A stretch of 64,000 nt of DNA, taken from Candidatus Nitrosotalea okcheonensis. GTDB taxonomy: Archaea > Thermoproteota > Nitrososphaeria > Nitrososphaerales > Nitrosopumilaceae. Positions 1 to 64,000 of this stretch are shown here, one piece after another. Location of the stretch: positions 265,073-329,072 of the forward strand of contig NZ_LT841358.1 of NCBI RefSeq assembly GCF_900177045.1, written 5' to 3'. The translations under genes and the position numbers were made by a program. The stretch's first letter is position 1. The number at the start of each line of letters is the position of its first letter. The notes below the pieces were generated by a model. The model did not search any database. It was given only the letters and a program-made list of their open reading frames with translations, and was not told the DNA's origin.

Positions 1-43
1 TTATTATCAAGATCTTTATGACGTAGAACTAGAAAATAAAGCC

Positions 44-490
44 ATGAGTAAAACTGAAATGCTAAGCGAGAGGGCAAACAAACCGGAGACAAAAGAAGTC
101 TATGCAGTATATCGACAGAATCTAAGTCGTTACTTTGATGAAGTCGAGAAAAACATAACACAATACATTGAGGCAATTTCTCACCTGCAACAAGAGTTTA
201 CATCGACATGCAAAAATGTAATGGATAATACAATTGCATTTCATCAGGATGTGATGACAAAGAGCGGTCTTGGTGCCAATCTTCCACAATCCTATCTGAA
301 ATCAATCAATGATGTAACAGACGAATTTGTAAAAACAAGTTCTTTGCAGAACAAGGCGGTAATAACTGCAATAGATGCAACAAGACAGAACATCAAGACA
401 TTCAATGATAACTTGAAGGCGTTTACAAGCATGGATATGAGCGTAATCCAATCATGGTTCTCATCTTGGAAACCTACACGAAATCCATAG
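44..490 (+). CDS. Helical protein of unknown function, phasin-like in composition
   Basis: The 148-residue protein is almost wholly alpha-helical in composition, with no signal peptide and no membrane segment. It is rich in Lys, Asp, Asn and Thr with regularly spaced hydrophobics, as in a long amphipathic helix bundle, and ends in a Trp-containing tail. Start is the ATG at 44. The shape resembles phasins and polyhydroxyalkanoate-granule helpers, and some Thaumarchaeota carry PHA synthase genes, but no PHA gene is visible here because the window begins just upstream. I do not recognise the family with certainty. A T-rich tract follows the stop. Confidence 0.6.
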   Translation: MSKTEMLSERANKPETKEVYAVYRQNLSRYFDEVEKNITQYIEAISHLQQEFTSTCKNVMDNTIAFHQDVMTKSGLGANLPQSYLKSINDVTDEFVKTSSLQNKAVITAIDATRQNIKTFNDNLKAFTSMDMSVIQSWFSSWKPTRNP

Positions 491-494
491 ATCC

Positions 495-507
495 CTTTTT
501 TATTTTT
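495..507 (+). terminator. T-rich tract after the first gene
   Basis: A run of T residues interrupted by one A starts six bases after the stop at 490. Archaeal RNA polymerase often terminates on such T tracts without a hairpin. The tract lies between the forward gene and the reverse small gene at 565-702. Confidence 0.4.
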
Positions 508-564
508 GTATATGGCATATTTGTAAAATGATTTGTATTTCTTTGAAGAACCTTTGACGATTAA

Positions 565-702
565 TTATTTTAGTATGATTTCCCACTCGTGTTTGCAGTC
601 TTCACACAGGAAATAATAATGCATTCCGTCGCTTTTCTCAATTGGGTCCATGTATTGACCGGTATTCTTTGACATGCATTCAAGACATTCATACTCTTTC
701 AT
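565..702 (-). CDS. Small zinc-ribbon protein (45 aa)
   Basis: The reverse strand reads a 45-residue protein with ATG at 702 and TAA at 565. It carries two CxxC knuckles, C6-x2-C9 near the start and C34-x2-C37 near the end, spaced as in a zinc ribbon. Aromatic residues (YYF) precede the second knuckle. Such mini zinc ribbons are common in archaea and usually bind nucleic acid or protein, but the target is unknown. Being under 60 residues it is easily missed by gene callers. The Cys spacing and the open frame across otherwise empty DNA support it. Confidence 0.55.
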   Translation of the reverse strand: MKEYECLECMSKNTGQYMDPIEKSDGMHYYFLCEDCKHEWEIILK

Positions 703-807
703 TTTTTATTTGTGATGTTCTGCATAAAATTAATGCTTCTGAACATTTTTCTGCCTACTGATTTCAATCTAGTTCATGGCGCAAATTTTTAGAATCATCT
801 CGGGTCA

Positions 808-816
808 TTTTTATAG
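808..816 (+). promoter_or_regulatory. TATA box for the gene at 838
   Basis: A T-rich TATA element (TTTTTATAG) is centred about 26 bases before the ATG at 838. That is the spacing expected for a leaderless archaeal transcript, and it favours 838 over the upstream ATG at 820. Confidence 0.5.
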
Positions 817-837
817 TTCATGGGAAGATTCTATTTT

Positions 838-1104
838 ATGATATATTGTGTCAATTCTAGGTGTAGGGCAAGGATTGCTCGGGGTGTGGCATGTAACAAA
901 TGCGGCCTTGACAACTCACGCGAAGCAGGAAGGATTGGACTTGAAATTCTTGAAGACAGGGGAGTTGAGGAACTCGATGAGTTTATGCTCATCCATTTTC
1001 CTGATGAGAACAAGCGAAAAAAGCTCAGACATGTCATGCTACAAATAAACTATAATGAGAATAGGGCAAAACAATATGATGCATCAAACCGTCATAAAAG
1101 ATGA
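838..1104 (+). CDS. Small Cys-containing protein with N-terminal zinc knuckles
   Basis: From the ATG at 838 the protein is 88 residues; an ATG at 820 would add six. C4, C9, C18 and C21 near the N-terminus form a possible zinc site. A charged helical part with acidic and Lys/Arg-rich stretches follows and the tail is basic. The TATA box at 808-816 fits a leaderless start at 838. No known family is recognised. The protein could be a small nucleic-acid-binding factor, inferred only from the zinc site and basic tail. Confidence 0.6.
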   Translation: MIYCVNSRCRARIARGVACNKCGLDNSREAGRIGLEILEDRGVEELDEFMLIHFPDENKRKKLRHVMLQINYNENRAKQYDASNRHKR

Positions 1105-1146
1105 TGACATAAAAGATCATTCAAACCAACTCGATTACTAAAATTT

Positions 1147-1380
1147 GTGTCAGAAACAATGTTTATACTAGATCCAATACAAAGAAGAGACATGGAACCT
1201 AATCAAATAGATGGACTGAAAAAGAAACTAAAAAAGAACAACGACGACGCACTAGATTTTGTGCAAAAACTAGAATCTACATTAACCGACTTTGAAAAAA
1301 CTGGAGACTTGTCAAGCAGCTACTCTGAGATTAAAAAAGCAGTGCTTGCATACAAGGACAAGATAATAAGTCAAGTCTAG
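1147..1380 (+). CDS. Small helical protein of unknown function
   Basis: This 77-residue protein starts at a GTG (1147) 42 bases after the preceding gene and may be cotranscribed with it. The middle is strongly Lys/Asn/Asp-rich and predicted helical. There is no signal peptide, membrane segment or metal motif. It looks like a soluble small helical-bundle protein. I do not recognise the family. The alternative ATG at 1159 would remove only four residues. Confidence 0.5.
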   Translation: MSETMFILDPIQRRDMEPNQIDGLKKKLKKNNDDALDFVQKLESTLTDFEKTGDLSSSYSEIKKAVLAYKDKIISQV

Positions 1381-1516
1381 TAAACATTACATCTGGATTT
1401 TCAAACATTGTAAATTGCCTGGTATTGTTTGAAACATTTCTTGTGACTGTACTTTGAAGAATCACTATCTAACTTACACGATGTCATTATTTTAAAAATA
1501 CAACGTTATGCTTTTG

Positions 1517-2995
1517 TTAATTTTTCTCTCGGATCTCTATATGTATGCCCTCGACAGTGGAGCGAAGACTCTGGTAGGGATAGTGATCGGTGAAATATTT
1601 AGAAATGTCATCATCAAATGTAGCAACAAGTTGTGTGGAATTGTACATGTCGACAATCTGTCTTCCTCTGTTAAAGTCTACCATGTAATGTGGATCCGCC
1701 ACTAGGACAACTTTTGTTGTGTTGATGGGCTCGAAGAGTATCTGGGAGTAATCTAGCGGAACATTATTCTTGTGAAACACATTGCTGAATATCCATGTAT
1801 AAGTGGGGCTTGCAAGAATGGTGGTGTCATTACCAATTGACTGGTTTACAACAAAAGATGTTGCAGAATATTCTGCACTTGTCATATCTGTAGATATGAG
1901 TTGCACAAGGCCTATCATGCCAAAGGCACAGATCCCTAAAACAAACACAATCATACCATCTTTGGAAATTTTTCTCTTAGGTATCTTTTCAAATGACTTT
2001 GTAATCAACACTCCAGCAGCAATACACATCACAGGTATTACTGGAATCCAATAAAAATACTGGTTATAGCCTATGAAATACAGAAAAACTACAAACGGGG
2101 CAAACCATCCTAGTATCAGATAATCTCTCCTGATTACTGCAAAGCCAATGCCTGCAATTCCTAATCCAAATAAAACGGGATCCATGTCTGCAAATTCTTT
2201 TGATATTACATTCAGATCAGCACCTCCAACCCTATGAGTCTGAAAATAAAATACATCATGCATCCAATAGTTAAAGTGTCCAGCCTCTATGCTTTGAACT
2301 GGCCACAAGGAGGGAATCAAAATTACGGGTATAATCCACAATGCAAGTAACTTGAAACGTTTGGTATTGCTGAAAAAAATAATACCTCCAACCAAGGGAA
2401 TTGTAGTAAAGGCGGGAATTTTCGTAAATACTGCCAGTCCGAGACATATGCCAGATAACAAAACTAGCCCGGTGATATGTTTGGAATTTTTAGATTGGAG
2501 TGCAGTCCATATTGATAGCAAAAGAAAAGGCAGCAAGATTGAATCAAGCAATATTCTGCGAAAGATCCATGATATTGGCATCACCGAAAATAATGCTGCA
2601 GAAACCAATGCTACCTTTTGTCCGTAGTGTTTGCCCGCTATCTTGTATATGAGAAACGTATCTGCAACCGCAAGTAGTCCCATTATGATTCTTGGTATTG
2701 TATACAGGATGGCAATGGAGTTGGTATCACCTGAGGAATGCAGAGAGCTGGGATATCCTATGAAACCAAGTATTACTGCAAGAAATGTTTGTCCAAAAAA
2801 TGGATGATCATAAAACGATCCTTCTTGGGGGCCTAAGCCATTTAGTACATGCATTGCCCTGTGCATGTATATCCCCTCATCAAAGAAAATATCTGGAAAG
2901 CCATCTACATTCCAAAGATGCGTGAAAACAGAAACTATCAGTATGGATATTATCAAAAGGCGGTACTTGTTTACAAATTCAAGTCTTGCATTCAA
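1517..2995 (-). CDS. GT-C family membrane glycosyltransferase (PMT/ArnT-like)
   Basis: This 492-residue protein has roughly ten or more hydrophobic segments and, in the first external loop after TM1, the acidic pair D39-E40 followed by G-I-Y. That matches the catalytic acidic motif of GT-C lipid-phosphosugar-dependent transferases (GT39/GT83: PMT, ArnT). A C-terminal soluble part contains a V-A-D-P-H-Y segment. The enzyme probably moves a sugar from a polyprenyl-phosphate donor to a protein or lipid outside the membrane. A clear paralogue of almost equal length lies at 25465-26931. The start is a TTG at 2995. Donor and acceptor cannot be told from sequence. Confidence 0.8.
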   Translation of the reverse strand: MNARLEFVNKYRLLIISILIVSVFTHLWNVDGFPDIFFDEGIYMHRAMHVLNGLGPQEGSFYDHPFFGQTFLAVILGFIGYPSSLHSSGDTNSIAILYTIPRIIMGLLAVADTFLIYKIAGKHYGQKVALVSAALFSVMPISWIFRRILLDSILLPFLLLSIWTALQSKNSKHITGLVLLSGICLGLAVFTKIPAFTTIPLVGGIIFFSNTKRFKLLALWIIPVILIPSLWPVQSIEAGHFNYWMHDVFYFQTHRVGGADLNVISKEFADMDPVLFGLGIAGIGFAVIRRDYLILGWFAPFVVFLYFIGYNQYFYWIPVIPVMCIAAGVLITKSFEKIPKRKISKDGMIVFVLGICAFGMIGLVQLISTDMTSAEYSATSFVVNQSIGNDTTILASPTYTWIFSNVFHKNNVPLDYSQILFEPINTTKVVLVADPHYMVDFNRGRQIVDMYNSTQLVATFDDDISKYFTDHYPYQSLRSTVEGIHIEIREKN

Positions 2996-3376
2996 TATGT
3001 TGTGACATTTTTCTAATGCATTAAACTTATTCTAGTTTGTACTGTCTTGTACGGGTTTATGTTCTAGAAGAAAGATTCATTTTTCAAATCATGTTGATGT
3101 TGAACATATCATGTGGATAAAAACTCTTCAAACTGAATCATTATGCCCACTTGATATCCTGTAGATGAACCATGACTGATATCAATCAACTGGTATAGTT
3201 TTATCTGGTTTTTCCTAATCTTGTGGCTTGGTAAGTCGTCTCAATAGCATGTGTTGTTTGCACTCTAGGATATCGTATTGAGGGTCATATTTGGTACAAA
3301 AACCTACAAGACAGAATTTTGAGGCATCATAAAATGATGGATATAATTTATTAATAGATTTAAAGCGGAGGAATCG
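2996..3376. other. Intergenic region between divergent genes
   Basis: About 380 bases separate the reverse glycosyltransferase from the forward cupredoxin gene. I see no ORF with coding character and no RNA fold I can support. The last 40 bases are AT-rich and should hold the promoter of the cupredoxin gene, which ends in a good ribosome-binding site. Confidence 0.5.
3367..3371 (+). promoter_or_regulatory. Strong Shine-Dalgarno site
   Basis: GGAGG lies five bases before the ATG at 3377. Most genes in this window look leaderless or lack a clear SD, so this site fixes the start and suggests the cupredoxin mRNA has a leader and is well translated. Confidence 0.6.
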
Positions 3377-4159
3377 ATGAAAATGTCAAAACCATTTGGC
3401 GTACTATTTGGTCTTTTGGCTCTAGTTGCTATCTTAGGTGTAGCACCAGCATTTGGACAAACAGCAAATGAAATTGATATGGTAAAGGGCGCAGGCGCTT
3501 CCGCATCAGCGGCTTGTGTCACTGCAAATAATTGCTTTTCTCCAAATCCTCTGAATGTTACACCGGGAACAACAGTAACTTGGAAAAATACTGATACTGT
3601 AAGTCATTATGTGACAAGCGGTAAACCGTCCGATGAAACAACTGGAACTGTGTTTGATAGCGGTAATTTGATCAAACCAGGCAGTACATTCCAATTTACT
3701 TTTGCAAATGCAGGCACATATGATTACTTTTGCACTGTTCATCCATGGATGACAGGTCAGGTAATTGTAGGAGCAGCTAGTACCACACCAAGTACTACAA
3801 CGTCGAATATGACAACAACTATGTCTAACATGACAACAACACCAGCTGCAAACACTACAACTACAACAACACCAGCTGCAACAACACCAACTACAACAAC
3901 ACCAGCTGCAAACACTACAACTACAACAACACCATCTGCAACAACACCAGCTGCAAACACTACAACTACAACAACACCATCTGCAACAACAACACCATCT
4001 GCAACAACACCAGAAACACCACAATATTCTGCCAGCCCGACTACTGTCAGCCCATCACCTGGACCAACTGGTGATGAAGTAGCTGCATGGGTTGCTGGAA
4101 TTGTAATATTTGGAATTGTAAGTGGTATAGGAATCTGGACTGCAGTACGACGTAGATAA
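3377..4159 (+). CDS. Membrane-anchored plastocyanin-like blue copper protein
   Basis: The 260-residue protein has a signal peptide (1-28, ending A-F-G-Q), one cupredoxin domain (about 30-133), a long Thr/Pro/Ala linker (134-225) and a C-terminal transmembrane helix followed by R-R-R. Type I copper ligands are visible: H77, then C119, H122 and M125 in the YFCTVHPWM motif. It should carry electrons on the outer face of the membrane, as the many small blue copper proteins of ammonia-oxidising archaea are thought to do. The linker, probably O-glycosylated, would hold the domain away from the membrane. The same ligand motif recurs in the protein at 51903-53009. A strong SD precedes the ATG. Confidence 0.9.
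   Translation: MKMSKPFGVLFGLLALVAILGVAPAFGQTANEIDMVKGAGASASAACVTANNCFSPNPLNVTPGTTVTWKNTDTVSHYVTSGKPSDETTGTVFDSGNLIKPGSTFQFTFANAGTYDYFCTVHPWMTGQVIVGAASTTPSTTTSNMTTTMSNMTTTPAANTTTTTTPAATTPTTTTPAANTTTTTTPSATTPAANTTTTTTPSATTTPSATTPETPQYSASPTTVSPSPGPTGDEVAAWVAGIVIFGIVSGIGIWTAVRRR
3781..4020 (+). repeat. Thr/Pro/Ala coding repeat in cupredoxin linker
   Basis: About 240 bases are built from short in-frame units that encode Thr runs separated by P-A-A or P-S-A. Longer blocks of about 45 bases repeat almost exactly, so the tract can expand or contract by slippage or unequal exchange. The encoded spacer is the part most likely to vary in length between strains. Confidence 0.8.
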
Positions 4160-4389
4160 GATCTGGGTCTAATAACTCGATCATTCCTTTTCATTTTTAT
4201 TTTGACTCTAAAGCAATACTTGTTACCGTCTCAAGGGTATCTTGGTGTAAGGTATGAACAGAACCTGGAAATAAAATAATTGAACTAACAGAACAACTCT
4301 CCAAATATGTTCAAAAAAATTCATTATACATGGTAGATCCAAAATTCCTGGGAATGAAATAAAAAAGATGTAATATAGGCTTAGGACTG

Positions 4390-5277
4390 TCATGCAGTAA
4401 CTATTGCCTGATCCTTTGTAACCCTGATAGTTGCATCAGAGTTATCTTTTGTCACATCCGTCTGCTCGTATGCCTTGTCTTTTGTTACTTGGTCTTGACC
4501 TAATGCATTGTATGCCGATATGGTTGCATCCTCTACTGCCTTGGCTTGCATGATGGATACTTCAAAACCGCCATTTGTATTCTCCTGATCATTTCTTGCG
4601 GATAAAATGGAATTGTCTTGTGCAATTGATGCGGTTTCCACTGTTTGATCTCGGGCTGCATTTTTACCACCCTTGATATTGTCATATACAACTAGGGCAT
4701 CTCCAGATGCCTTGTCTTTTACGGCTTGGGCAGAACCAATCGCTTGTATCTTTGTTACTTCTGCCTGAATCTCTGCATTTTTCTCTGTCACATCGGCCTG
4801 ACCAATTGCGATATCTAATGTAATCTTTGCATTGCCTATGATACTGTCTCTTATAGCAGATGCCTGTGCTATTGCAGACTTGTCTCCGTTTGCAGCATCT
4901 TCTGCTATTTCATATGTCTGTCTTGATGCATTTACTACACGAAAAGTCTGCCTTGCATCACTGTCTGCTTTTTGTTTTATCTGTTCTGCATTTTGCATTG
5001 TCTGACTGTAGCTTTGTGTGGCATTTCTCACGGTATTCCAAGTCCTGATTTGCCTGATGAAGAGCTGTTTGATAATCACTCCATGACTGGTCTTTGTCAT
5101 TGCTGCTATTTCCAGTCTGATAATTTGTATTTGTAGAATTTTTATTACTACTGTCTGCTGCTGCAAAGTTTACAATTGATTGTTCGGAAAGACTAAACAA
5201 CAAGAGCAATATTGTAGATCCGGAAAGTGTTGTTAGAGTTTTTGATGTGTTTGTTTTTTGTCTGTAAAAATTTTCAT
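4390..5277 (-). pseudogene. Frame-disrupted secreted protein gene
   Basis: Coding character runs over about 890 bases but changes frame. The last 220 or so codons lie in one frame (open 5166-4390). The preceding hydrophobic signal segment and Asn/Ser-rich stretch lie in another frame (about 5265-5045), which runs out of register near 5035-5045. An ATG at 5277 followed by a Lys-rich start is back in the first frame but meets a stop about 14 codons on. Two opposite shifts would restore one secreted protein of about 290 residues, rich in Ala, Asp, Gln and Thr, with repeated A-x-D-x-T and Q-D elements. The family is not recognised. It is either a recent pseudogene or an assembly error. Confidence 0.55.
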
Positions 5278-5585
5278 TGCATTGTAATGATAATTCTATT
5301 GTTAAACAATCGCGGAACTATGTAACTTAACAACGACAAGTGACAATGCTGAGAAAACTTTAAACCAATTTCAGAAGCTTGCAAATAAAATGTATCAAAA
5401 ATAAATCCATGTTGTCATTTCAATCCATATGGAAAATCATGGTACTTTCACATGTTATTCTTGATCATGTTTGTACTACAATATTCTCTGAGATGGCTAT
5501 TCATTGAGAAGTCTTAGAACAAATATCGTAATAATACACGGAACTCTTAAATCTATTATATTGCTCCAAAATAAGGTTAACCAGT
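5278..5585. other. AT-rich intergenic region
   Basis: About 308 bases lie between the disrupted reverse gene and the forward secreted-protein gene. The only structure I see is a 13-base palindrome at 5298-5310 (ATTGTTAAACAAT). No ORF here has coding character. Promoters for both flanking genes are expected in it. Confidence 0.4.
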
Positions 5586-6674
5586 TTGAATCTAAAATTA
5601 ATCTTGGCATTTATTCTTACTTTTTTTGGAGCATCACTCTTTGGAATTGCATTTGCCCAGTCTCCAAATTCTGTCCAATATGGACCTCCTGCAAACACTG
5701 GTGATTATTTAGAAATTATTTCCAATACTGAGAGAAATAAACAAATCGTCCAATTGCCGGTGGACCAACTCTTGTTTAATGTTATTCCACATTATGATCA
5801 AAAATCAAATCTCATATCGCTTTCTATACAATTAAAGCCGAATTTGACTGACGTGTATCAGAAAATTGGACTCTTTAACAAGCCAAAAGACATTGTTTTT
5901 GTTTATCCTATCTTTACACAGGCTGCATATGGTGCAAATGGATTTTATGATTATTATAACAAAAAATGTGATACAACTTGTCTTACTGTAAGTATGCCGA
6001 CCAAGATTAACGGCGTACAAGCATCCAGCATAGCAGGGGCATGGGCACTGAAATTACTCCAGTTTCCTTTTGTTACTGATGAGGATATTGACAAAAATCC
6101 TGACATTCTAAAGCAATACAAGAGAGTAATAGTTTTACATAGTGAATATGTTACCAAAAAAGAATTTGATGCAATAACAAGTCATCCTGATGTGATTTTC
6201 CTGTATCCAAATGCATTGTATGCTGAAGTAAAAACAGATTATGATAACAATACTATAACCTTGATACGTGGACATGGATATCCAGATCCAAACATCACGA
6301 ATGGTTTTGATTGGAAGGGCGATAATTCAAAATATGAATATGATGTACAATGTGATAAATGGAATTTTTATCATAAAAATAATGCAACAATGCTTAACTG
6401 CTATCCTGAATACAAGATGCTTTATAGTGCAGAATTACTGAAATCACTCCAACGATCAGAGCCATCTAATTTATTAGATGACGTCACAAACTGGTTGCGA
6501 TATCCTAATCAGGGCATCTATGTAAATGACGTATTGGATGAATATGATATTACGGGTTCTCATATACCGTCATGGGTTTCAAAACCTGCAACCATGCTTA
6601 CAAATGGAGATATTACTAGAAATGACTTTGCAAACATAATACAATATCTAAACACAATTCACGCGTTAAACTGA
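5586..6674 (+). CDS. Secreted protein of a lineage-specific family, paralogue 1
   Basis: The 362-residue protein has a signal peptide (1-25, A-F-A-Q end) and then one long extracellular region. The central block, about residues 105-300, is shared with the protein at 17249-18244. It includes the elements V-Y-P-I-F-T, DTTCLT, K-N-P-x-I-L-x-Q-Y, EYVT-x-KEFDAIT, L-Y-P-N-A-L-Y, R-G-H-x-Y-P, N-G-F-D-W-K and C-Y-P-E, with paired Cys residues likely to form disulfides. The conserved H, E and D residues could form an active site; a weak resemblance to amidase-like domains is possible but not shown. The start is a TTG at 5586. Unlike the paralogue it ends in a 60-residue C-terminal extension. Confidence 0.7.
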   Translation: MNLKLILAFILTFFGASLFGIAFAQSPNSVQYGPPANTGDYLEIISNTERNKQIVQLPVDQLLFNVIPHYDQKSNLISLSIQLKPNLTDVYQKIGLFNKPKDIVFVYPIFTQAAYGANGFYDYYNKKCDTTCLTVSMPTKINGVQASSIAGAWALKLLQFPFVTDEDIDKNPDILKQYKRVIVLHSEYVTKKEFDAITSHPDVIFLYPNALYAEVKTDYDNNTITLIRGHGYPDPNITNGFDWKGDNSKYEYDVQCDKWNFYHKNNATMLNCYPEYKMLYSAELLKSLQRSEPSNLLDDVTNWLRYPNQGIYVNDVLDEYDITGSHIPSWVSKPATMLTNGDITRNDFANIIQYLNTIHALN

Positions 6675-6901
6675 CAATATCTGTAACGAATCGTCAAGAT
6701 CTAATCTTAAACTGTTTTTAAACAATTCTCTGTTTTCTATCTTATATTTCAAGGAAGACACTACACCTAGTGGACAAAGCAATGGCGAATCATTCTCGTG
6801 ACGGTCTAGTCTTATGTGAGTTAAATCTGAGAAATAAATCTGAAATAAAGTCTATTTTCATAGAATACCATCATGGTAAAACCATCCATGATTGATATAA
6901 T

Positions 6902-7021
6902 GCCGTGGCTCCAACTTTGACTGTCAAATACACGTCAGATATAATTGAATTTTATAAAAAAGCATTTGCTGCTCTGGAAATAATGAGATTCCTAGGACCG
7001 GAATACTTTTCACAAGTATGA
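6902..7021 (+). pseudogene. Remnant of a PhnB/glyoxalase-type (VOC) gene
   Basis: A 39-codon open stretch with no usable upstream start reads P-T-L-T-V-K-Y, then I-E-F-Y-K-K-A-F-A-A, then M-R-F-L-G-P. This is the standard N-terminal strand-helix pattern of PhnB-like vicinal-oxygen-chelate proteins. It stops at TGA (7021) where the remaining 100 or so residues should follow. It is best read as a decayed gene fragment left in a non-coding region. Confidence 0.5.
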
Positions 7022-7110
7022 CTCCAAGTTCAATAATTGAACCTTATAGGATTTGAGTTTTTGACTCAATGTAAAAAATACGAAAATATACCGTACAAAT
7101 AAAGGGTGTC

Positions 7111-7440
7111 TTGTCCCGCAAACATTATAACATAATGATTGAAAAAATAAACATGAATTCCAAAGAACGGGAAAATAAAATCGCCTTTATGACTTGTGTT
7201 GAAGTGGTATTGATGAGAAGGGGAAACACCAATTATAATTTAGTTCTGGCTAAACTCCAATCATATCATAATTTTTGGATTTTTGAATGCATTGATCATC
7301 CAGAACACTTACGAGACATATTGAAAGAAGTATATCAAAATGAATATTATTCTATTGTGGATGAAATCCGAATGGAATCAGAAAGACTGGATGATATGGA
7401 TGAAACCAAAGAAGCCTTTTTGAAAGTCATGCTCAGTTAA
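7111..7440 (+). CDS. Protein of unknown function (about 100-109 aa)
   Basis: The open frame begins with a TTG at 7111; the ATG at 7135 gives 101 residues and is the likelier start. The sequence is soluble and helical, with an Arg/Asn-rich middle and an acidic C-terminal half rich in Glu, Asp and Met. There is no metal motif or signal. I do not recognise the family. It sits among small accessory genes and decayed fragments. Confidence 0.5.
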   Translation: MSRKHYNIMIEKINMNSKERENKIAFMTCVEVVLMRRGNTNYNLVLAKLQSYHNFWIFECIDHPEHLRDILKEVYQNEYYSIVDEIRMESERLDDMDETKEAFLKVMLS

Positions 7441-7508
7441 TGTCAAGACAAAAACCAGTCCCGTATACCTGGGATGTAACATGATCTACAAATTAGTTCT
7501 CAAGTGAT

Positions 7509-7667
7509 ATGATACACAAATGGTACCAGGCCACAGATCTCACGTCTTGGATGTGTTCTTGCCAGAGCCAATTTAATAGGGACGGTGATGTAATAATAGT
7601 TGGAGAATTGGCATATGGTATACAATGTTGCCAAAAAGCATCCTCTGAATCATGTCTTAGGGTTTAG
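7509..7667 (+). CDS. Possible small Cys-rich protein (52 aa)
   Basis: An ATG at 7509 opens a 52-codon frame ending at TAG 7667. It encodes C16-S-C18, C40-C41 and C48 around a hydrophobic strand-like segment (V-I-I-V-G). Codon content is balanced and the frame fills a stretch with no other gene. It precedes three further Cys-rich mini genes on the same strand (7734-8176), which supports it. The function is unknown. Confidence 0.35.
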   Translation: MIHKWYQATDLTSWMCSCQSQFNRDGDVIIVGELAYGIQCCQKASSESCLRV

Positions 7668-7733
7668 GATGGAATTTGTTGAATGTGGCAGATATAGTAT
7701 CAAGATTGGTAGTGATATGATTTGCAAATAATT

Positions 7734-7841
7734 ATGCTGAAAAAATCAAAAGTCTATAAAAGATGTAAAGCAGAATTTGAGGAAGAAAATGGTTATTTCA
7801 TATGTGCATATTGTCTAAAACTGCTGGATGATTGGGAGTAG
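7734..7841 (+). CDS. Mini zinc-knuckle protein (35 aa)
   Basis: ATG at 7734 to TAG at 7841 encodes 35 residues. A basic N-terminus with C11 leads to a C-A-Y-C knuckle (C24, C27) and a short acidic tail. One knuckle plus a lone Cys suggests metal binding with a partner or a dimer. The next mini gene starts seven bases after the stop in the same frame, so the two may once have been one protein, or may be co-translated. Confidence 0.4.
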   Translation: MLKKSKVYKRCKAEFEEENGYFICAYCLKLLDDWE

Positions 7842-7847
7842 TAGGAC

Positions 7848-8006
7848 TTGTCACTCAAAAGCGTCATTCCAAAAGAGATCAACGAACACCTCCGTCTTTA
7901 TTCAAAAGAATCATGGGAAGTGCAATTTAAGGAAGAGTGTGGAGTGTGTGGAAATAAAATTGATGAATTTGGACTGTGTGGATGTGACATTGGGGGAGGG
8001 GATTGA
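7848..8006 (+). CDS. Small Cys-rich protein (52 aa)
   Basis: A TTG at 7848 opens 52 codons ending at TGA 8006. The C-terminal third holds C31-x2-C34 and C44-x-C46 in a Gly-rich setting, a likely zinc site. The N-terminal part is helical with K, E and S. It lies directly after the previous mini gene in the same frame. The lack of an ATG leaves the start unsure; a stop-codon split of a longer gene is an alternative reading. Confidence 0.4.
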   Translation: MSLKSVIPKEINEHLRLYSKESWEVQFKEECGVCGNKIDEFGLCGCDIGGGD

Positions 8007-8032
8007 GAATAGAATCATGTTTGTACCAACGA

Positions 8033-8176
8033 ATGCCTGATAAGGAATCACCAAACTTTTGCAAAGGTATTTGCTGGTTTTGCCAAAATCGTTGTAATGC
8101 CGCTAGTTACACTCATGAAGCATGTATCATAGATTATTTTGGCAGACTAAAGAAAGACAAATTGATAAAAACATAG
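8033..8176 (+). CDS. Small Cys-rich protein (47 aa)
   Basis: ATG at 8033 to TAG at 8176 encodes 47 residues with five Cys (C10, C14, C17, C21, C31) in the first two-thirds and a Lys-rich end. The C-x3-C-x2-C-x3-C spacing could hold zinc or, less likely, an Fe-S cluster. It is the last of a row of Cys-rich mini genes, followed by the CBS-domain gene 44 bases on. I do not recognise the family. Confidence 0.45.
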   Translation: MPDKESPNFCKGICWFCQNRCNAASYTHEACIIDYFGRLKKDKLIKT

Positions 8177-8219
8177 GGTATAAACTAGACTGACAATGCT
8201 TATTGGCTAGCAAGTCCTT

Positions 8220-8714
8220 ATGGATATCATGGTGACAACACTTGAAAATCACCATTCTGAAATACTGTATGATATACAAGATGTGATGGATGATGCAAAA
8301 ACCCGGGATTATGTTAAAGATATTTCCAGATCTGAGCACACTACAATAGCAAGCATCATGACACGAGATATCGTAACATTGGATCATACCAAAACTGCAC
8401 ATGATGCGATTATTGCCATGATGCAAAAAAGGACTGGAAGCATAATAATCACTGCATATGGAAAACCGTTTGGCATAGTTACAGAAAGGGATTTGGCACG
8501 TATAGTTGCAGCTGTGCATGTACCTGCCAGATGTCTGATCTTAAGTTATCTTGCATCAAGACCACTAATTTGTGCAAGTCCAACTCAAACAATTCAGGAA
8601 GCATCATATCTGATGGGAAAATATAACATAGATCATCTTCCAATATTGGAAAAAGACGAAATTGTTGGAATGGTTACGACCAGAGATCTTGCCATGTATT
8701 TGTTTTATGCTTGA
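8220..8714 (+). CDS. CBS-domain pair protein
   Basis: The 164-residue protein has a helical N-terminal 40 residues and then two CBS motifs, about 43-98 (I-M-T-R-D-I-V-T ... G-I-V-T-E-R-D-L-A) and 105-160 (P-L-I-C-A-S ... G-M-V-T-T-R-D-L-A). The tandem forms one Bateman module, which in the family binds adenine nucleotides and controls partner proteins. There is no attached catalytic domain, so it is a stand-alone sensor. The ATG at 8220 is the chosen start. Confidence 0.85.
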   Translation: MDIMVTTLENHHSEILYDIQDVMDDAKTRDYVKDISRSEHTTIASIMTRDIVTLDHTKTAHDAIIAMMQKRTGSIIITAYGKPFGIVTERDLARIVAAVHVPARCLILSYLASRPLICASPTQTIQEASYLMGKYNIDHLPILEKDEIVGMVTTRDLAMYLFYA

Positions 8715-8778
8715 GAGATCTTTCTAACTCTCTAATATCATTTGATGATAGTGCATCATAGGCTGGCGCTGCAAACAT
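8674..8778 (-). CDS. Possible small protein (34 aa), antisense to the CBS gene end
   Basis: The reverse strand has an ATG at 8778 and a stop at 8674, giving 34 residues. A short hydrophobic start (M-F-A-A-P-A-Y-D-A-L-S-S) leads into an acidic/basic helix and a Trp-containing tail. It overlaps the 3' end of the CBS gene by 41 bases, so chance is possible. I list it because the composition looks protein-like and the upstream half is free of other genes. Confidence 0.25.
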   Translation of the reverse strand: MFAAPAYDALSSNDIRELERSLKHKTNTWQDLWS

Positions 8779-8896
8779 CTTTCCCGGTACGGGGAGTCAA
8801 GCGAGCTCTCACATTCAAATTATGTGTATATTTATAAATATTTAATAATATCTATTTTTCACGTGTTAGAAGAGGCCATGATTTGCTAAACCTGTT

Positions 8897-9433
8897 TCAT
8901 ATGAAACCCATGATAACTCCCTGGTGCCATCTTGTAATTATGTGTAAAACAACAAGTGTTACTAATAATGCAGCAAGAATAGCTTGACCATGAACTAGTC
9001 TACTGACAAATTTCAAATTTTTACCATATGTGAATCGAAGTAGTATACCACTAATCATTGATACAATCATGACTGTGACCATTGAGAGTGAGATATAGTC
9101 CAGTCCTCGGATGAGCATAAATCCATGTGATACCCCTGCAAGGAATCCTACTGAATTTAACATAATGTGAAAGTTCAATACAGGTTTGTACATAGGTGTC
9201 AAACTTTGTGATGTGGCAGAACGCCCGATTACTTTCATGACTGGAATTTTTCTTACCATTTTGAATATTACAAGAGAGAGATTTGCTGTCACCCCGCATC
9301 CAATAGCCAGCCAGCCAAGAGTTGCGGCTGTACTGAATACACTGTTATCATCAGCATAGGCTAGAATTGGCACGAATACCAGTGCTACTATCGCTAATGT
9401 TTTTAAGAAATGAATCGGAGAGAAAAATCGCAT
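8897..9433 (-). CDS. Membrane protein with paired His helices (possible b-type haem protein)
   Basis: From the ATG at 9433 the protein has 178 residues. A signal-like first helix (A-Y-A-D-D end) is followed by about four more helices. His residues sit in pairs within helices: N-F-H and V-S-H-G in one hairpin, V-H-G and V-L-H-I in another. This is the layout of small di-haem cytochrome b561-type or ferric-reductase-like proteins. A longer frame reaches 9487 but would overlap the preceding gene by 49 bases; 9433 leaves five bases after that gene's stop and puts the signal first. The two genes are probably one operon. Haem binding is an inference. Confidence 0.6.
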   Translation of the reverse strand: MRFFSPIHFLKTLAIVALVFVPILAYADDNSVFSTAATLGWLAIGCGVTANLSLVIFKMVRKIPVMKVIGRSATSQSLTPMYKPVLNFHIMLNSVGFLAGVSHGFMLIRGLDYISLSMVTVMIVSMISGILLRFTYGKNLKFVSRLVHGQAILAALLVTLVVLHIITRWHQGVIMGFI

Positions 9434-9438
9434 ACAAA

Positions 9439-9669
9439 TTACGCTAATTTTTTTATGGACTTTCTTCTTATTTTGTATACTTGCCAAATCGAATATCCAA
9501 CTACAGCAAATATTGCAGATATGGTAACATACAATGTTAAACTAAAAATTGCCAGGATCGTTGTGCCTCCCTGATTGTCCCCTTGGTTTTCATATTGTGC
9601 AAGAGCTAGTGTTGGTGCGCTTGTGGCAAGTATGACAAGTATCATCAGTCCGTATAGACGCAATTTCAT
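9439..9669 (-). CDS. Small secreted or anchored membrane protein, partner of the next gene
   Basis: The 76-residue protein has a signal peptide (about 1-24, A-L-A-Q end), a short Gln/Gly/Asn-rich external stretch, one transmembrane helix and a basic cytoplasmic tail (K-I-R-R-K-S-I-K-K). It lies directly upstream of the His-rich membrane protein and is likely its small subunit. No metal ligand is visible. The family is not recognised. Confidence 0.55.
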   Translation of the reverse strand: MKLRLYGLMILVILATSAPTLALAQYENQGDNQGGTTILAIFSLTLYVTISAIFAVVGYSIWQVYKIRRKSIKKLA

Positions 9670-9767
9670 TGAATGAGTAATAAGTAAATTGGAATAAAAC
9701 CGGTTCTACTATTTTCATTGATGAGAACGGTAGTTAGGCAATTAAATACAGAATTTGAACTAGAAAC

Positions 9768-10055
9768 ATGTCAAAACATCAATACCGATCAGAAATGGGT
9801 ATAATATCGGATATTTTACGTGTTGTACTGGATTGTGATAGGCATGGTACAATAATATCCTCCATATCCAGAAGTGCAAATCTATCACATTATACAGCAA
9901 TTGAAAAATGTCAAAAATTGATAGACTTTGGATTAATGAAGTCTACAAATGATGGGAGAACCCGTACTTTCACCATTACTGAAAAAGGAATACACTTTTT
10001 TCAAGAACTACAGAAATTCCTAGAAACTGTGCAGGAAATAAAAATAAGATATTGA
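9768..10055 (+). CDS. Winged-helix DNA-binding protein
   Basis: The 95-residue protein is a single winged-helix domain of the archaeal PF14947-like type: helices with L-S-H-Y-T-A-I-E-K-C as recognition helix, a wing (T-N-D-G-R-T-R-T-F) and I-T-E-K-G before the last helix. It probably acts as a dimeric repressor or activator. It is divergent from the two-gene membrane operon at 8897-9669, so control of that operon is plausible. Confidence 0.75.
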   Translation: MSKHQYRSEMGIISDILRVVLDCDRHGTIISSISRSANLSHYTAIEKCQKLIDFGLMKSTNDGRTRTFTITEKGIHFFQELQKFLETVQEIKIRY

Positions 10056-10137
10056 ATTGTTGCGAACAATGCTGGAAATGAGATATGATGAATGGTATGT
10101 TCATCTATAATCCATCCTATTATGTCAATAATGATGC

Positions 10138-10479
10138 CTATTTTTTTCCAAACTCTTGCCAGAGTCTAACTATCTTATCATTCATTTGAAGTCGTTCAAT
10201 TTTATATGAAATCTTTCCATCCCTGAACTTGATCTCAATTTCGGAAACAAGTCCCTTGTAATAGCTTTCATCGAGTCCCTCTAAGGTTCTGATAACCTTG
10301 GTTTTCTTTATGATTTTCATATATTCTAAGAATTTTATTTTTCTGTAGCTTGTAGATAGTGGAATGTTAAGCTTTGTAGCAATCTCCTGTGTTGTCAACT
10401 CGTTATTTGTTAAAAGTATGATTATCTCTCTGCTATATTTATCCGCAAGTACTGATATGATGTCATCGTCGCTGTCCAT
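10138..10479 (-). CDS. ArsR-like winged-helix regulator
   Basis: The 113-residue protein starts with an acidic tip (D-S-D-D-D) and contains an HTH of the ArsR/GntR fold (about 20-75): L-T-T-Q-E-I-A-T-K-L followed by the recognition helix P-L-S-T-S-Y-R-K-I. The C-terminal third is a mixed charged sheet, possibly a dimer or ligand part. The gene begins one base after the stop of the membrane-protein gene at 10481-10753, so the two are translated together. This suggests a sensor pair of membrane protein plus regulator. Confidence 0.75.
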   Translation of the reverse strand: MDSDDDIISVLADKYSREIIILLTNNELTTQEIATKLNIPLSTSYRKIKFLEYMKIIKKTKVIRTLEGLDESYYKGLVSEIEIKFRDGKISYKIERLQMNDKIVRLWQEFGKK

Positions 10480-10480
10480 T

Positions 10481-10753
10481 TCAACTTTTTTTGACTGCCC
10501 AAATCAGTGTGATGAATCCAGCGATCTCAAATGACTCCTCTATAATTTTCTGTAGATTTTCATCATTAAGAAATGAAAATGCCTCTTCGATTACTGTCTC
10601 TCCTACAACTAGAAGTGTGAAGCCGATTACTAAAAGAAGCATTGGCAGATATTTTGTTTTCTTGAATGCCTTTGCAGCAAATAAAACCAGGATGAAACCT
10701 ACTATTAGATGTGCCACAAGTAGAACATAATGAGTAATCGATAAATCTACCAT
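10481..10753 (-). CDS. Small three-helix membrane protein, operon partner of the regulator
   Basis: This 90-residue protein has three hydrophobic helices (about 8-28, 36-53, 72-87), with a Lys-rich loop after the first and an acidic loop (E-E-A-F-S-F-L-N-D-E-N) after the second. There is no signal cleavage site. It is immediately followed by the HTH gene. It may sense a membrane state and pass it to the regulator, an inference from gene order only. Confidence 0.65.
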   Translation of the reverse strand: MVDLSITHYVLLVAHLIVGFILVLFAAKAFKKTKYLPMLLLVIGFTLLVVGETVIEEAFSFLNDENLQKIIEESFEIAGFITLIWAVKKS

Positions 10754-10930
10754 TTCTTATCACTTGTCCAAATGAGGTTTAGCACAATCGCAAAAACAAG
10801 TCCTGATGCTGAAAAATTTGTCATCTCTTCATCATAAATGGCATAACTTTCTGTTTTTAATTAATCTGTCCATTCTTATCACTGGGAATGGTAAGCAGAC
10901 TCTTATGATGGAATAAGGAAAGTATGTGTC

Positions 10931-11155
10931 ATGAACAAGAAGATTGCTGTTGGTGTGGGCATTGCAGTACTGACGATTGTCATAGCGGTAGTAGGCTTCA
11001 AGACAACTTTGGGTGATAAGGCAATGGGACTACCTGGAGAAGAAAATACAGAAAATGCATTGCATCTTCAAGAATCTAATGGAACCACTTCGTCCGCAAA
11101 TACTACTAAATCCGCTGAATCTGCGTCTACAGAATCAAGCGAATCTGGACCATAG
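10931..11155 (+). CDS. Small signal-anchored protein
   Basis: The 74-residue protein has a two-Lys start, one hydrophobic helix (about 4-24, Gly/Val/Ile-rich) and an external tail ending in a Ser/Thr/Glu-rich low-complexity stretch. There is no catalytic motif. It is probably held in the membrane by the uncleaved helix. The tail could carry O-linked sugars. The family is not recognised. Confidence 0.55.
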   Translation: MNKKIAVGVGIAVLTIVIAVVGFKTTLGDKAMGLPGEENTENALHLQESNGTTSSANTTKSAESASTESSESGP

Positions 11156-11400
11156 TAAAAAAGCTGAACCAAGTGAATATGCTGTTTATGCTGTCTAGTA
11201 TTTTTTGACAAAATTTTATAAAAAGAGAATTGGCTTGACCTGACAACTTTTCTAAATGAATCTGTAGTTTCTAATGTGTGCCTGGTTTTATGACATTTGT
11301 ACCAAGCAAAATTAAGATATTGTAAAAACAATGAAAAACCACCATGATTCCATGATGTGCTCTGGCAACTGTTTAACAATTGGTATTATTGTATAATTTT

Positions 11401-11622
11401 ATGAAACCCTTTCAAAAGATCCTGTTTATTGATATTGCTGCTCTGGTTGGATGCTTTTTTCTGATCTGGATATTGTCTACAGGATTTAATTTTTTGATTC
11501 CAAACACCACATCTGACTATGTAAAATCATTACCGTTGGCATTGTTGTATACTACACTTGTAGGAATTCTTATTGTGTTGGGAACAGTGCTTTTATTTCT
11601 GCCACGGGCGAAAAAACAATGA
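11401..11622 (+). CDS. Small two-helix membrane protein
   Basis: From the ATG at 11401 the protein is 73 residues with two long transmembrane helices (about 8-28 and 45-67) and a basic end (R-A-K-K-Q). An in-frame TTG at 11380 would add seven residues but is not needed. No function can be assigned. Confidence 0.55.
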   Translation: MKPFQKILFIDIAALVGCFFLIWILSTGFNFLIPNTTSDYVKSLPLALLYTTLVGILIVLGTVLLFLPRAKKQ

Positions 11623-11689
11623 CTCTACACTGTCTTCAATACTTGCCCGTCTCTGTTGTTTCTATGATATCAGGGTGCTATTGGTATAG

Positions 11690-11794
11690 CTAGTCATCGT
11701 CCTCGTCATCATACTCAAACTCATATTCATTTGAATGTAACACAAATAATTTTCTGAACAAGGGCAATTTTTTCTCGTATAAAACAAAGGTCAC
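11690..11794 (-). CDS. Possible small protein with acidic tail (34 aa)
   Basis: A GTG at 11794 opens 34 codons ending at 11690. The N-terminal half is basic and hydrophobic; the last 13 residues are nearly all Glu, Asp and Tyr. It is short and lacks an ATG, so it may be chance, though the sharp split between basic and acidic halves is not what random AT-rich DNA usually gives. Confidence 0.25.
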   Translation of the reverse strand: MTFVLYEKKLPLFRKLFVLHSNEYEFEYDDEDDD

Positions 11795-12109
11795 AAGTTA
11801 ATGGTAGTCAGTCTTTGATATTCCAACCTTTGGATCAATTAACTAATGCTGCCCATCGATTTTTTATTTGTACGATCATCTCATAGATTTTAACATAGAT
11901 AAAGAAAGTTTGGATTTCATATAAAAACAGAAAAAAAATGAAATTCTACAACCCTTGTTTTTAATCGATGATATTTTTGATAAATTTTTTCTTTAGAAGG
12001 ACTCTGTCAATGATCTAATTTGCTATTGTGTTGGCAGATGTTTACTAGTTTCTGATTTTGTTCAATCGGTGCACAAATTATAACAAGTATCAAGTTAGAT
12101 GTTATAACA
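11795..12109. other. AT-rich intergenic region
   Basis: About 315 bases with long A and T runs and no ORF of coding character on either strand. It precedes a decayed anchored-protein gene. I see no repeat or RNA fold that I can support. Confidence 0.4.
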
Positions 12110-12472
12110 ATGAATGCTCTGGCAGTTGGCTTGGTTCTTGGTTGCATTGTATTATCTGGAATTATACTTTACACATACATTCCAAAAACAACGACAAGTG
12201 CTGTGATCAGGCTAAGTGCAACTGTTGAGATAACTCCTGGTAATGTCAAGGTTCATACACAACAAGATCTCTAGAATATGGATATCGGTACATATTTCTT
12301 GACAATTCTACACTGGATAAATTCCTGTACTAAAGAATTCCATTGACAGCCTGAAACGCAAACCAATGACACCAATTTTGGAGTAAGTTTTACAACCTAC
12401 ACATCTTCAATGGAATTCAAATTGAACAATTTCTATTATTATGTTATCATAGAACAAATGATTCAGTCATAA
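12110..12472 (+). pseudogene. Decayed gene for a membrane-anchored protein
   Basis: An ATG at 12110 starts a clear signal-anchor helix (A-V-G-L-V-L-G-C-I-V-L-S-G) and an external part that stops at 12274. Protein-like sequence continues in another frame (E-Y-G-Y-R-Y-I-F-L-D-N-S) and then returns to the first frame after a TGA at 12344 (T-N-D-T-N-F-G-V-S-F ... F-Y-Y-Y-V-I-I-E-Q), ending at TAA 12472. Restored, it would be about 120 residues with one anchor helix. If the first stop is real, the remaining product is 54 residues. Confidence 0.45.
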
Positions 12473-12485
12473 ACAAAGTAAACTG

Positions 12486-12623
12486 ATGTCTTGTAATGGG
12501 AAATGCGATAGATGTGATTTGTCCAAATTAAAAAAGAAGATTTTGGGGATTTGTAATAAAGCCAAGATGCGAAAACTTTTAAAATTCTATCTTGTCTTTT
12601 TCATTGAGAAGAAACTTTTTTGA
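12486..12623 (+). CDS. Possible small Cys-rich protein (45 aa)
   Basis: ATG at 12486 to TGA at 12623 encodes 45 residues, with C3, C7 and C10 at the start (C-x3-C-x2-C), C23 later, and a Lys-rich then hydrophobic C-terminus. The last 45 bases overlap the reverse gene at 12579-12743 tail to tail. Either the overlap is real or the true protein is shorter. The Cys pattern resembles the other mini proteins of the window. Confidence 0.3.
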   Translation: MSCNGKCDRCDLSKLKKKILGICNKAKMRKLLKFYLVFFIEKKLF

Positions 12624-12743
12624 CTTTCTTGCTCCTTTTAGATCAAACCAGCTTATTTTTAGGGTGACTTTTTTACCCTTGATCTCATCGATTGTTATCT
12701 TGTCGGCTGTCTTTACAAGCTCGCTTAATGTTTGATTTGGCAT
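12579..12743 (-). CDS. Small basic beta protein (54 aa)
   Basis: The reverse strand reads 54 residues from ATG 12743 to TAA 12579. An N-terminal helix leads to alternating strands with many Lys (K-G-K-K-V-T-L-K-I-S-W-F), as in small OB- or SH3-like nucleic-acid-binding proteins. No family is recognised. Confidence 0.5.
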   Translation of the reverse strand: MPNQTLSELVKTADKITIDEIKGKKVTLKISWFDLKGARKSKKFLLNEKDKIEF

Positions 12744-12936
12744 TTTTTTACTTGGTATTATTTTTCAATTTGATTCTTGGGACGAAATTTTGTACACATC
12801 TAGTTCAAAATATTCCACGCTGTAATTTTTTCAGGCAAGGCCATTTGCTGCGATCTGATCGATTAAGCTAGCTTTATGATAAATCAGCTACATTGTTGAG
12901 TATGCATAATATGCAAAAAGTGCCCTGACTCTATTT

Positions 12937-13203
12937 ATGCTTCAAACCTCACAACTGGACAGAAATGTTGAAACAACATGTGTCATGATAAACTGTGAAT
13001 CAGGCTCTGAAGGGAGAATCATTGACAAGATACGAGAGATTCAGGGAGTAAAAGAGTGTGTTAGAACAACTGGCCCATATGACATTTTGGCTATTATAGA
13101 GTCAAACACTGTGGAGTTGCTCAAGGAAATAATTGAAAACAAGATCCGCAAGATTCAAAGTGTTAATGCTACAACAACACTAGTCATTGCAACCAAATTC
13201 TAG
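12937..13203 (+). CDS. Stand-alone Lrp/AsnC ligand-binding (RAM) domain protein
   Basis: The 88-residue protein is a single AsnC-type RAM domain of the beta-alpha-beta-beta-alpha-beta pattern: a C-V-M-I-N-C strand, the helix G-R-I-I-D-K-I-R, and the conserved turn T-G-P-Y-D-I-L-A-I-I. It lacks the HTH that normally precedes this domain. Such proteins bind amino acids and can assemble with full-length Lrp regulators. There is no amino-acid gene next to it to show the ligand. Start is the ATG at 12937. Confidence 0.8.
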   Translation: MLQTSQLDRNVETTCVMINCESGSEGRIIDKIREIQGVKECVRTTGPYDILAIIESNTVELLKEIIENKIRKIQSVNATTTLVIATKF

Positions 13204-13276
13204 GAAAGAATTTTCTATCTGAATAGCAACACAAAACTACTTGTGTGGGCGTGTGGTATTTTACACCATGAAGGCA

Positions 13277-13438
13277 ATGAGCTACAAAAAATTCCGTGAA
13301 TCCAAGGCCACACACTATGATACCATAGAGGGAAAGATGGAAAGGGCTCAAGTCATAAAAAAACTAGAATCATTTCTGACTCAAAAACTAGGCGAAGGTC
13401 AGGACTTTTTTGATCAATATAATGTAAAAGAAGAGTAG
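13277..13438 (+). CDS. Small charged helical protein
   Basis: From ATG 13277 the protein is 53 residues; ATG 13268 and a GTG at 13241 lie upstream in frame. It is charged and helical, with an acidic C-terminus (Y-N-V-K-E-E). The gene ends exactly where the reverse SNF2 gene ends, so the two are convergent and abutting. The family is not recognised. Confidence 0.5.
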   Translation: MSYKKFRESKATHYDTIEGKMERAQVIKKLESFLTQKLGEGQDFFDQYNVKEE

Positions 13439-15829
13439 CTATCTTATCATACTATGGGTTAGCTTGTCATGAATCTGTGCTAAAATGAGTTCTGCCTTCT
13501 CCTTATTCTCAAACGTCTCTACCTTCTCATCCATGATTGCATCAATTTCATAACTCTTGTCTACCAAAACATTTGCCACGTGATCATCTAGTGTACCATT
13601 ACCCATGAGATAATATGCAAAGACCGTATTTTTTTGTCCAATTCTGTGCAACCTGTCTTCTGCCTGTCTGTGTATTGCAGGACTCCAATCAAGTTCTGCA
13701 AATATTACATATCTTGCTCTGCTCAAGTTTATGCCTACATTTCCAGCTCTGAGGCCGGCAATTATCAGCTTGGTCTCACCATTTTGGAACCTGTCTATTC
13801 CCTCTTGCCTTTCCTTGTCACTCTGGCCTCCAATGATTGATGCAGGTGAATATTCTGAGAGGCTTCGGTGAAGTAATTCGTGGATTGCCTTGTGGTGGCA
13901 AAACACTACGACACTTTCTTCAATTTCCATGATGTTTTTGACAAACTCTATCACATGAGGAACTTTTGCTACGCCTGCAGCTTGCCTTTCGCTCTGTATT
14001 GCTCTCTTGTATGATGAAAATTTGTCAAAGGCGCTTGTTGCGCTTTTTTGCTCTTCTTCCAATCTCTCCCAAATTTTGCCAAGCTCTGTTTGGTAATAAT
14101 TGATATCTGAATCAATAAGCTCCTTGTACCTAACTTTATCCTTTAACTCCTTTAGAACATCAGATTTTTTTCGCCTTAGCATTACATGCTTGCGTAATTC
14201 TTCCCCTAGACTTGCACGCTTGTTTTCAAGAACGATTGCCTTTCCTTTTTCATTGACATAGCAAAAATATTCACAAAATTCATCAAATGTTCCCAGAAGC
14301 CCGGGCCTTAATATGTCCACAATCGGCCATATTTCAGAGCCTCTGTTGTAAATTGGTGTTCCAGATAGGCCTACTCTGTATTTGACAGAATCAAGCGCTG
14401 CAAGCTTTTTAACAGCTGTATATTTTTTAGTTGTCTTTGATCTGAGGTGTTGTACTTCATCGCATACAATTGTCTTGATGTTTAATTTGGCAAGATCGTC
14501 TATTCTCTTATGAAGTAAATCATAGTTTATGATGTAAACATCATATTTTCCCAGTTCTTGCGCCTTGCCTGTTCTTATCAAGACAGATGATGGATATTCA
14601 GACTCTGAAATTTTTCCGTTGCGACTACGTTTTTTGAGAAATTTTTGCGTCTCTCTCTGCCAGTTATTTAGTGTAACAAGTGGTGCTACAATTAATACTG
14701 GAAATGTTTGTTTTTCTGTCGCAAGATATGCCAAGGTCTGCACTGTATTGTGGGTTATAATTCCATTTGCAACATAATTGTGTGTCTGGGGAACCGATAT
14801 ATCATACACGTATCCTGAAAACTGTTTTTCATCAACTGACTTGACTGGACACCAGTTGACTGACTCTGCAGATATCTTGTGCAATTGTTGTGTCAAATTG
14901 TGATAATCTGGCTCTAACATTTTAGAAGACTGGAGGGCAAGTTGTTTACTCGTACCTTGGATGTATTTGTATTGTGTGTAAATGTCGGGGGAAAATGATA
15001 TTCCAGTCTCTGCAATTTTTTGTGATGGAAATACCGTTAATTCTGCAATATCTTTTGACGACTTGTCCTTTACAACATGTGCTGTTTTTGAGGGTACTGC
15101 AACTTTATCATTGACATTTAATTCGCCAGCTCTCTTCCATCCATCGGGAGTGAGAAATCTGTGACGCTTGGTACATTCTATCTCAGAACCATTTTTGAGA
15201 GTTATCTTTGTTATGGATTCATTAATTTTTTGCCTAAATACTCTGTTCACTTGTTTGGCAACTATGCTTTTTCCATCGAAAGTTTGTATACTTGTGGGAA
15301 TTTCCAGTCTGGCCCATTCTTCATCACCGCCCTTCTCTATGCTTTTTGCTCGCTTCCAAATCTTCTTGATTGCAATACTCCCGTTTGTTGTGCTGATTAG
15401 CGTATCGCCCTTTAGACACTTGCCTAGACCCATCTCGTCTGCTAGCAGTGCATTGCCGTATGATTTTAGTAGAAAATCAAGACCTTCTCTCTGAAAGTCA
15501 AGCAGGTTGCCGCGAAATTGGGGCCCGGGGCTTGCCTTGCGCAATTTTTCAATCCGTGTCCATTTTTTTTGCGGAACAATAACCTTGCGGACTTTTCTAT
15601 GCCATATTGATTTTGATCTTATCTCCAGCGGATATCTGTCCATTATCCATTTTATCTTCTCTACATTTTGTATCGTATCTGGTACTATGGCTTCTTCTGG
15701 GCCATTACCGTACCATGCATGAGGTATGACACGAGCTACCATGCTTACTGCTCTGGGGCCCGTAAGTTTCCAAGTCCAGTTTTTTGAATATGTGTCCAGA
15801 ACATATTCCAGGGTGCCAAATTCTTTCAT
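13439..15829 (-). CDS. SNF2-family ATPase interrupted by an intein in its P-loop
   Basis: The 796-residue precursor would splice to about 572 residues. The host has an N-terminal region, helicase motif I (D-E-M-G-L-G-K-T after splicing), the DEAH-like motif D-E-V-Q-H, S-G-T-P (motif III), and the C-terminal half with A-G-N-V-G-I-N-L (motif V) and D-R-L-H-R-I-G-Q (motif VI). SNF2 enzymes move along double-stranded DNA and remodel protein-DNA complexes; this one resembles the short archaeal/bacterial RapA/SMARCAL1-like group. The intein follows K137, between the Lys and Thr of the Walker A motif, so no ATPase forms until splicing. Convergent with the small gene ending at 13438. Confidence 0.9.
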   Translation of the reverse strand: MKEFGTLEYVLDTYSKNWTWKLTGPRAVSMVARVIPHAWYGNGPEEAIVPDTIQNVEKIKWIMDRYPLEIRSKSIWHRKVRKVIVPQKKWTRIEKLRKASPGPQFRGNLLDFQREGLDFLLKSYGNALLADEMGLGKCLKGDTLISTTNGSIAIKKIWKRAKSIEKGGDEEWARLEIPTSIQTFDGKSIVAKQVNRVFRQKINESITKITLKNGSEIECTKRHRFLTPDGWKRAGELNVNDKVAVPSKTAHVVKDKSSKDIAELTVFPSQKIAETGISFSPDIYTQYKYIQGTSKQLALQSSKMLEPDYHNLTQQLHKISAESVNWCPVKSVDEKQFSGYVYDISVPQTHNYVANGIITHNTVQTLAYLATEKQTFPVLIVAPLVTLNNWQRETQKFLKKRSRNGKISESEYPSSVLIRTGKAQELGKYDVYIINYDLLHKRIDDLAKLNIKTIVCDEVQHLRSKTTKKYTAVKKLAALDSVKYRVGLSGTPIYNRGSEIWPIVDILRPGLLGTFDEFCEYFCYVNEKGKAIVLENKRASLGEELRKHVMLRRKKSDVLKELKDKVRYKELIDSDINYYQTELGKIWERLEEEQKSATSAFDKFSSYKRAIQSERQAAGVAKVPHVIEFVKNIMEIEESVVVFCHHKAIHELLHRSLSEYSPASIIGGQSDKERQEGIDRFQNGETKLIIAGLRAGNVGINLSRARYVIFAELDWSPAIHRQAEDRLHRIGQKNTVFAYYLMGNGTLDDHVANVLVDKSYEIDAIMDEKVETFENKEKAELILAQIHDKLTHSMIR
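14747..15418 (-). other. Mini-intein in the SNF2 Walker A motif
   Basis: Precursor residues 138-361 (224 residues) form an intein. Residue 1 is Cys (C-L-K-G-D-T-L-I, block A). Block B has T220-x2-H223 followed by F-L and a W-K-R-A-G-E-L stretch. Block F is G-Y-V-Y-D-I-S-V, and block G is H-N-Y-V-A-N-G-I-I-T-H-N ending in His360-Asn361, with Thr362 as the +1 extein residue. The roughly 75 residues between blocks B and F contain no LAGLIDADG or other endonuclease motif, so this is a splicing-only element that cannot home by itself. Confidence 0.9.
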
Positions 15830-16009
15830 AAGCTATAATTCTTCGACATTGGTAAACTCGATTTATGAATCTTTTACTTTGTGTATCTGATCGCAGTTTT
15901 ATTGATTTATGGCATCTTTGAATAATTTTTAAAAGAAATTATGCCACTTTTATAAAAAATTGATGATTAAAACTGATAAATATTTGAAAAGACCCTTTTC
16001 TGAAAAAAT

Positions 16010-17053
16010 CTATTTGGTGGATTGTTTTCGAAACTTTTTCAGCTTGTTGAATCCTAGGCTCTGCCCAAAGAATTTTTTTACATAGAAATAGGCTACAGCG
16101 GTTGCCAACGCAGCGGATGTTACAACAGTGGTAACAATGGGCCAGAATACTATCTCATGGTTTGGATAAAGGCCAAAGACTGTTGCAATTGTGTTTGGCA
16201 CAAGTTCAGCTGTTCCAGCCACTGTCCACCAGATGATAAGGATGGTAACCTTGTTTGTTACTTCGGTTTGGACCACATTGACTCCTGTTGCAACCATCTG
16301 CATGATGTTTTCTGACATTTGTATCTGCCTGTCAAGTCTTCCAAGGATTACCTCAAATTTTGCAAGAATTACTTCATCGTCTGAGACCATTTCTGCATCG
16401 CCATACTTTAGATTGTGCACTGTATCATAGCTTGCCCATGTTGCATTCAAAAAAGTCAATAGCGATGTTCGTACGTTTGATAGTTCCAGAGATATGTCTC
16501 TTGTAACTTGTCTTGAACCTGCAATGTCTATCTCAAATTGCTCTGCCCTTTCCACTATGAGGCGTAATATGGAGAAATTGGACTCGCTAATTTCATCTAT
16601 GATTCTTGCTAAAAGTATTGTCTGCCTGTCTGCCCAACTGTCAGCTTCTTTTGGAAGTTTTCGTAAAAGTGTGGGAGCATAATTGTATAGACGAGTAATC
16701 TTACCACCATAGTCATCATGAATGGTCACGATAAGATCTTTTTTCACAAAAACCAAAATAGGGGCAGTCAAAGTTTTGTTATTTCCTGGTACGACAAATG
16801 GTATCATGAGTCCTAGCGTATCGCCCCTGTCTTCATAACTTGACACATATCCTGATAATAGTACGGAAGGGTCCATGGTAATGTTTAATTTTTCTAAAAT
16901 TTTTGGAGTTTCTCCTATGATGTTATCTACTACACACTCAATCCAAGTGAGGTGTACTGGGGATGATATCTCGACAAGTTCTTCTAAAGTGATTGTTGGT
17001 TTCTTGAATGGTACACCTTCTTGTAAACCTGCGACACTGATTGTCTTGATCAT
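16010..17053 (-). CDS. CorA-like divalent cation transporter without a clear GMN motif
   Basis: The 347-residue protein has a long soluble alpha/beta then helical N-terminal domain and two C-terminal transmembrane helices (about 270-295 and 305-328) with a basic cytoplasmic end, the CorA layout. At the end of TM1, where CorA has Y-G-M-N, this protein reads E-L-V-P-N-T-I-A-T-V-F-G. The P-N-T variant appears in some archaeal CorA-like proteins and keeps the Asn. Mg2+ or another divalent ion is the likely cargo, but selectivity may differ. Start is the ATG at 17053. Confidence 0.75.
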   Translation of the reverse strand: MIKTISVAGLQEGVPFKKPTITLEELVEISSPVHLTWIECVVDNIIGETPKILEKLNITMDPSVLLSGYVSSYEDRGDTLGLMIPFVVPGNNKTLTAPILVFVKKDLIVTIHDDYGGKITRLYNYAPTLLRKLPKEADSWADRQTILLARIIDEISESNFSILRLIVERAEQFEIDIAGSRQVTRDISLELSNVRTSLLTFLNATWASYDTVHNLKYGDAEMVSDDEVILAKFEVILGRLDRQIQMSENIMQMVATGVNVVQTEVTNKVTILIIWWTVAGTAELVPNTIATVFGLYPNHEIVFWPIVTTVVTSAALATAVAYFYVKKFFGQSLGFNKLKKFRKQSTK

Positions 17054-17248
17054 ATCTTAGGGGCAAATTTGGACTTATATACACTTATTCGTGAACAAAA
17101 ACTTACCTTATGTTTTTCATAATCTATTGATGCTTACAGAAAAGTTTGCTATGATATGATGACATGACAACTTGTTTTTATTTTATGTTGTAAAGTCGTG
17201 TAATAAATCATCCATAATGTCTAAAACCTGTATATCTTCAAAGCTTGC

Positions 17249-18244
17249 ATGAACCATGTAACACTGGTTGCAATTGTGGTGATTTTTCTGATATCTGGAT
17301 TATTTGTTCAACTTGGTAATGTTGATGCCAATGCCACAACAAACATTGTACCAACGTGGGTAAAGCATATTGCATTGTTATGGACGCAGGCAGAGATCTC
17401 CGATGCTGATTTTATAAATGACATGAGATGGCTTGTAGAACATCGGATTATTCCAGTAGAAGATCTTGTAGAAAATGCAGATGGTTTTATGATACCTGAT
17501 TCTGTAAAAAAAATTGCATATTATTGGAGTAATGGAAACGTACCAGACAGTGAGTTTATTAGTGGAATTGAATATTTAATCCAAAATGGAGTAATTGAAC
17601 TGGATGACAATTTTGTGTCAAGAGTACAGAAAGAAAGGATGTCGGAAATCTCAGTATATAATGATACAAAAAAATCCGTAGTGATTATTCCAGTTTTTAC
17701 AGCATCTGCATATTCTGAACGTGGTTTTTACTCGTATTATGCAGGCAATTGTGATACCACCTGTCTGACATCTTTTATCTATGCCAATGCGCCTCTCGGA
17801 TACACTGCAAGCGGACAAGCCGTGGATATTTTAGAATCCCTTGGATATTATACTCTCACAGACATTGATGTGGATAAAAATCCCAAAATTTTGTTACAAT
17901 ATGACAAGGTGATTGTATTGCACAATGAATACGTTACACAAAAAGAGTTTGACGCAATTACTACTCATCCACATGTAATTTACCTTTATCCTAATGCGCT
18001 GTATGGAAAAATAGTTGTGAACTATTCTGCTAATGTATTGACGCTTGTTCGTGGCCATAATTATCCGGATGTAAAAATACGCAATGGTTTTGACTGGAAA
18101 TTTGACAATTCCAATCTAGAGTATAATACACAGTGCAGTAACTGGAAATTTTATAATGTAACAAATGGAATTATGCTTGACTGTTATCCTGAAAATCACA
18201 TAATGCATAACATACCGCTGCTCAGGGCAATAAAAGACTATTAA
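17249..18244 (+). CDS. Secreted protein of the same lineage-specific family, paralogue 2
   Basis: The 331-residue protein has a signal peptide (about 1-28, V-D-A-N-A end), then two copies of a short helical module (about 33-70 and 85-123) of the form I-P-x-W/S-V-K-x-I-A-x-x-W ... I-S-D-A-D-F / V-P-D-S-E-F ... L-I/V-x-x-x-I-I. This module recurs in thaumarchaeal surface proteins. The C-terminal half (about 145-325) matches the core of the 5586-6674 protein, with DTTCLT, EYVTQKEFDAIT, L-Y-P-N-A-L-Y and C-Y-P-E. It ends soon after the last conserved Cys, while paralogue 1 has a tail. Its function is unknown. Confidence 0.7.
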   Translation: MNHVTLVAIVVIFLISGLFVQLGNVDANATTNIVPTWVKHIALLWTQAEISDADFINDMRWLVEHRIIPVEDLVENADGFMIPDSVKKIAYYWSNGNVPDSEFISGIEYLIQNGVIELDDNFVSRVQKERMSEISVYNDTKKSVVIIPVFTASAYSERGFYSYYAGNCDTTCLTSFIYANAPLGYTASGQAVDILESLGYYTLTDIDVDKNPKILLQYDKVIVLHNEYVTQKEFDAITTHPHVIYLYPNALYGKIVVNYSANVLTLVRGHNYPDVKIRNGFDWKFDNSNLEYNTQCSNWKFYNVTNGIMLDCYPENHIMHNIPLLRAIKDY

Positions 18245-18315
18245 ATCGCCATGTTGGCCAAGTCCCAGTCTGAACATCCTAACATAATAATATGAGTTTC
18301 AAACGGATACTGACA

Positions 18316-18597
18316 ATGAAAGTATTAGTTGATGAGATGTATGATGGGTTTGATGCCCGACTCAAGGAATTTGGATATGAAGCATTTAGCGTAAAAAAAC
18401 TAATTGCCGAGGGAAAAAAACTATCTAGTGACTATTCTGTGATAAAATATGCACATGAAAACGGCATGATTGTTGTAACAGAAGATGTGGAGATTGGAAA
18501 TGCATGCAAGGAAAATGATATCAGGTGTGTGTTGCTTGACAGCGAAACAATATTTCAGATAATCCTAGAAGAGTTGAGCAAGCATAAAGATCGTTAA
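18316..18597 (+). CDS. PIN-like DUF5615/Mut7-C family protein
   Basis: From ATG 18316 the protein has 93 residues; ATG 18292 would add eight. The opening M-K-V-L-V-D-E-M, the middle D-Y-S-V-I-K-Y-A-H-E-N and I-V-V-T-E-D-V-E-I-G, and the final V-L-L-D strand match the DUF5615 fold, related to Mut7-C and PIN ribonucleases with acidic residues at D6, E7, T-E-D and the last D. Some relatives are toxins, but no antitoxin is adjacent here. A chromosomal RNase role is as likely. The stop overlaps the DedA gene end by four bases. Confidence 0.7.
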   Translation: MKVLVDEMYDGFDARLKEFGYEAFSVKKLIAEGKKLSSDYSVIKYAHENGMIVVTEDVEIGNACKENDIRCVLLDSETIFQIILEELSKHKDR

Positions 18598-19217
18598 TTA
18601 TTATCTGGCTTGGCAACCCTTTTTTTGACTATGATTATTATTATGATAACTAGTCCTACTATGACTGCACCATCAATGTAATCTGAATAGTGTCTGATCC
18701 TAGTCCACTGATCTCCTAGTGTCATCCCAACATATGTTAACATGGTACTCCATATGATAGAGCCTGCAAAAGTGTAAATTGAAAATTTTTTCAAGTTCAT
18801 TTTTGCTATGCCGGCTGGCAATGAAATGTATGTTCTAATGGCAGGCAGTAGCCTACTTACAAATGTGGATCTATCACCATATTTTTTAAAGTATGATTCA
18901 GTCCATTCCAGGTGGGATTTTTTCAGAAGAACATATTTTCCATACTTGGCAATGAACTCTCTGCCAAGCTTTACACCTATGATATATGCCACAAGCGACC
19001 CCACTAGGTTTCCAATCGAGCCCGCAAGTATTATTAAAATTGGATTGAGTTTTCCAGTGGATGCAAGATATCCAGAAAATGGCATGATTATTTCACTTGG
19101 AATTGGTATGAGCGAACTTTCTGCTAGCATTAGAAAGAAGATTCCAAAATATCCTGTATTTGATATTGCATGGATTATGAAATTTGCTAAATTATTGATA
19201 ATATCCAAAGCAACCAT
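18594..19217 (-). CDS. DedA/SNARE-associated family membrane protein
   Basis: The 207-residue protein has the DedA pattern: an N-terminal hydrophobic part with E-S-S-L-I-P-I-P-S-E, the re-entrant G-N-L-V-G-S-L-V-A-Y segment, the loop F-x-K-Y-G-D-R-S-T-F-V-S-R-L-L-P-A-I-R, and P-A-G-I-A-K-M. The family helps scavenge undecaprenyl or polyprenyl phosphate and maintain membrane potential in bacteria; in archaea a polyprenyl-phosphate flippase role is plausible and would serve the GT-C enzymes. ATG at 19217. It has about five helices and a basic end. Confidence 0.9.
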   Translation of the reverse strand: MVALDIINNLANFIIHAISNTGYFGIFFLMLAESSLIPIPSEIIMPFSGYLASTGKLNPILIILAGSIGNLVGSLVAYIIGVKLGREFIAKYGKYVLLKKSHLEWTESYFKKYGDRSTFVSRLLPAIRTYISLPAGIAKMNLKKFSIYTFAGSIIWSTMLTYVGMTLGDQWTRIRHYSDYIDGAVIVGLVIIIIIIVKKRVAKPDNN

Positions 19218-19261
19218 GTTTTGTCAATCCACTTCATTTTTTTCTTGCAAATCTTGTACCT

Positions 19262-19429
19262 TTACCACATTCCGCCTGTACTGGTTCCAGGCTCATCAAA
19301 GTTCCTTTGTGGCGCATGTTTGTGTGCCTTCTTCATGTGCCTGTCAAGTCTTACTGGATCGTGGAGCTCAAGACCGCACTCTTTACATTTTGTTTCAGCA
19401 GGTCCTTCTTTTTTCTTGAAAAGTCCCAT
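19262..19429 (-). CDS. Small C2H2 zinc-finger protein (55 aa)
   Basis: The reverse strand reads 55 residues from ATG 19429 to TAA 19262. The middle is a C2H2-like finger: C15-x2-C18, then L, R-L, and H28-x3-H32 style spacing ending in H-M-K-K-A-H. The start is Lys-rich (G-L-F-K-K-K) and the tail Gly-rich with M-W. It is probably DNA-, RNA- or protein-binding. A related mini finger occurs at 51393-51491. Confidence 0.65.
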   Translation of the reverse strand: MGLFKKKEGPAETKCKECGLELHDPVRLDRHMKKAHKHAPQRNFDEPGTSTGGMW

Positions 19430-19504
19430 GCTTTAATCATATTATTTGAGATAATATTTCTTACGGAGAAAATTGTCAAGATCTGTTTATGAAAATTAAT
19501 AGGC

Positions 19505-19529
19505 TCTGCGTAGAGAGAACCTACGCAGA
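19505..19529. repeat. Perfect hairpin (9-bp stem, 7-base loop)
   Basis: TCTGCGTAG and CTACGCAGA face each other across the loop AGAGAAC. It lies 60 bases past the end of the reverse methyltransferase gene and 75 bases before the small zinc-finger gene. The GC content is higher than around it. It could be an mRNA 3' hairpin or a protein-binding palindrome. No T tract follows on the transcribed strand. Confidence 0.5.
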
Positions 19530-19590
19530 ATAGCATCCAGACGGAATTGGTATGCTATGAAAAGTCATGGATTTACTACGTTGATAAGGG

Positions 19591-20439
19591 TTACTTTGTG
19601 CATTTTATCAAGACATATTCAATGGTATGATTTGTTGCAGCTTGTTTCATCTTTAGCATTGATCTGAACAATATTGTCTCTACATACGACGGGTATCTTT
19701 TTAAGATCTCTGATCTGAGAAACCGATGATTCTGAATATAGTATTCTGCCAGAGGTGGATATACATTTGATCCAACAAGTCTGATTTCTGTAATGTTAAG
19801 ACCAATGTCTTGGATTATTTTTTTAATCGCATCAATATCATAATGCTCAGAAGACCATGTCATCTTCAAAATACCGATCTTCAAAACGCTAAACTTTGAT
19901 GGTTTTGAAAGCACTGGTATTGCAAAGACGGCGGTCCCATCTTTTTTCAGAATCCTTCCAGTCTCTGATATAAATTCCTTGATTGGTCTAAAGTGCTGCG
20001 CTGATTCTAGTGCAATTATTCTGTCACATGATCGGTCTGATATGGGAATTTTTACTGCTGTTGCATTTACCAAGTTTATTTCAGATATTTTTTTCTGTAT
20101 GTTTGCAAATTTGAGTTGATTGGGGTTTATGTTAAGGCATGTGATTGTAATGTTTGGGTATGCCTTTTTCCAAAGAAAAGCTGGTTCTGAAAAACCACTT
20201 CCCACATCAAGAATATGTCGTGCATTTTCAAGCTCTGCCATGTCTCCTATTAGATTGCACAGATTTGTCTGAGCATCTGCAGGACTCTTTGTTGCGTTAT
20301 CCCAATATCCAAAATTAAGAAAATTTCTCCCAGTTGAAATCTGCATTAGTTCGGACAGGTAGTTGTACATGTTCACAATGTCGCCCTCTCCACGTCGCAG
20401 TGTCCATAGGATGACATCCATGGGATTGGGGTTGTTCAA
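19591..20439 (-). CDS. Class I SAM-dependent methyltransferase
   Basis: The 282-residue protein has motif I I-L-D-V-G-S-G-F-S-E-P (about 74-85), an acidic-less motif II at the next strand, L-E-S-A-Q-H-F (about 142-148) and a post-motif R-I-L-K-K-D-G-T. The layout resembles UbiE/sterol- and tocopherol-type small-molecule methyltransferases. The substrate is unknown; a quinone or lipid is possible because of the G-Y-W-D before motif I. The start is a TTG at 20439, with ATG 20421 as an alternative. Confidence 0.8.
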   Translation of the reverse strand: MNNPNPMDVILWTLRRGEGDIVNMYNYLSELMQISTGRNFLNFGYWDNATKSPADAQTNLCNLIGDMAELENARHILDVGSGFSEPAFLWKKAYPNITITCLNINPNQLKFANIQKKISEINLVNATAVKIPISDRSCDRIIALESAQHFRPIKEFISETGRILKKDGTAVFAIPVLSKPSKFSVLKIGILKMTWSSEHYDIDAIKKIIQDIGLNITEIRLVGSNVYPPLAEYYIQNHRFLRSEILKRYPSYVETILFRSMLKMKQAATNHTIEYVLIKCTK

Positions 20440-20542
20440 TATGGAAAACGATCAAAACACGGGTGTATTAAGATATGAATTCTCGCAGGTGAGGTTCAAA
20501 AATCACTGATCTTTTTATTTAGCTTGACAAAACTAGTATGCA

Positions 20543-20794
20543 ATGGAAAAATGTGACGCTCGAACCAGAGCGTACAAGAATGGAAAGACTTTTGATCAAT
20601 GCAGGGATATTGCAAAGATTATTGTTTTACAAATGGAGGAAAAGATTAACCAATCTGGTCAAGTGGAATGGGACGAAATCCTCCGCACTGTTGAGCATGA
20701 CGAATTGGTATACAAGCTTACTCTGAAATATCTCAGGCAAAATGGGTATGATATTGGAGACTGGAAAAGACCGCGTGTCATAAAGTCTATCTAG
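20543..20794 (+). CDS. Small helical protein of unknown function
   Basis: The 83-residue protein is helical, with C4, C20 and a C-terminal K-x-L-R-Q-N-G-Y-D-I-G-D-W element. An AT-rich TATA-like stretch about 27 bases upstream fits a leaderless ATG at 20543. The gene ends eight bases inside the reverse membrane-protein gene. The family is not recognised. Confidence 0.55.
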   Translation: MEKCDARTRAYKNGKTFDQCRDIAKIIVLQMEEKINQSGQVEWDEILRTVEHDELVYKLTLKYLRQNGYDIGDWKRPRVIKSI

Positions 20795-21623
20795 AGTTTA
20801 CTGCACAACTCTCATTCTGCGACTTTATCTTCTTGGCCATTATGATGGGAGTTACAAAAAGAACCGGAATGGATATTGCAATAAAGACTGTCTGGATTTG
20901 GGCCTCGACGCTTGTTAAGAACAAAGTAAATGTTGTGGCTCCTGTTCCAAAACCAAATAACATGGTAAACATCGTACCTGCACACGTAGGGCATCCGACA
21001 AACAACCCTGTTATTGCTCCAAACGCCCCGAGATTTCCTCCACTTTTTGCAATGGAAAATACGGTCGATGATAACGCAAAATTCAAACCGACCAAGAATG
21101 ACACCATGACTAGTAGCAGTAAATTTAATGGAATTATCTGTAATCCTATATGTTCTGTAAAAAATGCAAAAATCATTGGCATGTAGCCTGGAAGATCACA
21201 GCATGGCGAGAGCTCTATGTGTGGAGGTTGTGGAAATCCATAATCTGTAGCATTGATGTCTGGCTTGTAGATTATTATTCCTGAAGTAAATGCAAAAAAT
21301 AATCCGTATCCTATTGTACTTATGACGAAAATTTGTTTTGATCTTTTGTTATGTGTGGCATTTGCAATAATTGATAAGATGGTAGAGTCTGCATGTGTGA
21401 TCTTTGACTTGTACATCTTGTACAACCCCCAACCTATGGCTCCAAATGATGAAAATAGTACAGCGTATGTAGCAACTGCAAGGTTTTGCAAGGCGGGCAT
21501 GGCAGCGGGCGTGATTATTAGACTGTTATTTTTTGTATATGCTAAAAATGATATGGCAATAGCTAAAAAGCCAACTAGTACGAGTGCAAGATGGGAACGA
21601 CCACGTATTTTTTGTTTTTCCAC
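20787..21623 (-). CDS. Polytopic membrane protein with a buried Cys pair
   Basis: The 278-residue protein has about six or seven transmembrane helices. The loop after helix 3 contains a C-C-D-L-P segment, and a Gly-rich helix hairpin contains C-P-T-C-A-G followed by M-L-F-G. A Lys-rich end follows. A membrane CxxC at the edge of a helix suggests thiol redox chemistry or metal handling, perhaps copper in this organism. Neither is shown by sequence. Start is a GTG at 21623. I do not recognise a named family. Confidence 0.65.
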   Translation of the reverse strand: MEKQKIRGRSHLALVLVGFLAIAISFLAYTKNNSLIITPAAMPALQNLAVATYAVLFSSFGAIGWGLYKMYKSKITHADSTILSIIANATHNKRSKQIFVISTIGYGLFFAFTSGIIIYKPDINATDYGFPQPPHIELSPCCDLPGYMPMIFAFFTEHIGLQIIPLNLLLLVMVSFLVGLNFALSSTVFSIAKSGGNLGAFGAITGLFVGCPTCAGTMFTMLFGFGTGATTFTLFLTSVEAQIQTVFIAISIPVLFVTPIIMAKKIKSQNESCAVNSR

Positions 21624-21675
21624 TTGTACAAAATTCTCAGCCTGGCATTAAATTCTATCTCCTATTCTCTCCAAA

Positions 21676-22137
21676 GTGTTTATCTTGGGTAATTCCATAC
21701 TTGATCTAGTCGTGAAGATCGACGAGCCTCAAGATTCTGATTATGCCGAGACCAAGATAACCTACGTGGGTTTTGTAGATCCGTACGGGGTTGAAGGGCT
21801 TTTGATCCTACGATCAGACGACGGTAAAGAATTTCACATGAGAGCCTTTTCAGGAGAAGTTGCAAGACACATATCTAATTTTATTGAAGGACAACGAGAT
21901 GCGATTCCAACTATATACAACATGGTAGAAGAAATTGCGGAACTAAACGAGCTTGTACTTGTAAAGATAAAAGTATATGAAAGTGGCAGCGTCTTGCGTG
22001 CCAATGTCTACTTTACTGGAAAACATGATCTTGTAATGCGTAACTACCGTGCATCTGATTCTATAGCACTTGCAACATTTTATAACATACCAATACTGGT
22101 CAGAAAAAATCTCTTGAAAGAAAAAATGGAAGCCTAG
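21676..22137 (+). CDS. BFN (bifunctional nuclease, DUF151) family protein
   Basis: The 153-residue protein has the DUF151 core: L-I-L-R-S-D-D-G-K-E-F-H-M-R-A-F-S-G-E-V-A near 43-63, then the helix following, and D-S-I-A-L-A-T-F-Y-N-I-P-I-L-V near 127-141. Members degrade DNA and RNA in plants and are widespread in archaea and bacteria with unclear in vivo roles. Start is a GTG at 21676. It ends four bases inside the convergent PurP-like gene. Confidence 0.8.
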   Translation: MFILGNSILDLVVKIDEPQDSDYAETKITYVGFVDPYGVEGLLILRSDDGKEFHMRAFSGEVARHISNFIEGQRDAIPTIYNMVEEIAELNELVLVKIKVYESGSVLRANVYFTGKHDLVMRNYRASDSIALATFYNIPILVRKNLLKEKMEA

Positions 22138-23225
22138 GTTAGCACTTGTTCCAATTTTCCTTCCTGCTGTGCAATTCTTAACTCCATTGCAATCCTGCGT
22201 CCAACACCAAAAGTTTCACCATATTTGTATTTTGTATATGGACTTGTTGTAGCAAGAATTGGATTTCCTGGAACTCGTAATGATACGTCATACACTACGA
22301 TGTCTAGGTCACGGGTTATGACGCTTTGCAGAGAAAATGGACCGATGATCCCTGGCGCATACTCTTTTTTCACGGCATTGACAAACTTGTCTCCAGCATC
22401 TATGACCTGCTCAAGTAGGGATTCTCTAATGCTTGCAGGTGTGTGACCTACCTCGATATTTTGTAATTCGATGTTTGTCTCAAGCTGTTGTTTTGCAGGA
22501 AGTGAAACAAAGTCATGAAGGTTTGTCTGCAATCTTCTTTCTATTCCAAGAAAATCAACCTCTTTTGATATCGGTGTATGGAAATAATTGAAATTAAAAT
22601 AAGTTCCTATGATAAATTCCTCGATGCTTGCAGTCTTGAGTGCATCTCTTGAAATCAATCCTTGTTTTATCTTGGTCTCTGTCTTGTCCCTGTATTCTGC
22701 ATATGATGATACATTGAAAAAAGCACGTTCAAGCTTGCGTTTTTTTTCCTGAACTTTTACTATTACTGGTCTGTCTATGTCTTTTGGATCTTTGAACAGT
22801 CTTGGAAAACGTATCCTTGCTTTTTGTAGCAAGTAATATTGGTTTTTCTTGTTGGCCCGCTCCTCTGCCTGGAACAAGGCTCTGTTTCCAAACAATGGTA
22901 CTTTGAACTTGTTCTCGACACCGTCGTATCCAAGATATGCAGTAAGGGCTCTATGTGGAACCACTATTGTACCGGAATCTCTCAGTCTTGACTGGATCTT
23001 GGGAGATAGCATGTCTTGGAACCTCTTCACTATTATGATGTCATCTGCAAGCCTTGAAAATCTCCTGTATGGCACATCTCTTCCCTTTTGGCAAACCACG
23101 ACTGTCTTGAAATTTTCATCCTTTGCACCGTCCATTATTTCAAGTGCCGAATGACTCCCAAGTGCACCAATGGTTAGTTCAGAATACTTGTTTACAATAT
23201 CTACAATGGCTGATTTTCTTATCAC
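22134..23225 (-). CDS. purP: PurP-family ATP-grasp ligase (FAICAR synthetase)
   Basis: The 363-residue protein matches PurP: an N-terminal G-S-H-S-A-L-E-I-M-D-G-A-K (about 22-34), an R-x-A-x-D ... V-P-H-R-A region, and an ATP-grasp core with V-I-V-K-V and G-I-E-R-R, then G-P-F-S-L-Q and an acidic D-V-S-L-R-V-P. PurP makes FAICAR from AICAR, formate and ATP in archaea without the bacterial PurH. Archaea often have two PurP copies and only one may be the enzyme. Start is a GTG at 23225. Confidence 0.85.
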   Translation of the reverse strand: MIRKSAIVDIVNKYSELTIGALGSHSALEIMDGAKDENFKTVVVCQKGRDVPYRRFSRLADDIIIVKRFQDMLSPKIQSRLRDSGTIVVPHRALTAYLGYDGVENKFKVPLFGNRALFQAEERANKKNQYYLLQKARIRFPRLFKDPKDIDRPVIVKVQEKKRKLERAFFNVSSYAEYRDKTETKIKQGLISRDALKTASIEEFIIGTYFNFNYFHTPISKEVDFLGIERRLQTNLHDFVSLPAKQQLETNIELQNIEVGHTPASIRESLLEQVIDAGDKFVNAVKKEYAPGIIGPFSLQSVITRDLDIVVYDVSLRVPGNPILATTSPYTKYKYGETFGVGRRIAMELRIAQQEGKLEQVLT

Positions 23226-23339
23226 GTCGTATCTATTTTATCTGGGTAAAAAAGCGTTATCCAAAGCAAACGTGGATTATTTGTATTTCTTACCGTGAAT
23301 AAATTTCTAACAAAAAAGGGGATGAACTTTTTGAAAAAA

Positions 23340-23516
23340 CTACTTGAGGTCTTCCTTGTCCTTGAAATCCTTGAGCTCTTTTTCAGATTCTAATCTGCCT
23401 TTCTCAAACTCGCCCTTTGCCTTTCCAAACGTTTTTGCAAGTTCAGGGATCTTTTTGGCACCAAATATCAAAACCCCTATTATTACCACTGCAATTATTA
23501 CATTTTCATATGCCAT
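23340..23516 (-). CDS. tatA: Twin-arginine translocase subunit TatA
   Basis: The reverse strand reads 58 residues from ATG 23516 to TAG 23340. A short N-terminal helix (E-N-V-I-I-A-V-V-I-I-G-V-L-I-F-G) is followed by the A-K-K-I-P-E-L-A-K-T-F-G-K-A hinge and amphipathic helix, then a charged tail, as in TatA/E. It lies 21 bases after the stop of tatC and shares its strand, so the two form an operon in the order tatC-tatA. The protein was too short for the usual ORF cutoff. Confidence 0.9.
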   Translation of the reverse strand: MAYENVIIAVVIIGVLIFGAKKIPELAKTFGKAKGEFEKGRLESEKELKDFKDKEDLK

Positions 23517-23537
23517 TAGTGGCTTAAATGCGGCAGA

Positions 23538-24335
23538 TTAAGATTTAAACGTTCCAATATTTTTTGCCTGTCTCTCAGATACCGCCATACCTATTAGATA
23601 CAACACTATCATAGGACCTGCTACGAACCACATGGTTACTCCACTACCATCTGGTGTTATTGCTGCACCAAGTATGACCATCGCAATTATTGCATACCGT
23701 ATGTTATTCCTCCAAAATTTTGGGTCAATTAGTTCAGATGTAGTAAGTGCATACATTATCAATGGTAGCTGAAATGATACTCCAAATGCAAGAATAAACT
23801 GCAGTACAAATGTGATAAAATCTATTATGTTCAAAAATGTGAGCAAGTCTGCAGATTGTCCATATTTGTAAAGAAATTCTAGTATGTATGGAGTGACGAA
23901 AAAATATGAAAATATGCCTCCTATTGTGAAAAGAATGATGGCTGGAATTGTTATGTTTCTAATTATCTGGATCTCCTTTCTATGCAACGCAGGTGCCAAA
24001 AATCCTACAAACTCTTTGACTATGACTGGCATTGAGAACACCATTCCAAGCAATACTGCAATATAAAACTGGGAAAAAAATGCCTGTCCTGGGGCTGTCT
24101 GGATTAATTGTACCGTTGATGGTAATAGATGATGCTTCATTGATATTGTTACTTGTGCTGCCATGTTGTTAAATGGACTAAATGTTGGATAATACAGCTT
24201 GATGTTATTGTACATAAATGGCGTAAGATGAAAACTCAGGATGAAAAATGAGATTAACGCTATCGCAATGACTGACCTAAATATTCTTTTTCTTAAATCA
24301 TCAAGATGCTGGCTGATGGTCATAGACTTGTCCAT
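23538..24335 (-). CDS. tatC: Twin-arginine translocase subunit TatC
   Basis: The 265-residue protein has six transmembrane helices and the TatC signature L-D-D-L-R-K-R (about 11-17), with K-E-F-V-G-F-L-A-P-A-L-H-R-K-E before helix 3. TatC binds folded-protein signal peptides with the R-R motif and exports them with TatA. The start is ATG 24335. The long first periplasmic loop is a feature of archaeal copies. Confidence 0.93.
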   Translation of the reverse strand: MDKSMTISQHLDDLRKRIFRSVIAIALISFFILSFHLTPFMYNNIKLYYPTFSPFNNMAAQVTISMKHHLLPSTVQLIQTAPGQAFFSQFYIAVLLGMVFSMPVIVKEFVGFLAPALHRKEIQIIRNITIPAIILFTIGGIFSYFFVTPYILEFLYKYGQSADLLTFLNIIDFITFVLQFILAFGVSFQLPLIMYALTTSELIDPKFWRNNIRYAIIAMVILGAAITPDGSGVTMWFVAGPMIVLYLIGMAVSERQAKNIGTFKS

Positions 24336-24378
24336 TATAGATTATGAAATGGGCAGATCTGTATTAATAGTATTTTTT

Positions 24379-24837
24379 CTACAGTCCTGGTATTGGAAGT
24401 ATCTTGCTTGAGGGCAAGTTACTTTTTTCTTGTTCTGGCACAGTAAAGTTTTCAAGCTCTATTGTAAGTTCAGTGCTTACCTCAAAATTGTCGCCAAGCT
24501 GGACTGCAAGTTCTGCAATTTCTTTTGGTGCGTATATCTCACGTGAGCCCTTTAGGAATATTCTGGAACTCTTTTCTGCAGGGTCTCCACCAAACTTTTC
24601 CTTGAGGAATTTTGTTAGTTTGTCTACCTCCTCCTTTTCTATCATGTTGTGATAAAATACAATGCCTTTGATTAAATCGTAATCCCATGGAGTTCCATTT
24701 CTATACGAATATACTCCAAAGACTGCGCCCTTGTCATCTTTTGGACATTTTATTTCCCAGATCAATACTTTTTTCGGGTCATACTCTGCATTTCGAACGT
24801 CTTCTACGGTAAGTTTCCAGTATCTCAAGCGACTCAT
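24379..24837 (-). CDS. Conserved-looking protein of unknown function
   Basis: The 152-residue soluble protein has several strands with aromatic and basic residues (V-F-G-V-Y-S-Y-R-N-G-T) and a helical middle with E-E-V-D-K-L-T-K-F-L-K. The C-terminus is Pro/Ser-rich. No signal peptide or metal motif is seen. It is upstream of tatC on the same strand, 43 bases away, and may be cotranscribed. The family is not recognised. Confidence 0.55.
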   Translation of the reverse strand: MSRLRYWKLTVEDVRNAEYDPKKVLIWEIKCPKDDKGAVFGVYSYRNGTPWDYDLIKGIVFYHNMIEKEEVDKLTKFLKEKFGGDPAEKSSRIFLKGSREIYAPKEIAELAVQLGDNFEVSTELTIELENFTVPEQEKSNLPSSKILPIPGL

Positions 24838-25030
24838 GTTCTAGTCAATCGATAAATATTCACGGTTAATGAGCCTTACTAGACGCAAACTATGGTGTAG
24901 CAGGTGGTTAGCGTTATTACAAGTTGATATTTTTGATGGCCTTTATTCCAATCTGTTTGGATCAGAATCCATCCGAATCAAAACTAGGCTCTTTTTTATA
25001 TCGTGATATGATCTGAAATGATGATCTGCA

Positions 25031-25456
25031 ATGGATAGAACATTTGACTTTCATGGTACACTTGTGACAATCAAGTCTATGACTTGTGAGACCGGCGGTA
25101 TCTATACAATACTTTATGCAGTTCATCCTCCAAATACGGGACCTGCACTACATGTGCATCCTAGAGGCAGTGAGTGTTTCTACATTGTCAAAGGTGGATA
25201 CAAGTTTATACTTGGAAACAAGTTGATTGATGTTACACCTGGTGATCTGGTTGTTGTGCCAACAAACACTCCTCATAAATTCACTGTAGGAAATGATGGT
25301 GGAGAAGTACTGATAATCAGCTCTCCTGATTTGGAAAATTATTTTTCTCAAGTAAGCAGTCTGCTGCGAACAGGTACTGTTACATGTGAAATGGAATCCC
25401 AAATAGCACAGAAGTATGGACAAGTTTTCCTAGAAAGTACAAATCACTGGAAGTAG
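25031..25456 (+). CDS. Single-domain cupin
   Basis: The 141-residue protein has cupin motif 1 (H-V-H-P-R-G-S-E-C-F-Y-I-V-K-G near 42-55) and motif 2 (G-D-L-V-V-V-P-T-N-T-P-H near 72-83). The two His and Glu of motif 1 and the His of motif 2 give a full 3-His-1-Glu metal site. The reaction is unknown. The GT-C gene follows eight bases after the stop on the same strand, so the two may share a transcript. Confidence 0.85.
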   Translation: MDRTFDFHGTLVTIKSMTCETGGIYTILYAVHPPNTGPALHVHPRGSECFYIVKGGYKFILGNKLIDVTPGDLVVVPTNTPHKFTVGNDGGEVLIISSPDLENYFSQVSSLLRTGTVTCEMESQIAQKYGQVFLESTNHWK

Positions 25457-25464
25457 ATTTTACA

Positions 25465-26931
25465 TTGAGTGAAAAATTCAAACAAATTAGAGCTATATAC
25501 ATACTAGCAATAATACTGACACTGTCTGGTTTTACGCACCTTTGGAACACTGTGGGATTTCCAGATATTTTCTATGATGAGGGAGTATACATGGAAAGGG
25601 CAATGCATGTGCTAAATGGTCTTGGCCCACAAGACCGGTATTTTTATGATCATCCTTATTTTGGCCAAATTTTTCTTGCTGCTCTTTTTGGCCTAGTAGG
25701 ATTTCCAAATTCATTACATCCTTCAACCGACCCGCATTTCATTGCATCACTTTATTTTGTACCCCGACTTGTCATGGGGTTGCTAGCAGTTCTGGATACT
25801 TTTCTTGTTTACCAAATTGCCGATACAAAATATGGGAAAAAAATAGCGCTAGCTTCCTCTCTCTTGTTTGCAGTGATGCCGTTTACTTGGATACTGAGAA
25901 GAATACTTTTGGATTCTATATTGCTGCCGTTCCTGCTGACATCTATACTGTTTGCACTCAAAACCAAAGATTCTAAAAACAAGTACATGTTGGCATCTCT
26001 TTCAGGAATTTGTCTTGGCATTGCAATATTCACAAAGATTCCAGTCTTTACAATGATTCCATTGATTGCAGGTCTTGTATATTTCAATACTGGGAGGAAC
26101 ATCAAGACTCTTGTGTTTCTATTGATTCCAATATTTTTGATACCTCTCATATGGCCACTTCAGGCAATAGGTACACAACAGTTTGATGTGTGGATGAGAG
26201 ATGTCATAGGGCAGACACAAAGGCAAAGTTTTGGATTGCCATACATCTCACTAGTTTTTTTCAAGCTTGATCCAGTTCTATTTGTTCTCGGAATAGCTGG
26301 AACTGTATTTACAATTATACGGAGAAACTTTTTTATCTTGTTTTGGTTTATCCCATTTGTAATATTCCTGCTCATGATTGGTTACAATCAGTATTTTTAC
26401 TGGATTCCAATACTTCCAGTATTTTGCATATCTGCATCAATACTAACCATGAATGTCTTGGAACGTCTCAGTAAGAGAAATCAAAACAAAGTCTTATCTC
26501 CTGTTGTATTTTTAGGGCTTGTTATGTTTGGATTGGCAAGTACCATTCTAGTTATCAGTGTAAACGTGACAAACTCTGAATTCCAGACCACATCATTTAT
26601 TCTACAAAATGTACATGATACTGATACTACAGTACTTGCAAGTCCCACATATGCATGGATTTTACATTATGTATTTCATAGAGAAAACATACCCAACGAT
26701 TATTCGTTTGTATTATTCAATCATCTCCAGACCAGGAAAATACTTCTTGTGGCTGATCCTCATTTTTTTATAGATCTCGGAAGGGGAAAACAATTGCAAC
26801 AACTCTATAATGATTCTAAAACAATAGCTACATTTGATGAGGATCTATCAAAATATGACATGTCCACATATCCCTATTCTAACATAAAGATGAATGTTGA
26901 TGGAGAGAACATCCAAGTCAAAATGAAATGA
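25465..26931 (+). CDS. GT-C family membrane glycosyltransferase, second copy
   Basis: This 488-residue paralogue of the 1517-2995 protein keeps F-T-H-L-W-N, the acidic D38-E39-G motif in the first loop, L-N-G-L-G-P-Q, and L-R-R-I-L-L-D-S-I-L-L-P-F, with the V-A-D-P-H-F end. The predicted role is a polyprenyl-phosphate-sugar transferase acting outside the membrane. It lies upstream of the giant secreted Ig-repeat protein, a likely glycosylated target. Start is a TTG at 25465. Confidence 0.8.
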   Translation: MSEKFKQIRAIYILAIILTLSGFTHLWNTVGFPDIFYDEGVYMERAMHVLNGLGPQDRYFYDHPYFGQIFLAALFGLVGFPNSLHPSTDPHFIASLYFVPRLVMGLLAVLDTFLVYQIADTKYGKKIALASSLLFAVMPFTWILRRILLDSILLPFLLTSILFALKTKDSKNKYMLASLSGICLGIAIFTKIPVFTMIPLIAGLVYFNTGRNIKTLVFLLIPIFLIPLIWPLQAIGTQQFDVWMRDVIGQTQRQSFGLPYISLVFFKLDPVLFVLGIAGTVFTIIRRNFFILFWFIPFVIFLLMIGYNQYFYWIPILPVFCISASILTMNVLERLSKRNQNKVLSPVVFLGLVMFGLASTILVISVNVTNSEFQTTSFILQNVHDTDTTVLASPTYAWILHYVFHRENIPNDYSFVLFNHLQTRKILLVADPHFFIDLGRGKQLQQLYNDSKTIATFDEDLSKYDMSTYPYSNIKMNVDGENIQVKMK

Positions 26932-27141
26932 ATCTAAAATTGCCCCTATGAAGCCAAATGTGTTTTCAAATATTTGTATTCCATCTATTGTTGCAGTGCG
27001 ACTGAATACGTTTAACACCTCAAATCCTGATATCTGCTATTGTTCAAACTAGAAGAAAACATACGTCAGTCTTTTAAACAAGTGTGAGACCGTACACTTC
27101 AAGAGATGAATTCTGTGCATATTACGGCGATTCTGAAATCT

Positions 27142-27174
27142 AATGTTACAGGTAACATTGTTCATGAACAATGT
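27142..27174. promoter_or_regulatory. Two overlapping palindromes upstream of the Ig-repeat gene
   Basis: AATGTTAC and GTAACATT face each other across two bases (27142-27159). A perfect 20-base palindrome (ACATTGTTCATGAACAATGT, 27155-27174) shares five bases with it. The pair ends 42 bases before the chosen ATG (27216) and overlaps the start of the longer ATG at 27171. Mutually exclusive RNA hairpins or adjacent operator sites would both fit. Confidence 0.6.
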
Positions 27175-27215
27175 ATAACAATTCTTTATTTGAAGAATAT
27201 TGGAGATCATGCGAG

Positions 27216-30200
27216 ATGGATCTAAAGATTTTACTCTTCGTCTCCATCGTTGCGGTGATGGTTTTTCCTCAATATGCTTTTTCCGCCGAACCTGACTCGA
27301 ACAGTTCTGATACTATAATATCTAATTCTACAATATCTAATTCTACCAATTCCACCATTGTGCCCAAACCAAATATTGTAATTGATTCTACATCAAGTAA
27401 AGTTATATCAAATCCTAGCACCTCAAGTCAAGGTTCCCCCATATCGTTAACTGTGAAAGTCATGGACACATCAAACTTGCCAACTACTCCTACAGGTTCT
27501 GTAACCTGGAGTGACGGCAACCTTGGCGGTACATTTAGTCCATCTTCGTGTACCATCTCATCCGGCAATTGTACCGTCTCATATGCGCCTCCGGCAAATC
27601 ATGCTGGTACGATAACAGTAACCTCGAATTATGGCGGGGATACAACGCATTCTGCCAGCACTGGCACATTTGCCTTGACTGTGACGACAATTCATAGTGT
27701 CACCACTACCATAACCTCTACCACCAGCTCAAATTCTAAAGTACAATTTACCGCAACGCTTGTTGATACGTCCAACCCTCAAATTGCCCCTACAGGTTCT
27801 GTAACCTGGAGTGACGGCAACCTTGGCGGTACATTCAGCCAATCATCATGTATTCTTTCATCCGGCAGTTGTACCGTATCATATACTCCTATTGCAAATT
27901 ATGGAAGCAACATACTGATAACCACTAGTTATGAAAGTGATGGAACGTTTTCCACCAGCACTGGAACATTCACTCTGATGGTACACCCTCTGCCCAGTAC
28001 TACTCTTACAGTAACACCAAGTACTGCTACTGTGAACCGCGGATCTCAGGTACGGTTTACTGCTACAGTAGTGGATGTTTCTAAATTGACAACAGTTCAA
28101 ACTGGCTCTGTAACCTGGAGTGACGGCAACCTTGGCGGTACATTTAGTCCATCTTCGTGTACCCTTTCATCCGGCAGTTGTACAGTATCATATACTCCTA
28201 CAACTACATCAAACCTAGTAACAGTTACCGGTAGATATGCTACAAATAATGAATATTCTGGCAGTGCTGGTACCTCTATTCTAACAATAACTTCTCTAGC
28301 TGATACTACAACAAAAGTCACACCAAGCACTGCTACTATAAATCAAGGATCTCAGATACAGTTTACGGCAATTGTGACTGGTGCATCTAGATCACAAATT
28401 GTCCCTACAGGTTCTGTAACCTGGAGTGACGGCAACCTTGGCGGTACATTTAGTCCATCTTCGTGTACCCTCTCATCCGGCAGTTGTACCGTATCATATA
28501 CAGCACCACTCAATTATGGCGGTACGATAACAATCGCTACTAATTATAATGGAGATGTCGCACACTCTGGCAGCACTGGCACATCTACTTTGGCGCTAGA
28601 TGTACTGCATAATACCATAACCACTGTTACACCTAATACTGCTACCGTGGCACAGGGATCGAAGGTACAATTTACTGCAACACTTGCAGATGTTTCCATC
28701 TCATCAATTGTAACTGGGAACGTGTCATGGAGTGATGGCAACGCAGGGGGTTCATTTGACACTGCCTCATGCACGCTTTCATCTAATGCATGCACTGTAT
28801 TTTATACACCATCTGCGTCTTCTACAAATGCAGTTACAATCACTGCTACGTATGCAGGAGATAGTGCACACTCTGGTAGTTTTGGTACCGCACAATCTAC
28901 GATAATCATACTTCCACATTCACTCTTGTTGAGCACTGATCAGTCATACTATGCATACGGTGATGTAGTCACACTCTCTGTAAATCTTCCAGGCCAAAGC
29001 TTACAAAGTATTGCAGTTGGGGTGTCAAATCCAAGTGGTGACAATATTATATCCAGGACTATAACTACTGATGAAAACGGTACTGGCTCTTTACAATTCA
29101 AGATACCGAATACATATCAAACTGGCGTCTATCGAGATATTGTGAATACAAATGTTGATGGTAGAAACTATACTAATTCAACCGAGTTTAACGTAATAAA
29201 ATCACGCGGCGTTTCTATTGACTCGGTACAAATCACAAATCAACAAGGAAATCCAGTTTCAGTTCTGCCACAGGGCCAAAATGGATTTGTCAAAGTTTCA
29301 CTCTCATCGGGAGAAAAAATGCCGGCCCTCTTGACACTCAATCTATTTGATGCAAACCAAAGTAGTCTTGGTACCACATCTATCAAGTCCATCTTAAACC
29401 CGGGAACATCTCAAATGACTCTGTCGTTTTTCATACCCTCGAATGTACAGGTGGGAGTAGCAAATGTCTTCACTGATGTGTATTCGGACTGGCCAACTAA
29501 TGGTGGAACGCCGCTCACTGCAGAGTCTTGTCTTGCAGCAGACCTTCAGGATGTGTCAACACTTCCTGCCTCATACGTTTCATTCGTACCGCATGCATGC
29601 ACAACTTCTGCCAGCAAGGTGCCTGGAGCTGGAAACGTATTATCCACTGCAATGACAAATAACCAAGCTGAAATTACACTTGGAGTCGTGATTCAAAATG
29701 ACTCTATGACATTTATGAGTCCTACACAGGCTCATCTTCTTGCACTCGCGTATCAAAATAACACTGGCCAAAATATGATCCACAATTCCATAGGAACAGT
29801 AAATGTGAGTCTTAACAGTCTTGGTACTAATGGAACAAGTATCGGAACTATTGGTAATGCTACCAGAATCGGACCTGCACAATTTACAACCTTGGCAGGT
29901 CCTAATATTCAAAATAATCCCGTGGCACTGAAAATTTTACAAGAAATCCAAGCATCAAAGAGGCAAGTGGCAAATATACTGGGGAACCAGACAGCAGCAC
30001 AACTTGATCAGCAGTTGATACTGCAGCAGCGACAGTCTGCTGCCAGTCAACTCAAACAAGACTTATCTGCACTTGCAGTGGCAAGTGCATCCACCACACC
30101 CGATGCAGCATATGTCCACTTTCTTACAACCGTGACTGACAACAGGACTCAATCTGTATTTCAAAATGAGTTTAATTTCATGAAACAAAGAATTGCAGTT

Positions 30201-30791
30201 GCAAATACTGCAATGCAGTCTGTTATTAATGGCGGTGGAAGTCTAGACCAAGCACTTGTCACCTTTAACAAATATGCCACCGTAAACCACGTTCAAATGG
30301 TCAGCCTTAACAATGAACTAAATGTTGCATATGGTCTTGCAAACAGCAAAATTCAGTCTTGTTTTAACAATGCGGGACAACTAACGGTCGTAAATGGAGT
30401 GAATCCATGTATTGCAAATATTGCAAACAATTCTACCGGACCGACTGGAATCTCAATAGTATCGGTACAACCAACCGACCAGCAAGGAAACCCAGTATCT
30501 TTAATCAATAGAGGACAGACAGGATACGTAAAAGTTGTAATTGATTCCAACGCGAGTACACAATCTCTCATAACAGTAAACATCTTTGATTCCAATGTGA
30601 GCAGTCTTGGTACTGCATCTGCCCAGTATGCGCTAAGCCCGGGACAATCTGAAGTAATTCTGCCTTATTATGTTCCAGCCCAATCAGGAACTGGACTTGC
30701 AAGTGTTTATGCAAATGTATTTACTGACTGGCCAAACAAAGGAGGAACATCACAATCAAATGAATTATCATACTTTGTCGGTCTTTCATGA
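27216..30791 (+). CDS. Giant secreted surface protein with Ig-like repeats
   Basis: From ATG 27216 (signal peptide, A-F-S-A end) the protein has 1191 residues; an ATG 45 bases upstream would put 15 extra residues before the signal. After an Asn/Ser-rich stretch it has five Ig-like (Big/Ig_5-type) domains of about 100 residues, each with the G-S-V-T-W-S-D-G-N-L-G-G-T-F core (less exact in the fifth), then an MG2-like domain. A pair of matching domains with Q-G-N-P-V-S ... F-T-D-W-P follows, separated by a long Gln/Ala helical region. It has no C-terminal anchor. Many N-x-S/T sites suggest glycosylation. It probably acts in the cell surface or adhesion. Confidence 0.85.
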   Translation: MDLKILLFVSIVAVMVFPQYAFSAEPDSNSSDTIISNSTISNSTNSTIVPKPNIVIDSTSSKVISNPSTSSQGSPISLTVKVMDTSNLPTTPTGSVTWSDGNLGGTFSPSSCTISSGNCTVSYAPPANHAGTITVTSNYGGDTTHSASTGTFALTVTTIHSVTTTITSTTSSNSKVQFTATLVDTSNPQIAPTGSVTWSDGNLGGTFSQSSCILSSGSCTVSYTPIANYGSNILITTSYESDGTFSTSTGTFTLMVHPLPSTTLTVTPSTATVNRGSQVRFTATVVDVSKLTTVQTGSVTWSDGNLGGTFSPSSCTLSSGSCTVSYTPTTTSNLVTVTGRYATNNEYSGSAGTSILTITSLADTTTKVTPSTATINQGSQIQFTAIVTGASRSQIVPTGSVTWSDGNLGGTFSPSSCTLSSGSCTVSYTAPLNYGGTITIATNYNGDVAHSGSTGTSTLALDVLHNTITTVTPNTATVAQGSKVQFTATLADVSISSIVTGNVSWSDGNAGGSFDTASCTLSSNACTVFYTPSASSTNAVTITATYAGDSAHSGSFGTAQSTIIILPHSLLLSTDQSYYAYGDVVTLSVNLPGQSLQSIAVGVSNPSGDNIISRTITTDENGTGSLQFKIPNTYQTGVYRDIVNTNVDGRNYTNSTEFNVIKSRGVSIDSVQITNQQGNPVSVLPQGQNGFVKVSLSSGEKMPALLTLNLFDANQSSLGTTSIKSILNPGTSQMTLSFFIPSNVQVGVANVFTDVYSDWPTNGGTPLTAESCLAADLQDVSTLPASYVSFVPHACTTSASKVPGAGNVLSTAMTNNQAEITLGVVIQNDSMTFMSPTQAHLLALAYQNNTGQNMIHNSIGTVNVSLNSLGTNGTSIGTIGNATRIGPAQFTTLAGPNIQNNPVALKILQEIQASKRQVANILGNQTAAQLDQQLILQQRQSAASQLKQDLSALAVASASTTPDAAYVHFLTTVTDNRTQSVFQNEFNFMKQRIAVANTAMQSVINGGGSLDQALVTFNKYATVNHVQMVSLNNELNVAYGLANSKIQSCFNNAGQLTVVNGVNPCIANIANNSTGPTGISIVSVQPTDQQGNPVSLINRGQTGYVKVVIDSNASTQSLITVNIFDSNVSSLGTASAQYALSPGQSEVILPYYVPAQSGTGLASVYANVFTDWPNKGGTSQSNELSYFVGLS
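27495..28475 (+). repeat. Near-identical DNA repeats within the Ig domains
   Basis: Copies starting at 27495, 27795, 28104 and 28410 are almost identical over about 60 bases, starting at G-G-T/C-T-C-T-G and running through the G-D-L-G-G-T region; a fifth at 28715 is diverged. Spacing is 300, 309 and 306 bases. The DNA between the cores differs far more, which points to recent exchange or selection on the core. Confidence 0.8.
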
Positions 30792-31260
30792 GGCGAGTCA
30801 CAACAGGCTCTTGTTTCTTGCGGCGGTTGTGTTACTAGCACTGCAAGTCTCAAATTCGTTTGCTCAGGAGGAGCAGTCCATTGTGATTACCACAAACAAG
30901 GCTCATTATGTGCCAGGTGACATTGTTACGTTAAATGGTACGGTGTCAGGACAACCCAACGCACTTGTTGCCTTGCAAATAAAAGACTCGTCTGGAAACT
31001 TGATATTAATAAGAACTGTATCGTCTGATCAAAACGGAAATTTTGCGCTCCAGTTCAAACTACCTCCTACTGCAACATCTGGAGATTTCAACATAATTGC
31101 CAGCGCAAAAGTAAATGGATTTATTGTAACACAAACCAAGATCATGACTGCAACTGTTCCAGAGTTTGGTCCTATCACAATGCCTTTGTTTGGAGTATCG
31201 CTTGTTCTGACAGTTGTCATATTTGCCATGGCAAACAAATCAAAAAACTTGCATTACTAA
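30760..31260 (+). CDS. PEFG-CTERM secreted protein
   Basis: From ATG 30760 the protein is 166 residues (a longer frame reaches 30670). It has a signal peptide (ending N-S-F-A-Q), one MG2-like domain (Y-V-P-G-D-I-V-T-L-N-G-T-V) and a C-terminal V-P-E-F-G-P-I motif followed by a hydrophobic helix and a basic end. This is a PEFG-CTERM archaeosortase sorting signal; the sortase should cleave near it and anchor or release the protein. The domain matches one in the upstream giant protein, and the genes overlap by 32 bases, so they are cotranscribed partners. TTG 30775 is an alternative start. Confidence 0.8.
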   Translation: MNYHTLSVFHEASHNRLLFLAAVVLLALQVSNSFAQEEQSIVITTNKAHYVPGDIVTLNGTVSGQPNALVALQIKDSSGNLILIRTVSSDQNGNFALQFKLPPTATSGDFNIIASAKVNGFIVTQTKIMTATVPEFGPITMPLFGVSLVLTVVIFAMANKSKNLHY

Positions 31261-31292
31261 AAATCTATTACATGTGATGTTGTTACTAGTAC

Positions 31293-31409
31293 ATGAATTT
31301 TGGTCTTTGTTTTTTGTGCAACATGCATCGAGAACTTGGGATACATTATTCAAAAAAACATGGCAAAATAATTGAAGTCTGTCTTGGCTGTAAATCCAAA
31401 CTGGCTTGA
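31293..31409 (+). CDS. Mini zinc-ribbon protein (38 aa)
   Basis: ATG 31293 to TGA 31409 encodes 38 residues with two CxxC knuckles, C6-F-L-C9 and C30-L-G-C33, separated by a basic helix-like stretch with H. The spacing is that of a rubredoxin-like or zinc-ribbon fold. It was below the usual ORF cutoff. Confidence 0.5.
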   Translation: MNFGLCFLCNMHRELGIHYSKKHGKIIEVCLGCKSKLA

Positions 31410-31529
31410 TAAAAAATGGGAAAGTCTGGCCTATCCGTATGTCTTTCCACATGTATTGCATTGCCAGTGGTTTGATATTACCGACCACTGATGTTTGTGT
31501 TGTGCCTGAGTCGTCATATTGTTCTCTAT

Positions 31530-31541
31530 TAGATATACAAA
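31530..31541 (+). repeat. Shared 12-base motif, copy 1
   Basis: TAGATATACAAA here is repeated exactly at 32107-32118, just before the TFB start codon. Here it is 57 bases before the HxlR gene. A regulator site shared by the two neighbouring genes is possible. Confidence 0.35.
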
Positions 31542-31563
31542 GGTAAGCATATAAATTAGAAAG

Positions 31564-31580
31564 TGATAATATGGTTATCA
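31564..31580. promoter_or_regulatory. Inverted repeat before the HxlR gene
   Basis: TGATAA and TTATCA face each other across five bases, 18 bases before the TTG start and 14 bases after an AT-rich TATA-like stretch (about 31550-31558). This is the usual position for autoregulatory operator sites of HxlR-type repressors. Confidence 0.4.
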
Positions 31581-31597
31581 AGTGAGTTGATGGTAAG

Positions 31598-32005
31598 TTG
31601 AAAGAAGAAGAATGCAAGGTTTTGTTGGATTCTATGAAAGCATGCCCAATTGATAATACTTTTAAAATTATAGGAAGAAAGTTTACCGTACACATTTTAC
31701 GTAACATGACAAAACTTGGCCAAAGCCGGTTCAACCAGTTTTTGGACTCTGTAGAAGGGATAAACCCAAAAACCTTGTCTGCAAGGCTGCGAGAAATGGA
31801 AAAAAATGGCATAATCGAGAAGAGAATCTATGCTGGAACTCCAGTCAAGATAGAGTATGTTGTCACAAAAAAGGGGCTTGCACTAAACCCGATACTTGAA
31901 TCAATGGCGGCGTTTTCTATGCAATATTGCGCTAAGGATGTATTCAAAGATGGAAAGCCTAGAATCTTGAAAGAAGTCTATTCGAAACCCACCGAAGCTG
32001 CATAA
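31598..32005 (+). CDS. HxlR-family winged-helix regulator
   Basis: The 135-residue protein has the HxlR pattern: C-P-I-D-N-T-F-K-I-I-G-R-K-F-T (about 16-30), the F-N-Q-F-L-D-S-V-E-G-I-N-P-K-T-L-S-A-R-L segment, and the wing Y-V-V-T-K-K-G-L-A-L (about 86-95). C16 near the start is the position used by redox-sensing HxlR/HypR proteins. The start is a TTG at 31598. It lies between a mini zinc protein and the TFB gene. Confidence 0.85.
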   Translation: MKEEECKVLLDSMKACPIDNTFKIIGRKFTVHILRNMTKLGQSRFNQFLDSVEGINPKTLSARLREMEKNGIIEKRIYAGTPVKIEYVVTKKGLALNPILESMAAFSMQYCAKDVFKDGKPRILKEVYSKPTEAA

Positions 32006-32082
32006 ATTGTATTTTAATATCACACAAAAACCAAAAAATGACTTACCTCAAGTTAATCTGATATAGTCACACTCACTTGCCA

Positions 32083-32092
32083 TTTTAAATAC
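32083..32092 (+). promoter_or_regulatory. TATA box for the TFB gene
   Basis: TTTTAAATAC is centred about 31 bases before the ATG at 32118, which fits a leaderless or near-leaderless TFB transcript. Confidence 0.45.
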
Positions 32093-32106
32093 TTTCAAGT
32101 GTATAG

Positions 32107-32118
32107 TAGATATACAAA
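32107..32118 (+). repeat. Shared 12-base motif, copy 2
   Basis: The exact repeat of the motif at 31530-31541 abuts and includes the first base of the TFB start codon. It lies where the transcript is expected to begin, so a bound protein could block initiation. Confidence 0.35.
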
Positions 32119-33056
32119 TGATATCTAATAAAAAACAAGAACTTGTATTTGAAAAAGACAAGACATGCCTACGTGATGGAATATCACATGGGCCACTTGT
32201 GACTGATAATGTTCGTGGTGAAATACTGTGTGCAAAATGTGGAACCATTCTTGAAGATAGGGTAGAAGATTCCGGATCAGAACAAAAATTATTCACTGCA
32301 GAAGACTATGGAAACAGCACCAGGACTGGACTTGGCTCGGCGCTATCAATTCATGACAAGGGATTGTCTACTGTAATTGGAAATACAGATCGGGATGCAT
32401 CTGGAAATTCCATTTCTACATACATGAAGTATACATTTAACAGACTACGAACTTGGGATACAAGAAGCAAGTCAAGTTCTGCTGAAAGAAATCTTCGCTC
32501 TGCGTTTGTAGTAATGGGGGCAATCCAGCCAAAACTTGAGGTTTCTGATGCTGTAGTCGAACGAGCTGCATATTTGTATCGAAAGGCACTGACTAAAAAC
32601 ATCATTCGAGGAAGAACAATTTCTGGCATGATTCTTTCTGCACTGTATATTGCATGCAGGGAATCTGGAGTTCCAAGGACACTGCAGGATGTTTCAAGTG
32701 CAGGAAATGTGTCTTTTAAGAATCTCTCGCGCCACTATAGGATATTTGTCAAAACACTTGATTTGCAAGTAGACTCTCTCAATCCGTCAGAGTTTGTATC
32801 AAAGATTGGAACATCTGTAGGTCTTAGTGAAAAGGCACAAAGAGACGCACTTGGTATTATTGAGGATGCCAAGAAAAGAGGGCTTGCAGATGGGAAAAAC
32901 CCAGTATCGCTTGCAGCTACTGCCCTCTTTTTGTCAGGTATGATAAATGGAGAAAAGGCCACTCAAGACAGCATTGCCAAGGCTTCTGGAATCAGCAGCG
33001 TGACTATACGCAATGTAGCAAAGGTGTTCCGAAAGAAGATGGAATTGGGAACATAA
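32118..33056 (+). CDS. tfb: Transcription initiation factor IIB (TFB)
   Basis: The 312-residue protein has a zinc-ribbon N-terminus, a B-linker region and two cyclin-like repeats (about 120-195 and 215-300), with G-R-T-I-S-G-M-I-L-S-A-L-Y-I-A-C and P-V-S-L-A-A-T-A-L-F. TFB recruits RNA polymerase to TATA-TBP. The ribbon has C17, C38 and C41 but D20 where a second Cys is expected (C-L-R-D), so the zinc site is incomplete or uses H24. Thaumarchaeota carry several TFB copies, so this may be a specialised one. Its stop overlaps the pirin start. Confidence 0.92.
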   Translation: MISNKKQELVFEKDKTCLRDGISHGPLVTDNVRGEILCAKCGTILEDRVEDSGSEQKLFTAEDYGNSTRTGLGSALSIHDKGLSTVIGNTDRDASGNSISTYMKYTFNRLRTWDTRSKSSSAERNLRSAFVVMGAIQPKLEVSDAVVERAAYLYRKALTKNIIRGRTISGMILSALYIACRESGVPRTLQDVSSAGNVSFKNLSRHYRIFVKTLDLQVDSLNPSEFVSKIGTSVGLSEKAQRDALGIIEDAKKRGLADGKNPVSLAATALFLSGMINGEKATQDSIAKASGISSVTIRNVAKVFRKKMELGT

Positions 33057-33784
33057 TGGGAGTAAAGATAATACCGTCTGACGAACACTATCAAAACAAG
33101 ACTGACTGGCTCACCACCTATCACCATTTCTCATTTGCTGAATACCAGAATCTGGAGAAGATGAACTTTGGACCATTGCGCGTATTCAATGATGATGAAA
33201 TACAGCCTGGCACAGGATTTGATTTTCATCATCATAGAGACATGGAAATTGTAACCTATGTCATTGATGGAGAACTAGAACACAAAGACAATCAGGGAAA
33301 TCATGGAATAATATATCCTGGAGAAGTTCAACGAATGACTGCAGGTTCTGGAATAATGCATGCCGAATCAAACAATTCAAAAGAAAAACCACTGCGATTG
33401 TTGCAAATGTGGGTGTTTGCAAACAAGAAAGGTCTAATGCCGTCTTGGGAACAAAAAAAATTTACAAAAAAAGAAATGATGGACAAACTTGTACCAGTGA
33501 TTACTCCTGAAAACAGCAAGGACAATAATACATTACACATACATCAGAATGCAACATTTTACTTGGCATCTCTTACAGCTCAAGGCCAAGTAACACACAA
33601 GCTAGGATCTGCAAGACAAGCATACTTGTTTGTAATAGACGGGAAGATAAAATTTGGAAACTATGACATGCAGACAAGAGATGTGGCCATGATATCACAA
33701 GAAGACAAAATTAAGATCCAGGCAAAAATTCCAACAGATCTCATACTGATTGATCTGCCAGAACAATATGTAGTCAATGGATGA
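33056..33784 (+). CDS. Pirin-family protein
   Basis: The 242-residue protein has H-H-H-R-D-M-E-I-V-T-Y-V (about 58-69) and H-K-D-N-Q-G-N-H-G, with G-S-G-I-M-H-A-E-S-N completing the iron site, and a second cupin half. Pirins act as redox-dependent transcription cofactors or quercetinases. The start ATG overlaps the TFB stop (TAATGG), so the two are translationally coupled. Quercetinase activity is possible but the gene order suggests a role with TFB. Confidence 0.9.
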   Translation: MGVKIIPSDEHYQNKTDWLTTYHHFSFAEYQNLEKMNFGPLRVFNDDEIQPGTGFDFHHHRDMEIVTYVIDGELEHKDNQGNHGIIYPGEVQRMTAGSGIMHAESNNSKEKPLRLLQMWVFANKKGLMPSWEQKKFTKKEMMDKLVPVITPENSKDNNTLHIHQNATFYLASLTAQGQVTHKLGSARQAYLFVIDGKIKFGNYDMQTRDVAMISQEDKIKIQAKIPTDLILIDLPEQYVVNG

Positions 33785-33833
33785 ACAACTGCATTTTTCT
33801 AAATGCAAAGAATCTGCACAAAATCATCATGAG

Positions 33834-33841
33834 ATTTATAG
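33834..33841 (+). promoter_or_regulatory. TATA box for the MFS transporter
   Basis: ATTTATAG is centred about 25 bases before the ATG at 33863, the leaderless spacing. Confidence 0.5.
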
Positions 33842-33862
33842 TAACTTGTTCAAGCTAAAACA

Positions 33863-35287
33863 ATGCAGTACAAGTGGATAGCACTAACTAACACTACGAT
33901 GTGCATCTTGATGGCATCACTTGATGCCAACATTCTCATCATTGCACTTCCAAGACTTGTTCCTGATCTACATGTCTCACTTATTGAAACAATATGGATA
34001 ATTCTCTCATATGGACTTGTTACCACATCTGTTCTGCTCAGCTTTGGCAGACTGGCTGACATGTTTGGAAGGGTAAAACTCTACAACTTTGGCCTGGTGG
34101 TTTTTACAATTGCATCATTTCTATGCAGTCTTGCCCAGACTGGAACTGAGTTGATAATATTTCGAATAATTCAGGCCTTGGGCGCTGCCTTTCTGTTCTC
34201 TAACAGTGCAGCCATATTGACAGATGCTTTTGATGCAAAGGAAAGAGGCAAAGCTTTAGGGCTTAACCAAATATCTATTGTGATAGGGTCTGCACTGGGC
34301 CTGGTACTTGGTGGCATATTGACAGAAACACTGGGTTGGAGAGCAATTTTTTGGGTCAATATCCCTATAGGGATTTTTGCAATTGTTTGGTCACGAGCAA
34401 AACTTCGAGAGCTGGGCATTATGACAAAAGGCAAGATAGATTGGACTGGAAATTCAATACTTGTAGCATCACTGGTTCTAATTATGTTTGGAATCACATT
34501 TGGTTCTTTACATATAGTAGATTCTCTTGGAGCAATACTTCTTCTAGTCGGAGGGATTAGTCTCTTGGTATTGTTTGTGTATGTTGAATCAAAAACAAAA
34601 GAGCCTATGTTTGATCTGGCTCTTTTTAAAATAAAGTTTTTTTCTGCAGGAAATACCACCATATTTCTAAATGCATTGGCAAGAGGCGCATTAGTTTTGA
34701 TAATGGCATTTTATCTTCAGGGACCATCGATGCGTCTGAGTCCATTTACTGCTGGACTGTATCTGATACCTGTATCATTTACAATTGCAACATTTGGGCC
34801 AATAAGTGGATGGCTTTCGGATAGGTATGGTCCTAGGTTGCTTACGGTATCTGGATTGTTATTGTCAGCAGTAGGATTTTTGATATTATCCCAGATTGGA
34901 TCGAAAACTAGTTTTAATGATCTAATGTTACCTCTTGCATTGGTAGGTGCAGGGATGGGACTGTTCGCATCTCCTAACAGGTCTTCTATAATGAACTCTG
35001 TTCCTCCTCAACGACGGGGTGTTGCAGCTGGGATGAGCACTACTCTTGTAACACTTGGAAACATGATCAGTCTTGGAATGTCTTTTGCAATACTTGCCAG
35101 CACAGTTCCAATGTCAGATCTTGAATCGATATTTTTGGGCGCTTCAGGTCATGTTGAATCCGCAGATGTTGTATCTAACTTTATGAATTCTGTCCATGTG
35201 GTATTTTTCATCTCTACCTTTGTTTTACTGGTATCGATAATACCTGCTGTGCTGAATCGTTCGCAAAAAGAGCATATAATATACTAA
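33863..35287 (+). CDS. MFS multidrug exporter (DHA2, EmrB/QacA-type)
   Basis: The 474-residue protein has about 14 transmembrane helices. The first has D-A-N-I-L-I-I-A-L-P, as in the DHA2 family (L-D-x-T-I-V-N-V-A-L-P), and motif A follows as S-F-G-R-L-A-D-M-F-G-R-V-K. It exports drugs or other hydrophobic compounds in exchange for protons. The ATG at 33863 is 26 bases after a TATA box. It lies downstream of pirin but has its own promoter. Confidence 0.9.
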   Translation: MQYKWIALTNTTMCILMASLDANILIIALPRLVPDLHVSLIETIWIILSYGLVTTSVLLSFGRLADMFGRVKLYNFGLVVFTIASFLCSLAQTGTELIIFRIIQALGAAFLFSNSAAILTDAFDAKERGKALGLNQISIVIGSALGLVLGGILTETLGWRAIFWVNIPIGIFAIVWSRAKLRELGIMTKGKIDWTGNSILVASLVLIMFGITFGSLHIVDSLGAILLLVGGISLLVLFVYVESKTKEPMFDLALFKIKFFSAGNTTIFLNALARGALVLIMAFYLQGPSMRLSPFTAGLYLIPVSFTIATFGPISGWLSDRYGPRLLTVSGLLLSAVGFLILSQIGSKTSFNDLMLPLALVGAGMGLFASPNRSSIMNSVPPQRRGVAAGMSTTLVTLGNMISLGMSFAILASTVPMSDLESIFLGASGHVESADVVSNFMNSVHVVFFISTFVLLVSIIPAVLNRSQKEHIIY

Positions 35288-35373
35288 ATTTTTTCCACAT
35301 GTGGAAAATTACTACCTAAATGATCTTTAGGTATTCATTAAACATAAAGAACAGTTTTCTATTATGATATAAA

Positions 35374-35832
35374 ATGCACTCAAAAAAGCCAAATGTTTTT
35401 GATATCCTGACAACTCGGTTAGGAGATGAATTCCCACAGTTTTCAAGAATTCGTGCTGACTGGGAGTTTGTTCTTACTGAAAAGAAATCAGGAGAGGTAA
35501 AAAACACAAAAAAATTCCAAATATTGGTAATTCAAAACGATCTTGAAAAATATCAACATGTTGGAATAATAATTTCTGAACTAAGTAGCGAATATGTACA
35601 GCTTCCAGCTCTAGTAGAGAAATTTTTGTCAGAAATAAAAAAGACAATTGAGGTAAATGTGGGTGAAACCCTGGGAGAAAAGAAAATATTTGATATGTCA
35701 GGATTACAGTTCACAGGAAATGTCTATCTGTATGCTGACAGACTGCTTGTAGCAGAAGATGCTGTGCAAAAACATTTCAAAAAGAACAACTTGGATCTGC
35801 ATCTTCGAGTCGAAAAAAGAATCTTGTTCTGA
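35374..35832 (+). CDS. Protein of unknown function
   Basis: The 152-residue soluble protein has a basic N-terminus and alternating strands and helices: L-V-I-Q-N-D-L-E, then Y-V-Q-L-P-A-L-V-E-K-F-L. A late L-Q-F-T-G-N-V-Y-L-Y-A-D segment is followed by a charged end. No signal or metal site is seen. ATG 35374. The family is not recognised. Confidence 0.5.
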   Translation: MHSKKPNVFDILTTRLGDEFPQFSRIRADWEFVLTEKKSGEVKNTKKFQILVIQNDLEKYQHVGIIISELSSEYVQLPALVEKFLSEIKKTIEVNVGETLGEKKIFDMSGLQFTGNVYLYADRLLVAEDAVQKHFKKNNLDLHLRVEKRILF

Positions 35833-35939
35833 GATAACGTTGTTCTGATATTGCAAAAGACTCTGATAATTACTCTGGATTGATTATTGTTTTTGTAAAA
35901 CTATGGATTAAATGTAATCTGCCAAACTCTAAATATCAG

Positions 35940-36446
35940 ATGATAAAAACCGAGTGCATGGAAATTATACCAACAGGACGCCTTGAACTCTTGTCCGAAA
36001 TGGAAGAAAGATACGAGAAAAAAGACAAGGAATACTTTGTTGGCCTATTAGATGACAAAGATTTTGTAATAAGGTGCAGGACAGTCTGCATTCTTGTAGA
36101 TATGGGTGGAGAAGATGTTGTTCCACATGTGGCAAGCGTATTGAAAAACGACTCTAATGAATTAGTACGACACGAGGCAGCTTTCTCCTTAGGACAAATG
36201 TGTCTAAGAAGCGGAATAAAGCCATTGGAAGACGCAACACGAAATGATCCTAGCTTGTTTGTAAGACATGAGGCTGCTGTAGCACTTGGAGTGATTGGCT
36301 CTCAAGATGCAAAGGAAACTCTGCAAAAGGCTCTTGAAGACTCTAGTGAGCAGGTAAGGGATTCAGCTGTAGTTGCACTATCTAATTTGAAATTCATGGA
36401 AAGTCTTTGTAAGAATGAAAAATTTGCCAAGATGACTGGCGGCTAG
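35940..36446 (+). CDS. HEAT-repeat (PBS-lyase type) protein
   Basis: From ATG 35940 the protein is 168 residues; a TTG at 35880 would add 20 residues with a hydrophobic start. Two clear HEAT-like repeats contain R-H-E-A-A-F-S-L-G and R-H-E-A-A-V-A-L-G with D-P-S-L-F-V between, and a third R-D-S-A-V-V-A-L ends the array. PBS-lyase/E-Z-type HEAT proteins act as scaffolds; some are deoxyhypusine hydroxylase-like, and the R-H-E-A-A motifs supply His-Glu pairs used to bind iron in that enzyme. The enzyme needs four such pairs and only two are seen. A scaffold role is likelier. Confidence 0.75.
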   Translation: MIKTECMEIIPTGRLELLSEMEERYEKKDKEYFVGLLDDKDFVIRCRTVCILVDMGGEDVVPHVASVLKNDSNELVRHEAAFSLGQMCLRSGIKPLEDATRNDPSLFVRHEAAVALGVIGSQDAKETLQKALEDSSEQVRDSAVVALSNLKFMESLCKNEKFAKMTGG

Positions 36447-38518
36447 ATTGGTGTAACAACAGTTCCTTCAGGTGTGGACTTGAAATCATAGATTGCATCA
36501 ATGTTTGAATTTTCAAATATGTCTGAATCATGTGTGATTATGATGAACTGGGAGATTGCATCAATGTTTGATTCAAATGCTTGCGAAAGTACATTTACAA
36601 GTGATTTTCTTCTTTCCTGGTCCAAATGAGTTGTCGGCTCATCAAGTATGATGAAATTCAAGTTTGAAGTTCCCATAAAATGAGCCATTCCAAGACGTAG
36701 TGCAAGTGCTACGCTCATCTTCTCTCCTCCACTCAAAGATTCCAAATCTATTTCCAAGTTTCCGGAGTAGCATGTGATGCCTACATCTCTTGACTTGTCT
36801 TCTAGCGTGATTCTCTGGATTTTTACATTAAATGTTGAAAGATACTCTGAGGCTTTTTGCGATATCATGTTTAGAGCCCATGAGCGTAGACTTGTGGCAA
36901 CAGGTCCATCTCGGTTGTAAATCTTACTGCGTATTGCCTCAAGGCCTGTGACATATTGTTTTACTTTATGCAATTCAAGCAATATCTGAGAAATTTTTTC
37001 CGCATCTTCCTGACGTATCACTAATTTTGTATTTGTGACAGTAATTTCTTGATCCAGCATGCCTAGCGCTTTTCTTTTTTGTTCCAGCCTTGATTTCAAG
37101 TCTCTGAAATGGTTAATGTCAAAGTCCCTCGTCTCATCAACCAACCTAGTTATTGATTTTATCACATCTGTGGAATATTCATCAATTGCATATTGCATGA
37201 GATTTCCAGAGTTTATCTCATGGGGAATTCCTTGTGTACTTACCTGTAGTTTTGATATTTCCTCTTCAAGCTTTGTCAAATCCTCATGAGTTTTGATATT
37301 GTTTGAAGCCAGAATCCCTTCTGCTTTTATGATTTGCTGTAGTTTTAGATCAAACTCTTTTTTTTTGCTCTGAATAGAGGTGTTTTTCTTTGTAATGTCT
37401 TCTTTTTTCTTTTTTAATGCTTCAATCTCAAATGTAATGTATTTCTCATCAAATAACGGATTTAACTTGTCAACGCTAGAATCGCAGACCGGACATTTTC
37501 CATCTACCAAGTGAAGTTTGTTTGCAATATCTTGCTGACTCTGTATTATAGTTATTTTTTCTTCTACTTGTTTTAGTTCAGCTTGAATATTATCAATATC
37601 TAGTTGAATCTGTTCTGTGTCTGACTCTACTTGCAATTTGACTTTTGTAACTGATAAACTGTTTGAGCAATCTGAAAATTTTTTCTCCTTTTCTACAAGA
37701 TCTCGTTTCATCTTGACAATAGAGTCTCGTATGTATCTGAGAAGATCTTCTTTTTCTCTCTCTATTTCCTTTATCTTGGTCTCTTTTGGGGTTTCAATTT
37801 CAATATCATGCTCTAGTGTAGAAAATTCCTGTTCTCGTAGAATTTTCTCCTCCATGATTTTTTTCTTTTGTGGCTCAAGCACTGATATCTCTTTTAACAA
37901 CACGTCAATTCGAGCCTGAAGCGTGTCAATATCAGTATCATCATGGCCTAGTCTGGACTTTATTGTTCCTCTAAAACTGTCTATTGTTTTTTTCATGGAT
38001 TCATATGCAATGTCTAGCTTATCTATCCCAACTATTGCATTGACTAGCTCTTTGAATTTTCTAGGGTCTGCCTCAATTATTGCCTGAAGTTCACCTTGTT
38101 GAACTATTGACGCAACCTTGAGCTTTTCAAAGTCTAGTCCAATTAGTGATTCTATTTCCTTTGTCATGGATTCTCCAAATTGCTTGCGCTCTCCAGCTAC
38201 GAGCGAAACCATTTCGCCGTTTATTTTTTCATAAAGAACTGCTCCCGCTGTTCCCTTGGAGTCAATCTTGCGTACTGCCTCAAATTGTCTGTGTCCTAAG
38301 GAAAACTCTACTTTGGAGTATGACTGGTTGCTCCCTCTCCGTAAAAGCCCTTTTGTTGATTTTCTTAGGTGTTCCCCAAATAGGGCAAATGTTATCGCAT
38401 CAATGATGCTTGATTTGCCAGCACCGTTTTGTCCAACAAATACAGTAACACCTCTGTCAAATGTCAATTTGGTATTCTTGTGTGAAAGGAAATTTTCTAT
38501 CTCAACTGACTGTAGCAT
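36443..38518 (-). CDS. rad50: DNA repair ATPase Rad50
   Basis: The 691-residue protein has Walker A G-Q-N-G-A-G-K-S (29-36), a coiled coil broken by the zinc hook C342-P-V-C345, the signature S-G-G-E-K and Walker B F-I-I-L-D-E-P-T-T. With Mre11 it tethers and processes double-strand breaks. It is shorter than typical archaeal Rad50, about 880 residues, so the coiled coils are short. The end overlaps the preceding gene by four bases and the start overlaps mre11 by 17 bases. Operon order is nurA-herA-mre11-rad50. Confidence 0.95.
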   Translation of the reverse strand: MLQSVEIENFLSHKNTKLTFDRGVTVFVGQNGAGKSSIIDAITFALFGEHLRKSTKGLLRRGSNQSYSKVEFSLGHRQFEAVRKIDSKGTAGAVLYEKINGEMVSLVAGERKQFGESMTKEIESLIGLDFEKLKVASIVQQGELQAIIEADPRKFKELVNAIVGIDKLDIAYESMKKTIDSFRGTIKSRLGHDDTDIDTLQARIDVLLKEISVLEPQKKKIMEEKILREQEFSTLEHDIEIETPKETKIKEIEREKEDLLRYIRDSIVKMKRDLVEKEKKFSDCSNSLSVTKVKLQVESDTEQIQLDIDNIQAELKQVEEKITIIQSQQDIANKLHLVDGKCPVCDSSVDKLNPLFDEKYITFEIEALKKKKEDITKKNTSIQSKKKEFDLKLQQIIKAEGILASNNIKTHEDLTKLEEEISKLQVSTQGIPHEINSGNLMQYAIDEYSTDVIKSITRLVDETRDFDINHFRDLKSRLEQKRKALGMLDQEITVTNTKLVIRQEDAEKISQILLELHKVKQYVTGLEAIRSKIYNRDGPVATSLRSWALNMISQKASEYLSTFNVKIQRITLEDKSRDVGITCYSGNLEIDLESLSGGEKMSVALALRLGMAHFMGTSNLNFIILDEPTTHLDQERRKSLVNVLSQAFESNIDAISQFIIITHDSDIFENSNIDAIYDFKSTPEGTVVTPI

Positions 38519-39656
38519 TTTCTACTCCTTTCTTGAATCTCTCAAAATCTTCAATTATTGCCTGCCTTGCCTCCTCTATGTTACCTCTGGATAATAGTGG
38601 CAAGAGTTCGTTTATTGCAAAGTTTGCCTTGTCTGTAGAACCAAGCATCTCTTTTGCAATTCTGTACATTTCATCTTCTATCATTAGCGGTTTGTTCACA
38701 AATACCGATCCGTTTGATTGTTCCTTTGAAACATGTTTCCAAAAACAACGTAGTGTCTGATCTGTTAGTCTTGAAATTTGAGACTGCATCAATCCTGAAT
38801 CTAAAATTTCTCCTGTTACATTCAACTCCAATATTGGTTTTCTTGAAAATAATTTTATCTTCTCTGATAACCTGTCTATCTCACTTGAGATGTCTTGTAC
38901 TGACGTTTTGATGGAAAACTGTGGACGGGTATCAAGTTTTATCCATGTTGGATTGGACTCTTGTCCTGAAATATCTACTTGATAAAATCCCTTTTGTGTC
39001 TCTTTTATTCCCTCACTTGACGTAAGTTCGGTGGATCCTGGATATGCTAGTGGTCCTCCCAAATGTGAAAATTGCTTCAACTCTTGTTCATGGAGGTGAC
39101 CCATTGCATAATATGTAAAATTACTTGGTAGATCTGTGGAGTTTAACTCACCTGCAAACTTGTTAATTTCTGTAATTCCCTGGTGCAAGACTAATATCTT
39201 ATGCCCTTGATGTTTTTTTGCATCTGCATCAATTTGAGAAAAGTCATCTTCAAACGATTCAATCTCTGCTTTTCTACGCTTGTCAAATCCAGCAATCAAA
39301 ACATCCTTGTAAATGATTGGCTTGCCGTTTCCGATGTACTTTGAAAACTCTAGATTGTGGTATACCCAGGGAACAGGAGTTGCTCTAATTCTACTGATGT
39401 CATGTTCTCCTAGTATAAAGAAAGATTCAATGTTGTTTTTCTTTAGGCGCTTTAAGGCGTTTGCTAAAACAACAATTGCCTTCCCGCTTGGATTTGGGAC
39501 GTGAAATATGTCTCCTGCAAGTATGATGAAATCTACATGATCTTTTATTGATGTGTCAATTGCCTCATCAAACGCAGTGTACACATCATTTTCACGCTCT
39601 TCTGAATGATATTGTACAAAACCAAGATGTGTATCTGATATGTGTGAAAAGATCAT
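38502..39656 (-). CDS. mre11: Mre11 nuclease
   Basis: The 384-residue calcineurin-like phosphoesterase has S-D-T-H-L-G (7-12), L-A-G-D-I-F-H (46-52), G-E-H-D and the later M-G-H-L-H motif. It is an Mn-dependent nuclease and endonuclease that works with Rad50. It starts one base after the stop of herA and its end overlaps rad50. Confidence 0.95.
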   Translation of the reverse strand: MIFSHISDTHLGFVQYHSEERENDVYTAFDEAIDTSIKDHVDFIILAGDIFHVPNPSGKAIVVLANALKRLKKNNIESFFILGEHDISRIRATPVPWVYHNLEFSKYIGNGKPIIYKDVLIAGFDKRRKAEIESFEDDFSQIDADAKKHQGHKILVLHQGITEINKFAGELNSTDLPSNFTYYAMGHLHEQELKQFSHLGGPLAYPGSTELTSSEGIKETQKGFYQVDISGQESNPTWIKLDTRPQFSIKTSVQDISSEIDRLSEKIKLFSRKPILELNVTGEILDSGLMQSQISRLTDQTLRCFWKHVSKEQSNGSVFVNKPLMIEDEMYRIAKEMLGSTDKANFAINELLPLLSRGNIEEARQAIIEDFERFKKGVENATVS

Positions 39657-39657
39657 C

Positions 39658-41178
39658 TCAATCTAATAGCAGGTCTTTTTGAATCATTGACTCGGTCGAT
39701 TCTTTTGCAACTTGTTTGAACTTATCTGTCTGGTTCCACTCTGATACTGCATTCAAATCCGATCCTGATTTTTTACTCTTTACCTCATCCACATGTACAA
39801 TTGATGGCAAGTTCACCCATTGTCCAATCAAAACAGCATCACCGATATTCAAAGATGAAAGTTGTGATAATAGATCTTTGCTTAGTGATTCTGCAGCCGA
39901 TGCAATCTGCTGTTGATCATCATCCTGCACTATTTTCATTATTGCAAGTGAACCCATCTGGCTCAATACGTTTGGATCAATGTTTCGCGGTCTTTGAGAT
40001 ACTACTCCCAAACCTATTCCAAATTTGCGACCCTCCCTTGCTACTTTTGATGCCCAGTATTTTGTATCGGTATGTTCGCCCTTTGGAATAAACACATGTG
40101 CCTCTTCTATTATTACAAATATTGGTGCAAGAAACTTGTTGTTTCTTTTGCTTGATGTCTTGCCTTTCCTCTCCCAAACTGCATCCTTTCTATGTTGCAA
40201 CAATTCTTGTAAATAATATGACAGTCCTGCATTTGCCTGTCTCTCGCTGAGCTCCGATATGTTAAGCACATTGACCCTGCCTTCCTTGATTAGATCTACT
40301 GGATCTCCACAATCTGGATCTAGTATGTCTGAAAACCTATGTTTTGCGTCATCTATCTTGTCTAAAACCCTACTTGCACTATCTGCATAGCCCTTGACAG
40401 TCCGACCAAAAGATGCTGTGCTCTCTTCTAAGGCTTGCCAGAAATCCTTTGACTGCTTCACCGCCTCTGTAAGAGACTCTCGCAATGCTCTTTGTTGCTT
40501 GTCTGCATTTTCTCTTAGCTCTATTACTTCTGCTAGCTTGTCTGAAGGTAAAAGTCTGGGGTTTATCTTTGCCAGCATGTAGTTTATCTTTGGCACATCC
40601 AAGTTCTCATAATCATTGTGGTAGTCAAAAATAATCAAGGTACCATTTAGTGATGAAACATGTCTTGCAATCAGGGATACAAGATTGCTCTTTCCCATGC
40701 CAGTCATTGCAAGTATAGCTAGATGTCTTGATACCATCTTGTTGACATTAATCTTGGCCTCTATGCTAGAGTTTCTCAAAAGAGAGCCAATTCTGATCCA
40801 CTCTTCTGTTATGGGTCCAAATATTGCACCAAGATCTTTTTGTGTTGCCTCAAGAATTGAGGTACCTGGCAATGGCGGTACTGCTGGCAGAACCATCTGA
40901 CCGTTTTGTAACTTGTCCAAAAAGCCAAGTATTCCTATCTTTACCTTGTAATTCTTATCTCGTGAATTTATATCTGCGACTTCTTTGCTTTCTACAGCTT
41001 CATCAAAATTTCTTACATCTGTTAATGCTTCGCTTGATATTATTGATTTTTCAACAAGACCTAGAATCTGTCCGTCTTGAGAATCAATTATTACATATTC
41101 TCCTACCGAAAGCGGCTTTGATGATTGGGCAGTAACATCTGTAGGTCTTGATTCTCCTATTACTACACCTATTGTCAA
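39658..41178 (-). CDS. herA: HerA helicase
   Basis: The 506-residue FtsK-like hexameric ATPase has Walker A M-T-G-M-G-K-S-N (about 162-169) and Walker B I-F-V-I-I-E-E-A-H (about 359-367), with a HAS-barrel N-terminus. It drives end resection with NurA. The TTG start at 41178 overlaps the nurA stop by four bases (TTGA). Confidence 0.93.
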   Translation of the reverse strand: MTIGVVIGESRPTDVTAQSSKPLSVGEYVIIDSQDGQILGLVEKSIISSEALTDVRNFDEAVESKEVADINSRDKNYKVKIGILGFLDKLQNGQMVLPAVPPLPGTSILEATQKDLGAIFGPITEEWIRIGSLLRNSSIEAKINVNKMVSRHLAILAMTGMGKSNLVSLIARHVSSLNGTLIIFDYHNDYENLDVPKINYMLAKINPRLLPSDKLAEVIELRENADKQQRALRESLTEAVKQSKDFWQALEESTASFGRTVKGYADSASRVLDKIDDAKHRFSDILDPDCGDPVDLIKEGRVNVLNISELSERQANAGLSYYLQELLQHRKDAVWERKGKTSSKRNNKFLAPIFVIIEEAHVFIPKGEHTDTKYWASKVAREGRKFGIGLGVVSQRPRNIDPNVLSQMGSLAIMKIVQDDDQQQIASAAESLSKDLLSQLSSLNIGDAVLIGQWVNLPSIVHVDEVKSKKSGSDLNAVSEWNQTDKFKQVAKESTESMIQKDLLLD

Positions 41179-42014
41179 TTCAGCACCTCTCTTGAACCGA
41201 TTTCATTTCCTAGTCCATATAGGCTAACAAGTCTTGCAAGATCTACACTGGTTATCTTGCAGTTTTCATGTGCAAGCTTTAACGAGTACGGATATCCACC
41301 TACACTGTTTTTTGTTATCATGTCAAGAAGTAATTTTATTTCGTTTTCCATGTGGTTTGACCCTAAAAGTTCTATTTTGATTAGTGGAGTGGAATCTCTT
41401 AGTCTTGCGTAGACATAGGATACTATTTTGCCAGGTCCCAGGCTGGTATCAACAAATATTTTACTAAAACCAGGCGTCTTGATTGCGTGGTTGTAATAGA
41501 AAATATCTCCCGCTATGGAGCCGAGTTTTTCAAATTGTTTTCTTGCAGATGACGTTTTTGATATGAAAATCACATTGTTTCTTTTTTTTATTGCGGATGT
41601 GATAGAGTTTCCAAGCGATGTCTGTCTAGTAAGAAATTGTGAATAGAGCGAACCATCTAATGCCACCAAGTCTGCCTTGTCCACTGAATTGATACATGCC
41701 TCTACTTCCATCTTACTTGCCTGCATCTCAAGTTCGGGCGCAGGTTGACCGAGTCCCTGTCTGTGATTCTCAGTTATTATCTGGCCGTCTGATTTTACTG
41801 ATACGCCAGTTACTACCCATAACTCTAGCCCTTGAAACTTTGTACTGTTGTAACTACTGTCTATTCCAGCAATCTCAGCATCTTTTTTCTGAGGGGTATA
41901 CTCTATCCAGTTTTCCTTGGCTGTTTTGATTATATGATCAAATTTCTCGCCCCTAAAGACGGATCTTACTGCTTCACGCTTCTCTATTGCATCGCGATAT
42001 ACAGCATTGAGCAT
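41175..42014 (-). CDS. nurA: NurA nuclease
   Basis: The 279-residue protein has A-G-I-D-S-S-Y-N (about 48-55) and V-A-L-D-G-S-L-Y (about 118-125), the two acidic-metal motifs of NurA, a single- and double-strand 5' to 3' nuclease. It is the first gene of the resection operon; ATG 42014. The divergent P5C dehydrogenase gene lies 94 bases away. Confidence 0.92.
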   Translation of the reverse strand: MLNAVYRDAIEKREAVRSVFRGEKFDHIIKTAKENWIEYTPQKKDAEIAGIDSSYNSTKFQGLELWVVTGVSVKSDGQIITENHRQGLGQPAPELEMQASKMEVEACINSVDKADLVALDGSLYSQFLTRQTSLGNSITSAIKKRNNVIFISKTSSARKQFEKLGSIAGDIFYYNHAIKTPGFSKIFVDTSLGPGKIVSYVYARLRDSTPLIKIELLGSNHMENEIKLLLDMITKNSVGGYPYSLKLAHENCKITSVDLARLVSLYGLGNEIGSREVLN

Positions 42015-42108
42015 AAAACACCTTTGCCTACGGAGATAAAATGTTTCTCGTTTGAAATGGATTTGTTCTCAAGCTAGTGCAAATTCAACATAAATCTGAC
42101 TAGTTAAA

Positions 42109-43698
42109 ATGATGGTACTGTGTAATACATGCATGTTTGAAAACGAAAAAACTTGGATGAGATTTGTAGAAAACAACTCCACTGATGAGTTTCACAAGAA
42201 CTTTGATAATGCTATAGATAAAGCACAAAAGGATTTTGGAAAGGCATATCCAATGATAGTGGGAGGAAAGGAGATCTTTTCTGATGATGTATTCCAAGTC
42301 CGATCCCCTGCAGACAAGAATATTGTATTGGCAAACTTTCCTCTTGCTACAAAGGATGACGTTTTACGTGCAATTGAAACCGCAAGGGAGTCATTTTACA
42401 AATGGTCTCTTGTATCATATAAAAAAAGAGTTCAGATATTTCGCGAAGTTGCCGACACCTTCTCTCAAAATAAATTCAGTCTTGCGGCAATCATGAGCTT
42501 TGAAAATGGAAAGAACAGACTTGAGGCAATGGGGGATTTGGACGAATCAATAGATTTCATGAGATTTTACGCCGAACAACTTGAAATAAACGAGGGATTT
42601 TCAAAAGAAACCAAAAGTGCTTCTCCAAACGAGAAGACAAGGAGTGTTCTAAAACCATATGGAGTCTGGGGAATAATCTCGCCGTTTAATTTTCCTTCTG
42701 CAATTGCAATAGGGATGACATCTGGGGCTTTGATCACTGGAAATACTGTCGTCTTAAAGCCGTCAAGCGATGCACCAATATCTGGATTCAAGTTTGTCGA
42801 ACAAATCTATCACAAACTTCCTCCTGCAACAATAAACTTTGTAACTGGTGCTGGAAGCATAGTTGGAAAAACAATAATTGAAAGCAACATGGTTGATGGC
42901 ATTGCATTTACTGGCTCAAAAGAGGTGGGAATGACTGGATATTCTACATTTGAAACAACTAAGCCTCGACCATTTATCTCTGAGATGGGAGGGAAAAATC
43001 CAACAATAGTTTCCTCCTCATCCGATGTGGAAAAGGCAGTAGATGGTGTCATGCGTGCAGCATTTGGTTTTAGCGGACAAAAATGTAGTGCTTGCTCTAG
43101 GGTCTATGTCCAAAAATCTATTGCAAACAAGTTTTTGGAGAGACTTGTTGCAAAGACTAGTGCACTAAAAATTGGCAAACCGTGGGAACGAGATGCATAC
43201 ATTGGGCCTGTCATAAATGATGCAGCAGTAAAAAAATTTCAAAGGGCGGCTGAGATTGCAAAAAAAGATGGTATTATACTGTGTGGAGGCTCACTTGTTT
43301 CCGACGAGCAACATAAAGATGGAAACTTTGTTACGCCAACAATTGTAGTCCACCTTCCAAAAGATCACGAGTTGATACGCGAAGAATTATTCTTGCCGTT
43401 TCTCTGTGTAGAAGAATTTGAAAACTTTGATGAGGCACTTGTCATGGCAAACAAGAGCAATTATGGATTGACTGCCGGAATTTTCAGCCAAGATAAAAAT
43501 GAGATTGAAAAGTTTTTTGAAAAAATTGAGGCAGGTGTTACATATGCCAATAGGGCAGCTAGTGCTACCACTGGTGCAATGGTTGGGGCACAACCGTTTG
43601 TTGGATGGAAAGACTCTGGGATATCAGGCAAAGGTGCAGGAGGTGTATACTATCTTTTACAATTTCTAAGAGAGCAGACTCAGACCCGATGTGAATGA
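42109..43698 (+). CDS. 1-pyrroline-5-carboxylate dehydrogenase
   Basis: The 529-residue aldehyde dehydrogenase has the NAD fold with F-T-G-S-K-E-V-G, catalytic Glu292 (S-E-M-G-G-K-N-P) and Cys326 (G-Q-K-C-S-A-C-S-R). It oxidises P5C semialdehyde to glutamate and is paired with the convergent proline dehydrogenase, the two overlapping by 19 bases. ATG 42109 adds eight residues before ATG 42133; either may be used. This completes proline catabolism. Confidence 0.88.
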   Translation: MMVLCNTCMFENEKTWMRFVENNSTDEFHKNFDNAIDKAQKDFGKAYPMIVGGKEIFSDDVFQVRSPADKNIVLANFPLATKDDVLRAIETARESFYKWSLVSYKKRVQIFREVADTFSQNKFSLAAIMSFENGKNRLEAMGDLDESIDFMRFYAEQLEINEGFSKETKSASPNEKTRSVLKPYGVWGIISPFNFPSAIAIGMTSGALITGNTVVLKPSSDAPISGFKFVEQIYHKLPPATINFVTGAGSIVGKTIIESNMVDGIAFTGSKEVGMTGYSTFETTKPRPFISEMGGKNPTIVSSSSDVEKAVDGVMRAAFGFSGQKCSACSRVYVQKSIANKFLERLVAKTSALKIGKPWERDAYIGPVINDAAVKKFQRAAEIAKKDGIILCGGSLVSDEQHKDGNFVTPTIVVHLPKDHELIREELFLPFLCVEEFENFDEALVMANKSNYGLTAGIFSQDKNEIEKFFEKIEAGVTYANRAASATTGAMVGAQPFVGWKDSGISGKGAGGVYYLLQFLREQTQTRCE

Positions 43699-44591
43699 AT
43701 AAACGAACTTCCAAGGAGAAGTATATTGCGCTTCCTCTCTCTTAGTCTTCTGATGGAATAAGGAAGCCAGTTGGTGCCATATGGGATGTATTCTGAAACA
43801 GAGAACCCCTTTTTTACCAAAATGGGTTTTAGCTCATCGCGTATTCCCTTTAGCATTTGAAATTCAAACTTTCGTTCATGTTTTTTTGATAAATCTGTTG
43901 CCAAACCAATTATCCTAGAATCATGTGTTGCAATTGCAAACTCATTTCCATGTTCAAATAAAACGTTCATTAATTTTCTATAGTTTTCATCTACCGCATG
44001 TCTTGTTCTGTACGAGTTTATTGAATTTTCATGGTATGCTCCTTTGACAAGGCGAATCTTGGCACCTTTTTTTAAAAGCATGTCCAGATCATCCCAAGTA
44101 CGTTTTAGATTAGCCTGTATGACTATGCCAAGTCTCTCGTATTTTTCAAAGAGCATACTGTATATTTTGAATGTAACATCAGTGTATTCTGATGATTCCA
44201 TGTCTATCCAAACAAAAGACTGGAACTGTAGGGCTTTTTCTATTATAGTGTCAAGATTTGAAATGCATTCTTTTGCACTGATGGCAAGTCCCACCTGAGT
44301 CGGCTTTATGGATAATCCTCCAGTTATCTTTGATCTCCGCAAGTTTGAAACAAGTGTTAGATAATCTGAAACCGTCTGGCTAACCTGTGCTTTGGATGTG
44401 ATGTGTTCACCTAACTTGTTCAAGATTGCATTCATTCCGTTCATGTTTGCCTGATGTGCAGACTTGAGTGCATCATTCATTGTATCTCCTGCTATCCACT
44501 GCTTTGCTATCTTGAACAAAACCTTCTCAATTAGTACAGACTTGTGTTTTTCCAATTTACCTAATTTGTATGACTTGTTTTGATAATTCAA
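43680..44591 (-). CDS. Proline dehydrogenase
   Basis: The 303-residue TIM-barrel flavoenzyme has R-L-V-K-G-A-Y-H-E (about 189-197), E-F-Q-M-L-K-G-I (about 241-248) and Y-I-P-Y-G-T-N-W-L-P-Y-S-I-R-R-L-R-E-R near the end, as in the PutA PRODH domain and its mono-functional relatives. It oxidises proline to P5C and passes electrons to the quinone pool. The start is a TTG at 44591. Confidence 0.88.
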   Translation of the reverse strand: MNYQNKSYKLGKLEKHKSVLIEKVLFKIAKQWIAGDTMNDALKSAHQANMNGMNAILNKLGEHITSKAQVSQTVSDYLTLVSNLRRSKITGGLSIKPTQVGLAISAKECISNLDTIIEKALQFQSFVWIDMESSEYTDVTFKIYSMLFEKYERLGIVIQANLKRTWDDLDMLLKKGAKIRLVKGAYHENSINSYRTRHAVDENYRKLMNVLFEHGNEFAIATHDSRIIGLATDLSKKHERKFEFQMLKGIRDELKPILVKKGFSVSEYIPYGTNWLPYSIRRLRERKRNILLLGSSFIHSHRV

Positions 44592-44653
44592 TATTTTGCT
44601 AGTACAAAACCTGATAACAGATTTAATGAGGACGGGTTGTTCTAAAATTTAGA

Positions 44654-45472
44654 TTGAAGCGAGTTGGATTACTTGGTTGTGGAGCAATAGGATCAGAGAT
44701 CGCATTTGCAATAGACTCTGGAAAGATTTCTGCGAAACTCACTCACATTTATGATTTTTCAAAAGACAATTCCAAAAAACTTGTTGACAAGTTGCAAAAC
44801 AAACCTGTCGTGACAGAAAATGTCGGCCTGCTTGCTGCATCTCCGGTAGATCTGATAATAGAGGCGGCATCACAAGATGCAGTAAGAGATGACATACTGA
44901 GCATACTGCAAAATAGGAAAGACGTGATGATAATGAGTGTAGGTGCACTGTTGGATGAATCAATATTTGATATTGTCATGGATGGCTGCAGGGATTTCAA
45001 TAAACGCGTCTATCTACCATCTGGTGCGATAATAGGACTTGATGGAATTAGGGCTGTTCAGGATGAACTTGACTTGGTAACTTTGGTTACTACAAAAAAC
45101 CCACGAGCACTCAAAGGTGCCAAGTTTTTTGAGACGTCAACGATTGACCCTGATAAAATCACCACATCTGTTGTAATCTATGAAGGAAATGCGCAAGAAG
45201 CAGTAAAACTATTTCCAGCAAACATCAATGTTGCTGCACTTCTTAGTCTTGCAGGAATTGGTAGCGAAAAGACTAGGGTAAAGATAATTGCAGACCCATG
45301 TGCCAGCAAGAACACCCACGAGATATATGCTGAGGGAAAATTTGGAAAGTTTTCAATAAAGGTAGAAAATGTACCCAGCCCAAGCAATCCAAAAACAAGC
45401 AGGCTTGCAACCCTTGCTGCAATAGAATGCCTCAAAAAGATTTGCGGTACTCCCTTGAACATAGGCACCTGA
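44654..45472 (+). CDS. nadX: L-aspartate dehydrogenase
   Basis: The 272-residue protein has a Rossmann G-C-G-A-I-G-S (8-14) and the P-A-x-N-x-N-V-A-A-L and A-D-P-C-A-S-K-N-T-H-E-I segments, with catalytic His in the last. It makes iminoaspartate for quinolinate synthase, replacing NadB. The nadA gene follows, and nadC is convergent. TTG start at 44654. Confidence 0.9.
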   Translation: MKRVGLLGCGAIGSEIAFAIDSGKISAKLTHIYDFSKDNSKKLVDKLQNKPVVTENVGLLAASPVDLIIEAASQDAVRDDILSILQNRKDVMIMSVGALLDESIFDIVMDGCRDFNKRVYLPSGAIIGLDGIRAVQDELDLVTLVTTKNPRALKGAKFFETSTIDPDKITTSVVIYEGNAQEAVKLFPANINVAALLSLAGIGSEKTRVKIIADPCASKNTHEIYAEGKFGKFSIKVENVPSPSNPKTSRLATLAAIECLKKICGTPLNIGT

Positions 45473-45530
45473 ATGGTAAATTTTGCCGTCTGGATCAATA
45501 TTGCCCGATAAATTTGTCAATATCATGACG

Positions 45531-45538
45531 CTTTAAAG
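45531..45538 (+). promoter_or_regulatory. TATA-like box for nadA
   Basis: CTTTAAAG is centred about 30 bases before the ATG at 45565, favouring that start over the TTG six bases upstream. Confidence 0.4.
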
Positions 45539-45564
45539 ATGAATCAATACTAATTAGTTTGTAC

Positions 45565-46503
45565 ATGAATATCAAATCTGAAATATTAAAGCTCAAAAAA
45601 GAAAAAGACGTACTAATACTTGCTCACAACTATCAGCTCCCAGATGTACAAGATATTGCAGACTATGTTGGAGATTCGCTAGGACTTTCAAGACAGGCTG
45701 CAAAGACTGCCCAAAAGACAATCCTCTTCTGCGGGGTTCACTTTATGGCAGAAACTGCTGCGATAACATGTCCTGATAAAACAGTATTAATTCCAGACCT
45801 CGGGGCTGGATGCTCACTTGCAGATACCATAAATGCAGAAGAGTTGAGAAAATGGAAATCAGAGCATCCAAAAGCAATCACTGTAGGATATGTCAATACA
45901 TCTGCCGAAGTAAAGGCAGAGCTTGATTATTGTTGCACTTCATCTAACGCTGTAAATGTTGTAAAATCTATTCCTGAAGACAAGGAGATTCTCTTTTTAC
46001 CAGACATGTTCCTTGGTTCTTATGTTGCAAAGATGACCAACAGGAATAACATGTTCATCTGGGCAGGAGAATGTCATGTTCATGCCGGCATTCGTTCACA
46101 GGATGTACAGGAAAAACTCCGAGAACACGCAAATGCTGAATTTTTGGTACATCCGGAATGCAGTTGTACATCTTCAGTAATGTATGATGTGGCATCGGGT
46201 GACTATGGTTCAAGACAAGTTCAGATATTGTCAACCGAAGGAATGATGAATCATGCCAAAAACTCCCAATCAAAGGAATTTGTGGTGGCAACAGAGACTG
46301 GAATATTGTATAAAATGCAAAAACAAAATCCTGACAAAAAATTTATTCCCATGTCTGAAAATGCGATATGCCGATACATGAAGATGATAACACTGGAAAA
46401 AGTATATGCGTCATTGCAAGAAAACAAGTATCAAGTAAAAGTTCCAAAAAACATTGCAGACAAGGCTCATCTTGCAATAGAACGTATGCTGGCGATTAGT
46501 TAA
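45565..46503 (+). CDS. nadA: Quinolinate synthase
   Basis: The 312-residue protein binds a [4Fe-4S] cluster through Cys in C-G-V-H-F-M-A-E-T, C-S-L-A-D-T or the later E-C-H-V-H and P-E-C-S-C sites. It condenses iminoaspartate with DHAP to quinolinate. It follows nadX by 86 bases. A TTG two codons upstream (45559) is also in frame. It ends eight bases inside nadC. Confidence 0.93.
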   Translation: MNIKSEILKLKKEKDVLILAHNYQLPDVQDIADYVGDSLGLSRQAAKTAQKTILFCGVHFMAETAAITCPDKTVLIPDLGAGCSLADTINAEELRKWKSEHPKAITVGYVNTSAEVKAELDYCCTSSNAVNVVKSIPEDKEILFLPDMFLGSYVAKMTNRNNMFIWAGECHVHAGIRSQDVQEKLREHANAEFLVHPECSCTSSVMYDVASGDYGSRQVQILSTEGMMNHAKNSQSKEFVVATETGILYKMQKQNPDKKFIPMSENAICRYMKMITLEKVYASLQENKYQVKVPKNIADKAHLAIERMLAIS

Positions 46504-47323
46504 CTTCAAGACTAAGATCAAGGCCTATGACTGAGCTTGTCAGTCTTCCGATGGATATCATGTCTACACCTGATCTTGCATATTGTGCTACGTTTGAGTA
46601 ATTTATTCCGCCTGACGCCTCTATCTTTACTCTGTCCCGTAGGTGAAGGCGTTTGAGTTCCTGGATTGTCTCTCTTATCTTTGACGGCGGCATGTTGTCT
46701 AGCATGATTATCTGTACACCTTCAGTTGCTGCCGTAATTGCATCCTTTAGGCGCTCTACTTCTACCTCGATTTTCTTGTGCTTTTGTCTTGCACGCTTGA
46801 TCAAATCTAAAAGAGAGTCTGATGCCGCAATGTGGTTGTCCTTTATCATGATCATCTGGTCTAGAGACATCCTATGTCTATGTCCGCCACCAATAGCTAC
46901 TGCATCCTTGTCAAAAATCCTAAGACCGGGTGCTGTCTTTCGCGTGGAATATAGCCCAACTTTGGGATTTGCAGCACGGATTTTTTTTACATATTGGTTA
47001 GTCTGATTTGCAATGCCGCTCATCCTTGACATTAAATTCAATGCTGTCCTTTCACAAGATAATATTTGATATGTGCCGCCTGAAATTGTCATTATCTTTT
47101 GGTCTGGGATTACAGTTTGCCCGTCTTTTTTGTGTATTGTAACCTTGCAGCCTCTTGATGAAAAAATCTCTCTTGCATACAAAACGCCTGCCACTATGCC
47201 ACTTTCACGAGATACTATGGTTGCAGTAATTTTTTTTCTTACAAGTAATTTGCTTGTAATATCACCACTTTTGATATCTTCCTCAAGAAATCTTTCTAGC
47301 TGTTTTTTTGCACTTGTTTGCAA
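46496..47323 (-). CDS. nadC: Quinolinate phosphoribosyltransferase
   Basis: The 275-residue protein has S-T-R-K-T-A-P-G-L-R (about 130-139), H-R-x-x-L-D-Q-M and V-E-V-E, then M-L-D-N-M and A-S-G-G-I. It makes nicotinate mononucleotide from quinolinate and PRPP. The TTG start lies one base after the spt4 stop, so NAD synthesis and transcription genes share an operon. Confidence 0.93.
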   Translation of the reverse strand: MQTSAKKQLERFLEEDIKSGDITSKLLVRKKITATIVSRESGIVAGVLYAREIFSSRGCKVTIHKKDGQTVIPDQKIMTISGGTYQILSCERTALNLMSRMSGIANQTNQYVKKIRAANPKVGLYSTRKTAPGLRIFDKDAVAIGGGHRHRMSLDQMIMIKDNHIAASDSLLDLIKRARQKHKKIEVEVERLKDAITAATEGVQIIMLDNMPPSKIRETIQELKRLHLRDRVKIEASGGINYSNVAQYARSGVDMISIGRLTSSVIGLDLSLEVN

Positions 47324-47324
47324 C

Positions 47325-47513
47325 CTATGTTACCTTGAGTGCATACTTGCCTTTCTCTTTTATTCCTAGAGACTTGGCAACAAGAGAATTTGTTGGATCT
47401 ACAACAAGAACTGAACTACTCCAGTCTGGACTAAGGTCTGATGACTTGCATATTGGACATACTTTCCCTACTGTGACAAACTTACATTTGCGACAAGCCA
47501 ACTCTCGTACCAA
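47325..47513 (-). CDS. spt4: Transcription elongation factor Spt4 (RpoE'')
   Basis: The 62-residue protein has a zinc ribbon, C8-x2-C11 (A-C-R-K-C) and C19-x2-C22 (V-C-P-I-C), then the L-S-x-D-W-S-S-S-V-L-V-V-D-P strand. Spt4 binds Spt5 NGN to make RNA polymerase processive. It lies six bases after rpoE', the usual archaeal order, and one base before nadC. TTG start. Confidence 0.93.
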   Translation of the reverse strand: MVRELACRKCKFVTVGKVCPICKSSDLSPDWSSSVLVVDPTNSLVAKSLGIKEKGKYALKVT

Positions 47514-47519
47514 TTCTTA

Positions 47520-48122
47520 TCACTTGGACTCCGCTGGTTTCTTTTTGTCTGAAGATGCTGCAGCAGCTGCTGGATTTTTGGATTTCTTGATCTCCTCTTC
47601 AATCCACTCGTCTGCACCAAGAAATGGTTGTCTGCAGGTGATGCCAACCTTCATGGCTGCTGTCTTGCCAATTGATACTGCTGTGATTCTTGCACGGAGT
47701 GTTGTTCCAATCTTCATTGTTCTTCCACTCTGGTTTGCAAGGATCATGCCAGACTTGACATCGCTCTTGAGATAATCATCCATTATTTGTGACAAGTGTA
47801 ACAATGCATCTGTTGCACCAATTCTGACAAACGCTCCAAAGTCTGTAATCTCGACAATTTCTCCACGGACAATTTCCTGGAGTTTTGGTGAAAATGTTAA
47901 TGCTGTGAATTCTACTCTGTGATACGTTCCGCCATCGCCTGCAATTACTTTGCCCATTTTTTCTACCTTGGTTTCAAGTATCATTATGACATAGCCAAGC
48001 TCTGGGTTTATCATGCTCTCATATTTTTCACGTAGGATGGTGATTGCGGCCTTTTTGAGGGATTCGCCAAATAGTTTAGGAGGTATTCTAACTACATCAG
48101 TAAGGGTCGATATAGAAAACAT
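47520..48122 (-). CDS. rpoE: RNA polymerase subunit Rpo7 (RpoE')
   Basis: From ATG 48122 the protein is 200 residues: an N-terminal Rpb7 tip domain (D-V-V-R-I-P-P-K-L-F-G) and an S1/OB domain (G-E-I-V-E-I-T-D-F-G-A-F-V-R-I-G, about 80-160), with an Ala/Ser/Lys-rich C-terminal tail. A longer in-frame start at 48206 would add 28 residues not found in Rpo7. The subunit forms the stalk with Rpo4 and binds emerging RNA. Confidence 0.93.
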   Translation of the reverse strand: MFSISTLTDVVRIPPKLFGESLKKAAITILREKYESMINPELGYVIMILETKVEKMGKVIAGDGGTYHRVEFTALTFSPKLQEIVRGEIVEITDFGAFVRIGATDALLHLSQIMDDYLKSDVKSGMILANQSGRTMKIGTTLRARITAVSIGKTAAMKVGITCRQPFLGADEWIEEEIKKSKNPAAAAASSDKKKPAESK

Positions 48123-48239
48123 CCATAAATCGACATAAAATTTGAATTTATGAATCTTTGGATAACTTGAATGTTGTCTTTGTAGTATGTTTGATGGTAC
48201 TATCAAATCATGCGATGAAAATCCGATCTCTTGACTTGA

Positions 48240-48431
48240 TCACATCGACTCGATAGTTACTGGTTCACCACGTTTTGTCATCAACACTTTACATGTGAAT
48301 CCCGTCTGGTACCACCAGTGTGTCTCAAAGCAATATGTACACGCACCATGAAAATGCCATGAATAGAGTTTGGAATCTAGGCGTAATCTGTGATACCTTA
48401 GTCCAAACTTGGATGAGATGTTTTCTTCAAT
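48240..48431 (-). CDS. Small Cys/His-rich protein with a possible ATT start
   Basis: An open frame of 67 codons (48443-48240) has no ATG, GTG or TTG in its first 47 codons. From an ATT at 48431 it gives 63 residues with L-Y-S-W-H-F-H-G-A-C-T-Y-C-F, H-W-W-Y and T-C-K-V-L, a well-patterned zinc-like site (H, C-x2-C, H, C). A TATA core in the promoter at 48448-48458 lies about 22 to 25 bases upstream, so the transcript would begin at or near that ATT. Either the start is non-canonical or the gene is damaged. Confidence 0.5.
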   Translation of the reverse strand: MEENISSKFGLRYHRLRLDSKLYSWHFHGACTYCFETHWWYQTGFTCKVLMTKRGEPVTIESM

Positions 48432-48447
48432 GCAGTCCCTTACTTAT

Positions 48448-48458
48448 GTTTAAATATT
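48448..48458. promoter_or_regulatory. Bidirectional TATA region
   Basis: GTTTAAATATT is centred about 27 bases before the Mrp ATG (48480) on the + strand. Read on the minus strand the symmetric TTTAAA lies about 20 to 25 bases before the ATT of the reverse small gene. One core element may serve both genes. Confidence 0.5.
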
Positions 48459-48479
48459 GTATTCGGGATTTTTTACTTT

Positions 48480-49568
48480 ATGGTTTCAGTTGATCAAGTA
48501 CTTTCTACTCTTGCCACTGTGATTGATCCTGATCTAAAAAAAGACATTGTCTCAATGGGGATGATAAAAGACATTGAAATCAACGGAAACGATTTAAAAT
48601 TTACACTAGAGCTTACCACTCCAGCTTGTCCTTTTAATGATGAAATAGAACAAGATGTACGAAACGCAATCTCCAAGATGAAGGAGATATCAAAATTTGA
48701 TCTCAAGGTTACTGCCAAGGTTATGGAAGGAAGATCACTTAGCATGGACGAGATGTTGCCAACAGTCAAGAACATAATAGGTGTTGCAAGCGGAAAAGGA
48801 GGAGTAGGTAAAACAACTGTCTCTGTCAACTTGGCACTAGCATTGGCCCAGACTGGTGCAAAAGTTGGACTGCTTGATGCAGATATCTATGGTCCAAGCG
48901 TTCCTCTAATGCTTGGAATGGGAAAATCCGCAATGGAGGTTGATAATAATAAATTACAACCTGCTGAATCACATGGACTCAAAGTTGTATCGTTTGGCTT
49001 TTTTGCAGAGCAATCTCATCAAGCAGCAATTTACAGGGGACCGATAATTTCTGGAATTTTAAAGCAATTTCTTGTCGATACTAACTGGTCAGATCTTGAT
49101 TATCTTATCGTAGATCTTCCGCCTGGGACTGGAGATATTCCTCTTACACTTGCACAAACAATTCCAATCACAGGAATTGTAGTTGTTACAACTCCACAGG
49201 ATGTTGCAAGTAATATAGCTGTCAAGGCATTTGGAATGTTTCAAAAGCTAAACATTCCTATCATGGGGGTCATAGAAAACATGAGCTACTTTAGATGTCC
49301 AAACTGTGCTACTGATCATTACATTTTTGGAAAAGAGGGTGCAAAAAGAATGAGTGAGAAACACGACCTTCCATTCTTGGGGGCAATTCCGCTCAATCCT
49401 GGCATAATGGAGGGTTCTGATAGTGGAAGGCCCGTACTTGTAACAGATCCAAATTCTACAATGTCTCAGGCATTCATGGTTGTAGCAAAGAATGTGGCAG
49501 CAAGATGCAGTGTTCTTGCATCCCAGCTAAGTGATGAAATGAAAGCTGAGGTAGCAACTCAAAAATAG
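48480..49568 (+). CDS. Mrp/Nbp35-type Fe-S cluster carrier ATPase
   Basis: The 362-residue protein has an N-terminal MIP18/DUF59 domain (1-85) and the Mrp P-loop domain, with the deviant Walker A G-K-G-G-V-G-K-T-T (105-113). The C-P-N-C pair at about 261-264 holds the dimer-bridging cluster. It carries and delivers Fe-S clusters in the cytosol. It starts at the ATG 27 bases after a shared TATA. The dephospho-CoA kinase gene follows 19 bases later. Confidence 0.92.
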   Translation: MVSVDQVLSTLATVIDPDLKKDIVSMGMIKDIEINGNDLKFTLELTTPACPFNDEIEQDVRNAISKMKEISKFDLKVTAKVMEGRSLSMDEMLPTVKNIIGVASGKGGVGKTTVSVNLALALAQTGAKVGLLDADIYGPSVPLMLGMGKSAMEVDNNKLQPAESHGLKVVSFGFFAEQSHQAAIYRGPIISGILKQFLVDTNWSDLDYLIVDLPPGTGDIPLTLAQTIPITGIVVVTTPQDVASNIAVKAFGMFQKLNIPIMGVIENMSYFRCPNCATDHYIFGKEGAKRMSEKHDLPFLGAIPLNPGIMEGSDSGRPVLVTDPNSTMSQAFMVVAKNVAARCSVLASQLSDEMKAEVATQK

Positions 49569-49587
49569 TTGAAAATAAAGGTAAATC

Positions 49588-50082
49588 GTGCATCTTCCTG
49601 AAAACCTGCGGTCTGGGCTAAAAAAACCACTTGGACTGCTCATTGAAGATCATAAAGTAACTAGATCTAGTGTTTCAAACAACATGCCAAAAGACGCATT
49701 TGTAATCACTGTAGGTGATGCCACTACTGAAAAGATGATATCGTTTGGTTTCAACCCGTCTCTGCAAATTGTAGATTCTTTGGAAAAGAGAAACAAGAGG
49801 GACTTGCCAGGGGGATATGTGAAAACAATTCTCGAGTGTAAAAATCCTGCCGCAGAGATTACAGAAGACAGCATTTCCACAATTCGTCAAGCGTTTAACA
49901 TGACCCCGCCTGTGCGAATAATTGTCGATGGGGAGGAGGACTTGCTTGTTCTTCCAGTTGCAGCTTATGCACCTGATAACGCAGTAATCTTGTATGGTCA
50001 ACCAAATGAAGGGCTGGTTCTTGTAGTATTGACAGAGAAGGTAAGAAATAAGGCTAAATCTATAATGAGTTCAATGAATTAA
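49588..50082 (+). CDS. GTP-dependent dephospho-CoA kinase (DUF359)
   Basis: The 164-residue protein has T-V-G-D-A-T-T (about 41-47), V-D-G-E-E-D-L-L-V-L-P (about 112-122) and Y-G-Q-P-N-E-G, the DUF359 motifs. The family phosphorylates dephospho-CoA with GTP, replacing CoaE in archaea. GTG start; it is read with the Mrp gene from the same strand. Confidence 0.9.
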   Translation: MHLPENLRSGLKKPLGLLIEDHKVTRSSVSNNMPKDAFVITVGDATTEKMISFGFNPSLQIVDSLEKRNKRDLPGGYVKTILECKNPAAEITEDSISTIRQAFNMTPPVRIIVDGEEDLLVLPVAAYAPDNAVILYGQPNEGLVLVVLTEKVRNKAKSIMSSMN

Positions 50083-50160
50083 TGTGGGGAATGAGGAGAC
50101 GGTGGCTGTATGATTTGTGATTAAACTAATGATTTCTGACCCTGCTTACTACTTTTCTGG

Positions 50161-50601
50161 TTGAAACGAAAAAATCCACTACTACCAATACGAATTTTGA
50201 CAACATCAATTAAACTTGGAATTGTCGTCTCTGATTTTATGAAGCTAGACCATGATCTGCGTTTTAAGATACTTGAAAAAGTGGGAATTTACTCTGCAAG
50301 ATTTAGTATATCTGAACCTCAGATACTCTTAACAACAAAAGAGGTTCTTGCTATGCCAAAGGCAGTAACTGAGGGAAGGCGAACATCTGCATACAAATAT
50401 CTCGGAGTCTCGTACATTCAGGACAATGTTGTTTTTGTTAATGTACGAAAGATCCAGGATGAAAAAATGCTGGAAAATACCATTGTGCACGAGCTAATCC
50501 ATATGAGGTTTCCATACATGAGTCATGGAAGAAGATTCAACAAGATGGTAAGGAGAGGCCTTGCAGGCTGGACGTTTAAACCATATTCGAAAAGGCGTTG
50601 A
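50161..50601 (+). CDS. SprT-like zinc metalloprotein
   Basis: The 146-residue protein has the zinc motif H110-E111-L-I-H114 and a following S-H122-G-R-R-F as third ligand. The fold is a SprT/YgjP (DUF45) metallopeptidase domain with a basic C-terminus. Spartan relatives cleave DNA-protein cross-links; small archaeal copies may do so or act as DNA-bound proteases. TTG start at 50161; ATG 50239 would remove a basic N-terminal part of 26 residues. Confidence 0.8.
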   Translation: MKRKNPLLPIRILTTSIKLGIVVSDFMKLDHDLRFKILEKVGIYSARFSISEPQILLTTKEVLAMPKAVTEGRRTSAYKYLGVSYIQDNVVFVNVRKIQDEKMLENTIVHELIHMRFPYMSHGRRFNKMVRRGLAGWTFKPYSKRR

Positions 50602-50606
50602 AAAGG

Positions 50607-50795
50607 CTATTTTTCTTCAACGACTGTGGTCATGTCAAGCTTGTCTATCTGTGACACTATGGTGTTCTTCATCAACTCTCCGTGCTGGGAACAAAACCTG
50701 AAAAATCCGTCTACCGTCTCAAAGCAGCCACATATCCACTTTGTTTGTATGTCTCCCTCTACAGTTAATCTGTTGTAATTGCTTTTTTTTGCCAT
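50607..50795 (-). CDS. Small Cys/His protein
   Basis: The 62-residue protein has C-G-C near the middle and a C-S-Q-H-G segment, a possible zinc site C-x-C ... C-x2-H, within a strand-rich sequence. ATG 50795; convergent with the SprT-like gene six bases away. The family is not recognised. Confidence 0.55.
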   Translation of the reverse strand: MAKKSNYNRLTVEGDIQTKWICGCFETVDGFFRFCSQHGELMKNTIVSQIDKLDMTTVVEEK

Positions 50796-50870
50796 GGCAT
50801 GATGCTATATGCATCACGCTAAAAAGAGTTTTTAAAAATAGTAATTGAATTAAAAAATTGAGATTAGATC

Positions 50871-51128
50871 TTACGGACAGCCTTCCATCTTTTGGATGAA
50901 GTAGCCTTTCTTTTGGATCTCGTTGGCAATTGGTTCTGGTGCACCTTGTGAGTGGCAGAATTGGCATTCTTCGGTTGAAACCTTTGACTCGGCTTCTCCT
51001 ATAGTCTTGAGCCATTCTTTTGCATACTGGATTGCCTTTTGGTGATCCTTCTGGCTTGTAATGACATCAAAATGCATTGTATGGCCATCCTTTGCCTCTA
51101 CGTATGTATCATATACGTGAATTTCCAT
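50871..51128 (-). CDS. DUF2024 family protein
   Basis: The 85-residue protein opens M-E-I-H-V-Y-D-T-Y-V and has K-D-G-H-T-M-H-F-D-V, the DUF2024 start, and C-Q-F-C-H-S near the C-terminus. The function is unknown. ATG 51128. It may pair with the small reverse gene at 50607. Confidence 0.8.
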   Translation of the reverse strand: MEIHVYDTYVEAKDGHTMHFDVITSQKDHQKAIQYAKEWLKTIGEAESKVSTEECQFCHSQGAPEPIANEIQKKGYFIQKMEGCP

Positions 51129-51392
51129 GATTGATATTCGAAAAAAGGGATATTTAATCTAATTTGGACAAGTTTTTAACATGATTGGCATAGCAGGCGA
51201 TCGGAAATGGGTTTTCACATGAAATGCATCTTTACCGCGTCTCTAAAACTTCATATTTTTAATGAATTTGGTGTGTATTTCTGGACACTTTTTGAGAGAC
51301 TAGGGGCATTTCTTGGTTCTCTAGTTGTATATCCCGATCTTCTAAATATCATCAGTAAATCCTTTTACGCAAGTTCATGCCATTAATTGCCG

Positions 51393-51491
51393 TTGTGGGG
51401 CGCTAAAACCGAACTAAAATGCAAGGACTGCGACACTATTTTTACAGATAAAGAACATTTTGAACGACACAAAAAAGTTCACAAAAAATAG
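51393..51491 (+). CDS. Mini C2H2 zinc finger (32 aa)
   Basis: A TTG at 51393 (another at 51387) opens 32 codons with one C2H2 finger: C10-x2-C13, F-x5-F, H-x3-H (E-R-H-K-K-V-H), a near-classic TFIIIA spacing. It ends in K-K. It is tail to tail with the JAMM gene two bases away. Confidence 0.5.
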   Translation: MWGAKTELKCKDCDTIFTDKEHFERHKKVHKK

Positions 51492-51492
51492 G

Positions 51493-51906
51493 TCACAATA
51501 CCTTTACGGGAATCTCGATGATAATCCCTGAATTGTAAATATACGCCTTGAATTCGTCATTTATGTTTGAGAATATGATCCATGGTACAGGATTGATTTC
51601 CATGTATTTCTTGTCTGTCAACGAAGGATATGGAACTGAGACTGGATGGGAATGAAATATCCCGCTGACATCTAACGCCATCTTCTCCGCACTGCTATAT
51701 GCTGCTATTAGCTCTTCGCTTGAAATGGTAAAATTTGCTGGTGCCTGGTCGATATTTTTTGTAAGAAAAATTTCTTTTATTGTAACCTGGTAATTTACAT
51801 TGTTGCCAAACAAAATTGCACATGCTTCATTTGGAGAATTTTGTTCTGAGTGTTTTTTCAATGTCTCTATTTGATTCTTTGAGAAAATTATTACCTTTAT
51901 TGTCAT
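51493..51906 (-). CDS. JAMM/MPN+ metalloprotease
   Basis: From ATG 51906 the protein is 137 residues with E27, H85-x-H87-x7-S95-x2-D98, the complete JAMM zinc site. In archaea such enzymes remove ubiquitin-like SAMP/Urm1 modifiers or sulfur-carrier tails. The start overlaps the stop of the cupredoxin gene (ATGA), so the two are translationally coupled. A longer reading from 51948 would run into that gene's coding region and is not needed. Confidence 0.88.
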   Translation of the reverse strand: MTIKVIIFSKNQIETLKKHSEQNSPNEACAILFGNNVNYQVTIKEIFLTKNIDQAPANFTISSEELIAAYSSAEKMALDVSGIFHSHPVSVPYPSLTDKKYMEINPVPWIIFSNINDEFKAYIYNSGIIIEIPVKVL

Positions 51907-53009
51907 CCTACTGTTACTTTTCCAGTCATCCATGGGTGGACTGTACAAAAGTATGATGTAGTGCCAGCAGTGTTAAACACCTGCTGGAATGTTTTTCCTG
52001 GTTTGATAAGGCCCGAGTCGAACAGTCCGCCAGGGGATGAATCGCTAGGGTTGCCACTGGTAACCGTATGTGCTACACTGTCTGCATTTGTCCAAACTAC
52101 TGTTGTTCCGGCTTTTACTTTGCTCTCTTGTGGGTCAAAGTATTTCTGGCCTGCAGCTTGTTTTGAAGCACCACTTGAGATGGTTACATTTGCAAACATT
52201 GGGGCTGTTATGGTTATGCTTCCTGACATTATTGGATGAACAGTACACAGATACTGGTATGTTGTGGCGTTGAGTTTTGATGTATCAAGACGGAATGTTT
52301 TACCTGCTGATATTATTCCAGAATCCCACGTTGTACCATCTGCACTTGTCACAGTGTGACCTACTTTGTCGTCATTCTTCCATTCTATGATGTCTCCCTT
52401 GGGGACTGATACAGAATTGGGGATGAAGCTTGGATTGCCCTTTATTGATGCGTTTGCAGGAATGTCAATTGATATGACCGGTACATTTGAAGTGGGTGCT
52501 GTTGCGTTTGTCGCATTTTCTGATATTGAGTTGAGATGAAACTGTGCACCTGGTCCAATAAAACCAAATACTGTGTAAGAGCCTATTGCTACTACCATTG
52601 CCGCAATGAATATTGTCGCTACTGGTTTGAAGTGTTTTGGCATCTTCATTGAGAAAAAGGCAAGAACTATTGTTGGTATCACGATGATTAATAGCAATCC
52701 GACAAATACTGTCAATGATGTGATTACCTTGTTCAAGCTCAGGGCATATGTTGCAACAGATCCTGCAATGCCAAAGATTACAAGCGTAGTTGCCTTGGCA
52801 CGTGGGCTAGTCGATACACCGCCACTTAGAATTCCTGCTGACAAGAAGACCAAGCCGATAAACAAGGTTAAACCTGAAAGAGCCTGCATTCCTGTAAGAA
52901 AGGTGTTTGCAATGCCCAGATATGATAAAATCACTCCTGCTAGACCAATCGCTGATAGTCCCATTCCTGGCATCATGAGGTCCCAGTCACTCATTTGTGG
53001 TTGTTCCAT
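51903..53009 (-). CDS. Membrane protein with two cupredoxin domains
   Basis: The 368-residue protein has five or so transmembrane helices (about 15-150) and then two external blue-copper domains. Domain 1 has G-H-T-V-T and L-C-T-V-H-P-I-M, domain 2 has A-H-T-V-T and F-C-T-V-H-P-W-M: His, Cys, His and Met ligands are complete in both. The membrane part may place them near a respiratory complex. The JAMM gene follows with an ATGA overlap, and haem O synthase starts divergently 79 bases away. Confidence 0.9.
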   Translation of the reverse strand: MEQPQMSDWDLMMPGMGLSAIGLAGVILSYLGIANTFLTGMQALSGLTLFIGLVFLSAGILSGGVSTSPRAKATTLVIFGIAGSVATYALSLNKVITSLTVFVGLLLIIVIPTIVLAFFSMKMPKHFKPVATIFIAAMVVAIGSYTVFGFIGPGAQFHLNSISENATNATAPTSNVPVISIDIPANASIKGNPSFIPNSVSVPKGDIIEWKNDDKVGHTVTSADGTTWDSGIISAGKTFRLDTSKLNATTYQYLCTVHPIMSGSITITAPMFANVTISSGASKQAAGQKYFDPQESKVKAGTTVVWTNADSVAHTVTSGNPSDSSPGGLFDSGLIKPGKTFQQVFNTAGTTSYFCTVHPWMTGKVTVG

Positions 53010-53056
53010 GAAATGACATACTTAATTCTTTTGAACCTGTGGGATAATCTTCGAAG

Positions 53057-53066
53057 AAATTAAATT
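53057..53066 (+). promoter_or_regulatory. TATA box for haem O synthase
   Basis: AAATTAAATT is centred about 27 bases before the GTG at 53089, a leaderless spacing that supports that start. Confidence 0.45.
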
Positions 53067-53088
53067 CCCTGCAAATCAGCTTAGATCC

Positions 53089-53970
53089 GTGGGATTAAAG
53101 GAAGTACTTGAAGTATCTAAACCAAGAATCATAGTTTTACTTGTAATTACTGCAGTGACCTCGATGTATGCTGCAAGCATATTGATCGCACACAAACCTC
53201 TTGACAATGTGGTACTCTTTCACTTGATAGTGGCAGGTGCGCTTTCATCTGCAGGTTCTAGCGCTCTGAATCATTTCTATGACAGAGACATTGATCCACT
53301 GATGAAACGTACGAGCACAAGACCTATCCCATCTGGAAGGATGGCAGCTCGTAGTGTACTTGTCTATGGTCTTGCAGTTAGTTGTATTTCAGTGGTTTAT
53401 GCTTGGTTTACACTAAATCCTGTATCTACATTCTTTATTGCGCTTGGAATATTTTTCTATGTGATCATCTATACTGTCTGGCTTAAACGAAATAATTGGT
53501 CAAACATTGTAATTGGTGGTTTTGCTGGAAGCTGTGCATCCATGGCAGGCTGGGCTGCAGCAACTGGTTCCATGGATATTCTTGGGGCATTGGTTGGCAT
53601 GCTGGTCTTTGTATGGACACCTTCTCATTTCTGGTGTCTTGCAATGAAAATACGAGACGATTATGCAGAGGCAAAGGTCCCGATGCTTCCAGTATTGATT
53701 GGAATGCAAAAGACCTCCAAGTACATTCTGCTCAACACTGCAATACTGCTACCCTACTCTATTGCACTTGTTGCATTTGGATTGGGATATGTGTATCTGG
53801 GTGTTGCATTGGTATCTGGCGGTCTTATGCTGGTTTATCATTACAAGCTTACCAAGACTCCCACCTCGGATTTTGCATGGAAAGCGTACAAGGTTACTGC
53901 GCCATATCTTACAATAATATTTGTAGGAATTGCACTTGATGCGGCATTTCACTTTCCAGTGATAAAATAA
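53089..53970 (+). CDS. ctaB: Protohaem IX farnesyltransferase (haem O synthase)
   Basis: The 293-residue UbiA-family protein has eight or nine helices with N-H-F-Y-D-R-D-I-D-P (61-70) and D-D-Y-A-E-A-K-V-P as the two Asp-rich motifs. It makes haem O for terminal oxidases, so it fits the copper-rich respiratory context next to the cupredoxin gene. GTG start. Confidence 0.93.
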   Translation: MGLKEVLEVSKPRIIVLLVITAVTSMYAASILIAHKPLDNVVLFHLIVAGALSSAGSSALNHFYDRDIDPLMKRTSTRPIPSGRMAARSVLVYGLAVSCISVVYAWFTLNPVSTFFIALGIFFYVIIYTVWLKRNNWSNIVIGGFAGSCASMAGWAAATGSMDILGALVGMLVFVWTPSHFWCLAMKIRDDYAEAKVPMLPVLIGMQKTSKYILLNTAILLPYSIALVAFGLGYVYLGVALVSGGLMLVYHYKLTKTPTSDFAWKAYKVTAPYLTIIFVGIALDAAFHFPVIK

Positions 53971-54285
53971 CTATTCTTGAATCTCTTCTTCTTGTCCAAC
54001 ACCTGGAAATCCTGATTCATATTCTTTTTCCAAGTTTTCCATGTTCTGTTTTTCTATCTCATCTTCATCTTCTTCCTTTTCAGATATCTCTATTCTACGC
54101 TCATCTTTTGTTAGCCACGTTACTTTGATCAAGCCATAGATCTCTAGGTTGAGGAGAGTCTTGTTAAACTCGTCTTCTGGAATTGAGATGCCCGCCTTGA
54201 TGAGGGATTTTGATAGCTCTGAATCGGTAAGAGATCCTGCAATCTTGATCTTTTCATATATTGTATTTCGTAGTGGGATGGCCAT
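53971..54285 (-). CDS. Winged-helix protein with acidic tail
   Basis: The 104-residue protein has a winged-helix N-terminal domain (about 5-70, with L-T-D-S-E-L-S-K-S-L) and a strongly acidic Glu/Asp-rich tail. ATG 54285 lies two bases after the cdc48 stop, so it belongs to that operon. It may be a CDC48 cofactor, by analogy with the gene order, or a DNA-binding protein. Confidence 0.65.
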   Translation of the reverse strand: MAIPLRNTIYEKIKIAGSLTDSELSKSLIKAGISIPEDEFNKTLLNLEIYGLIKVTWLTKDERRIEISEKEEDEDEIEKQNMENLEKEYESGFPGVGQEEEIQE

Positions 54286-54287
54286 AT

Positions 54288-56456
54288 CTATCCGTAAAAT
54301 GCCTTGTCCATTGGTTTTGGTAATGCGTATGATATATTATCTTTAACTGTAGAGTACCAATCTTCAACTCCTTTTGTAATTGATGGCTTGACGTTTTTGA
54401 GTGCGGCAGAAAAGTCAGTACTAGTTATTTTTTGACTATTGTTTCGCATGGTATTTACTGCAGCTTCCCTACATACTGCAACAAGATCTGCTCCACTGTA
54501 TCCTTTTGTTGCTACTGCAATCTCTTTCAAGTTAATGTCACCTGAAAGTGGCATCTGTTTTGTTAATAGTTTGATTATCTCAAATCGACCCTTTTCATCT
54601 GGCGGTGGAACGAAGATCATTAGATCCAGTCTGCCCGGTCGTATTAATGATGGGTCGATAAGATCTGGTCTGTTTGAAATTCCTAGTACTACAACTCTTG
54701 ACGCTCCTCCATCTTCCATCTCTGTAAGAAGCTGACTTAGCAGCCTCTCTCCAATCCCGCCCTCTTCATTTGATTTGAAACGGGCAAGTGAGTCAAGCTC
54801 ATCAAATATTATTATACATGGTGATGATGTCTTTGCTTTCCTGAAAATTTCTCTTATTGCTTTTTCTGATTCTCCGACCCATTTTGACAGTATCTCTGGT
54901 CCTCTTACGAGTATCATGTTTGCACCACTCTCTGTTGCAAGAGCCCGTGCAAGTAACGTCTTTCCACATCCTGATGGACCGTACAATAATGCGCCCTTTG
55001 GAGGTTTGATTCCCATCTTTTGGAATTTGACTGGTTCTTTTATTGCAGTGATCAAGTTATCTTCTAGAGTTCTTTTTGCATCATCCAGTCCCCCAACTTC
55101 CTTCCACCATACTTTTGGACTCTCAACATAGAATTCGCGCATGGCAGTTGGCACGATTTCATGCATTGCATCGTAAAAGTCCGGTAATGTTATCCTCATC
55201 TTTTCTAATACATCTGGCGCTATCTTTTCATTCTCGTTCTCAATCTCTGGTAAGAATGTCCTGAGGGCTTTCATTGCAGCTTCTCTGCATAATGATTTGA
55301 TGTCCGCACCTGTATATCCGTGTAATTCTGCAGCAAGTGTTTTGAGGTCTACATCTTGAAGTGGCATGCCGCGTGTGTGGATGTGTAGTATCTCAAGCCT
55401 ACCGTCTGCATTTGGTACTGTGATCTCAATCTCTCTGTCAAACCTACCTGGTCTTCGCAAAGCAGGGTCTACACTTTCCGGTCTGTTTGTTGCACCAAGA
55501 ACTATTACATTTCCTCTGTCGTTCAGACCGTCCATCAAGGCTAATAACTGAGCCACTACTCTCTTTTCCACATCTCCATATGCTTCCTCTCTTTTTGGGG
55601 CGATTGCATCAATTTCATCAATGAATATCACACTTGGTGAATTTTCTCTTGCCTCTTTGAAAATATCTCGTAATCTTGCCTCTGTCTCTCCATAATACTT
55701 GTTCATTATCTCTGGACCGTTAATTGAGTAAAAGTTTGCCTCTGATTCACTTGCTAATACTTTTGCAATCAATGTCTTTCCACATCCTGGAGGGCCGTAC
55801 AGCAATATTCCACTGTGTGGCTCTACATTGAGTCTTGTGAAAACTTCGGGGTGTTTTAATGGCAGTTCTACAATTTCCCGCATTCTTTTAGTCTGTGTCT
55901 TAAGGCCACCTATTTCATCAAATGTAACTCTGACTTTTTTATCAATGGATGTCTCAGTAAGTATAGTAACCGAAGTACTTCGTTCTATTTTTACAACAGC
56001 TTTTGGAGAGATCTTGTGAATTTTGAAATCCATCGAATTTCCAAGAATCATTACTGATATCTCATCACCTTCAGAAAGTGGTAAACCACGTAGTCTGTTT
56101 TTTACAAAATCTGTAAACTCCTTGTCAACTGTAACATTTCCGTTTACCGGCATTAAAGTTACAGTCTTGGCAGGCTTGGCTGTTACCTTTTTCACATTTA
56201 CCAAGTCGTTGATTCCAACTCCTGCATTTTTTCTTGTTTGACCATCTATTCGAATGACATCTGGTGTCTTGTTGTCGTCATCTGCAGGCCATACTACTGC
56301 ACAACTTGATCTTTTACCCATGATTTCAACCATGTCGCCTGCTTCTACTTTTAAAAATTCCATTGCCTCTGGTTCAATTCTGGCTCGTCTTTTTCCAACG
56401 TCTCTTTGTTTTGCTTCGCCGACCCGCATTTGTAGCAGTTCGTCTTTTTTTACCAA
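54288..56456 (-). CDS. cdc48: CDC48/VCP AAA+ ATPase
   Basis: The 722-residue protein has an N domain (1-170, double-psi barrel part) and two AAA+ modules. D1 has Walker A G-P-P-G-C-G-K-T (221-228) and Walker B F-I-D-E (278-281). D2 has G-P-S-G-C-G-K-T and F-D-E-L with the R-F-K region. It unfolds or segregates proteins. It lies eight bases after the aEF-1beta stop and has a TTG start. Confidence 0.95.
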
Positions 56457-56464
56457 GTTGATAC

Positions 56465-56746
56465 CTACTTCATATCAACAGATGTTCTGCTCAAGCCTAG
56501 TACTTCGAATTCTCCAACTCCTTCAATTGAACGTACTACGTTTTCAAGAGAATCCATTTGACCTTCCTTGTCGTCTAGGGCAAACTCTGCATTAATGAAA
56601 TAGAGGCCAAAAGCAAGCGGCTCTTTTGTATATTTTGAAAGTATAATACCCTCCTTTAATGATACGGTGATCTTTTTTGCAATGTCGTCTAGATTTATTT
56701 CAGTTCCTGTTGGGAGAATTTTTGCTCTAAGTGAAAGTCGCGCCAA
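56465..56746 (-). CDS. Translation elongation factor aEF-1beta
   Basis: The 93-residue protein matches the archaeal EF-1beta GEF domain, with L-A-F-G-L-Y-F-I-N-A-E-F and G-V-G-E-F-E-V-L near the end. It recycles GDP from EF-1alpha. TTG start. The gene lies between a zinc protein and cdc48 on one strand with gaps of three and eight bases, so one transcript is likely. Confidence 0.92.
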   Translation of the reverse strand: MARLSLRAKILPTGTEINLDDIAKKITVSLKEGIILSKYTKEPLAFGLYFINAEFALDDKEGQMDSLENVVRSIEGVGEFEVLGLSRTSVDMK

Positions 56747-56749
56747 TTT

Positions 56750-56929
56750 CTAAGGTCCTTCAAATGTGCATGAATTGCATTTGTATGGTCTTGCTGCTTC
56801 TCTACAACTCTCACATCTCCAGAGTAATACCGAGCCACAACTTGGGCAATTGAATTTTACACACTTATCGTTAGGCATTATTGGTCTGTGACAAGAACTG
56901 CAGACAGGTAATGCTATTGTTGATGACAT
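56750..56929 (-). CDS. HVO_2753-like small zinc protein (59 aa)
   Basis: The reverse strand reads 59 residues from ATG 56929 to TAG 56750, with four CxxC pairs: C10-x2-C13, C28-x2-C31, C39-x2-C42, C51-x2-C54. The spacing and the small size match the HVO_2753 family of two-zinc proteins that lies upstream of aEF-1beta in many archaea. A role in translation or motility control has been reported for haloarchaeal kin. It sits three bases before aEF-1beta. Confidence 0.8.
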   Translation of the reverse strand: MSSTIALPVCSSCHRPIMPNDKCVKFNCPSCGSVLLWRCESCREAARPYKCNSCTFEGP

Positions 56930-56979
56930 GATTAAAACTCGATTTCTACTGAATTTATACCTTGCTTATCAATTTTGAC

Positions 56980-58116
56980 TCAGCTCAGCAATCTTCTCAA
57001 TTCATTTCCAAGAATTGCTTGTACCGCCTTGACCGATCCTCTTACGCCAAGTATTTTGGCAACCGATGTAGTATGAAAATCAAAACTTCCTTCCTTTGAG
57101 ATTTCATCAAGCATCTTTGGTGTTATCGAGTCAAATATTGAGTCAATTGTTTTGTTGTCCATTCTCTCAAGTAAAGAGCGCGCAAGAAGCATATTCTCAA
57201 ACTCCTTGCCGAATTTTTTGTTCCATTCTCTTTGATATTCTGCCAGTTCTGACTTGTTTCCAGATTCCAAGAACTTGGAAATTGCATTGCCTGCAAATAT
57301 GCCGCCAATTCCTGATGAATAGATTCCTCCAGCAGTTGTGGGCTTGGCTTGTCCTGCCGCATCACCTATTGTGATAACATTTCCTGTAACAAACTCTTTG
57401 ATTGGCCCCTTGATCCAAATTGGGGCAAATATTTTTCTAATGGTGGAATGTTTTCCTTTTTTCTTGAGAAATTCCTCGATTACTTGTGCTGGATTAATTC
57501 CTCTTCCTGCTACTCCTATTTTTGCCTCATCTCTTCTAGTAGGTATGACCCATGCAAAAAATCCGGGATATCTTTCTTGATCTAAATAGACCTCGATTCT
57601 TTCCTTGTCTATCCAGTCTGCAAATATCTCGTACTGTGCTGACTGGAGAGTGCCAGTTCGGTCTTTTTGAACAAGAGATGTCACACCTCTTGCATCTACA
57701 ACAAATTTGCACTTGATCTCGCCATCCGATGTTCGAACTCCTTCCTTTGTAATCTCTCGCAGTGATGTTCTTACTCTAATTTCAGCTCCCTTGACCTGAG
57801 CTTGGTGCGCAATCTGCTTGTCGAATTCTCGTCTATCCAAGACTATTACTTGTTGCTGCCTTGCATCAATTGTAAACTCTTTTCCAGATGGTGATACTAT
57901 TTTTGCAGAGCGTACCTTGTTGTCAAGTGTGGCCCTCATTGGTATGATGCCCAAGTCGTCTATTGCAGAGATGCTGACTACTCCACCACAGTGTTCAGGT
58001 GTTCCCAGCTCAGAGTCTTCTTCTATTACTAGGACTCGATGGTTCTTACTTGCAATCTCTCTGGCACATAGTAATCCTGCAACACTTCCGCCTGCTATGA
58101 CTACATCATAATCCAT
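56980..58116 (-). CDS. Geranylgeranyl reductase family FAD protein
   Basis: From ATG 58116 the protein is 378 residues (a frame from 58140 adds eight) with an FAD Rossmann start V-V-I-A-G-G-S-V-A-G, D-R-R-E-F-D near residue 95, and G-D-A-A-G-Q-A-K-P-T-T-A-G-G-I-Y near 265. It reduces geranylgeranyl groups, most likely of archaeal membrane lipids (digeranylgeranylglycerophospholipid) or of quinone or chlorophyll-like tails in relatives. It is upstream of the zinc/EF-1beta/cdc48 operon on the same strand. Confidence 0.88.
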   Translation of the reverse strand: MDYDVVIAGGSVAGLLCAREIASKNHRVLVIEEDSELGTPEHCGGVVSISAIDDLGIIPMRATLDNKVRSAKIVSPSGKEFTIDARQQQVIVLDRREFDKQIAHQAQVKGAEIRVRTSLREITKEGVRTSDGEIKCKFVVDARGVTSLVQKDRTGTLQSAQYEIFADWIDKERIEVYLDQERYPGFFAWVIPTRRDEAKIGVAGRGINPAQVIEEFLKKKGKHSTIRKIFAPIWIKGPIKEFVTGNVITIGDAAGQAKPTTAGGIYSSGIGGIFAGNAISKFLESGNKSELAEYQREWNKKFGKEFENMLLARSLLERMDNKTIDSIFDSITPKMLDEISKEGSFDFHTTSVAKILGVRGSVKAVQAILGNELRRLLS

Positions 58117-58199
58117 GTTTCTTATTTTTTGTACATACACTATTAATTCAATACGGATTTGAAAAAACTCGGTTTTATTTTATGGTGAGAAAAAATGGG

Positions 58200-58340
58200 T
58201 TAGTGGCTATGACCGCAACCACAAGAGTCATGACTTGCTGCGGCTTCATGATGGCCCTTGTCTGAACACTTGGAACATTTGTCTGAACCAGTGGCAGAAA
58301 AGAATCCAATTCCGCATGATACGCATTTCATACCTGGCAT
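58200..58340 (-). CDS. Small Cys/His-rich metal-binding protein
   Basis: The reverse strand reads 46 residues from ATG 58340 (43 from ATG 58331). It has two CxxC knuckles (K-C-V-S-C and K-C-S-K-C) and a His/Cys-rich end (H-H, S-H-D, C-G-C-G-H-S-H). The tail resembles metallochaperone or Ni/Cu/Zn storage tails. The metal is unknown. Confidence 0.55.
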   Translation of the reverse strand: MPGMKCVSCGIGFFSATGSDKCSKCSDKGHHEAAASHDSCGCGHSH

Positions 58341-58455
58341 GTATCTAGTAAAATAATACCGTTATTTATGGATATAATATGAAAATCAAACAAGCCTTTT
58401 TTGTTAAACACGCTGTTCAAAAGTTTAACATGCCCTAATGTAATTCAAAATCAGT

Positions 58456-58812
58456 ATGGGTACAATCAAGCAAGTAATTGTTGTAAGAAAAGATTTAGGG
58501 ATGGGTACTGGAAAGATTGCTGCACAAGTAGGTCACGCATGTGTTTTGGGAGCAGAGCATGTGAGAAAATCAAAAAGAGAATGGTTTGATCAGTGGGAAA
58601 GATACGGACAAGAAAAAGTTGTTGTTAAAGTATCTAGCATGTCAGAGCTTGAAAAAATAAAACGTGATGCGATATCACATGATCTGCCTTGGTCTGAGGT
58701 CACTGATGCAGGTCATACTCAGATAGAACCTGGGACTGTGACATGCATATCGATAGGTCCTGCTCCAGAAGAAATGATTGATAAAGTCACAAAGGATCTA
58801 AAACTTCTCTAA
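58456..58812 (+). CDS. pth2: Peptidyl-tRNA hydrolase Pth2
   Basis: The 118-residue protein has V-V-R-K-D-L-G-M-G-T-G-K-I-A-A-Q-V-G-H-A, K-V-V-V-K-V, and V-T-D-A-G-H-T-Q-I-E-P-G-T-V-T, all Pth2 hallmarks. It frees tRNA from drop-off peptidyl-tRNA. ATG 58456. Confidence 0.95.
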   Translation: MGTIKQVIVVRKDLGMGTGKIAAQVGHACVLGAEHVRKSKREWFDQWERYGQEKVVVKVSSMSELEKIKRDAISHDLPWSEVTDAGHTQIEPGTVTCISIGPAPEEMIDKVTKDLKLL

Positions 58813-58816
58813 TCTG

Positions 58817-59080
58817 CTATATTTTGTGCTCTCTGTCTTTTACCTTTACATCATATGTTGCAGTGATATTGTCTCCTACCTTTGCATTGTTGCAAGGAAT
58901 GCCACGTATGTCAAAACCATCACTTGTTTCTACAGTGCATTTGCCGCCTCCTTCTAAATATACAACTCTGGCTTTTTCTGTAACCATGGATGGAATCAAA
59001 TTCCAAAATGGGAATACGATGGTTGACATTATCACTATGGCCGCAATGATTGATCCATATGCTAGGAGCTTCTCATTCAT
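58817..59080 (-). CDS. Small membrane-anchored protein with two Cys
   Basis: The 87-residue protein has one N-terminal helix (about 8-30) and an external small beta domain with G-G-G-K-C and G-I-P-C-N-N, a possible disulfide, and a charged end. ATG 59080; convergent with pth2. The fold may be OB-like. The family is not recognised. Confidence 0.55.
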   Translation of the reverse strand: MNEKLLAYGSIIAAIVIMSTIVFPFWNLIPSMVTEKARVVYLEGGGKCTVETSDGFDIRGIPCNNAKVGDNITATYDVKVKDREHKI

Positions 59081-59212
59081 GTCTTTGATCGAATTACTCC
59101 GTTATTTAGAATTATTGAGTCTGTGCGAATATAGCACCATTTAGACACGTGCAACTTGCTATGCATGACAATCTTAGAAATATTATTATTCATATAATTA
59201 CCGATCAAGCAT

Positions 59213-59497
59213 ATGTTTGTAGTTTCAGCAGAAATTCAAATCAAAAAGGGCTCAGAAGACGAGTTCAAAAACTGGATATCTGAATCTAATGTCGAGCTCT
59301 CAAAATTTGATGGCTTTGTAAGAAGACGACTGTTGGAAACACGTAGTGGCAAGCATGTGATTCTGGTGGAGTTTGAAAACCAGGCAAAGTTTGAAGCAAT
59401 GCACAAAACACAAGAACATTTCAGAATTCAATCCAAGGGTCATTCTTTGATGGATGTGCTGCCCAAGCCAACGTTTTATGAAGTAGTGTCTCAGTAG
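59213..59497 (+). CDS. Antibiotic-biosynthesis-monooxygenase-like (ABM) protein
   Basis: The 94-residue ferredoxin-like alpha/beta protein has F-V-V-S-A-E-I-Q-I-K and D-G-F-V-R-R-R-L-L-E, the ABM pattern, and F-E-A-M-H-K-T-Q-E-H-F. Members bind haem or small aromatics, or act as monooxygenases. It ends just before a broken CBS fragment in the same frame. Confidence 0.75.
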   Translation: MFVVSAEIQIKKGSEDEFKNWISESNVELSKFDGFVRRRLLETRSGKHVILVEFENQAKFEAMHKTQEHFRIQSKGHSLMDVLPKPTFYEVVSQ

Positions 59498-59539
59498 ACA
59501 GAAATTTTTCTAGACTTACAAATAAAGTCTCTTTTACAA

Positions 59540-59692
59540 ATGGTTCAGAAACGTGTAGGAAAGGTCTTTGTGTGTGACAAGGGAGGTAAACTTTTGGGAG
59601 TAGTAAGCAAAACAGACATTATAGAACTGGCAAGTGAGAGGCAAAAATATCTTCAAACTCTAAAGAAAACTAGCAGATCTACTACAACATAG
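59540..59692 (+). pseudogene. Half-CBS domain fragment
   Basis: ATG 59540 to TAG 59692 encodes 50 residues covering only the second half of a CBS motif: V-G-K-V-F-V-C-D-K-G-G-K-L-L-G-V-V-S-K-T-D-I-I-E-L-A. Open sequence in the same frame runs upstream to the stop of the ABM gene and adds D-L-Q-I-K-S-L-L-Q, as expected of the first half's end. This is likely a truncated remnant of a larger CBS protein, perhaps of the M50 site-2-protease type. Confidence 0.45.
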
Positions 59693-59799
59693 CAAATTCA
59701 TATCATCAGTTCTCGTAATCATGTGATCCAGTACACTAATGCCCTGAAATTCTTGATATTTAGAAACATTTTGATGTCTATCATGAGTATTTTTATACA

Positions 59800-60589
59800 C
59801 TACTCTAGAATTTGCATGGCAAGATTCTGAAGTCTTTGCAGTCTTTGGTATGATATTTTAGTTTCACGGGATAACATATTCAGATCTGACTTTATCAAAT
59901 CTTTGATCAACATCATGTTGTTTCTTGATAAAGACTCGAACTCAACCTGTTTAACCCTAAAATTGTTACTGGATATAGGCCCTTTTCTTCAATCATGCTT
60001 TCAAGGCCTTTGCTTGGTGGGTATCTCCAAGAAATTATCTGCTGGCCTATGTACTTTGCGTATGTTATGGCGTCATCTGATAATTTGGTTTGCATACTAG
60101 CATTTCCTGATCATACTTGTCATCTAGATCTAAGAATCTAGTGTGTGTGTACAATGATTCTTTGAGACCTGTGTATATTCCAGACATGTTATTATACTTG
60201 CATTCAATTATGTATTTTTCGCCAGTGGAAATGATCTCTGTAACTAGATCAATTTCATGCTTTACACATTTACCGTGCTCTATTGTTCTTGTAAAGAGAA
60301 CATTGTGACCATAATCTCGGAGTATTTCACCAACATAATTTTCAAAGCTATATCCGGCAGGTCCCATCCTCATGATCGATTCTTTGAGTTTGTACTTGTG
60401 ATGCGTTACCTTGCTTGCATCTTCAATTTTGAGTGCTTCTAGAACCATTTTGTAAATTTCAGATGTTTTCATACATTCCTTCACTTTTTGACCTATATTC
60501 TCTGCTACTGTTATTGGAAACATCTCTAGAAGTTTTGTATTGTTGTCTTTTATTGTGCCAGTATCATACCTACGGTGGCAATATTTCAT
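59800..60589 (-). pseudogene. Frame-shifted ATP-cone/restriction-endonuclease-like gene
   Basis: The first ORF (60589-60065) holds a poorly conserved ATP-cone N-terminus and the nuclease fold with G-K-C-V-K-H-E-I-D-L-V and I-I-E-C-K (D/E-x-K). It leaves frame near 60095, where the next ORF carries T-K-L-S-D-D-A-I-T-Y-A-K-Y-I-G and I-S-W-R-Y-P. That ends at 59913, and a third frame from about 59945 adds S-R-N-N-M-M-L-I-K-D-L and a HhH-like tail ending at 59800. Two or more one-base shifts would restore a protein of about 260 residues. Confidence 0.65.
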
Positions 60590-60675
60590 TCAAATGTGTC
60601 TGCTTTGTTTATGTAGTGTCTCATGTATACAATGAATTTCTGATATGAATATGTTATTTAATATCTGATCACGTG

Positions 60676-61044
60676 TCACAAATAATGTATCTTCATGTGG
60701 TTGTTATGCACTGCCTCAAATTGGGTAACATGACCGCAGTGTACACATGAAAAAAATTGATCCGTTGGCTGTGCAGGCTGTATCTCCAGCTTAAAGTCAT
60801 CTATTGCCACTACTGAAATCAAGTTTTTATTCTGAATTATGGCAAAATGTTTCTCAATTGACAATGAGTCCAGGAAATTTCTGATTGCCTTTATGACTCT
60901 TGAAGCATCTACATCATCATTATTGATGGAATCTAGTACAAATTCTCGTATCTTCAGTGCAGGTACTGCTCCAACTTGCTCCGATGTGTATACAGCAAGG
61001 GGAGACTTTAGGGATGGTATGTCTCTACAGTTTACTGTGATCAT
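60676..61044 (-). CDS. Protein with C-terminal zinc finger
   Basis: The 122-residue protein ends in a C2H2-like finger, C-V-H-C-G-H ... V-H-N-N-H-M-K-I-H-Y. The N-terminal 95 residues form an alpha/beta domain with K-I-R-E-F-V-L-D-S-I-N and R-V-I-K-A-I-R-N-F-L-D-S-L. The whole could be a DNA- or RNA-binding protein. ATG 61044. Confidence 0.6.
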   Translation of the reverse strand: MITVNCRDIPSLKSPLAVYTSEQVGAVPALKIREFVLDSINNDDVDASRVIKAIRNFLDSLSIEKHFAIIQNKNLISVVAIDDFKLEIQPAQPTDQFFSCVHCGHVTQFEAVHNNHMKIHYL

Positions 61045-61194
61045 ACCTAGTCCAGTTGACCATGATATTTTAGTTTAACAATACGCTTGGTAAATATATC
61101 TCACATCACATCTCACAAGAATTTGTTCATGATAATAATCTGCACAGGATCTAGGTTAGTAAGATTTACATAAATACTTTGAACCAAGTATGTT

Positions 61195-61995
61195 GTGGGT
61201 ACAATTTATGAAAACGCGGCAAACGATTTTCTAGAACTTGCAAGCGAACAAAGACTCAAGATAATATTCAAACTGCTGGAACAAAAATCAAAAATTTCAA
61301 ACATGGCAAAGGAATTGCATGCCACTGTGCAAGAGGTGCATCGAAACTTTGAACGCCTTTCAAATGCCGGACTTATCATGAAAGACAAAGATGGATACTA
61401 TGATCTAACTACTTATGGAAAGACAATGTGTACTCAAGTACCTTCACTACTATTTTTATCAAGAAACCGGAAATATTTTGAAACCCATGACTTTGGAGAC
61501 ATTCCTATGAAATTCATACAACGAATTGGTGCTCTTGCTGGAGGGCAACAGATCAAGGGATTTGTTAATGTGTTGGAACAATGGAAGCTTGTGTACAAGA
61601 ATGCGGATGAATACATCTACGAGTTATTCACCGAGGTTCCCCTGGATCTAATAGAACCATTGCTTGCAAGAGTAAAACGTGGCACTACATTCAACTACAT
61701 ATTTTCTAATACCGTGATTGTGCCCAAGGGCAGAAAAGAGCTGTTAAACAAGCTGGATATGAAGGCCTTACTTGACAAGGGATTGGTTGAAAGAAAAATG
61801 AAAGAGGATGTCAAGGTAGTTGTTGTGTTAAATGAAAAAGAGGCATGTGTATTGTTTCCAACTCTTGATGGGGACGCAGACATGAGGGAAATGTTCTATA
61901 GCAAAGATCAGCTGTTTCACGAGTGGTGTCTTGATTATTTCAGGTATTGCTGGTATAATTCAGGACCATTCCAAGAGAACAAGATTTCAGAGTAA
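61195..61995 (+). CDS. Winged-helix regulator with ligand-domain
   Basis: The 266-residue protein has a wHTH N-terminus (about 10-75, A-S-E-Q-R-L-K-I-I-F-K-L-L, the turn V-Q-E-V-H-R-N-F-E-R-L-S-N-A-G) and a larger C-terminal domain with repeated E-P-L-L-A-R-V-K and V-L-N-E-K-E-A-C-V-L-F-P. The layout resembles archaeal FilR/DUF1724-type regulators. GTG start at 61195, with a TATA-like T-T-A-C-A-T-A-A-A-T about 25 bases upstream. Confidence 0.75.
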   Translation: MGTIYENAANDFLELASEQRLKIIFKLLEQKSKISNMAKELHATVQEVHRNFERLSNAGLIMKDKDGYYDLTTYGKTMCTQVPSLLFLSRNRKYFETHDFGDIPMKFIQRIGALAGGQQIKGFVNVLEQWKLVYKNADEYIYELFTEVPLDLIEPLLARVKRGTTFNYIFSNTVIVPKGRKELLNKLDMKALLDKGLVERKMKEDVKVVVVLNEKEACVLFPTLDGDADMREMFYSKDQLFHEWCLDYFRYCWYNSGPFQENKISE

Positions 61996-62034
61996 ATCGT
62001 TATAGATTTAATCTCTTACTGGTATCGAGCTTTA

Positions 62035-62922
62035 TTGTACGAATCTAGCTTGCAGTATATTCGATGTGTCAAATGTGGATGGTCTTTGGAAATGGAGGTA
62101 TTTGAAAAGAAAACCGAGATTGTGGAAGGATTACTTTCTTGCACATCTTGTACTGGTATATATCCCATAATCTTGTCAATCCCAATTCTAGTTGAAGATC
62201 TTTCATCTTTTTTCTCTATTAGGACAAAACTTGGGGGCTATCTTTTACTTAATGTAAAAAATTCGAAAGTAAAATCCTTGATAAAAAAATCACTACAAAA
62301 CATAAAAAAAGTTGGAGATGATACAACAGATTTAGAAAAGAACTGGACAAAAATTTACAAGAAAAGCAGATATTCGATATTTGAGAAAAAAATAAAAAAC
62401 ATTGTCCAGAAACTACCAAAGTGTAGTCTTGTACTGGAACATGGTTGTTCTATTGGCACAATGTCTGATATTATGGCAAAACATCATGGCATTGTATTTG
62501 GAATTGATAAATCCTTTTTTGCGTTGTTGGAAGCAAAGAAACACAAGGTAAAAAATATGGACTTTTTCCTAGCAGATTCTTTGTCAGGACCTTTTGGTTC
62601 CATGAAATTTGATCTTGTTGTATCCCTGAATATTTTAGAACTGGTTGAACCATTGAAGTTTTTAAAAATTGTTGGGATTCAATCTAAGCGATTTTTACTC
62701 TTGTCTGATCCTTATGATTATGATGGGAGAAAAAATTCTGTTAAAACTAGGCTAGATGAAAAAACACTGCGCGCAAATATACGACAGATGGGATTCAAGT
62801 TAATTCTCGGTACTGGCAAGCCAAGTTTTATTTCGTGGAAATTAAGCGTAAATTCACGCCTTGAATTGATGTACAAAGTAGATCTAGTTCTTGCAGCTAT
62901 CGAACAAACAAGGGTGAATTGA
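62035..62922 (+). CDS. Methyltransferase with Trm112-like zinc domain
   Basis: The 295-residue protein has an N-terminal zinc ribbon (R-C-V-K-C and S-C-T-S-C, Trm112-like, about 9-55), a Lys-rich linker and a class I MTase (V-L-E-H-G-C-S-I-G-T at about 126-135, F-G-I-D-K, D-L-V-V-S-L-N-I-L-E). The Trm112-type partner is fused here; normally it is a separate protein that activates several MTases. The substrate is unknown. TTG start. Confidence 0.75.
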   Translation: MYESSLQYIRCVKCGWSLEMEVFEKKTEIVEGLLSCTSCTGIYPIILSIPILVEDLSSFFSIRTKLGGYLLLNVKNSKVKSLIKKSLQNIKKVGDDTTDLEKNWTKIYKKSRYSIFEKKIKNIVQKLPKCSLVLEHGCSIGTMSDIMAKHHGIVFGIDKSFFALLEAKKHKVKNMDFFLADSLSGPFGSMKFDLVVSLNILELVEPLKFLKIVGIQSKRFLLLSDPYDYDGRKNSVKTRLDEKTLRANIRQMGFKLILGTGKPSFISWKLSVNSRLELMYKVDLVLAAIEQTRVN

Positions 62923-63090
62923 ACAAAAATGATTCATTGTTAATAATGATCAAAAATGGGTTTGTTGATTCTATAGGTTTTAACTCACTACAGTGTTAGT
63001 CTTCTGCATTGGCGGCAAGTGACTTTTTGAGAGCGAACATCTTGGATTTGAATTAGTATTCATGCACGTGTAGGACTGTCAATTGGTGAA

Positions 63091-63195
63091 ATGTTTGGAG
63101 GAAAAACACCAAATGTTAATAATTTTACAAGGTGGGCTGATGAACATGTTGTATGTAATGGTTCACATTATGTGTATTTTGGACCCATTTCTTAA
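63091..63195 (+). pseudogene. Possible gene fragment (34 codons)
   Basis: ATG 63091 to TAA 63195 reads 34 residues with M-F-G-G-K-T-P-N-V-N-N-F and W-A-D-E-H-V-V-C-N-G. The frame stays open for about 13 codons upstream without a start. Composition is protein-like, but it could be chance. No family is recognised. Confidence 0.25.
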
Positions 63196-63274
63196 TTGGT
63201 GTAAAAATATTCACCATACTCATCATCACAAATTCTTCGTTTCACTTAAATAATAATTAAAAAAAATGTGATCA

Positions 63275-63967
63275 TTGAAAATTAATGCATTACTAGTTGT
63301 TACAATGTTGCTTACTAGTGCCATGATTATGCCTGTTGGTATGTCATACGCACAAAGTTATGGTGGTATGATGCAGTCATCTGGTAATCAAACTAGCATG
63401 AATCAGACTATGACAATGCATACTAACTCTACCAGCACAAATGCAACCATGATTATGCATGATAATGCAACTATAACCATGTCTACCAACACTACAAGTG
63501 CAATTATCACTCCGGTGACTAACTCTACAACTTCCCAGTCTAATTATACCAAGTCTGCTCAACAAATATCTGATTTTATCCACTCTGCAGTTGCAGACTT
63601 TAAACAACAGGGTGCTGAAACTCTTAAAGTTATACTGGACTGCCAGAATAGAGTTCAGGCTGCTGCTCCAGGAGATATCAATTCCATTAAACAAGATTGT
63701 TCAATACAACTTAATGCTATTACTGCAAAATATCAAGACGAGCGAACCCATTATCATGATTTGATAAAACAATACAGATCAAGCGTGATGGTTTTCTTGG
63801 CTGATGCACGGGGACTTTCTACAAGTCCGGCAGCACTTGATAATGCAATCACACATCTCGGCATGATGATGCATAATACCATGTCAAATAATACCGTGAC
63901 GGGTTATATGGCCACTAGGAACAATACACATTGTGTCAATCCGCCTGGCGGACCTGCAATCTGTTAA
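63275..63967 (+). CDS. Secreted Asn/Thr/Met-rich protein
   Basis: The 230-residue protein has a signal peptide (about 1-26, S-Y-A-Q end), a low-complexity Met/Asn/Thr/Ser region (about 27-95) and a helical domain (about 100-210) with two Cys. It has no C-terminal anchor. Met-rich stretches could bind copper(I), which would fit this organism, but this is inference. The many N-x-S/T sites suggest glycosylation. TTG start at 63275. Confidence 0.65.
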   Translation: MKINALLVVTMLLTSAMIMPVGMSYAQSYGGMMQSSGNQTSMNQTMTMHTNSTSTNATMIMHDNATITMSTNTTSAIITPVTNSTTSQSNYTKSAQQISDFIHSAVADFKQQGAETLKVILDCQNRVQAAAPGDINSIKQDCSIQLNAITAKYQDERTHYHDLIKQYRSSVMVFLADARGLSTSPAALDNAITHLGMMMHNTMSNNTVTGYMATRNNTHCVNPPGGPAIC

Positions 63968-64000
63968 GTTCTTCTCTGACAACTCCACAAGATATTTTAC

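Follow-up and report, generated by a model that had tools for sequence, protein, structure and literature searches.

We analysed a window of 64,000 nucleotides (the whole stretch of DNA under study) from Candidatus Nitrosotalea okcheonensis, in a genome that consists of a single contig of 1.97 Mb. The window carries a gene for an SNF2-family ATPase whose Walker A motif is split by an intein (Table 1). The open reading frame is uninterrupted over all 796 translated codons, and host motifs I (LADEMGLGKT), II (CDEVQH) and VI (QAEDRLHRIGQ) are all present. SNF2-rel_dom (PF00176, 4.7e-38, a match divided by the insert) and Helicase_C (PF00271, 1.6e-17) are found in the precursor, bearing out the SNF2 host proposed in a first-pass annotation of this DNA, and the SNF2-rel_dom score is higher in orthologues without the insert. 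That annotation had also called the product a chromatin or DNA-repair motor. This would be a family-level assignment only; the nearest solved structure is an archaeal snf2/rad54-family helicase core (5.7e-48). Nitrosopumilus, Nitrosarchaeum and Nitrosopelagicus have the host gene too, at 71-76% identity, and the thaumarchaeal origin suggested earlier is supported. A plasmid search returned bacterial SNF2 proteins about 33% identical over the exteins, none of them with this intein.

Table 1. Features of the split SNF2 gene (window positions), with a distant phage counterpart
Feature	Position	Strand	Remarks
SNF2-family ATPase gene with intein	13439..15829	(-)	796 aa precursor; 572 aa once spliced
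N-extein, residues 1-137, with terminal Walker A GLGK	15419..15829	(-)	
C-extein, residues 362-796: remaining SNF2 motor and helicase C domain	13439..14746	(-)	
Mini-intein, 224 aa, Cys1 to Asn224 (precursor residues 138-361)	14747..15418	(-)	
Cys1 codon, block A nucleophile	15416..15418	(-)	invariant in 27/27 homologues
Block B-like T83-K-R-H86, conserved Cys82 just before	15161..15172	(-)	
C-terminal His223-Asn224, block G	14747..14752	(-)	
+1 Thr (Thr362), which becomes the Walker A Thr after splicing	14744..14746	(-)	
Endonuclease-deletion junction, approximate	15026..15040	(-)	from alignment with HEN-bearing G007 and G010
Endonuclease scar or former linker, intein residues 113-185	14864..15082	(-)	omega about 0.5 in the window lineage
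Phage SNF2-like helicase with intein	L221:1552-5937, L222:8552-12937	(+)	IMGVR_UViG_3300027861_004541

The boundaries of the insert can be placed to the base, exactly where the first-pass annotation had put them. The N-extein ends in LLADEMGLGK, its GLGK closing at Lys137 (codon 15419-15421), and the C-extein opens with TVQTLAYLAT at residue 362, so that the Walker A motif is cut precisely between Lys and Thr, as had been claimed (GLGK/T, the slash marking the junction). Excising the insert in silico gives LLADEMGLGKTVQTLAYLAT, identical to the sequence of the empty alleles; the predicted spliced-junction peptide is LLADEMGLGK-TVQTLAYLATEK, and empty-site orthologues are 569-572 aa long. The block B TxxH of a class 1 intein is present as T83-K-R-H86, and the end GIITHN before Thr, written VYDISVPQTHNYVANGIITHN/T, fits block F/G with His-Asn and a +1 Cys, Ser or Thr. 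In an alignment of the window intein with 26 homologues from the same site, Cys82 beside block B is kept in all 27.

Profiles confirm the mini-intein at both ends: NCBIfam intein_Nterm (TIGR01445) matches intein residues 1-90 at 1.5e-14 and intein_Cterm (TIGR01443) matches at 4.3e-9, while Pfam Intein_splicing (PF14890) matches the insert at 1.6e-25, values that chance cannot explain. A failure of the intein models, named in the first-pass annotation as a refutation, is thus not what was seen. Its best PDB match is the Ssp DnaB intein (1e-13, or 8e-16 using a seven-sequence profile). Phage helicase and RecA inteins match at 24-26%, which we read as general intein homology. An AlphaFold model from seven sequences (the window intein and six relatives) was poor (pLDDT 41) and lends no support from structure.

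We surveyed 37 Nitrosotalea genomes for the site; the host gene was found in 36 and its intein state could be read in 34, two genomes being unreadable where the contig is incomplete at GLGK/T. Many of the surveyed relatives are metagenome bins. Sixteen genomes have only the empty site (17 empty alleles are present in the genus), and the named relatives with an empty site are Candidatus Nitrosotalea species. The insert is therefore missing from relatives and not present in them as a normal domain, which answers the other refuting condition set out with the original call. The intein is present in 18 of the 37 genomes, as a mini form (163-224 aa) in 10 and with a homing endonuclease (HEN) in eight (424-428 aa where complete). 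Family-wide it occurs in 28 of 250 genomes; the ten carriers outside the genus (among 213 genomes) also have it at GLGK/T, three of them as a large form (424-425 aa) and the other seven as a mini form (190-240 aa). In bin G008 (7% contaminated) an empty and a HEN-bearing allele lie on separate contigs (L019/L050), and the contig of G046 (L038) terminates at the intein junction; together the two cases suggest mixed strains in the samples. The SNF2 orthologue of G049 (L043:241-4305, minus strand) carries two inteins, one at GLGK/T and a second in motif VI (QAEDR/C...HN/CHRIGQ) with Cys in place of the usual Leu.

The window protein matched no endonuclease family in the profile search, and its intein is 585 nt short of the HEN-bearing alleles, in line with the earlier statement that a homing endonuclease is absent. 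Those alleles are inserted at the identical codon boundary, and the flanks of the deletion are homologous to the window intein. The large alleles of the genus that were tested match LAGLIDADG_3 (PF14528) with E-values of 3.4e-12 to 9.1e-8, the lowest belonging to the two-intein G049. Most pairs that retain the endonuclease have a HEN omega of 0.05-0.15 (pairwise Nei-Gojobori, dS being near saturation in some pairs), so many of these enzymes, judged by what is known of their family, are probably active or recently active. The first intein of G049 has FDAGGHV for FDAEGHV, the acidic residue of the second HEN motif being gone, and its endonuclease looks degenerate.

Scars of endonuclease loss differ from lineage to lineage. 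The window intein has a separate 12-nt deletion just downstream of the main one, between CAAAAAATTG repeats. In G006 and G003 direct repeats of the ATTGCAGA type bound the deletion; this scar may have arisen in one event from a large allele or through a second step of 33 nt from the window form. The deletion amounts to 651 nt in G004 and, measured against its large sister G016, to 606 nt in G017. The mini-intein of the window retains a post-endonuclease linker of about 55 residues. On the family-wide intein tree the HEN label changes at least seven times, five changes being forced by strongly supported branches, and a losses-only reading gives 11 mini lineages. The endonuclease has evidently been lost repeatedly.

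We conclude, with little room for doubt, that the insert is a class 1 mini-intein (Cys1...His-Asn/Thr) whose ancestor at this Walker A position was a homing intein with an endonuclease. Class 1 splicing proceeds by an acyl shift, a transfer, Asn cyclization and ligation. Here the precursor would be translated, the intein would fold and excise itself by an acyl shift at Cys1, transfer to Thr+1 and cyclization of Asn224, and Lys137 would be joined to Thr362, if the chemistry is that of the family. Ligation would give back GLGKT and with it a functional SNF2 ATPase. By its sequence the unspliced precursor has no contiguous P-loop, as the first-pass annotation held. The endonuclease was removed by an internal in-frame deletion. 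On this reading the splicing domain persists for two reasons: the host protein works only after splicing, and loss demands a precise deletion or replacement by an empty allele.

Presence and absence of the intein were also placed on a host-extein tree of 32 rows. They require 12 changes, at least 10 of them forced by strong branches, and shuffled states require 10.9 on average; intein state is therefore uncoupled from descent of the host gene. A single ancestral intein inherited vertically without turnover was rejected, since the host tree demands 10-12 changes. No intein is present in the sister pair G015/G048, whose spliced proteins share 563 and 562 of 572 residues with that of the window (about 98%); the nearest intein-bearing relative of the window is G006. 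In G003 (L014) a tract of about 300 nt directly 3' of the site is identical to G013 at 283 of 300 positions and to its sister G006 at 247 of 300, while on both sides of the tract G003 resembles G006. We take the tract to show recombination abutting the insertion site, not homing of this intein. Both the tract and the HEN-bearing relatives of the same allele within the genus could speak for a window intein that is still mobile, served in trans by an endonuclease from such relatives, and not only vertically kept. We consider this unlikely: the tract leaves out the intein itself, and the mini-inteins of G000 (the genome of the window), G003 and G006 are related, these genomes also lying near one another in the marker tree, which is what vertical descent predicts.

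Selection was compared between G000 and G006. By the same pairwise measure, with its near-saturated dS in some pairs, omega is 0.009 for the exteins; within the intein it is 0.17 for the N half, 0.19 for the C half and 0.48 for the scar. The natural reading of this pattern is that a strongly constrained host would need splicing and that the former endonuclease region has decayed.

Inteins cluster in the P-loops of replication, recombination and repair ATPases, Rad54/SWI-SNF2 being a listed host (PMC5874633); the intein alleles of bacterial Rad54/SWI-SNF2 proteins share the host type of the window intein but are bacterial (PMC5874633). Bacterial too are the hosts of the sll1366 type, whereas the window host is archaeal; the profile of this intein-prone helicase family (NF058636) matches weakly (E 0.043), and its end coincides with the residue that aligns to Lys137. 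A phage SNF2-like helicase (IMGVR_UViG_3300027861_004541) has a HEN-bearing intein at GAGK/T and is a distant relative, 28-31% identical over its full length. Its neighbours are a sigma-70-like factor and NAD-synthesis genes, and given the sigma-70-like factor the virus is probably bacterial. For halobacterial intein alleles such as cdc21-a, empty, large and mini states coexist among relatives and were read as a homing cycle, as here, but in other host genes and another archaeal class (PMC4071816); the cycle is reviewed in PMC8966425. A literature search on Nitrosotalea and Nitrosopumilus inteins found no description of this allele, an absence that is no proof of its being undescribed. P-loop inteins, including those in SNF2 proteins, are already known; what is unusual is the completeness of the allelic series.

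The closest functional precedents are two P-loop inteins that show that splicing at this position can be conditional (PMC6195587). DnaBi1 of Mycobacterium smegmatis is, like the window intein, a HEN-less mini-intein in a P-loop whose +1 residue belongs to that loop: it is inserted beside the Mg-coordinating Ser, and the same Ser acts as +1 residue in catalysis (PMC6195587). It differs in being described as a class 3 intein, in a hexameric replicative helicase, and is inhibited by oxidation in experiments (PMC6195587), whereas the window intein has Cys1, as in class 1, sits in an SNF2 protein and has Thr at +1. The RadA intein of Pyrococcus horikoshii is archaeal and, as here, interrupts a DNA-processing ATPase at its P-loop (PMC6195587), and its structures (2lqm, 4e2u) match the window intein weakly in sequence; its host is a recombinase, and intein-extein conditional splicing is demonstrated for it (PMC5790916).

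These likenesses of position (PMC6195587 and, for RadA, PMC5790916) speak for the first-pass proposal that splicing is a regulatory switch. Spelled out, redox state, metal, temperature or DNA binding would act through splicing to gate the motor, and this would be why the mini form was kept. Cys82, conserved in all 27 homologues, could pair with Cys1. Purifying selection on the splicing domain also fits, but a plain parasite obliged to splice predicts such selection equally. Against a switch, 16 congeneric genomes are intein-free with a near-identical host (98% in the nearest), and presence and absence look random on the host tree; so free a turnover between hosts this alike speaks against a switch that is needed. 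Consistent retention is expected of a switch, whereas 16 of the 34 readable Nitrosotalea genomes have no intein at the site. These comparisons do not support the proposal, and we hold it to be very improbable. We would give equally little weight to a narrower form of it, in which the mini form, after HEN loss in about eleven lineages, was selectively kept as a redox- or substrate-responsive gate through Cys82 and Cys1. A splicing-dead remnant or ordinary inserted domain, in a protein that works unspliced or is a pseudogene, is the least credible reading, as the insert would disrupt the Walker A motif, the catalytic positions are all intact and the intein halves are under purifying selection; an ordinary domain was rejected on the exact empty sites, and a pseudogene on the intact ORF and a host omega of about 0.01.

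Other loci came to notice, two of them elsewhere in the genome of the window. Near 1450356-1450739 of G000:C1 (L003:700-2820, minus strand) a radical-SAM protein that looks AmrS-like is split by an intein in its Cys motif (TGCNWL/C...HN/CQYC), which has a DUF559/REase-type nuclease stretch (PF04480, 2.8e-8) and not LAGLIDADG. Near 1690803-1691066 (L002:796-2721, plus strand) a LAGLIDADG-like intein lies in a dehydrogenase-like protein at GGH/C. At 27171-30791 of the window (plus strand) is a 1206-aa ORF with repeat units of the GSVTWSDGNLGGTFSPSSCTLSSGSCTVSYT type, probably a secreted repeat protein.

The SNF2 intein shows no new mechanism. As read from the letters, it is a remnant of the homing cycle, and at its single site, within a single genus, empty, endonuclease-bearing, degenerate-looking and mini states stand side by side. 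This natural series is suited to testing the homing-cycle model, endonuclease loss and the passive retention of minimal inteins, and several of its inteins, compact and minimized by nature (163-224 aa), may be of use as splicing tools.

Follow-up and report, generated by a model that had tools for sequence, protein, structure and literature searches.

The perfect 20-base palindrome upstream of a giant surface protein gene is, judged from sequence comparison, very probably a DNA docking site for a small regulator of cell-envelope genes in Nitrosotalea. In the reading that we favor, and to which we assign a probability of roughly 0.7, this 20-mer is the operator of a regulon and would be bound by a dimeric winged-helix protein (wHTH-B), likely an activator, with a far promoter (P1) and an upstream open reading frame (ORF) supplying a basal route to the same gene. 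The 18-base inverted repeat that overlaps the 20-mer is almost certainly a coincidence. The features concerned are collected in Table 1.

Table 1. Features of the giant surface protein locus, operator sites of the same genome and genes linked to the candidate regulator.
Feature	Position	Strand	Remarks
Far promoter P1 and start region	27047-27100	+	TATA TTTTAAA at 27072-27078; conserved in 13 orthologs
Upstream ORF, 39 codons	27106-27225	+	ATG 27 nt after P1 TATA; runs through operator and P2
18-base inverted repeat	27142-27159	+	AATGTTAC-AG-GTAACATT; judged coincidental
Conserved TA flank of operator (TAACA...)	27153-27154	+	T 48/50, A 48/50; positions free in search pattern
Operator core, 20-base perfect palindrome	27155-27174	+	ACATTGTTCATGAACAATGT; consensus TAACAWTGTTMNTGAACAANGT
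BRE/TATA region of near promoter P2	27175-27190	+	ATAACAATTC, and TTTATT at 27185-27190
Giant surface protein gene	27216-30791	+	Ig-like Big_3_5 repeats (Pfam PF16640, 4e-25); signal peptide MDLKILLFVSIVAVMVFPQYAFS
wHTH-B gene, own genome	C1:52739-53041		About 101 aa; winged-helix, HTH_45/Sso10a-like
Membrane protein after wHTH-B	L163 4163-4699	-	Homologs in L088, L135, L177, L179, L181, L190
Own-genome operator site before wHTH-A			E 9e-13 (best-scoring)
Own-genome operator site before giant gene	27155-27174		E 7e-12
Own-genome operator site before 76-aa protein gene			E 4e-10
Own-genome operator site before ABC exporter operon			E 9e-8
Own-genome operator site before PepSY gene			E 1e-6
Own-genome operator site before DUF6659 ORF			E 3e-5

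The window, meaning the whole stretch of 64,000 nucleotides that was analyzed, belongs to an archaeal genome of 1.97 Mb in a single contig. The initial annotation gave both palindromes correctly, in sequence as well as in position, with an overlap of five bases (27155-27159), but its statement that they go far beyond what is seen elsewhere in the window was too strong. When inverted repeats with perfect arms of 8 or more bases and a gap of at most 3 were counted over the whole window and compared with dinucleotide shuffles, 9 were found, as against a shuffle mean of 6.05 and a maximum of 11; with arms of at least 10 bases there was one, as against 0.5 per shuffled window, and the 18-mer is one among several inverted repeats of like size. 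On a single sequence alone, neither palindrome is significant; it is comparison that establishes the 20-mer and discredits the 18-mer. A scan for bacterial promoters and terminators returned only sigma-70-type matches, inside the gene, which are irrelevant to archaea.

The dyad of the 20-mer is kept in all 13 orthologs of the giant gene, at 8-10 of its 10 dyad positions. Besides these orthologs, a DNA search that took the intergenic region as query returned many separate short matches in the same genus to query bases 204-259, which correspond to the 20-mer and the next 16 bases. The fetched matches read ACATTGTTNNTGAACAATGT-N4-CAATTNTTTAT and stand before differing genes (Ig-like surface proteins, PepSY secreted proteins, a 95-aa winged-helix protein that we call wHTH-A, a 76-aa protein and others), with the start codon mostly 22-25 nt past the TATA box. 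A strict pattern run against 84,980 species genomes matched 63 stretches, 62 of which are Nitrosotalea or thaumarchaeal records; this pattern fixed the spacing between operator and TATA, as did the patterns behind most of the sites fetched overall, and the constancy of that spacing should be read from the intergenic DNA search, its fetched matches and the profile search described below. The lone Bacteroidales match (L089) is taken to be due to chance, with no ORF of at least 40 aa within 60 nt downstream, and the strict pattern was absent from viral contigs.

An alignment of 50 sites also showed preferences at positions that the pattern had left free: position 9 is A or C only, and position 17 is A in 48 of 50 sites, in addition to the TA flank listed in Table 1. 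A core-only pattern had proved too noisy in the own genome (35 matches, as against 19 for the control) and was replaced by a profile built from this alignment with the own genome left out. The profile recovers six sites from the own genome, the same sequence thus standing upstream of several unrelated genes; across the genus it gives matches in 36 of the 37 genomes of Nitrosotalea, and the sister genus g26 has sites as well. Incomplete MAGs blur presence and absence. That both palindromes are functionless products of chance would agree with the counts from the window, which are near shuffle level; for the 20-mer, however, chance is refuted by conservation, recurrence and taxonomic restriction, and the explanation, practically negligible for the pair, stands for the 18-mer.

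Further occurrences should be recorded here. A perfect extended dyad, TAACATTGTTACTTAACAATGTTA, lies before an unrelated ORF in a high-GC relative (G082; L178, about 1500-1525), far from the wHTH-B homolog of that genome. In deep-branching Nitrosotalea (L082, L088, L123, L132, L135), operators precede a 47-aa ORF (M...VASIVMMATPFYG..FSAVVQVSAKSLMPLLLSSLG), and those of L088 and L135 are near an Ig-like surface protein gene.

The operator holds a constant position relative to the core promoter. At the near promoter (P2), its end is separated from the BRE region by 4 nt and from the TATA box by 10 nt, and this spacing of 10 bases is the same in the orthologs and in other regulon members; at the own-genome sites 53768 and 54668 the TATA matches are weaker. 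Although the giant gene was listed with a start at 27171, inside the palindrome, the start at 27216 is preferred on account of the signal peptide and because every ortholog has it at the same place with respect to the operator, and it is almost certainly the true one. The ATG follows the TATA box by 25 nt in all orthologs. As archaeal transcription is expected to start about 25 nt past the TATA box, that is, at this ATG, the P2 transcript is predicted to begin at about 27210-27216, downstream of both palindromes, and the giant-gene mRNA made from P2 is thus probably leaderless and free of the palindrome. Regarding the neighborhood, a PMT_2/Alg9-like mannosyltransferase gene (25465-26931, +) precedes the giant gene, and as its 3' end is recognizable upstream of several giant-gene orthologs, a link to surface glycosylation is possible. 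A gene for TFB, the archaeal TFIIB (32118-33056, +), lies close downstream of the giant gene.

The left palindrome does not share in this conservation. Pairing of the left arm of the 18-mer at 7-8 of 8 positions is confined to the own genome and the relatives nearest to it (G003, G006); in nine other orthologs of the 13 the arm pairs at 3-6 of 8, and over 67 regulon sites its pairing is at the level of the control registers. The right arm, GTAACATT, is the conserved edge of the operator, while the left arm is not conserved. Given the pairing in the nine orthologs and the chance-level count at the 67 sites, we reject the left palindrome as a second operator, and with it the proposed double operator. 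When the same palindromes were sought before homologous genes, as had been suggested, the 20-mer was found in all 13 orthologs and the 18-mer in the nearest relatives only.

The overlap had also suggested a switch in the mRNA leader, in which the two palindromes would form mutually exclusive hairpins. A transcript from P1 would indeed contain both, with five bases in common. However, the folding of the 131-nt P1 leader is on a par with that of shuffles (z -0.17), the left palindrome is unconserved, any hairpin would sit within the translated frame of the upstream ORF, and the same element occurs at the promoters of unrelated genes, where it is expected to lie upstream of the transcripts, as it does 5' of the BRE/TATA of P2. 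Covariation in the dyad across the operator copies of the regulon is near shuffle level, as expected of a protein site with tolerant positions, and conserved alternative helices with compensatory changes, which would mark a cis-acting RNA switch, were not found. We thus consider an RNA switch highly improbable. The other suggestion of the initial annotation, that an operator may control the expression of the surface protein, finds good support in the case of the 20-mer, through its conservation, its recurrence and its fixed promoter geometry.

The protein that would bind this operator is strongly indicated, by gene neighborhood, to be wHTH-B. In the own genome, the operator lies between the divergently oriented wHTH-B and PepSY genes; in deep-branching Nitrosotalea, an operator between the ABC exporter and its neighbor adjoins the wHTH-B gene, and the gene order there is wHTH-B, then a membrane protein, then the operator-bearing PepSY gene. 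At the genus loci examined, the operator is 81-110 nt from the start codon of wHTH-B, in divergent orientation, and wHTH-B of high identity is present in most genomes of the genus and in G065 of the sister genus. Among the genomes examined outside the genus, about 15 operator sites were found at E 0.05 or better, some with weak profile scores (E 4e-4 to 3e-3), and four of these, which belong to other genera and families (G053, G065, G067 and G097), are within 0.6 kb of wHTH-B, where our own estimate of the random expectation is about 0.03. In G053, a perfect dyad TTAACATTGTTCCTTAACAATGTTAA (ACATTGTTAAGGAACAATGT) stands 55 nt upstream of a wHTH-B of 65% identity, with a PepSY-like gene on the opposite side. 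A candidate regulator gene is, in other words, linked to the operator. Genomes with operator-like sites and no wHTH-B match at E 1e-8 are G086 and G042 outside the genus, and G002 and G028 within it.

As for the protein itself, wHTH-B scores 31.5 bits against HTH_45 (PF14947), above the Pfam gathering cutoff of 25.5, and 30.1 bits against the NCBIfam Sso10a family (NF053610), below the curated cutoff of 60. Its predicted structure (mean pLDDT 80) is a winged helix with a C-terminal helix, and the nearest folds are Sso10a-2 (TM 0.67) and MarR. Always following wHTH-B, other families included, is a membrane protein of 127-180 aa that has two hydrophobic segments and matches no Pfam family, and which may be a sensor or partner of the regulator.

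Nitrosotalea genomes hold many HTH_45 paralogs, and in many of these genomes the operator stands before the wHTH-A gene itself. A different paralog could thus be the cognate protein, or else wHTH-A (95 aa, MS[KR]QPYRSELGMISD...) acting as an autoregulator, the more so as its site is the best-scoring one in the own genome. However, a close ortholog of wHTH-A is missing from deep-branching genomes that do bear the operator (G009, G018, G026, G029, G034), which makes it the less likely regulator; its own site shows the fixed, target-type spacing of the other regulon genes, and the out-of-genus sites adjoin wHTH-B instead. This assignment is thus improbable, and wHTH-B remains preferred. A further HTH_45 paralog in the window (9768-10052, +), 66% identical to the wHTH-A query, gave no nearby operator match in the profile search.

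A dimer of wHTH-B on the dyad at 27155-27174 would activate by aiding the binding of TBP and TFB at P2. Activation is most likely as the operator lies just upstream of BRE/TATA at a fixed phase, and we would favor it over repression by roughly two to one. Some repressors too sit near BRE/TATA, and with only 4 nt to the BRE region and 10 nt to TATA, a dimer could clash with TFB and block TFB/TBP loading, or the polymerase, at P2, leaving P1 as a relief or basal route. Nonetheless, the operator is wholly upstream of BRE/TATA and keeps its phase at unrelated genes, an arrangement also known from the GvpE activator site of haloarchaea (PMC8241225), and a repressor site, although a serious alternative, is the less likely of the two. 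The candidate targets, namely PepSY proteins, a MacB/LolD-type exporter, surface proteins and the membrane protein of the regulator's own gene cluster, suggest that the favored activator would respond to the state of the envelope.

The second part of our reading concerns the route from P1. The upstream ORF stops 7 nt past the ATG of the giant gene (ATGGATCTAA). Across the 13 orthologs, it is 37-40 codons long and its frame is open through operator and P2 in every case, whereas the other two frames contain stops in all; its end is never more than 10 nt away from the start codon of the giant gene (ATGGATCTAA in most, ATGA in L005 and L006). The distance from its ATG to the operator is 46, 49 or 52 nt, all 1 mod 3, while the distance from P1 to the operator, in the same orthologs, is 104-112 nt and takes all three phases. 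A comparable ATG-open frame occurs at 5 of 56 other regulon sites. A rough chance value for this frame keeping is 6e-7 over seven lineages, which is too optimistic, as the lineages are related. The peptide is not conserved in its amino acids, and nonsynonymous changes outnumber synonymous ones, which rules out a protein product as the selected entity and fits a leader whose translation, not its product, matters. The frame and the stop-start overlap, kept in 13 of 13 orthologs, suggest that the upstream ORF is translationally coupled to the giant gene.

The P1 transcript would thus begin with a leaderless upstream ORF, run through the operator and hand ribosomes to the giant gene at a basal, operator-independent level, and P2 would give the regulated leaderless mRNA; the frame would have to stay open through operator and P2 for termination-reinitiation at the surface-protein start. 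In two more distant relatives of the giant gene (L031, L065) the operator is present and P1 absent, and P1 is therefore not essential to the regulon. In G005 (L039), a promoter nearly identical to P1 precedes an unrelated gene by 25 nt. The P1 start region (about 27084-27100) carries a conserved ACCGTACAC motif that recurs ahead of the PepSY genes of L030, L032 and L033. A related TGTACNGTACA-like dyad in this region was considered as another operator and dismissed, as it is not enriched (4 own-genome copies, as against 13 for the reversed control).

Some known systems should be considered for comparison. GvpE of haloarchaea resembles bZIP proteins. Its activator site (UAS) at gas-vesicle promoters is a 20-nt sequence upstream of BRE/TATA (PMC8241225); like it, the Nitrosotalea operator is about 20 nt long, directly upstream of BRE/TATA and common to several promoters, and both loci are dual-promoter surface or organelle systems. 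The sequence and the protein family differ, however; it is the geometry alone that is compared, and activation in Nitrosotalea is something we infer. The Sso10a proteins of Sulfolobus, which wHTH-B resembles in its HTH_45 match and its model, have been studied as chromatin proteins (PMC4941522), whereas wHTH-B scores only 30 bits against the NCBIfam cutoff of 60 and is tied to a specific operator. Local regulators of the MarR type offer a similar fold and a similar arrangement, in which a small winged-helix gene and the gene of an exporter or secreted protein point away from each other across a dyad operator; their members mostly repress by covering the promoter, whereas the Nitrosotalea operator lies upstream of BRE/TATA at a fixed phase. 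Termination-reinitiation coupling of overlapping genes has been described for archaea (PMC6728339), and the upstream ORF is like those pairs in that its stop overlaps the downstream start, but unlike them it encodes a short, non-conserved peptide and is read through another promoter and an operator.

Transcription control in ammonia-oxidizing archaea is scarcely described, and our search of the library literature turned up no publication that describes a regulon operator in these organisms. The present result offers a named operator, a candidate regulator and a target list in 37 genomes. Tentatively, and at somewhat less than even odds, we would go further and see here a two-promoter unit in which the operator itself is coding, joined to a wHTH-B/TAACAWTGTTNNNNAACAWTGT pair that dates far back in the order and grew into a cell-envelope regulon in the acidophilic Nitrosotalea. 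If true, the frame-keeping upstream ORF would provide a clear example from nature of a translated leader that contains a promoter and an operator; the operator would connect surface and PepSY proteins with an exporter in drivers of acid-soil nitrification.
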